Shown here one piece after another: positions 1-20,961 of a DNA stretch of 20,961 nucleotides. Each line of letters begins with the position of its first letter. Position 1 is the stretch's first letter. The notes under the pieces are model-generated. The model was given only the letters and a program-made list of their open reading frames with translations. It had not been told where the DNA came from and made no database searches. This DNA is from Microcaldota archaeon. Lineage in GTDB: Archaea; Micrarchaeota; Micrarchaeia; Norongarragalinales; UBA8480. The stretch is taken from contig JAHFHC010000015.1 in NCBI GenBank assembly GCA_023247085.1, positions 1 to 20,961 on the forward strand, in the 5' to 3' direction. The position numbers were made by a program, and so were the translations under genes.

Positions 1-372
1 TCTGTTAATTTGTCTCAGGTTGGTTTGGTTGCGTCTGTTAATGCGGCTATGTTGGCTACTGGTGTTGTGAATGGTACGCATTTGAAGAATGCGTCGGTTA
101 ATTTGTCTCATGTTGGTCTACCCGAGTCTATTACCGCGGCTATGTTGGCTACTGGTGTTGTGAATGGTACGCACGTTGCGAATAACTCTATCAATTACTC
201 TCAGGTTGGTCTTGCTGAGTCAGTTAGTGCAGCTGTAATTGCTAAAGGTGTAGTGAATGGTTCGCATATTAAGAATTATTCTATTAATTATACCGAGGTT
301 GGTCTGAATGGGTCGGTTTTGGGCGGTCATCTAGTCAATAATACTATAAATACTTCGATTCATTTGGCTCCA
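1..372 (+). repeat. 93-bp tandem coding repeats (about four units)
   Basis: Units start at 1, 94, 187 and 280. Units 1 and 2 share a 38-base identical stretch (43-80 and 136-173), which implies recent duplication or gene conversion. Units 3 and 4 have drifted. The array extends beyond the left edge of the window. It keeps the reading frame (31 codons per unit) and is part of the surface protein, not a CRISPR array. Confidence 0.85.
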
Positions 373-684
373 GATTCTAACTTAACTCAAAACATTTCAA
401 TTGGAATGGGTGGAAGTGGAATCGTAAAAATCCTGATGGGCGGCGGGGCATGTAGCACGGGTGCTGGTACGTCAGTAACATTTGCAGGTGGTGGTTTTCC
501 AGGTCTCAACGCGGCAAACGTATCTGTCTTTTGCGTTAATCTAGCTGGAGATTCGATATGCACGCCGACTGCAATTACTAATACTGGTTTCGTAGCAAGA
601 TGTATGAACGCTACTACTTCAGTTGAGCAGGGCGCTAACCCGGGTAACTTTTCATATCTTGCAATAGGCGGAAGTCACCAATAA
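1..684 (+). CDS. Repeat-containing surface protein, 3' part (5' end outside window)
   Basis: The reading frame is open from base 1, so this is the C-terminal 227 residues of a longer protein; no start codon lies in the window. The N-terminal half is built from 31-residue repeats (93 bp) beginning at bases 1, 94, 187 and 280, with the pattern S-[VI]-N-[LY]-[ST]-x-V-G-L near the start and G-V-V-N-G-[TS]-H near the end. The last unit is divergent. The remaining about 100 residues are glycine-rich and contain four cysteines (GACSTG, VFCVN, SICTP, ARCMN) that could form disulfides. Asn-X-Ser/Thr sequons are frequent, as in N-glycosylated archaeal surface proteins. No C-terminal membrane anchor is visible. 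I infer an extracellular stalk, fibre or adhesin role; the specific function is unknown. The next gene follows after 17 bases on the same strand and is also a surface protein. Confidence 0.75.
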   Translation, partial: SVNLSQVGLVASVNAAMLATGVVNGTHLKNASVNLSHVGLPESITAAMLATGVVNGTHVANNSINYSQVGLAESVSAAVIAKGVVNGSHIKNYSINYTEVGLNGSVLGGHLVNNTINTSIHLAPDSNLTQNISIGMGGSGIVKILMGGGACSTGAGTSVTFAGGGFPGLNAANVSVFCVNLAGDSICTPTAITNTGFVARCMNATTSVEQGANPGNFSYLAIGGSHQ

Positions 685-701
685 AAAGAGTTTGATTTTC
701 A

Positions 702-1421
702 ATGAAAAATTTTCTTCCTTTCTTTTTTGTTTTTCTTTTTTTAGGCGTTTCTCTAGTGGCAGCTGGTACGTATGGTGCGAAGTTGTACGGTGCTGGTTCA
801 TATGGCATAGGTCAACAACCTGCTGATACTTCCTCTCCAGGTTCTTCAGGCAGTTCGCCTTCACCTTCAACAACTTCAAACGCTTCAACGACTCCGCTTG
901 TTGAGATTCCGGTTGTGAATTGGACTTCAACGCAAGAGGCGCCAGTTGCAAGTGTTAATTCGACGACGGGTTATACTGTTTTGCTTGCTCCAAGTGCGCG
1001 TGTTCAAGTTACTGTTGAAAATGCAGTTCACTTTGTGGGTTTAGTTAATGTTACGGGTAATTCTGCGCTTCTAATTGTGCAAAGCGACCCACAGTTAGTT
1101 ACTCTTAATGCTAATGAAGAGAAGAAATTGGAATTAAGCGGGGATAATTACTATGATTTGTACATTAAGTTAAATTCGGTTAGTAATGGGTCTGCTAGTT
1201 TTACGATTAAAACGATTCACGAATTAGCTTCAGGAACAATTGCGGCGAGTAATGCGACGGCATCAAATGAACCATCTGCACAAGCTCCAGCAGCTCCTTC
1301 TCCGTCAACTGGTGCTAACTCACCTGCGTTGCCATTGCCTTTAATTGCAGTGGTTGTTTTAATTATTGCAGTAGTTGCGTATTATTTCTTGCAAAATAAC
1401 AAGAAGCAAAAAGGGCTTTAA
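702..1421 (+). CDS. Secreted single-pass surface protein with Ser/Thr/Pro-rich linkers
   Basis: Protein of 239 residues. Residues 1-21 form a signal peptide (MKN then a Phe/Leu-rich core ending near VAAG). A short Y-G-x repeat (TYGAKLYGAGSYGIG) follows at about 23-37, then a Ser/Pro/Thr linker to about residue 66. A beta-rich domain without cysteines spans about 70-185 and has several N-glycosylation sequons. An Ala/Pro/Ser linker (about 186-206) leads to a transmembrane helix at about 207-229 and a Lys-rich cytoplasmic tail (NNKKQKGL). This is the architecture of an archaeal protein exposed outside the cell and anchored at its C terminus. No enzyme motif is visible. It begins 17 bases after the upstream surface-protein gene, so the two are probably co-transcribed and may act together in the envelope. 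The function is not recognised. Confidence 0.75.
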   Translation: MKNFLPFFFVFLFLGVSLVAAGTYGAKLYGAGSYGIGQQPADTSSPGSSGSSPSPSTTSNASTTPLVEIPVVNWTSTQEAPVASVNSTTGYTVLLAPSARVQVTVENAVHFVGLVNVTGNSALLIVQSDPQLVTLNANEEKKLELSGDNYYDLYIKLNSVSNGSASFTIKTIHELASGTIAASNATASNEPSAQAPAAPSPSTGANSPALPLPLIAVVVLIIAVVAYYFLQNNKKQKGL

Positions 1422-1423
1422 GT

Positions 1424-1453
1424 GCATTTTTTCTTTTTAAATACTTTTTTTTG
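1424..1453 (+). terminator. T-rich terminator after the surface-protein genes
   Basis: Immediately after the stop codon at 1419-1421 come runs of six, five and eight T residues on the plus strand. Oligo-T tracts are the usual intrinsic terminator of archaeal RNA polymerase. The opposite, convergent gene (FEN1) has no matching T tract on its own strand here. Confidence 0.55.
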
Positions 1454-1456
1454 AGT

Positions 1457-2488
1457 TTAAAACCATTTTTTTAATTGCGATTGGTTTTTGTCTTCTGGTT
1501 CTTTGTACGCTCTTTTTAATGCGTTTTCAACTCTATCGGCAGAGAATTCAAATTCGTCTACCATCATTTTTATAACTTTATCACGTTGCGCGTCGCCGCG
1601 TTGTTGTAATTCTTTTTCTGTTACTTCTATTACTGGGGGGGAGTCAAACAATTGGTATACTGGTTGCCAGTCCATTTCTTTGCCTATTTCTTTCAAAATG
1701 GAGTCGAAATTTTGGTGTTCTTGCGCGAGTTTCAACGCTTTTTTTGGTCCAATGCCGTAAATTCCTTGGTTGAAGTCAGTTCCATTAAGCATACCGATCC
1801 AAATGAGTTTTTCTCGTGTCATTGTTGTTCCAAGTTGTTTTAAACTTCCTTCAAGGTCAATTTCTTCAGGCTTAATTTCAATGGTTATGTTTCTCCTAGC
1901 TAGCTTTTTCTTACCTGAGATAGTCAAGTTACGTACAAGTAATGGCGTGCCGAACAATAGAGTGTCGTAATCTTGCGAAGCAGCGGCGTAGACCAACCCT
2001 TGTTTTGCCATGTGCGCGCATTGTGCTTCGCCTTCACTTGGCGCTTGTATCCAAGGCACTCCCAGGTAGTCTAGCAGCTCTTTGCTTTGTTCAATTTGTG
2101 TGCTTTCAAGCTTAGCCGTTCTTTGGCTGAGCATTCCAGCGCGTTCAACTTCGCCTTTTTTCATAGCTTCGAGCATTTGAGCCATCGCTTCTTTTTTTGC
2201 AGTTGCTCTTTCTTCAAGAGTGCGCTTTTTCAATTCGCTTGGCTTGCCGTCAAATACGAATACTGGCTTAATTCCTTTTTCTAATAAGCAACATGTTCGG
2301 TAAAAAAGGCCAGTTAAGTGGCTTGTCATTCGTCCTTTTGAATCCATTAAAGGAGTGCCGTCGGGTTGGCGTATAATTGTAATAAACTGGTAAAGTGTGT
2401 TAAACGCGTCAATAGCGAGTTTTTTTCCACTTAGTTCAGCTAAAGAAGTTTCGCGTTTTTGCAAAATGCTTCCAATATCAACGCCCAT
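1457..2488 (-). CDS. fen: Flap endonuclease 1 (FEN1)
   Basis: Structure-specific 5' nuclease that removes flaps made during Okazaki-fragment maturation and base-excision repair. The 343-residue length fits archaeal FEN1. It starts MGVDIG, and the acidic metal ligands are all in place: D27 (AIDAF), the Asp of VFDGKP, the Glu pair in PSEGEAQ, the Asp pair in SQDYDTL and the Asp of LNGTDF. The helix-two-turn-helix DNA-binding segment reads YGIGPKKAL. The last eight residues, QSQLKKWF, form a PCNA-interacting (PIP) box at the extreme C terminus. The ATG is preceded by a TATA-like element about 31 bases upstream, which suggests a very short leader. The gene is divergent from MBF1. Nothing is degenerate, so function is very likely intact. 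Confidence 0.96.
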   Translation of the reverse strand: MGVDIGSILQKRETSLAELSGKKLAIDAFNTLYQFITIIRQPDGTPLMDSKGRMTSHLTGLFYRTCCLLEKGIKPVFVFDGKPSELKKRTLEERATAKKEAMAQMLEAMKKGEVERAGMLSQRTAKLESTQIEQSKELLDYLGVPWIQAPSEGEAQCAHMAKQGLVYAAASQDYDTLLFGTPLLVRNLTISGKKKLARRNITIEIKPEEIDLEGSLKQLGTTMTREKLIWIGMLNGTDFNQGIYGIGPKKALKLAQEHQNFDSILKEIGKEMDWQPVYQLFDSPPVIEVTEKELQQRGDAQRDKVIKMMVDEFEFSADRVENALKRAYKEPEDKNQSQLKKWF

Positions 2489-2492
2489 GTTT

Positions 2493-2514
2493 AATCACAG
2501 TTCAATCACAGTTC
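2493..2514. repeat. 11-bp direct repeat in the FEN1 promoter region
   Basis: The plus-strand unit AATCACAGTTC occurs twice head-to-tail (2493-2503, 2504-2514), and its first four bases recur at 2515. The array sits between the FEN1 TATA-like box (minus strand, 2523-2515) and the FEN1 start codon (2488), across the expected transcription start. It could be an operator, but no regulator is identified. Confidence 0.55.
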
Positions 2515-2563
2515 AATCTATAACGTGCGTACTATAGCTTACACTATTCTATTGCAGCAAACG

Positions 2564-2571
2564 TAATAAAA
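2564..2571 (+). promoter_or_regulatory. TATA-like box for the MBF1 gene
   Basis: TAATAAAA is centred about 27 bases before the MBF1 start codon (2595), the spacing expected for a leaderless archaeal transcript. No Shine-Dalgarno sequence lies in between. Confidence 0.5.
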
Positions 2572-2594
2572 ACTCCTCTTGCTTAAATATTTCA

Positions 2595-3095
2595 ATGGCT
2601 TCGTGCGACATATGTGGTGGAATTTCTAACTTGCGCGCAATTGTAGAGGGCGCTGAAATAAACGTTTGTCCAAGATGTAGCAGATTCGGGCAAATACTGC
2701 GATCTGAGAATTCGCGTTTTCAAAGCCAGTCCAGTGCATTTAATTTACCAGAAGTTGAATTAGTTCAAAATTATGGCAAGCTAATTTCAACAAGCCGTAC
2801 AAGTGCGGGTTTATCTTTGCAAGATGTTGCGCATAAGCTAAATTTACGCGAAAAGGACTTACTTCATTTTGAAGAAGGAAAAATAAAGCCAACTGAAAAA
2901 GATTGCCGGAAACTCGAATCACTCTTGCACATAGTTTTAATGAAACAAGAACCCAGCGTAGAACAAAGAGAACAAAAAGGACAAAGAGAACAAAAAGAAC
3001 AAGAACTCTCTTCACAATCAAGCATTGCAAGGCCAACAAAGAGTAAAGTATTAACTCTTGCTGACGTAGTTGTAATTAAGGATAAGCGAAAGTAA
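2595..3095 (+). CDS. MBF1-type transcription factor (zinc ribbon plus helix-turn-helix)
   Basis: Archaeal multiprotein bridging factor 1 homologue, 166 residues. An N-terminal zinc ribbon uses C4, C7, C25 and C28 (two CxxC pairs). A Cro/C1-type helix-turn-helix covers about residues 55-110 (YGKLISTSR, LSLQDVAHKL, FEEGKIKPT), the most conserved part of the MBF1 family. The tail after residue 115 is polar and low in complexity, with a six-residue [EG]QREQK repeat. Archaeal MBF1 is associated with transcription and ribosome-linked functions; the exact role is unsettled. The start at 2595 is favoured because it places the first CxxC at residue 4, as is usual, and because a TATA-like box sits 27 bases upstream. 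The S2P gene follows after 33 bases on the same strand. Confidence 0.88.
   Translation: MASCDICGGISNLRAIVEGAEINVCPRCSRFGQILRSENSRFQSQSSAFNLPEVELVQNYGKLISTSRTSAGLSLQDVAHKLNLREKDLLHFEEGKIKPTEKDCRKLESLLHIVLMKQEPSVEQREQKGQREQKEQELSSQSSIARPTKSKVLTLADVVVIKDKRK
2962..2997 (+). repeat. 18-bp tandem duplication in the MBF1 tail
   Basis: Two consecutive 18-base units (2962-2979 and 2980-2997) differ at one base and encode [EG]QREQK twice. The duplication stays in frame and makes the C-terminal tail longer and more charged. This is probably replication slippage in a disordered tail. Confidence 0.7.
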
Positions 3096-3128
3096 AATAA
3101 TTTTGAAAAATAAAAGTGTGAATAAACT

Positions 3129-4433
3129 TTGAAACTACTTGAACTCACTGGCTTACTAGCTTTAATTGCATTATTTTTTTATACTGCATTTTCAACTCTT
3201 CCAAACATTGCCAAAATAATCGTAATCGCAGCTTCCCTCTTCGCCAGTGGAGCAATTATCGCGCGTTTAACCGCGTCAAGTAATTACTATGGCTTAGTAA
3301 TTGTCAAAGGCAAATACGGCTTCAGCTTAATGAAAATGATTGCCCAACGTTATTCGCGAATAGTTAACAATTTAGCTGATTTAGGCTTATCAATTGGCTT
3401 TGGCGCGTTTTATTCTTATGCGCTTTTCAAAGCAACTCCAAAATTTGCTGTTCATTTACTCGCATTAATTTTGATATTTGCCGGAGCAGCACTAGCATCT
3501 ACATCTAGTTCACAAGCGCCGCTAGCAGTTGTTGGCGTTTTATTCGGATTAGCTGGAATGGGTTTAGTTTCAATTGCGCTAAACGCATTTGCGATTTTAA
3601 CCGTCCCTTCAACTCCTGCTGGTGTACTGCCTGTTGTGCCTGGCGTTACTGTGCCGTGGGAAGCGATTTTTGCCATCATCTTAATTGCAGTTATACATGA
3701 AACTAGCCACGGCGTATTGTTTTATATTGAAAAATTAAAAGTAAAAAACTCAGGGGCATTGTTACTTGGCTTTTTACCCATTGGTGCGTTTGTTGAACCA
3801 GATGAAAAACAATTTTCAAAACACAACTTGCACGGCAGGCGCAGGATCCTAGTAGCCGGAAGTGCGTCTAACTTTTATACTGTGCTAGTTTTACTCCCCT
3901 TTTTCCTGTTAGTTGGTGCATTTACAGCTAGTTTAACCAGCGGAGTTTCAATAACCAGCATTACTCCAAATTCTCCAGCTTCTTTAACCACTCTTTCAAC
4001 CGGCGACGTAGTAACGGGCATAAATGGCGTTTCAATTACTTCAGTTCAACCATTGGTTGACGCGTTGAAAAAACTAGGTTCAGGCGGCGCAGTTTCCCTT
4101 TCACTGTTAAGCGGCAAAACCGTTGATTTGAAGCTAGATGGCCAAGGCAAACTCGGGGTTCAAATTGCCCCGTATGTAGCGCCCCTTAATTCGCTTCAGT
4201 ATTCCGTTTCCACTTTTTTTGAAGAAGTATTAAAATGGGCCGTGCTCCTCAGCTTAGCACTTGCAACAATTAACTTGCTACCGTTATTTGTAACTGATGG
4301 ACACCACTTAATTCGGGATGAATTCAAGCAATTGTTTAAACAAAATGAAAAACTAGCAAACTTAACAACAAACGCATTAGCTGGCTTCATTTTACTGTTA
4401 ATAATAATAAACACTTTGCCGCTCTTTAAGTAA
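3129..4433 (+). CDS. Site-2 protease family membrane metalloprotease (M50) with PDZ domain
   Basis: Intramembrane zinc protease, 434 residues, with many hydrophobic segments. The zinc-binding HExxH motif is HETSH at residues 190-194, inside a transmembrane helix. The third zinc ligand lies in the family's second motif, NLLPLFVTDGHH (382-392, D390). Between them, about residues 270-350, is a PDZ-like domain (TPNSPA, TGDVVTGING) that probably gates substrate access. S2P enzymes release membrane-tethered proteins by cutting in the bilayer; the substrate here is unknown. The start is TTG: an in-frame stop lies two codons upstream (3123-3125), and the next Met codons would remove the first helices. 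The 33-base gap from MBF1 suggests co-transcription. Confidence 0.9.
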   Translation: MKLLELTGLLALIALFFYTAFSTLPNIAKIIVIAASLFASGAIIARLTASSNYYGLVIVKGKYGFSLMKMIAQRYSRIVNNLADLGLSIGFGAFYSYALFKATPKFAVHLLALILIFAGAALASTSSSQAPLAVVGVLFGLAGMGLVSIALNAFAILTVPSTPAGVLPVVPGVTVPWEAIFAIILIAVIHETSHGVLFYIEKLKVKNSGALLLGFLPIGAFVEPDEKQFSKHNLHGRRRILVAGSASNFYTVLVLLPFFLLVGAFTASLTSGVSITSITPNSPASLTTLSTGDVVTGINGVSITSVQPLVDALKKLGSGGAVSLSLLSGKTVDLKLDGQGKLGVQIAPYVAPLNSLQYSVSTFFEEVLKWAVLLSLALATINLLPLFVTDGHHLIRDEFKQLFKQNEKLANLTTNALAGFILLLIIINTLPLFK

Positions 4434-4456
4434 AAAATTAGAGTGCATATATTTTT

Positions 4457-4816
4457 TTACTCTTTTTCAATAAGCATAATAGCTTCAACAATATCTCCAT
4501 TGCTTTGCTCTAGCGCTTTTTCAGCTTCTTCTTTACTGCACTTCGCTCGTGCCATAACTAGTTCAACGTCACTTTGTTCGCTTTCTTGCTTGCTTGTTTT
4601 TCCATTCTTTTCACTGGCTTTTTCTTCATGAATGTCGCCCATAATTTGAAGTGTTTTTTGTCCACCCATTTCAATCATTGTAACTGAAGGGTTTTCAACA
4701 ACTAAGTTACCTTCACTGCTTTCAATCACTACTCGAGTTGCCGGAACTTCAGTGTTCTTAATACCCATTTGCTGCATTAGTTTTTTCATTTGACCTGGGT
4801 TCATGTTCGGAATCAT
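4457..4816 (-). CDS. nac: Nascent polypeptide-associated complex protein (archaeal NAC)
   Basis: Ribosome-associated chaperone that contacts nascent chains; archaeal NAC is a homodimer. The 119-residue length fits. The N terminus has the typical MxPGQMKKLMQQMGI-like ribosome-binding helix. The NAC beta-barrel domain follows (about 25-65: TRVVIESSEGNLVVENPSV, GGQKTLQIMG). A short charged linker leads to a C-terminal UBA domain (about 80-119: DVELVMARAKCSKEEAEKAL). A TATA-like element (minus strand, 4848-4841) lies about 28 bases before the ATG. The gene converges on S2P, leaving only 23 bases between the two stop codons. Confidence 0.92.
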   Translation of the reverse strand: MIPNMNPGQMKKLMQQMGIKNTEVPATRVVIESSEGNLVVENPSVTMIEMGGQKTLQIMGDIHEEKASEKNGKTSKQESEQSDVELVMARAKCSKEEAEKALEQSNGDIVEAIMLIEKE

Positions 4817-4840
4817 TGTTAAATCAATACCTCGCTATTT

Positions 4841-4848
4841 GTTTTATT
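4841..4848 (-). promoter_or_regulatory. TATA-like box for nac
   Basis: The minus strand reads AATAAAAC, centred about 28 bases upstream of the nac ATG. This fits leaderless transcription. The rest of the 4817-4994 interval is T-rich and holds no gene that I can support apart from a possible 12-codon ORF. Confidence 0.45.
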
Positions 4849-4962
4849 GCTTTCTTTTATTTTACTATTTTTTTGTTTATGCTTTTATTTTGATGGTTTC
4901 TCTATATTTTTAGTTTTAAATAGTTTTTTTAATGCACGGGTAAAAATGCAGGATGACAAGAC

Positions 4963-4970
4963 ATTTAATT
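4963..4970 (+). promoter_or_regulatory. TATA-like box for archease
   Basis: ATTTAATT is centred about 28 bases before the archease ATG at 4995. This spacing supports 4995 as the true start. A second TATA-like element, TTTAAATAG, lies at 4915-4923 and has the right spacing for the small ORF at 4947. Confidence 0.4.
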
Positions 4971-4994
4971 CCTTGAATGCTTAAAACCTTTACT

Positions 4995-5429
4995 ATGGAA
5001 AAGTACAAGTACCTTGACCACAAAGTCGACGTGTTGTTTGAAGCTTATGGTTTTAAACTTGAAGAAGCGTTTGAAAACGCAGCGCAAGCAATGTTTGACA
5101 CAATGTGCGATACTAATAAACTAAATATGGACGACAACAAAACAGAACGCGTTGAAATAGAAGAAGATGCAGATACGCTTGAAGAACTAATTGTGTTTAC
5201 GCTTGGTGACTTAATTGCTGAAAGCGATTCACGCGAATTATTTTTCAAAAAATTTAAAGTCACTTCTTTAAAACAAATTGACGGCAGTTACGTGCTAAAA
5301 GGTTATGCAATTGGCAGTGAAATGGAACCAGAACTTGGCGGCACAGTTGTAAAAGCAGTGACGCACCACGAGTGCTCAGTGAAAAAAGAAGGCAACATGT
5401 GGATAATTCACGTGCTAGTTGATATTTAG
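4995..5429 (+). CDS. Archease (RtcB tRNA ligase cofactor)
   Basis: Small acidic protein that stimulates the RNA ligase RtcB, which joins tRNA exons after intron removal. The 144-residue product begins MEKYKYLDHKVDV, matching the family's N-terminal [YF]-LDHxxDV signature with its conserved Asp. The centre is strongly acidic (EEDADTLEELI), and the end is the family motif KAVTHHEC...VLVDI with a terminal Asp that helps hold metal. An in-frame ATG at 4977 exists, but it would add six residues not usual for the family and lies too close to the TATA element. A link to the local tRNA is plausible: the doubly interrupted tRNA-Ser at 8078-8282 would need RtcB activity. RtcB itself is not in this window. 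Confidence 0.92.
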   Translation: MEKYKYLDHKVDVLFEAYGFKLEEAFENAAQAMFDTMCDTNKLNMDDNKTERVEIEEDADTLEELIVFTLGDLIAESDSRELFFKKFKVTSLKQIDGSYVLKGYAIGSEMEPELGGTVVKAVTHHECSVKKEGNMWIIHVLVDI

Positions 5430-5458
5430 CTAGGAAATTAATTATGGCGAAAAAGTAA

Positions 5459-6214
5459 CTAAAGTGAATGCTCTTGCACTTGCCACTCTGCGGCTTCTTT
5501 ATCGTATTTGCACCGAAACATTTTCAACGCATTTGAGCCGCGTGCAGCAATTTTTGAACGTTGTTCTCTTGACAGTACTCTGTCTGCTTCAAGTAAATTG
5601 GTTATTCCTGCATGAAGGCTGCCTAGTCTTATTCCTATTTTTGTATGCCCAGTTTTTTCAGCAAGTGCCTTAACTTTATCGACAATTATTGCATTTCGAA
5701 CAAATACCATTGGATCTAATTTTCCATACGTTTCAGCTATAGCTCTAGATACTGTTCTATTACTAGCATCTCCAGGTTTTGCTAAATTCCGGCCTGCAAA
5801 TAAGGGGGCACCAGAGATTGAAATGCCAGTTACAGCGCCTGTTCCTAGTTTTAAAATATCTCTTCTAGTCATTCTTGATTTTTTAATAGCTTGACTAAAC
5901 ACCCCCACTGCTAACGCTGCTGCTGGCCCGCCGCGTAATAATGTAGTGACTATTCTTTCAATTGGCTTTTCTGCAACATCCCCAAACCAAAGTTCAGTGC
6001 CGCTTGCTTTAGCTCTTTCGATTATTTCACCAGTTGCTCCGCCCCAATCTAGTAAATGCATAGCAACTTCTTTAACATTATCTCCATGAGTTCCAGTTGT
6101 TTCTATAAATATAGCATGTAGTTTTTCAATTGGAAGTTCAACGCGTTCTTCTGCATGCGTATTAAGTTGAACTGAATACAGTCTACTTTTATTCCGAACA
6201 TTTATTATGCCCAT
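5459..6214 (-). CDS. TraB/PrgY-like protein with internal twin-arginine-type segment
   Basis: Protein of 251 residues that I assign tentatively to the TraB/PrgY (pheromone-shutdown, GumN/ChaN-like) fold. Residues 12-20 (LYSVQLNTH) match the family's opening strand and GTxH motif, with H20 as the motif His. IFIETTG (35-41) matches the strand ending in a conserved Glu. ELWFGDV (74-80) fits the later D/E-rich strand. RNAIIVDKVKALAE (173-186) and IRLGSLHAGITNLL (195-208) match the C-terminal helix and the G-x-x-H motif (H201). Between these halves, residues 113-140 hold SRMTRRDILKLGTGAVTG, which closely resembles a Tat signal peptide (RRxxLKLG followed by a weakly hydrophobic stretch) but is internal. 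The start codon directly follows the Pcc1-like stop codon with no gap, so the two genes are almost certainly co-transcribed. Confidence 0.5.
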   Translation of the reverse strand: MGIINVRNKSRLYSVQLNTHAEERVELPIEKLHAIFIETTGTHGDNVKEVAMHLLDWGGATGEIIERAKASGTELWFGDVAEKPIERIVTTLLRGGPAAALAVGVFSQAIKKSRMTRRDILKLGTGAVTGISISGAPLFAGRNLAKPGDASNRTVSRAIAETYGKLDPMVFVRNAIIVDKVKALAEKTGHTKIGIRLGSLHAGITNLLEADRVLSREQRSKIAARGSNALKMFRCKYDKEAAEWQVQEHSL

Positions 6215-6460
6215 TTATTTTTGATCAACCACTTTAAACCCATCAATAATGACTTTCAAGTCTCTCATTAACGTAGTAGACATTGCACGCAATGCTGTGA
6301 AATCATTAGCAACAACTGTCGCAATTAACTTCTCTTTTTTTACCGCTATGCTTATTTTAGCGCGTAAGTTATCTTCATCGGTTTTAGTTTCCTTTAATAT
6401 TTTAGCAGCTTGATTTGCTTCTTTAGCATCTTTAAATTCAATTTCAAAAATAGTCTTCAT
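6215..6460 (-). CDS. pcc1: Pcc1-like subunit of the KEOPS complex
   Basis: KEOPS makes the t6A modification at position 37 of tRNAs that read ANN codons; Pcc1 is the small dimerising subunit that binds Kae1 and tRNA. The 81-residue size fits archaeal Pcc1. The N terminus is a beta strand with a charged helix (FEIEFKDAKEANQAAKIL). The family's most recognisable segment is near the C terminus, where ATVVANDFTALRAMSTTLMRDL corresponds to the usual strand plus D-x-x-[AS]-LRA-x-x-N/T helix. A TATA-like element sits about 24 bases upstream and may be shared with the divergent Nudix gene. The TraB-like gene begins at the very next base after the stop. Confidence 0.78.
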   Translation of the reverse strand: MKTIFEIEFKDAKEANQAAKILKETKTDEDNLRAKISIAVKKEKLIATVVANDFTALRAMSTTLMRDLKVIIDGFKVVDQK

Positions 6461-6480
6461 GTTTATCTATACACAATACT

Positions 6481-6488
6481 TTTTATTA
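6481..6488. promoter_or_regulatory. TATA-like element between divergent pcc1 and Nudix genes, possibly shared
   Basis: TTTTATTA (minus strand TAATAAAA) lies at the midpoint of the 50-base divergent spacer. Its centre is about 24 bases from the pcc1 start and 27 bases from the Nudix start. It reads as an acceptable archaeal TATA box in both orientations. Confidence 0.4.
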
Positions 6489-6510
6489 CGTCTAGGTATT
6501 TAATTCATTC

Positions 6511-7011
6511 ATGGTTAAAAAAAGACGCGTAACTGTTGTAAACCAACGCGATGAAATTATTGGTTATAAATTTGATGAAGATTTGCTTCCGACTGACATT
6601 TACCGCGTTTCTACATTATGGCTAACTAATTCAAAAAGAGAAGTGCTATTAGCTCAACGCGCGTTTTCAAAGTCTCATGATCCCGGAAAATGGGGGCCAG
6701 CTGTTGCTGGAACAATCGAAGAAGGAGAAACCTACGAACAAAATATAGTGAAGGAAATTGAAGAAGAAATTGGGATAACTGAAATAATGTTGAAACTTGG
6801 TTCAAAACTTGAAAGAAAAGCAAAATATCACTATTTCGTACAATGGTTCTTTGCAACTCTTGATAAGCCGGCAGATTCATTTAAAATTCAAAAAAGCGAA
6901 GTGGAGCAAGTCAAGTGGTTTTCTAAAAAAGAGTTAATAAGCGAGCTTAAGAAAAACCCAGAAAAATTCCTAAGTTCAATTAAAGAATACATAACGCTAT
7001 TCATGCATTAA
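6511..7011 (+). CDS. Nudix hydrolase
   Basis: Hydrolase of a nucleoside-diphosphate-linked compound, 166 residues. The Nudix box runs from GTIEEGE to EIEEEIGI and fits GX5EX7REUXEEXGU, except that the usual Arg is Lys (K in IVKEIEEE). The Glu residues that bind the metal are intact. Residues before it (LWLTNSKREVLLAQRA, PGKWGPAVAG) have the layout of the isopentenyl-diphosphate isomerase-like Nudix branch. However, the catalytic Cys of type I IPP isomerase is not present, so that activity is unlikely. The substrate cannot be told from sequence. The ATG has a TATA-like element 27 bases upstream. Its last 15 bases overlap the 3' end of a small minus-strand ORF. Confidence 0.88.
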   Translation: MVKKRRVTVVNQRDEIIGYKFDEDLLPTDIYRVSTLWLTNSKREVLLAQRAFSKSHDPGKWGPAVAGTIEEGETYEQNIVKEIEEEIGITEIMLKLGSKLERKAKYHYFVQWFFATLDKPADSFKIQKSEVEQVKWFSKKELISELKKNPEKFLSSIKEYITLFMH

Positions 7012-7191
7012 AATTTGCCAGCGTTTTGGTCTGCATTTAACTCCGCCTTCTGCAGTTGTTTCAAAAAATCGGTGTTGGTTTACGGCGTCGCTTTTTTGTT
7101 TTGGCTTATCAATAAAAGAAGCACGAAATAGAAACTTGCTATCAAATTGTCTTAAATCCAGCCATTTCTCGCCGTTAATGTCAGCATGCAA
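6997..7191 (-). CDS. Small hypothetical protein (64 aa)
   Basis: A 64-residue basic ORF fills an otherwise empty 224-base gap between the Nudix gene and the gene ending at 7236. The composition is protein-like (LDLRQFDSKFLFRASFIDK, a C-terminal CRPKRWQILMHE), with no signal peptide or membrane helix and a single Cys. A TATA-like GATAAATC lies about 25 bases before the ATG on the minus strand. Its 3' end overlaps the convergent Nudix gene by 15 bases, and it lies 44 bases beyond the stop codon of the upstream gene on the same strand. I do not recognise a family. It may be a real short gene or a chance ORF. Confidence 0.4.
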   Translation of the reverse strand: MHADINGEKWLDLRQFDSKFLFRASFIDKPKQKSDAVNQHRFFETTAEGGVKCRPKRWQILMHE

Positions 7192-7235
7192 AACAGAAAA
7201 ATAGGTGTGACTGATTTATCTATGACTACATTAAC

Positions 7236-7985
7236 TTATATTTTTTTGACTTTCTTCTTTAAAGCAGCCGCTTGTGCTAAGGCAGAATTAAAAAATGCTA
7301 TTTTATCTGGCTTCACTCTTGCACGGTCTTCTGGCCATAATTTCTTAAACCATTTCCTTACAACTTCTGCATCGATAAACACCCCGCGTCGTGTGGTTTT
7401 GCGTGAAGGACTATTGTAGCGTACCTGATCTAGAAAATAAGGTGCGTCTGGCTTGATTGAATCAGTTTCGTATTTTGCACGAACATGAGTTGTAAATAAT
7501 TGATCTGGAAACGCGGACAATGGTTTACTAATAAAAACTGCAATTGGGCGTTCCACACGCCAACCTAAACGTGCAGTTTCATGTAATAAGAACCCTTCTT
7601 CCAATGGCGAGGTATAATCTCGAGATTTTACAACTCTGCGCATGACGACCAAAGGTGCTTTTCTTTCACTAGATGTTATTTCAAATGGTCCAGAAGTGCG
7701 GTGAAAAGTTCTTCTACCTGTTGTTAAGCCGCGGTTAGTAGCGGTAATATCTTTTGCACTACTGTGTTCCATTGCACGATTTGCTGTATTTTCTCGATTC
7801 ATCATCTCAACTACGTCATGCACACTTACTTTCTTAGCATGTGGAAATAATACTAGGTGCCCGTGATTCGTCTTAGCAACAGTAAATCTACTTTCGCTAT
7901 GTTCAACTTCATGCACAGATTTAACTCGAATATTGTGGTGGTTTTGTTGATGAGCTTGTACCATTCGCCTGAAACTTTTTAGCAT
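7236..7985 (-). CDS. Hypothetical basic protein
   Basis: Protein of 249 residues, rich in Arg, Lys and His, with no signal peptide or membrane helix. The N terminus is His-rich (HQQNHHN, HEVEHSES, TNHGHLV). A central stretch, APLVVMRRVVKSRDYTSPLEEGFLLHETARLGWRVERPIAVF, has the spacing of the N-lobe of a kinase-like fold: strand with Lys, a Glu-containing helix, then G-x-x-V-x-x-P-I. No catalytic HxD loop or DFG-like motif follows, so a working kinase is not supported. The C terminus is Lys-rich (ALKKKVKKI). A TATA-like TTTTTTAAAAA lies about 25 bases before the ATG. I do not recognise the family; the length and position make it a likely real gene. Confidence 0.6.
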   Translation of the reverse strand: MLKSFRRMVQAHQQNHHNIRVKSVHEVEHSESRFTVAKTNHGHLVLFPHAKKVSVHDVVEMMNRENTANRAMEHSSAKDITATNRGLTTGRRTFHRTSGPFEITSSERKAPLVVMRRVVKSRDYTSPLEEGFLLHETARLGWRVERPIAVFISKPLSAFPDQLFTTHVRAKYETDSIKPDAPYFLDQVRYNSPSRKTTRRGVFIDAEVVRKWFKKLWPEDRARVKPDKIAFFNSALAQAAALKKKVKKI

Positions 7986-8004
7986 TAAGCTGTTAATCCA
8001 TGGT

Positions 8005-8015
8005 TTTTAAAAAAG
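8005..8015 (-). promoter_or_regulatory. TATA-like box for the gene at 7236-7985
   Basis: An A/T palindrome (TTTTTAAAAAA on the plus strand) is centred about 25 bases before the ATG at 7985. The rest of 7986-8077 contains no gene that I can support. Confidence 0.45.
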
Positions 8016-8091
8016 CAACCGGTTTTCTAATGTCCTTCATTTATTCAAGCGGGGCGCTAGCTATTAATAATAAAGAACGCCGGGGACGAGA

Positions 8092-8152
8092 TTTTCAAGC
8101 TCTTGCGGTTTTCTTTTCCGTAAGGCTTTTCTTTTTTTAAAAGAAAAGGTTT
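8092..8152 (-). other. Non-canonical T-loop intron (about 61 nt) of tRNA-Ser
   Basis: The two T-stem strands are separated by about 70 bases where 7 are expected. Removing 8152-8092 gives the standard T loop TTCGAAT, with the insertion at 59/60. In this register T54-T55-C56-G57 can pair with intron bases TGAA (8097-8094). That leaves three-base bulges A58-A59^A and A-A^T60, cut in the usual place. The inner helix is weak, so this is closer to a relaxed bulge-helix-loop. Because the flanks are similar, cutting after position 56, 57 or 58 would give the same or an equally standard loop. The interior holds a 10-bp hairpin, CTTTTCTTTT/AAAAGAAAAG (8148-8126). Confidence 0.75.
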
Positions 8153-8184
8153 TTCGAACTCGCAATCCCTTGCGGGAACTAGCT

Positions 8185-8246
8185 AACTAGTAAAAATGCG
8201 GTTTTAGAATTGACTGTTTTTGTGTGTGCAATTCGCCGTTTTTTAA
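8185..8246 (-). other. Canonical anticodon-loop intron (62 nt) of tRNA-Ser
   Basis: The intron lies between positions 37 and 38. A bulge-helix-bulge can be drawn. The 5' bulge is A36-G37^T and the 3' bulge is T-T^A38, each cut between its second and third base. The central helix pairs exon CTTG with intron CTAG (three pairs and one U-U mismatch). The inner helix is TAAAAA/TTTTTA. Further in, CGG/CCG and GAATTG/CAATTC extend the intron hairpin. This is the standard archaeal splicing-endonuclease target. Confidence 0.82.
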
Positions 8247-8397
8247 CTCAAGGCTAGCGCATTGCCGTTCTGCCACCCCGGCATTTTCGGCAAAAATAAT
8301 TAGGCGCCAATTGTTTATTATTGCTGTGCCAGCGGGTTTCATTGCCGCTTGGTTCAAGTTAGTTTTAATAACTCAGTGTGATTTATTTTTTATTCTC

Positions 8398-8763
8398 ATG
8401 AAATTTAAATTAAAAGATAGGGCAAATCACGATAATGGTAAACCGCGTGTCATTGGGAAGCGTAAACCTAGTCCGACTTTTCTAAGGCATTATGAAAGTG
8501 GCAGGCTGCCTTTAGAAGAACAAATTGAGCACAAGATTATATTGCGCCGTTTATTAGCAAATCGTCAAACTGAAGCTGACCTTACTCAGCCAAGTATAAG
8601 GGGAGCCAAGGCTGAAGGGCTTAAACTTTCTTTGCAAAACGCATTGCGAACGCTATTGGATAATAGAATTGTGCAGCGTACTCGCGGGGGAGAATCGGTA
8701 TATTCTATTGCGCCTGACCACTTGACGCACGTTAAATATTATCTTACAAGAAAAGCTAAATAA
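8398..8763 (+). CDS. Small basic protein, probable winged-helix DNA-binding domain
   Basis: Protein of 121 residues starting at the ATG at 8398. The frame is open upstream to 8224, but that part overlaps the tRNA-Ser gene on the other strand and reads as non-protein, so the shorter start is chosen. A TATA-like GTTTTAATA (8362-8370) lies about 31 bases before it. Residues 1-35 are very basic (RVIGKRKPSPTFLRHY). About 45-115 look like a winged helix: helices EEQIEHKIILRRLL and LKLSLQNALRTLLDN, then a beta wing, IVQRTRGGESVYSIAPD. No ligand-binding domain is attached. It may be a local transcription regulator or another nucleic-acid-binding protein; the family is not recognised. Confidence 0.6.
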   Translation: MKFKLKDRANHDNGKPRVIGKRKPSPTFLRHYESGRLPLEEQIEHKIILRRLLANRQTEADLTQPSIRGAKAEGLKLSLQNALRTLLDNRIVQRTRGGESVYSIAPDHLTHVKYYLTRKAK

Positions 8764-8784
8764 CAACTCAAAAAAATTAGTTCC

Positions 8785-8795
8785 TTTTTTTTTTT
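8785..8795 (+). terminator. Oligo-T terminator for the winged-helix-like gene
   Basis: A run of eleven T residues starts 21 bases after the stop codon at 8761-8763. It overlaps the last bases of the convergent uS10 gene by two. Confidence 0.55.
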
Positions 8796-9099
8796 AGCTT
8801 AGAGTCATTTCAATGTGAACTGAATAAGGGAATCGCATTCTCATGACTTCACGGAGAACTCGGTCATCTGCATCTATTTCAATCAAGCGCTTATGAATGC
8901 GTAATTCCCACTTTTCGTAAGTGTCTGAACCATCCCCACAAGGGGTTTTACGAGTAGAGATCTTTAAGTGTTTAGTTGGCAAGGGAACTGGCCCTTTTAT
9001 GGCTACGCCTGCGCGTTTTGTTATTTCCCGAATCTGCGAGCATACGTCGTCAAGTTCAGGAACATTTTGACTTTCTAGTTTAATACGTGCTTTTCCCAT
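8794..9099 (-). CDS. rps10: Ribosomal protein uS10
   Basis: Small-subunit ribosomal protein, 101 residues, the usual archaeal length. Recognisable segments include KARIKLESQNVPELDDVC, the loop GPVPLPTKHLKISTRKTP that reaches into 16S rRNA, YEKWELRIHKRLIEI, and the C-terminal VHIEMTL strand. In archaea this gene commonly follows the elongation factor 1A gene, as here, with 75 bases between them. A TATA-like T/A stretch (minus strand, around 9122) lies about 25 bases before the ATG, so it may also have its own promoter. Confidence 0.96.
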   Translation of the reverse strand: MGKARIKLESQNVPELDDVCSQIREITKRAGVAIKGPVPLPTKHLKISTRKTPCGDGSDTYEKWELRIHKRLIEIDADDRVLREVMRMRFPYSVHIEMTLS

Positions 9100-9174
9100 G
9101 TTTCAAAAATCACAAATAAATTAAAAAAAAATCAAAAAGCTAAATTGACCATTTTCTATTTTTGGTTTTTAGCT

Positions 9175-10452
9175 TTAAGCGGTTGCTTTTCGTGGAACCA
9201 CTTCTAGAATGATTCCAGCTGCAACAGTTTGCCCCATGTCCCTCATGGCAAAACGGCCAAGAGCGGGGAAGTCGCTGTACTTCTCTGCACAAACTGGTTT
9301 AGTTGGTCGAATTTTAACAATTGCAACGTCTCCAGTTTTAATGAAATCGGGGTTCTTTTGCATTGTACCGCCGGTTTTTGGATCTTTCTTTTCAACTATT
9401 TCGCTAATTGTACACGCGATTTGAGCAGTGTGCAAGTGAAATACTGGAGTATAGTTCTTTCCAATTGCGGTTGGGTGGTTTAACACCACTATTTGCGCAG
9501 TGAATTCTTCAACTACCATTGGAGGTGACTTCGGGTCGCCGATTACGCTTCCGCGTTTAATTGCTTTTTTGTCAATGCCTTTAATTACGAATCCAACATT
9601 GTCTCCTGGAATTGCTTGAGTTAATTGTTGGTGGTGCATTTCAATGCTTTTTACTTCGCCTGAAAGCCCTTCTGGCATGACAATTATGTTCGTATTTGGT
9701 TTTAAGATTCCAGCTTCAACTCTGCCGACTGGAACTGTGCCTTGGCCAGTGATTGTAAAGACTTCTTGAATTGGCAATCGAAGTGGTTTGTCTGTTGGTT
9801 TTGGCGGGACAGTTAAGTTTTCAAAAGCTTCTAGTAAAGTTGGCCCCGAATACCACGCCATTTTGTCGCTTTTCTTGGCGATGTTGTCTCCGGTGTAAGC
9901 TGAGTAGGGTATGAATGGGATTGTGTCAACTTTGTACCCCATTGGCTTGAGTTTAGCAACGAGTGCTTGTTTAGTTTCCTCGTATTTTAAGCGGTCGAAG
10001 TTAACTGCGTCCATTTTGTTAATTGCAATAATGAATTGTTGTACTCCTAGCACTTTAAGCAAGAACGCGTGTTCAATTGTTTGTGCTTGTACTCCGTCTT
10101 TTGCAGAGCATACTAGCACAGCTGCATCTGCTTGTGATGCGCCGGTAATCATGTTTTTGACAAAGTCTTTGTGTCCGGGCGCGTCGATGATTGTAAAGTA
10201 GTATTTTTGTGTGTGGAAATCTTTGTGGGCGATGTCAATGGTAACTCCACGTTCACGTTCTTCTTTGAGTTGATCCATAGCAAAGGCGAATTCAAAAGTT
10301 GCTTTGCCGACTTTTGCTGCTTCTTCTTTTAACTTACGCAAGTCGTTTTCGCTTAGTGCGCCAGTATCGTATAAAATGCGTCCAACGGTTGTTGACTTTC
10401 CATGGTCAACGTGACCAGTAAAAATTAAGTTCAAGTGTGGTTTTTCTGCCAT
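9175..10452 (-). CDS. tuf: Elongation factor 1-alpha (aEF1A)
   Basis: GTPase that brings aminoacyl-tRNA to the ribosome, 425 residues, normal for archaea. The GTP-binding motifs are intact: P-loop GHVDHGKST (13-21), switch II DAPGH (90-94), NKMD (145-148) and the G5 segment YSAYTGDNI. Domains II (about 220-310, QEVFTITGQGTVPVGRVE) and III (about 315-425, ending GRFAMRDMGQTVAAGIILEV) are complete. Unlike most genes here, it has a strong Shine-Dalgarno sequence, AGGAGG, eight bases before the ATG. It also has a TATA box far upstream (10603-10594), which implies a leader of about 115 bases. uS10 follows. Confidence 0.97.
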   Translation of the reverse strand: MAEKPHLNLIFTGHVDHGKSTTVGRILYDTGALSENDLRKLKEEAAKVGKATFEFAFAMDQLKEERERGVTIDIAHKDFHTQKYYFTIIDAPGHKDFVKNMITGASQADAAVLVCSAKDGVQAQTIEHAFLLKVLGVQQFIIAINKMDAVNFDRLKYEETKQALVAKLKPMGYKVDTIPFIPYSAYTGDNIAKKSDKMAWYSGPTLLEAFENLTVPPKPTDKPLRLPIQEVFTITGQGTVPVGRVEAGILKPNTNIIVMPEGLSGEVKSIEMHHQQLTQAIPGDNVGFVIKGIDKKAIKRGSVIGDPKSPPMVVEEFTAQIVVLNHPTAIGKNYTPVFHLHTAQIACTISEIVEKKDPKTGGTMQKNPDFIKTGDVAIVKIRPTKPVCAEKYSDFPALGRFAMRDMGQTVAAGIILEVVPRKATA

Positions 10453-10460
10453 TTTAAATT

Positions 10461-10466
10461 CCTCCT
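10461..10466 (-). promoter_or_regulatory. Shine-Dalgarno sequence of EF1A
   Basis: The minus strand reads AGGAGG, ending eight bases before the ATG at 10452. It fixes the start and is one of only two clear Shine-Dalgarno sites seen in the window. Confidence 0.85.
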
Positions 10467-10514
10467 ATAATCTAGTTGAAAAATTTTTTCTTTTTTTTCT
10501 GCCGCGCATTAATG

Positions 10515-10553
10515 GTGACGAAGACAACTATAAGCCGATCTTCAACCAGTCAC
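10515..10553 (-). promoter_or_regulatory. Stem-loop in the EF1A leader
   Basis: On the minus strand GTGAC (10553-10549) pairs with GTCAC (10519-10515), and GAAGA (10543-10539) pairs with TCTTC (10524-10520). A five-base bulge (TGGTT) lies on one side only, and the loop has 14 bases. It falls between the inferred transcription start (near 10571) and the Shine-Dalgarno site, so it would be part of the EF1A mRNA leader. It matches no riboswitch class that I recognise. Confidence 0.4.
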
Positions 10554-10593
10554 TTCAAAAGCTAAAACGGTGAATTAATTGAGCGTAAACTCA

Positions 10594-10603
10594 TTTAAAA
10601 GCC
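10594..10603 (-). promoter_or_regulatory. TATA box for EF1A
   Basis: The minus strand reads CTTTTAAATG, a good archaeal TATA element, 27 bases past the Lon-like gene's stop codon. The predicted start of transcription is near 10571, which leaves a leader of about 115 bases before the EF1A ATG. Confidence 0.5.
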
Positions 10604-10629
10604 TTAGCTATGGTCTTTTTCTTTACTGG

Positions 10630-12744
10630 TTATCTTCTTCGTTTTTGTAATCTTTCTCGGCTAGTTTCAATTTTTGCACTTTTTTGATTCTTTAACGTAG
10701 ATATTTTTTCTTTGCCTTGCTTATATTTTTGTCGTAATTTGTTATAAGTTGCTTCGCTAATTCTCCCGCTTATAAGGGCTTCATCTAGTTTGTCTGCTAA
10801 TTCGAGTCTACTTAGCGGTGGTTTGCTTTTTATTTTTGAGAAAAGCGCAACTATCAGCGTAATTATTCCGATGCCGATTATGCTGATGGCAATTACTTGT
10901 AATATTCCTGCATTTTGATTGGCGGTTGTTGTTATTACTGTTGAAACAACTGGTTCAGTTTGTTGGCTTGGTGTGCTTGTTAAAGGAAGTGTTGTGTTTA
11001 AGTCAACTGTCCGGTTTTTTGTTGGCCGCGGATTCAGAAATTCGGCGTTTAGAGTTTGTCGCGCAGTTTGAAATCCTTCTGCTAATTTTGTCAAACGTAA
11101 TGCACTGGCGAGTGAACTTAAGTCACTTGAGCGGTTTGCTTCTTGCATATTGAAAAGCGCGTTGCCGTAATAAAGTTCAGCCCAAGGCGATTCATCTGCA
11201 TTTGCATATATATTTTCGGTTTTAATTTTTTCAATTTCACTTGTAATTATTTGCGGGCTTTTTGTGCTAGTTATGAATGCAAATCTATCAGCTGATAAAA
11301 CGAATTGCAAGTCAAAAGCAGCTGCAACGTAATCTCCATTTGCTATTTCATGTTTAGCAGTGCGTAAATGCCATTGTATTTCAGTGTCTGTAGATTGGTT
11401 GGCAATTTCTTGGCTTTGTACGAGCAAATCAAGCGAATATTCGCGCGCGTTAAATTCATTTATGCTATTGCCATTGATACCTTTACTGTATTGAAATAAC
11501 TTTTTAGAAGCGTCAAACCATGCTTTGGCGTTGTAGTAGCTGCGTAGATTACTGATTGAAACTGCGTGCGTATTTGCAAATTCAGCTTTAACCTCTTCTA
11601 AGCGAGTAGCTGCCCACCAGTAACGTAATTGTGCAGCTGCAACTTGTTCGTAATTCTTGTCATTTATTGGAATCGTTCGGTTATATGTTGTAATTTCGGT
11701 TTGTAAATTTGAAACCATGTTCGAAAAATCAGCGGGGGTTGTACCCTCGGCATTTACTGTTTGTAGAGTTATTTTTGCAAGGAAAGCTGAGTTTGCAGCC
11801 GTGTAGTAATAGCCTTTATTTGCGGCTTCTTTTGCGTTTTTAATTGAAATGTTTACTGCCCTAAGAACCGCTTTCACTTGATTATTACTATCTTGAACTC
11901 CATTCTGTTCTACAACTAACTTAGCTTCTAATTTTGTTAATTCACTTTGTACGTTTTCAATTTCTTCAAATGCAATTTGTTTAAAGTGTTCAGTTTTCTG
12001 TGTTGCAGTAAAAGGAATAAGTACGAGTGGTTTAATTGCAAATTCAGGCGCATCTACTGTGCTTCCGGTTTCAGTGTAAGCGTATTTCAATGCGGTTTCA
12101 AGCGTTGGTACTTCCACTACTTGAAGTTTGCCTCCAGAAATTTCGCGTGCAAATAAAACATAGTCAATTCCATCGTTGTTACTTTGACCGCTAGCTATAA
12201 TCATTAACTTAATTTTCTGCGTTTGATTAGCCCCAATTAGTTTTTCTTCTACTCCGCCTACTTTTTCAGTTGTTCCCTCTTCGCCAATTGCGCCGGTAAT
12301 AGTCATGTCTGTGCGTATGTTTGGCGCGCTTGAATTAGCTAGGTGGAGTAACTCGTTGTAAATGGCAACTGCAAACGCAACTCCACCTGATGGTCCGTCA
12401 ATAACTTGTGCTTCGCTGTCTATGTCGACATTTATGTCAATATTGTTAATATTCACTTTGCTTAATACACTCGCTGCGCGTGCAGCGGTTCTAATTGAAT
12501 CTTCGGTTTCAGGCGTTAACAAGGAGCCCTTGATATCCGTGCGAATTTTACCTGTTCCAGGCTGTGCGGTCACAATAAAGGGGGTAATTATGCCTTTACC
12601 TTGGTTGTCAACAGCGGGCGCGTAGACTGTTGTGGCTGCATTTGCCAGCGTAGCGCTAGTAACTAATACAATGCTAAATAGCGATATAACAAATAGCGCT
12701 GTAACAAGGCTGATTGGAGCTAAGCGTAATGTTTTGAAATTCAT
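10630..12744 (-). CDS. Secreted, membrane-anchored Lon-type (S16) serine protease without ATPase
   Basis: Protein of 704 residues. A signal peptide (about 1-36, ending LANA-A) sends it outside the cell. Residues 40-235 are a Lon proteolytic domain: catalytic Ser is S119 in DGPSGGVAFAVAI and catalytic Lys is K168 in GGVEEKLIGA, 49 residues later, near the spacing in Lon. No AAA+ ATPase motifs exist, which makes sense outside the cytoplasm. About 245-600 is a long, mostly helical region with many Asn-X-Ser/Thr sites. A Thr/Ser/Pro-rich stretch precedes a transmembrane helix (about 613-635) and a basic cytoplasmic tail of about 69 residues (KLDEALISGRISEATYNKL, ERLQKRRR). Similar ATPase-free Lon-domain surface proteins are known in archaea. 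The substrate is unknown. A TATA box lies about 28 bases before the ATG. Confidence 0.85.
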   Translation of the reverse strand: MNFKTLRLAPISLVTALFVISLFSIVLVTSATLANAATTVYAPAVDNQGKGIITPFIVTAQPGTGKIRTDIKGSLLTPETEDSIRTAARAASVLSKVNINNIDINVDIDSEAQVIDGPSGGVAFAVAIYNELLHLANSSAPNIRTDMTITGAIGEEGTTEKVGGVEEKLIGANQTQKIKLMIIASGQSNNDGIDYVLFAREISGGKLQVVEVPTLETALKYAYTETGSTVDAPEFAIKPLVLIPFTATQKTEHFKQIAFEEIENVQSELTKLEAKLVVEQNGVQDSNNQVKAVLRAVNISIKNAKEAANKGYYYTAANSAFLAKITLQTVNAEGTTPADFSNMVSNLQTEITTYNRTIPINDKNYEQVAAAQLRYWWAATRLEEVKAEFANTHAVSISNLRSYYNAKAWFDASKKLFQYSKGINGNSINEFNAREYSLDLLVQSQEIANQSTDTEIQWHLRTAKHEIANGDYVAAAFDLQFVLSADRFAFITSTKSPQIITSEIEKIKTENIYANADESPWAELYYGNALFNMQEANRSSDLSSLASALRLTKLAEGFQTARQTLNAEFLNPRPTKNRTVDLNTTLPLTSTPSQQTEPVVSTVITTTANQNAGILQVIAISIIGIGIITLIVALFSKIKSKPPLSRLELADKLDEALISGRISEATYNKLRQKYKQGKEKISTLKNQKSAKIETSRERLQKRRR

Positions 12745-12764
12745 AACACAAGTAATGTTTTTGA

Positions 12765-12777
12765 TGCTTTTAAAATT
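12765..12777 (-). promoter_or_regulatory. TATA box for the Lon-like protease gene
   Basis: The minus strand reads CAATTTTAAAAGC, centred about 27 bases before the ATG at 12744, so the message is probably leaderless. Confidence 0.5.
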
Positions 12778-12817
12778 GGTGTTTTAAAAAAGTGCGTGGT
12801 CTTTCGATTTTATGTTT

Positions 12818-13075
12818 TTATTTACCTAGCGTTTTTTTCAATGCGTTTAACTCATGGCTTGAAATAATAAATTCAATTGAACGTAGTTCTGCCATTAGTG
12901 AGTAGTAAGTGAGTTTAGCATGACATTTGTTTAGCCCGATATCCGCAAGTTTTTCAACTGATTGTACATAGTTTGGCCTTGTGTCAAATGTTTTGTCAAG
13001 CGAATAAACAAGCTTATCTGGCGTTAAGTCAATATAGCCTGTTTTTTCTCCATTGGTTATAACGTATCTTGGCAT
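12818..13075 (-). CDS. Hypothetical protein (85 aa)
   Basis: Small soluble protein of 85 residues, MPRYVITNGEKTGYIDLTP at the start and a helical C-terminal half (LMAELRSIEFIISSHELNALKKTL). One Cys, no signal peptide, no membrane helix and no known motif. The start is supported by a TATA element centred 26 bases upstream. That element sits exactly midway to the divergent trpS start, so the two genes may be transcribed from one promoter region. The codon use looks ordinary. I do not recognise the family. Confidence 0.6.
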   Translation of the reverse strand: MPRYVITNGEKTGYIDLTPDKLVYSLDKTFDTRPNYVQSVEKLADIGLNKCHAKLTYYSLMAELRSIEFIISSHELNALKKTLGK

Positions 13076-13096
13076 AGAATAAATAAGGCAGAGGAG

Positions 13097-13105
13097 TTTT
13101 TAAAA
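13097..13105. promoter_or_regulatory. Symmetric TATA element shared by trpS and the divergent 85-aa gene
   Basis: TTTTTAAAA is centred at 13101, exactly 26 bases from both start codons (13075 on minus, 13127 on plus). Its reverse complement, TTTTAAAAA, is equally good as a TATA box. No other TATA-like sequence is present in the 51-base spacer. Confidence 0.55.
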
Positions 13106-13126
13106 GCAGGTGCGCTTAACAATTTC

Positions 13127-14248
13127 ATGGCTGAATTTACAGTTACTCCTTGGGAAGTCAAAGGTGAAGTTGATTACGATAAGTTGATCAAACAGTTCGG
13201 AGTCGAAAAGATAAACGACGCTAATTTAAACGCTATAAAAAAACACGCGGGTGAAGTGCACTTCATGCTGCGTAGAAAAGTGTTTTTTTGTCACCGTGAC
13301 TTAAATTGGTTACTTTCCGAGTACGAAAAAGGAAATAAATTTTATATTTATACCGGCCGCGCGCCTTCTGGAAACGTGCATATTGGGCACTTACTCCCAT
13401 GGGTCTTTACGAAGTGGCTACAAGATAAGTTTGGCGCAGAGTTATTATTTCAGTTTCCAGACGAGGAGAAGTTTCTCTTTAAAGAAGGGCTAACTTTTGA
13501 CGATACCTCGCATTATTTGCAGGAGAATATGCTTGATGTTATTGCGCTTGGGTTTGATCCAAAGAAAACTAAATTTTTAGTTGATACGAGACACGCGAGT
13601 ACAATGTACCGTGAAGCATGCAAAGTTGCAAAGCGCATTACGGTTTCAACTGTTAAATCAAGTTTTGGGCTAAGTGACCAGTCAAATCTAGGTGAAGTTT
13701 TTTACACTGCTATGCAAGCAGTGCCGGCTTTTCTTCCATCGGTATTAGCTGGAAAAAATATTCCGTGTTTAATTCCGCATGCTATTGACCAAGACCCGCA
13801 TTTTAGAATAACGCGTGATGTACTTCCAAAATTAGGTTATTATAAGCCTGCTAGCATCCAGTGCATGTTTTTACCGCCATTAACTGGATCAAGTGGGAAG
13901 ATGTCTGCTTCAGATGAAACAACTGCGATTTACACAACCGATGCACCCGAAGTTGCGGCAAAGAAGATTAACAAGTATGCATTTTCCGGCGGGCAAGCAA
14001 CTATTGAAGAACACCGTAAGAATGGCGGCAACCCTGACATTGACGTGAGTTTCCAATGGTTGAGAATGATGTTTGAACCTGATGATAAAAAATTGCAAAA
14101 AATTTACGATGATTATAAAAGCGGTGCAATGCTAACTGGTGAATTAAAACAAATACTAATAGAAAAAATGATGATGTTCCTCAAAGAGCATCAACGCAAA
14201 CGCGAACAAGCGAAAAACAAATCGGAAAAGTTCATGTTTAAACAATGA
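13127..14248 (+). CDS. trpS: Tryptophanyl-tRNA synthetase
   Basis: Class I aminoacyl-tRNA synthetase that charges tRNA-Trp, 373 residues, of the archaeal/eukaryotic type. The N-terminal part contains the typical VTPWEVKG. The HIGH motif is HIGH at 85-88, preceded by TGRAPSGNV. The KMSKS-type motif is KMSAS at 258-262 in the usual SSGKMSAS context. Conserved archaeal/eukaryotic features include IPHAIDQDPHFRITRD and AFSGGQATIEEHRKNGGNP. All key residues are intact. It is probably transcribed as a leaderless message from the central TATA element and is followed after 11 bases by a small gene that has its own Shine-Dalgarno site. Confidence 0.97.
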   Translation: MAEFTVTPWEVKGEVDYDKLIKQFGVEKINDANLNAIKKHAGEVHFMLRRKVFFCHRDLNWLLSEYEKGNKFYIYTGRAPSGNVHIGHLLPWVFTKWLQDKFGAELLFQFPDEEKFLFKEGLTFDDTSHYLQENMLDVIALGFDPKKTKFLVDTRHASTMYREACKVAKRITVSTVKSSFGLSDQSNLGEVFYTAMQAVPAFLPSVLAGKNIPCLIPHAIDQDPHFRITRDVLPKLGYYKPASIQCMFLPPLTGSSGKMSASDETTAIYTTDAPEVAAKKINKYAFSGGQATIEEHRKNGGNPDIDVSFQWLRMMFEPDDKKLQKIYDDYKSGAMLTGELKQILIEKMMMFLKEHQRKREQAKNKSEKFMFKQ

Positions 14249-14251
14249 GGT
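14247..14251 (+). promoter_or_regulatory. Shine-Dalgarno site for the gene after trpS
   Basis: GAGGT overlaps the trpS stop codon (14246-14248) and ends eight bases before the next ATG (14260). It indicates translation from a shared trpS transcript. Confidence 0.65.
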
Positions 14252-14259
14252 AATTTACC

Positions 14260-14640
14260 ATGAGTGAACTAAAAAAACTTAGAAAAAAAATGGCTTTAAA
14301 AATAAGCGATGCTTTTAAAAAAGCTAATATAGTGCATACTCTTGCTGGTAGTTCTTTGCATGTTGGGTTAGATACTCCTGAAAATTTAGCTGCTTTTGCT
14401 AAACTACCTCGTGAACAAATTCAAGGAAAATCAGTGCATGAGATTGTTGCCAATCTAGCTAGGGCAGTAATTTCTGAAGATCCTATTGAGCGTAAAGCTA
14501 GAGATGAGCTTATCCTGGATCACAATGAAACGCATCATATTGCTACTCTTGAACGACATTCGGCGGGTTTTCTTGTTCCAGTTCAGCGCCTTCATGCAGT
14601 TACTTTAAAAGTACTTCATAAATCAGAAGTTATTCCTTAG
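14260..14640 (+). CDS. Hypothetical protein, second gene of the trpS operon
   Basis: Protein of 126 residues starting at 14260, chosen because GAGGT lies eight bases upstream. The N terminus is basic (LKKLRKKMALKISDAFKKA). The middle has an acidic-basic helical stretch (DPIERKARDELIL), followed by a His-rich segment HNETHHIATLERH and a C-terminal VPVQRLHAVTLKVL. No membrane helix or Cys. The His cluster could bind metal, but no known motif fits. The 11-base spacing from trpS and the ribosome site indicate an operon. The function is not recognised, and it may or may not concern tryptophan or tRNA. Confidence 0.65.
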   Translation: MSELKKLRKKMALKISDAFKKANIVHTLAGSSLHVGLDTPENLAAFAKLPREQIQGKSVHEIVANLARAVISEDPIERKARDELILDHNETHHIATLERHSAGFLVPVQRLHAVTLKVLHKSEVIP

Positions 14641-14669
14641 ATTACCGCTTTATTTGTTTTTTCTTTCTT

Positions 14670-15323
14670 ATGAATTCTTATCTTTCTTCACTGTTAAAAC
14701 GTTCCCCCCATTTATACGCTTGGGAAAAAGAGTACAAACTAAAAGGCAAATTGTGGCGTGGAATATCAACTTCCTTTGATTTTGTTTCTTATTTGCCAAC
14801 TGGCGCAAAAGTACTAGAATTGGGCTGTGGCGACGGCAAGACACTTGCGGCTTTGGTTGCAGGAGACTTTCAAATGACTGGCCTAGATGTTTCGCCAACT
14901 GCTGTGGATTTAGCAAAAGAAAAAATTGGGAGTAAAGCAAAGTTTGTTGTCGGCAACGCGTGTCATTTGCCGTTTAAAGTCAATTATTTTGATGCAATTG
15001 TTGCAATTCACGTTTTTGACCATTTGACAGAAAACGAAAGAAAATTAGCAGTGGAAGAAGTCAAGCGGGTGTTGAAGCCAGGTGGCGTTTTATTTTTCGA
15101 AGGTTTTTCTGTAAAAGATTTTCGTTTTGGAAAAGGAATTGAAGTTGAACCAAAAACGTTTCGGCGAAAGAACAACTTGTGGTATCATTACTTTTCTCTT
15201 ACAGAGGTGAAACGATTATTTTTTGACTTCGAATTGGTTAATTGCGTGGAAGAATGTGTTTCAAGAAGCATATCTGGTCAAAAAGTCGATCGTTGTGCGA
15301 TTAAATTTATTGGAAAGAAGTAG
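14670..15323 (+). CDS. Class I SAM-dependent methyltransferase
   Basis: Protein of 217 residues with a Methyltransf_11-type Rossmann fold. Motif I, the SAM-binding loop, is VLELGCGDGKTL (48-59). The acidic residue that holds the SAM ribose is D73 in GLDVS. Motif II/III correspond to GNACHLPF (about 95-102) and FDAIVAIHVFDHL (107-119). A post-motif stretch, EEVKRVLKPGGVLFFEGFS, completes the fold. The C terminus carries a short substrate-side extension with two Cys (NCVEECVS). The substrate cannot be inferred. The gene begins 29 bases after the previous stop, on the same strand, and may belong to the trpS operon. Confidence 0.85.
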   Translation: MNSYLSSLLKRSPHLYAWEKEYKLKGKLWRGISTSFDFVSYLPTGAKVLELGCGDGKTLAALVAGDFQMTGLDVSPTAVDLAKEKIGSKAKFVVGNACHLPFKVNYFDAIVAIHVFDHLTENERKLAVEEVKRVLKPGGVLFFEGFSVKDFRFGKGIEVEPKTFRRKNNLWYHYFSLTEVKRLFFDFELVNCVEECVSRSISGQKVDRCAIKFIGKK

Positions 15324-15355
15324 ATTTAGCTCTTGTGCGCATTTTCAAGTTTTAG

Positions 15356-15784
15356 TTACTTGGCTTCTTGCTTTTGTTCTTGTTCAAGTGCCTTGATTTT
15401 TTCGTTCATTTTGTCTGACAATGTTTCAATTTCTTCTGCTAGTTGCTTTGCTTTTGACCCTTTTACTTGGTTTATATGGTGTTTTCCGAATAGTTTGAGT
15501 GGTTTTGTGTAAGCACGTTTTTCAATTGAGTAGATGCCGAGCATAGTAATTGTGTAAAACATTATAGGTATGCCGATTAACATGTAGAATATCATGAATA
15601 ATCTGGAAATTGGGTGTGTTGGGTGTAAGTCTCCGAATCCAACTGTTGTAAGTGTTGAAACAGCAAAGTAGACTGAGTCAACCCAATTCCATCCTTCTTG
15701 CAAGTTGTAAAAAAACGCGCCTATAATTATCATTACAACTGCCAAACTAACTGAATAAATGATTTTTTCCCTAACTGAATCCAT
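15356..15784 (-). CDS. Two-transmembrane potassium channel
   Basis: Ion-channel subunit of 142 residues if started at the ATG at 15784. The first helix (IIYSVSLAVVMIIIGAFFY) is followed by the pore helix (WVDSVYFAVSTL). The K+ selectivity filter TVGFGD lies at 47-52, and then comes the second helix (LFMIFYMLIGIPIMFYTITML). The tail after about residue 95 is charged and helical (KAKQLAEEIETLSDKMNEKIKALEQEQKQE), a likely coiled coil that would help tetramer assembly; no RCK domain is present. An upstream TTG at 15832 would add 16 residues and overlap the Lhr gene. The ATG is preferred because a TATA-like ATATATA is centred about 24 bases before it. Confidence 0.88.
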   Translation of the reverse strand: MDSVREKIIYSVSLAVVMIIIGAFFYNLQEGWNWVDSVYFAVSTLTTVGFGDLHPTHPISRLFMIFYMLIGIPIMFYTITMLGIYSIEKRAYTKPLKLFGKHHINQVKGSKAKQLAEEIETLSDKMNEKIKALEQEQKQEAK

Positions 15785-15802
15785 GTACGGATTATACGCT
15801 CC

Positions 15803-15812
15803 CGATATATAT
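15803..15812 (-). promoter_or_regulatory. TATA-like box for the potassium channel gene
   Basis: The minus strand reads ATATATATCG, centred about 24 bases before the ATG at 15784, just after the Lhr stop codon (15820-15822). It favours the ATG over the TTG start. Confidence 0.4.
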
Positions 15813-15819
15813 GTTTTTG

Positions 15820-18603
15820 TTAAATTTTCCAAAACTTTCGATTTTTAATGAAGCTTTTTTGGCTTTCAAGCAAATCCGAGTAAAATTCACTATCAGTTTT
15901 ATGCAGCCGAGATAGCACCCGCCCTGCAGTTTGCGGGCCAACCCCATAAGTTTCCAATGCGTATAGTGCTTTTGCGCCGTAAGCAGATATCAATGCAGTT
16001 GCCTTTGCTGCTTCTAACTTATGTTCTTTATCGTTGTATTGAGCTAATGTTAATTGGCTTGAAGCGCAGTGTGGGCACTTTAGCACGTCGGTTAGTTTTA
16101 ATTCGCTTAGCAATATCGTTGAGTTATTCTTACAAAAAGTGCAGTATAGTGAAACTGTTTTTTCTTTTAACGTGTTTGCAAATGACTCTAGCACCGCTTC
16201 AGTTGGTTCACTAGGTGTCATTAACTCACTCATTCCGCCGAGATCAACTGCATTTTTACCAAGTGGACTCCATTGTTTTGAAAAAATATGTTTTATTGGA
16301 ATAGTTTTATTTGCAATTCCATTTGCAACTACGCCAGCCTCTTCAATTGATAGACGAGAGTGAAATAGTTCTGAAAATGTTTCTTTCATCATTGGGTTTG
16401 AAAGCGGAATCGCTCCAATAATGCGGCCAATGCTTGCCGTGCTTGCTTCCCATTTTTTTGAAATGAAACCAAAACGTTTGCCAACGTGAATAAATTTGTG
16501 CCGAAAGAGCCGCGTTGCTGGTAAGGTGGTTTTCAACACGTGCTCAACTGTGTTTTTATTTAATTTCTTTAATACATTTAGCACTTCTTCTCCGCTGACT
16601 GGCCTTGAAAATTGTAGCACTATGCTGTAAGGCGATGAACGTGTGCGTAGACTTTTGTCTCGTTGACTTAGCAAAACGGCCAGTACTCGTCCTATTGTTT
16701 CATTTGCACGCAAGCCATAAAACGAATGAATTACAATTGAATTATCTTCAACATTTTCTTCAATTAGGATTTGTTTTCCAGGCAAGAAACTAGTTGATTG
16801 TTTTTTACGAAATGCTTCTAATACGTTTTGCTCTTCTCTTCCAAGTTTTGCGTAATAATTTGAAGTATTTGTTTTATCGATCTCGCCTGAAATTATCTGC
16901 GCTACACTTTGTGCAGTTTCCATTGTAACTGGGATTTCTTCTCCAACCCAATCTGGAATAGCAGCGGTTACTAGCCCAGCTGCTTCTACTACGACTTCGC
17001 GTTCATCTATGCTAAGTACTTTCCAAGCTTTGCCTTGTGCAATGAACGTTCCGCCTGTTTCAATAAATTCTGATACAAATGCCTCGTCAAGCACAGCGAC
17101 ATTTTTACGTGTTGCAGCATCGCGGATAAAAAACTTCTTGTCATCGGGAATAGTGCTTACGTTTTCATAATAGTAAAGTTTAGTTCGCGTTCCTTTTGTT
17201 TGTAAAAACGTCTCACCGTTTGGCTCTTCAAGAATTGTAATCAACCCGATGTTGCGTAACTGTATGCATGTTGATTTAAAGTCTTCAAGCGTCAGAGAAT
17301 TGTAAGAATAAGCGCGTTTGGCTATTTCGTAGACTCGTTCCAACTGTATTTTGTTGTACTCAACTAGCATTCCGGTAATAAAATGTGCGAGTACGTCTAA
17401 TGCGTTGAAAAAATGTTCCGGTTTTTCAAGCTCGCCTTTTTCAGCTGCTTGGCAAATTGCAACGCTTTCAGCTAAGTCAACTTCATCAGTTGGAAGAATA
17501 ATTCCTTTTGACTCCAAATAATGCTTGTGTCCACTTCTTCCAACTCGTTGCAATAAGCGAGTAACTTGTCGCGGAGACGAGTATTGCACAACTGCTTCAA
17601 TTGTGCCAATATCAATGCCTAATTCTAAACTACTTGTGCATACGATCGCTTTAACGGCTTGTTCTTTAAACCGTTTTTCTGTTTCTATTCGAATTTCTTT
17701 TGAAAGTGAAGAATGGTGAACTGAAACATGGTGTTTCAATGATTCAATTGCATATAACCCGTTTGCAATTGATTCCGCTGCATAACGTGTGTTGACAAAA
17801 ATCAATGCGCTTTTATGGTCGTGTATTAACTTTTCAATTCTCTGCATGCGTGCAATTGTTGAACTTGGTAAATGAAGTTGACTTCGTAACTTAGCTGCTT
17901 CTGACCCTTTTGGCCGATTAATGTATTCTACAGTTAAGCCAATTTTTCTTATTTGTTTTGTCTGGCAAATTACAGTATCTTTTCCAAGAAACTTAGCCAC
18001 TTCTTCTGGCTGTCCAATAGTTGCGCTTAATCCAATGCGTTGAAAACCTGGTGTTTTTCCATTTAATCGCTCCATTCCTAAAGCAAGCTGTACTCCTCGC
18101 TTACTTTCGTATAATTCGTGCACTTCGTCTATAATCAGGTGGCGTACATGCACCAATGCGTCGCTTAGCGTTGGCGCAATTAAAATACTCTGAAGTGTTT
18201 CTGGGGTTGTAATTAGTAACACTGGCGGGTCATCGCGTTGTTTTTGCCGTTCGCTTGCAGTTGTGTCTCCGTGCCGAACGCCTACGGTTATTCCGAGTTC
18301 TTTGCATAGTTTTTCAATTCGGTTCATGATATCTCGGTTCAATGCCCGTAATGGCGTAATGTAAATCGCGCGTATCCCTTGCAGCTTCTCTCCGTTTTTC
18401 TTTGCTTCTTCTTTTTTTTTCAAAATAGCTGAGAAAACTGGCAATAACGCTGTTTCAGTTTTGCCAGACCCCGTTGGTGCAATTACAAGCGTATTCTCTC
18501 CTTTTGTGATCACTGGAATAGCAAGTTTTTGAATTTCAGTAAACTCAGTGTAATCTCGGTCAACAACGTGCCTTACATCTGGGTGTAATAAATTTCGAAC
18601 CAT
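15820..18603 (-). CDS. lhr: Lhr-type superfamily 2 ATP-dependent helicase
   Basis: Large DNA/RNA helicase of 927 residues, of the Lhr group that acts in DNA repair and RNA handling. The Q-motif region is FTEIQKLAIP. Walker A is APTGSGKT (42-49), motif II is DEVH (159-162) and motif III is SAT (193-195). Motifs IV-VI follow in the second RecA domain (ALIFVNTRYAAE, VCTSSLELGIDIG, QRVGRSGH). About 390-800 contain the winged-helix and Lhr-core regions. Near the C terminus is a zinc ribbon with two CxxC pairs (C821/C824, C843/C846). A helix-hairpin-helix-like GVGPQTAGRVL follows. All helicase motifs are intact. A TATA element lies about 27 bases before the ATG. The K+ channel gene follows on the same strand. 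Confidence 0.9.
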   Translation of the reverse strand: MVRNLLHPDVRHVVDRDYTEFTEIQKLAIPVITKGENTLVIAPTGSGKTETALLPVFSAILKKKEEAKKNGEKLQGIRAIYITPLRALNRDIMNRIEKLCKELGITVGVRHGDTTASERQKQRDDPPVLLITTPETLQSILIAPTLSDALVHVRHLIIDEVHELYESKRGVQLALGMERLNGKTPGFQRIGLSATIGQPEEVAKFLGKDTVICQTKQIRKIGLTVEYINRPKGSEAAKLRSQLHLPSSTIARMQRIEKLIHDHKSALIFVNTRYAAESIANGLYAIESLKHHVSVHHSSLSKEIRIETEKRFKEQAVKAIVCTSSLELGIDIGTIEAVVQYSSPRQVTRLLQRVGRSGHKHYLESKGIILPTDEVDLAESVAICQAAEKGELEKPEHFFNALDVLAHFITGMLVEYNKIQLERVYEIAKRAYSYNSLTLEDFKSTCIQLRNIGLITILEEPNGETFLQTKGTRTKLYYYENVSTIPDDKKFFIRDAATRKNVAVLDEAFVSEFIETGGTFIAQGKAWKVLSIDEREVVVEAAGLVTAAIPDWVGEEIPVTMETAQSVAQIISGEIDKTNTSNYYAKLGREEQNVLEAFRKKQSTSFLPGKQILIEENVEDNSIVIHSFYGLRANETIGRVLAVLLSQRDKSLRTRSSPYSIVLQFSRPVSGEEVLNVLKKLNKNTVEHVLKTTLPATRLFRHKFIHVGKRFGFISKKWEASTASIGRIIGAIPLSNPMMKETFSELFHSRLSIEEAGVVANGIANKTIPIKHIFSKQWSPLGKNAVDLGGMSELMTPSEPTEAVLESFANTLKEKTVSLYCTFCKNNSTILLSELKLTDVLKCPHCASSQLTLAQYNDKEHKLEAAKATALISAYGAKALYALETYGVGPQTAGRVLSRLHKTDSEFYSDLLESQKSFIKNRKFWKI

Positions 18604-18625
18604 AAATTGAATTAGGCTAATTTGG

Positions 18626-18635
18626 ATTAATTAAA
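18626..18635 (-). promoter_or_regulatory. TATA box for lhr
   Basis: The minus strand reads TTTAATTAAT, centred about 27 bases before the ATG at 18603. This predicts a leaderless transcript. Confidence 0.5.
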
Positions 18636-18680
18636 GGCTTTGCGAGCTAATTCTCAATTTTTTATCCCATTTGCGAAAAG

Positions 18681-18692
18681 ATATTATGGTCT
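18681..18692 (+). promoter_or_regulatory. Promoter element upstream of the radical-SAM-like gene
   Basis: ATATTATGGTCT, with its TATA part centred about 27 bases before the ATG at 18711. The same 12 bases occur before nucS at 19486-19497. Confidence 0.5.
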
Positions 18693-18710
18693 GCTTGTTT
18701 TCTTATTTCG

Positions 18711-19484
18711 ATGAAACTAGCTTATTCAACTATTATCCACGGGGACTTATTTGCATATTCGGGCAGGATATCAACAGTTATACGCGTAACTGGCGGACCA
18801 TTTAAAGTACCTTACTTATCTGCTGTTGATAGTCGTGACCCTAGCTTTGCAGAAGAAACTGAATTTTTTCTTGATTTAGCTCTAGAGCAATCTAAGGAAG
18901 ACGGGGAGACAAGTGCAGTTGTTTTAACTGGAATCGAACCATTGTGGCAAGGCAATGCGATTTTTGAATTGACTAAAAAACTACGCGAAGTCGGTTTTTT
19001 TGTTAAAGTTGAAACAAGCGGGTTCTACCCATCTGACTTACGCAGCGTAGCAGATGTTGCTAATTTTGTTTCACTCGACTACAAACACATTCTGACAAGC
19101 AATAACTACTTGCCGTTAATTGGCGAGAAGACTAACTTCGACGTATTTCAAAGCAACTTGTTAAAATCGCTTGTTTTCATGGAACACGGTAAAGCATTCA
19201 AAGAAGTAAAAACTGTGATTATTCCGGGTATAAACGATTCAGTTGAAGTAGTTGAAAACATTGCCAAAACGGTTCACAATTCATGCGACCAATATACTTT
19301 GCAACAGTTTGTCCCTTGGCCAATCCCACTTCTTGACCCGAGATTTGAACCGATTGTCCCGCCAACTCGCTTGCAACTTCTTGAACTGGCTCAATTCGCT
19401 CGACAACATGTGGGCAAAGTAGTTGTAAAATGCCATGAATCAGAAGAACAAGAAGTAATACCAAAGACTGCAAAACAAAAATAA
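18711..19484 (+). CDS. Radical-SAM-fold protein lacking the iron-sulfur cluster cysteines
   Basis: Protein of 257 residues that aligns by motif with the activating-enzyme branch of radical SAM proteins (PflA/NrdG2-like). These normally read GR-IST-V-F-x-GCNFRCPYC near the start. Here the same place reads GRISTVIRVTGGPFKVPYL (18-36), so the three cluster cysteines (expected at 29, 33, 36) are Gly, Val and Leu. The rest of the fold is kept: LTGIEPLWQ (72-80) for the GGEP SAM-contact motif, with the second Gly replaced by Ile; VKVETSGFYP (98-107); FVSLDYKHI (119-127); EVKTVIIPGIND; and QQFVPWPIP. The protein has only two Cys, both near the C terminus. It cannot form a standard cluster and is probably a non-radical paralogue. 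Its promoter resembles that of nucS, which follows. Confidence 0.72.
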   Translation: MKLAYSTIIHGDLFAYSGRISTVIRVTGGPFKVPYLSAVDSRDPSFAEETEFFLDLALEQSKEDGETSAVVLTGIEPLWQGNAIFELTKKLREVGFFVKVETSGFYPSDLRSVADVANFVSLDYKHILTSNNYLPLIGEKTNFDVFQSNLLKSLVFMEHGKAFKEVKTVIIPGINDSVEVVENIAKTVHNSCDQYTLQQFVPWPIPLLDPRFEPIVPPTRLQLLELAQFARQHVGKVVVKCHESEEQEVIPKTAKQK

Positions 19485-19485
19485 T

Positions 19486-19497
19486 ATATTATGGTCT
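19486..19497 (+). promoter_or_regulatory. Promoter element upstream of nucS
   Basis: ATATTATGGTCT, identical to the element before the preceding gene. The TATA part (within AATATATTA, 19483-19491) is about 41 bases before the ATG, so a leader of about 15 bases is expected. It overlaps the end of the preceding gene. Confidence 0.45.
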
Positions 19498-19528
19498 TTG
19501 AATTTGTTGAAATGCGAATAGTGAGAAA

Positions 19529-20305
19529 ATGGACTTAAAACAATGCAAGAAAACTATTGATTCCGGCTTAAACGCAGGGAAGTTCATCATCGTCATTGGC
19601 AAATGCGTTGTGAAGTACGAAGGCAGGGCAGCTAGTAAGCTAAGCGAAGGCGACCGAGCGTTGATAATAAAAAAAGACGGTACGTTTCTTGTTCACCAGT
19701 CAAAAGGAATGACCGCGATTAACTATCAAGGCCCCGGAGCAGCTATACTTACCAATTTTGATTCAGATAATAACAAACTCTCCGTTAGTGCAGTACGCAA
19801 AACTAAAAACTCTCTTCCTGGAAACGTACGCGAACAAATCGTCGTCACATTCAACACGGTTAACTTCGCCGATGCGTTTGATTTAACTGACGACAAGAAG
19901 CTGAAAGTATTCGGCACAGAAGATGAACTCTCAAATTTACTCATGCAGGACTTACACTTAATCGAACCTGGACTTTTACCTGTTCAACAGGAGTCTCCGT
20001 TAGCAAAAGGGCAAATTGACATATTGGCGCGAGACAAGAATGGCGCGTTTGTGGTAATTGAAGTTAAACGCAGGCAAGCTGAACTAGCTGCAGTTTCCCA
20101 ACTTAAACGCTATGTCGAAGAAGTTTCAAAAAAGAAAAACACAACTGTGCGTGGCATTCTATGCGCGCCTTCAATGAGTGAAAACGCTAAGAAGATGCTC
20201 GACAACTATAATTTGGAATTTTACAAACTAAATTACGAAATTTCCAACCCCTCAGCAAAAATAATTGGGTTAGAAAAGAAACAAAAGATACTGGGAGAAT
20301 ATTAA
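19529..20305 (+). CDS. nucS: Mismatch-specific endonuclease NucS/EndoMS
   Basis: Archaeal and actinobacterial endonuclease that cuts both strands at mismatches, replacing MutS/MutL functions. The 258-residue length fits. The N-terminal domain (about 1-125) is the dimerising, DNA-binding half (IVIGKCVVKYEGRA, ALIIKKDGTFLVHQ, GMTAINYQGPGA). The C-terminal domain is a PD-(D/E)xK nuclease: GQIDIL (D164), then FVVIEVKRRQA (E178, K180), then QLKRYVEE. The last residues, QKILGEY, resemble a PCNA-binding PIP box at the extreme C terminus. The start is fixed by homology to the family's N terminus; the nearby upstream ATG at 19511 runs into a stop within nine codons. Confidence 0.93.
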   Translation: MDLKQCKKTIDSGLNAGKFIIVIGKCVVKYEGRAASKLSEGDRALIIKKDGTFLVHQSKGMTAINYQGPGAAILTNFDSDNNKLSVSAVRKTKNSLPGNVREQIVVTFNTVNFADAFDLTDDKKLKVFGTEDELSNLLMQDLHLIEPGLLPVQQESPLAKGQIDILARDKNGAFVVIEVKRRQAELAAVSQLKRYVEEVSKKKNTTVRGILCAPSMSENAKKMLDNYNLEFYKLNYEISNPSAKIIGLEKKQKILGEY

Positions 20306-20328
20306 AAATTATTTTATTGTGTAATTGT

Positions 20329-20961
20329 ATGCTTACGTGGGAAAAATATTTGACTCGGGAATATTCTTTTCTTTACATTAGCTATTCTACCTATTGCTAT
20401 GGGCTAATGCGTAAAAAAGTTGGAACTACTATTAGTTTTGACCTAGCTCACGGTAGAGGTTCAGTTGTTTCGCTTTATGGTATTGACGCTGATTTTCAAA
20501 ATTGCTATACTGAAATAAATGAAATATTAGCTAAAGATGAAAAAGTTGTAGTCAAAATGATGCGTGATTTTGAGAAATTCACTTCGCAATATTATACTAT
20601 AATTGACCAAATTAACTCTGAAATAAGCAAGAGAAAACTTAAGCAATTTTTGCTGGAGCTAGATGAAGTATTTGTAGAAATTTTATGCAGATATTTGTTT
20701 TTTGTTTATTTGGGTTACGGCGGAGATCGGCCATTTATAAAAAAGTTTCTTAAAAAATACGCTGAACAATTTGAAAAAATTCGCAATTGCGGTATTGATG
20801 TGCATATGGGTAAGCATTTTCCAAAACTATTTGGCAGATACAATGAGTCGTTTGCATCATCTTTGTATTTATTGTCCAGAGCAGAATTACTACGCATGTT
20901 AAATGATGAAAATGTAGATTTAAAACGAATTAAACAACGTGGAACTGAGTATTTACTATTA
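20329..20961 (+). CDS. Unrecognised protein, 5' part (3' end outside window)
   Basis: Open frame of 211 codons from the ATG at 20329 to the window edge with no stop. The TATA-like TTAAAAATTATTTTATT region (20302-20318) lies upstream, and the gene is 23 bases past nucS. The product is soluble and mostly helical, rich in Lys, Tyr, Phe and Glu, starting MLTWEKYLTREYSFLY. A central block (FTSQYYTIIDQINSEISK, LKQFLLELDEVFVEIL) looks like long helices. The combination of an aromatic W-x-K-x-x-x-R-E-x-S start and long helices recalls the N-terminal region of phosphoenolpyruvate-utilising-type proteins seen in archaeal genomes. That is memory-based and weak. The missing C terminus would decide the identity. 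Confidence 0.6.
   Translation, partial: MLTWEKYLTREYSFLYISYSTYCYGLMRKKVGTTISFDLAHGRGSVVSLYGIDADFQNCYTEINEILAKDEKVVVKMMRDFEKFTSQYYTIIDQINSEISKRKLKQFLLELDEVFVEILCRYLFFVYLGYGGDRPFIKKFLKKYAEQFEKIRNCGIDVHMGKHFPKLFGRYNESFASSLYLLSRAELLRMLNDENVDLKRIKQRGTEYLLL

Follow-up and report, generated by a model that had tools for sequence, protein, structure and literature searches.

The reading of a serine tRNA gene broken by two introns, one of them inside the T loop, on the minus strand of an archaeal contig raised the question of whether this locus encodes a functional tRNA and of where its second intron comes from. The window, i.e. the whole stretch of DNA that was analysed, comprises 20,961 nt of contig JAHFHC010000015.1 from a Microcaldota archaeon (GCA_023247085.1), and its source genome assembly, hereafter G000, measures 892,562 bp and is 92% complete. 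The tRNA precursor runs on the minus strand from position 8282 to position 8078 (205 nt) and contains three exons of 36, 32 and 14 nt (Table 1), so that removal of both introns leaves an 82-nt mature tRNA-Ser(UGA). As the first-pass annotation had proposed, this is a class II tRNA with a second intron in its T loop, and the pairing it had counted was recovered base by base: 7/7 in the acceptor stem (GCCGGGG/CCCCGGC), 5/5 in the anticodon stem (CTAGC/GCTAG) and 5/5 in the T stem (GCGAG/CTCGT), the latter with a single G-U. The variable arm reads CCC-GCAA-GGG, the discriminator position is G73, and ARAGORN calls the spliced 82-mer a tRNA-Ser(tga), in agreement with the serine identity assigned at first sight. 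The gene had also been expected to escape standard gene finders, and ARAGORN indeed reports 0 tRNAs in the unspliced window, where the Rfam search does not find a tRNA either. An intron-tolerant finder, recommended from the start and written for this analysis, gives the locus a score of 19.0 vs a maximum of 13.9 on 126 kb of Markov-shuffled window sequence; this score, together with the conservation of the tRNA beside uS10 in relatives, places the locus beyond chance. The EF-1alpha encoded in the window shares 82-86% identity with that of many further Micrarchaeota, in addition to the closest match given in Table 1. No phage match was obtained for the tRNA locus. Close to the tRNA lie two ORFs of ~250 aa (positions 7236-7985 and 5459-6214, both on the minus strand) that have no Pfam match.

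Table 1. Coordinates of the tRNA-Ser(UGA) locus, of the core elements of intron 2 and of the neighbouring genes in the window.
Feature	Position	Strand	Description
tRNA-Ser(UGA) exon 3	8078..8091	-	tRNA positions 60-73
Intron 2	8092..8152	-	61 nt, T loop 59/60
R3	8109..8118	-	third purine strand GAAAAGAAAA, parallel complement of Y1
R2	8126..8135	-	purine strand AAAAGAAAAG, pairs with Y1
Y1	8139..8148	-	pyrimidine strand CTTTTCTTTT, hairpin 1 of intron 2
tRNA-Ser(UGA) exon 2	8153..8184	-	tRNA positions 38-59, includes variable arm and TTCGAA
Intron 1	8185..8246	-	62 nt, canonical 37/38
tRNA-Ser(UGA) exon 1	8247..8282	-	tRNA positions 1-37, anticodon TGA; identical in L012/L106
uS10 gene	8794..9099	-	upstream syntenic neighbour, establishes tRNA orthology in relatives
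EF-1alpha gene	9175..10452	-	98% identical to Ca. Micrarchaeota nzgw34

Each of the two introns displays the archaeal bulge-helix-bulge (BHB) arrangement, with 3-nt bulges at both junctions and a 4-bp helix between them. For intron 1, the outer helix CTAGC/GCTAG is followed by the bulge AG|T, the helix CTTG/CTAG (one U-U), the bulge TT|A and a six-pair inner helix TAAAAA/TTTTTA, while intron 2 combines the outer helix GCGAG/CTCGT, the bulge AA|A, the helix TTCG/TGAA, the bulge AA|T and a weak inner helix, an arrangement that is reproduced by the MFE fold of the T arm with the intron. Both are relaxed BHB motifs, intron 2 through this weak inner helix and intron 1 through the U-U mismatch in helix H. 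The T-loop junction was placed at 59/60 by the BHB rule and, because of the A runs found there, it could shift by up to 2 nt with the product unchanged. The class of splicing endonuclease, about which the first-pass annotation had asked, is epsilon2: the enzyme of this family is a single chain in which tRNA_int_endo matches twice, and the 387-aa EndA ORF of the relative G002 matches over its full length (E 6e-128) PDB 4fz2, which is the epsilon2-type endonuclease from ARMAN-2 (Ca. Micrarchaeum acidiphilum). The EndA of G000 is the same protein as the G002 copy, broken by an N stretch in the assembly; this short N run lies inside the endonuclease gene at about position 4440 of contig C26 (L182), and the gene is whole in G002. 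RtcB was also found in G000 (E 2e-172), and the genome accordingly holds both a splicing endonuclease and RtcB. The epsilon2 endonucleases are reported to have a broad specificity (PMC12397907, PMC4033280). Judging from these sequence features, the tRNA-Ser(UGA) precursor would be spliced by the epsilon2 endonuclease, which would excise the introns at 37/38 and 59/60, with RtcB sealing the ends.

The first-pass annotation had described a T-loop intron as rare, which holds for archaea in general and does not for this genome, where such introns are the norm: they are present in about 24 of the roughly 41 tRNA genes found in G000, mostly as members of one repeat family, in a census that covers targeted stretches of the genome, is incomplete and includes approximate hand-parsed counts. 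BLAST of the locus located the intron-2 region some 14 more times in G000, and these sites were parsed together with additional ones found by pattern. Identity between intron 2 and the intron regions of other G000 tRNAs reaches 86-92%, that is, near-identical introns are found in non-orthologous tRNA genes. Intron 2 is hence a repeat common to many tRNA genes, which had not been recognised initially. Just 11 tRNAs of G000 score above the cut-off of the Rfam tRNA model, and our automatic parser resolved 30 tRNA genes with 44 introns, including 16 at T loop 59/60 and ten D-arm calls, two or three of which (e.g. Tyr, Thr-UGU) are perhaps spurious; about eleven further tRNA genes were parsed by hand. 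Isoacceptors with a T-loop intron include those for Ala, Arg, Cys, Gln, Gly, Leu, Lys, initiator Met, Ser, Thr, Trp and Val. Both tRNA-Leu(CAG) (L217) and tRNA-Leu(UAG) (L213) appear to hold a pair of introns in the T arm, one at 53/54 and one at 59/60. The intron pair is almost the same in the two Leu genes, and another copy of the repeat lies immediately upstream of tRNA-Leu(CAG).

The repeat has a conserved core made of hairpin 1, in which Y1 pairs with R2, and of the third purine strand R3 (Table 1), whose portion AAAAGAAAA is the apical loop of hairpin 2 in the MFE fold of intron 2. The consensus can be written Y1 = C T(a) C T(b), R2 = A(b) G A(a) G and R3 = A(c) G A(d), with 7-21 nt between R2 and R3 (loop 2) and with outer pairing arms that vary in sequence among copies. 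The tract lengths covary, c being equal to a in 66 of 71 distinct elements vs a mean of 37.4 and a maximum of 48 after shuffled pairing (10,000 permutations). Among asymmetric elements the parallel rule fits 42/47 and a direct copy 0/47, and a scan of 301 genomes of the phylum for (5,3) hairpins returned ~77 sites with AAAAAGAAA vs 4 with AAAGAAAAA, all 4 of which also hold AAAAAGAAA, these elements being multi-copy and related and hence not independent events. A single genome contains several different (a,b) values, each with the matching (c,d), and third-strand matches can extend to 11-15 nt, e.g. CTTTTTCTTTTCTTTT with AAAAAGAAAAGAAAA in L230. We consequently rejected R3 as a direct (antiparallel) copy relative to hairpin 1, for which the 301 genomes offer no exclusive site. 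We also rejected the view that R3 simply pairs with a fourth strand, Y4, which is found in long composite introns only and which, in L096 and L170, follows its own hairpin as R3 follows its own.

As no antiparallel pairing yields c = a, the rule is that of a purine-motif triplex in which R3 is antiparallel to R2; A stands over A-T and G over G-C, as the motif requires, and the third strand runs antiparallel to the purine strand of the duplex. Judged from sequence, it is a real possibility, if short of a probable one, that the core forms a class II purine-motif intrastrand triplex. Formation of such triplexes is reported for single-stranded DNA but not for RNA, their loci are described as unstable, and no triplex signal was seen with double-stranded DNA or in in vivo footprinting (PMC4666352). 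Speaking against a triplex are the outer arms, which vary from copy to copy, and a loop 2 that exceeds the length seen in bacterial motifs. The differing arms, together with the location of R3 in an apical loop and the sense orientation of 50 of the 55 placed tRNA elements, would suit an RNA tertiary contact instead, formed in the pre-tRNA or in the excised intron by docking of the hairpin-2 loop along hairpin 1. We consider this contact rather unlikely: the rule is exactly the purine-motif one (R2's base, antiparallel to R2), which according to PMC4666352 does not arise in RNA, it is also followed by the inverted modules of L096 and L145, and similar elements exist in intergenic DNA of G000 (L206) and on bacterial or phage contigs. 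The sense bias itself would be expected in either case, since the need for splicing alone would enforce the orientation of elements placed in tRNA genes.

The position of the introns within the 3' half of the tRNA, the usual attachment site, and the number of genes affected could also suggest that T-loop introns are kept because breaking this half shields the host from integrating elements. Disrupted tRNA genes have been proposed to resist integration by such elements. This protective role is improbable, for it explains neither the third-strand rule, nor the existence of a repeat family, nor why copies also lie in 16S rRNA and elsewhere in tRNAs.

Comparison with relatives bears on both the function of the gene and the history of its intron. 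Wherever contigs permit, tRNA-Ser(UGA) adjoins uS10 in these genomes, and the T-loop intron of the orthologues measures 62 nt in G002/nzgw34, 57 nt in G021, 16 nt in G006, 20 nt in G004, 98 nt in L024 and 48 nt in L046. In the congener G001 (L107) the uS10 neighbour is kept and the T-loop site is empty, and many other orthologues are likewise devoid of a T-loop intron; such variation indicates repeated gain or loss. The tRNA-Ser of L024 carries near-identical introns at both 37/38 and 59/60. The idea that the repeat is required for T-loop splicing was rejected on the basis of the 16-nt and 20-nt introns of G006 and G004. A second intact tRNA-Ser(UGA), which the first-pass annotation had named as a sign of a pseudogene, is absent from the 92% complete G000 assembly, where the spliced sequence matches the three exons of this locus only, and the gene is neither redundant nor decayed. 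We conclude that the locus is very probably a functional tRNA-Ser(UGA) gene with two introns. A tRNA pseudogene disrupted by repeat insertions, which the failure of standard finders and the repeat-family DNA within the locus might evoke, is barely credible given the lack of another copy in G000, the intact stems, the orthologous exons that are conserved although the introns change, and an architecture that recurs in the majority of the remaining tRNA genes, not all of which could be inactive.

Base 57 covaries with the sixth intron base from the 3' end (Fisher p 2.8e-6) in a set of 87 candidate T-loop introns to which no BHB filter was applied and of which some are false: with G57 this base is C in 20/31 introns, and with A57 it is C in 8/56 and T in 33/56. 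The intron 3' end YGAA complements the T-loop TTCR, which provides the exon side of the BHB helix. With T54-T55-C56-R57 invariant in nearly every tRNA, an intron ending in YGAAAA should be spliceable in almost any T loop. The family has spread through tRNA genes of G000 and has also reached a 16S rRNA gene. The T loop would be chosen through pairing of T54-T55-C56-R57 with the YGAA of an incoming copy, and a triplex-type structure acting on the DNA could make the element prone to move and to be gained or lost. No mobilising enzyme was identified for the intron repeat. We tentatively propose that a DNA-structured triplex repeat behaves as a mobile BHB intron that would colonise Micrarchaeota tRNA and rRNA genes via the invariant T-loop sequence, its third strand being selected at the DNA level and its insertions rendered harmless by the relaxed epsilon2 endonuclease.

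Position 59/60 is among the intron positions reported in Thermoproteales and, to our knowledge, the spread of archaeal tRNA introns has been ascribed to transposition with no known mechanism. Intron 2 belongs to a BHB intron family that proliferates, mostly at one landing site, and whose core is of triplex type. The kind is known from Thermoproteales, for which large-scale tRNA intron transposition is described (Fujishima 2010, as cited in PMC4033280 and PMC4090602) and where P. calidifontis has 71 introns in 46 tRNAs (PMC8450103); the present case adds another phylum, the dominant landing site and the core. As in Thermoproteales, there are multiple noncanonical introns, with similar sequences across different tRNAs, from which spread is deduced. 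The Micrarchaeota introns differ by their phylum, by an epsilon2 endonuclease in place of the (alpha beta)2 enzyme, and by their concentration at T loop 59/60 with a conserved hairpin and third-strand core. ARMAN-1 and ARMAN-2 (Micrarchaeum) share the phylum, the enzyme type and the occurrence of several introns per tRNA (PMC4033280, PMC12397907), whereas a T-loop intron family or the repeat core was not found in reports on them. The core resembles the intrastrand triplex repeats known as PIT elements and TMECO (PMC4666352) in its class II order (Y-R-RH) and purine motif, in a third strand that mirrors the purine strand of the duplex, and in its multi-copy nature, inverted pairs and unstable loci. 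Unlike them, the Micrarchaeota repeat is A/T-rich, archaeal and located in introns of tRNA and rRNA genes, and its loop 2 of 7-21 nt, vs 1-6 nt in the search of PMC4666352, means that it is not classed within that catalogue, the main text of which mentions neither tRNA nor introns. Neither T-loop intron families in Micrarchaeota nor triplex motifs in tRNA introns are reported in the open-access literature that we searched. A lineage outside Thermoproteales presents the same explosion of introns, here with features visible at the molecular level: a defined landing site, the universal T-loop TTCR, and a conserved core in which the tract lengths covary in the way expected of a triplex. T-loop introns also explain the low tRNA recovery by standard finders in such genomes, and the missed tRNAs can bias tRNA counts and genome-quality estimates of DPANN MAGs.

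Several further observations concern the distribution of the repeat and of its relatives. IMG/VR loci (L279-L286), on bacterial or phage contigs, contain seemingly intergenic repeats of the form CTTTTTCTTT-loop-AAAGAAAAAG-(about 4-10 nt)-AAAAAGAAA, which are related to the known intrastrand triplex repeats, are rich in A/T and have a linker shorter than in the introns; no tRNA was found on the viral contigs with this pattern, which resembles bacterial/phage intergenic repeats. L063 (JAQTMD010000159.1), a contig assigned to the MAG of an Omnitrophota bacterium, encodes a Micrarchaeota-type EF-1alpha (85% identity) and is probably mis-binned. In G000, one element of the CCATGCC...GGCGTGGC subtype is found away from all tRNA genes, in intergenic DNA at a gene end (L206, G000:C16:13797-13845). 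Long composite T-loop introns with an inverted second module occur in L145 and L096 (G000:C28 and C29) as well as in L151 and L215; in L145, the T-loop intron of tRNA-Ala(UGC) holds an inverted copy of the L146 element. The same element of hairpin and third strand also lies within the 16S rRNA gene (L142, G000:C28:1300-1950, at ~C28:1592); it is presumably a BHB intron and could upset primers or 16S-based identification. Finally, the 5' part of the tRNA is doubled upstream of tRNA-Tyr (L007/L211) and tRNA-Thr(UGU) (L097/L151), the two copies flanking an intron-like element, and the same duplication is possible at L025 and L049 in other genomes; these arrangements look like the footprint of element insertion or of unequal exchange.
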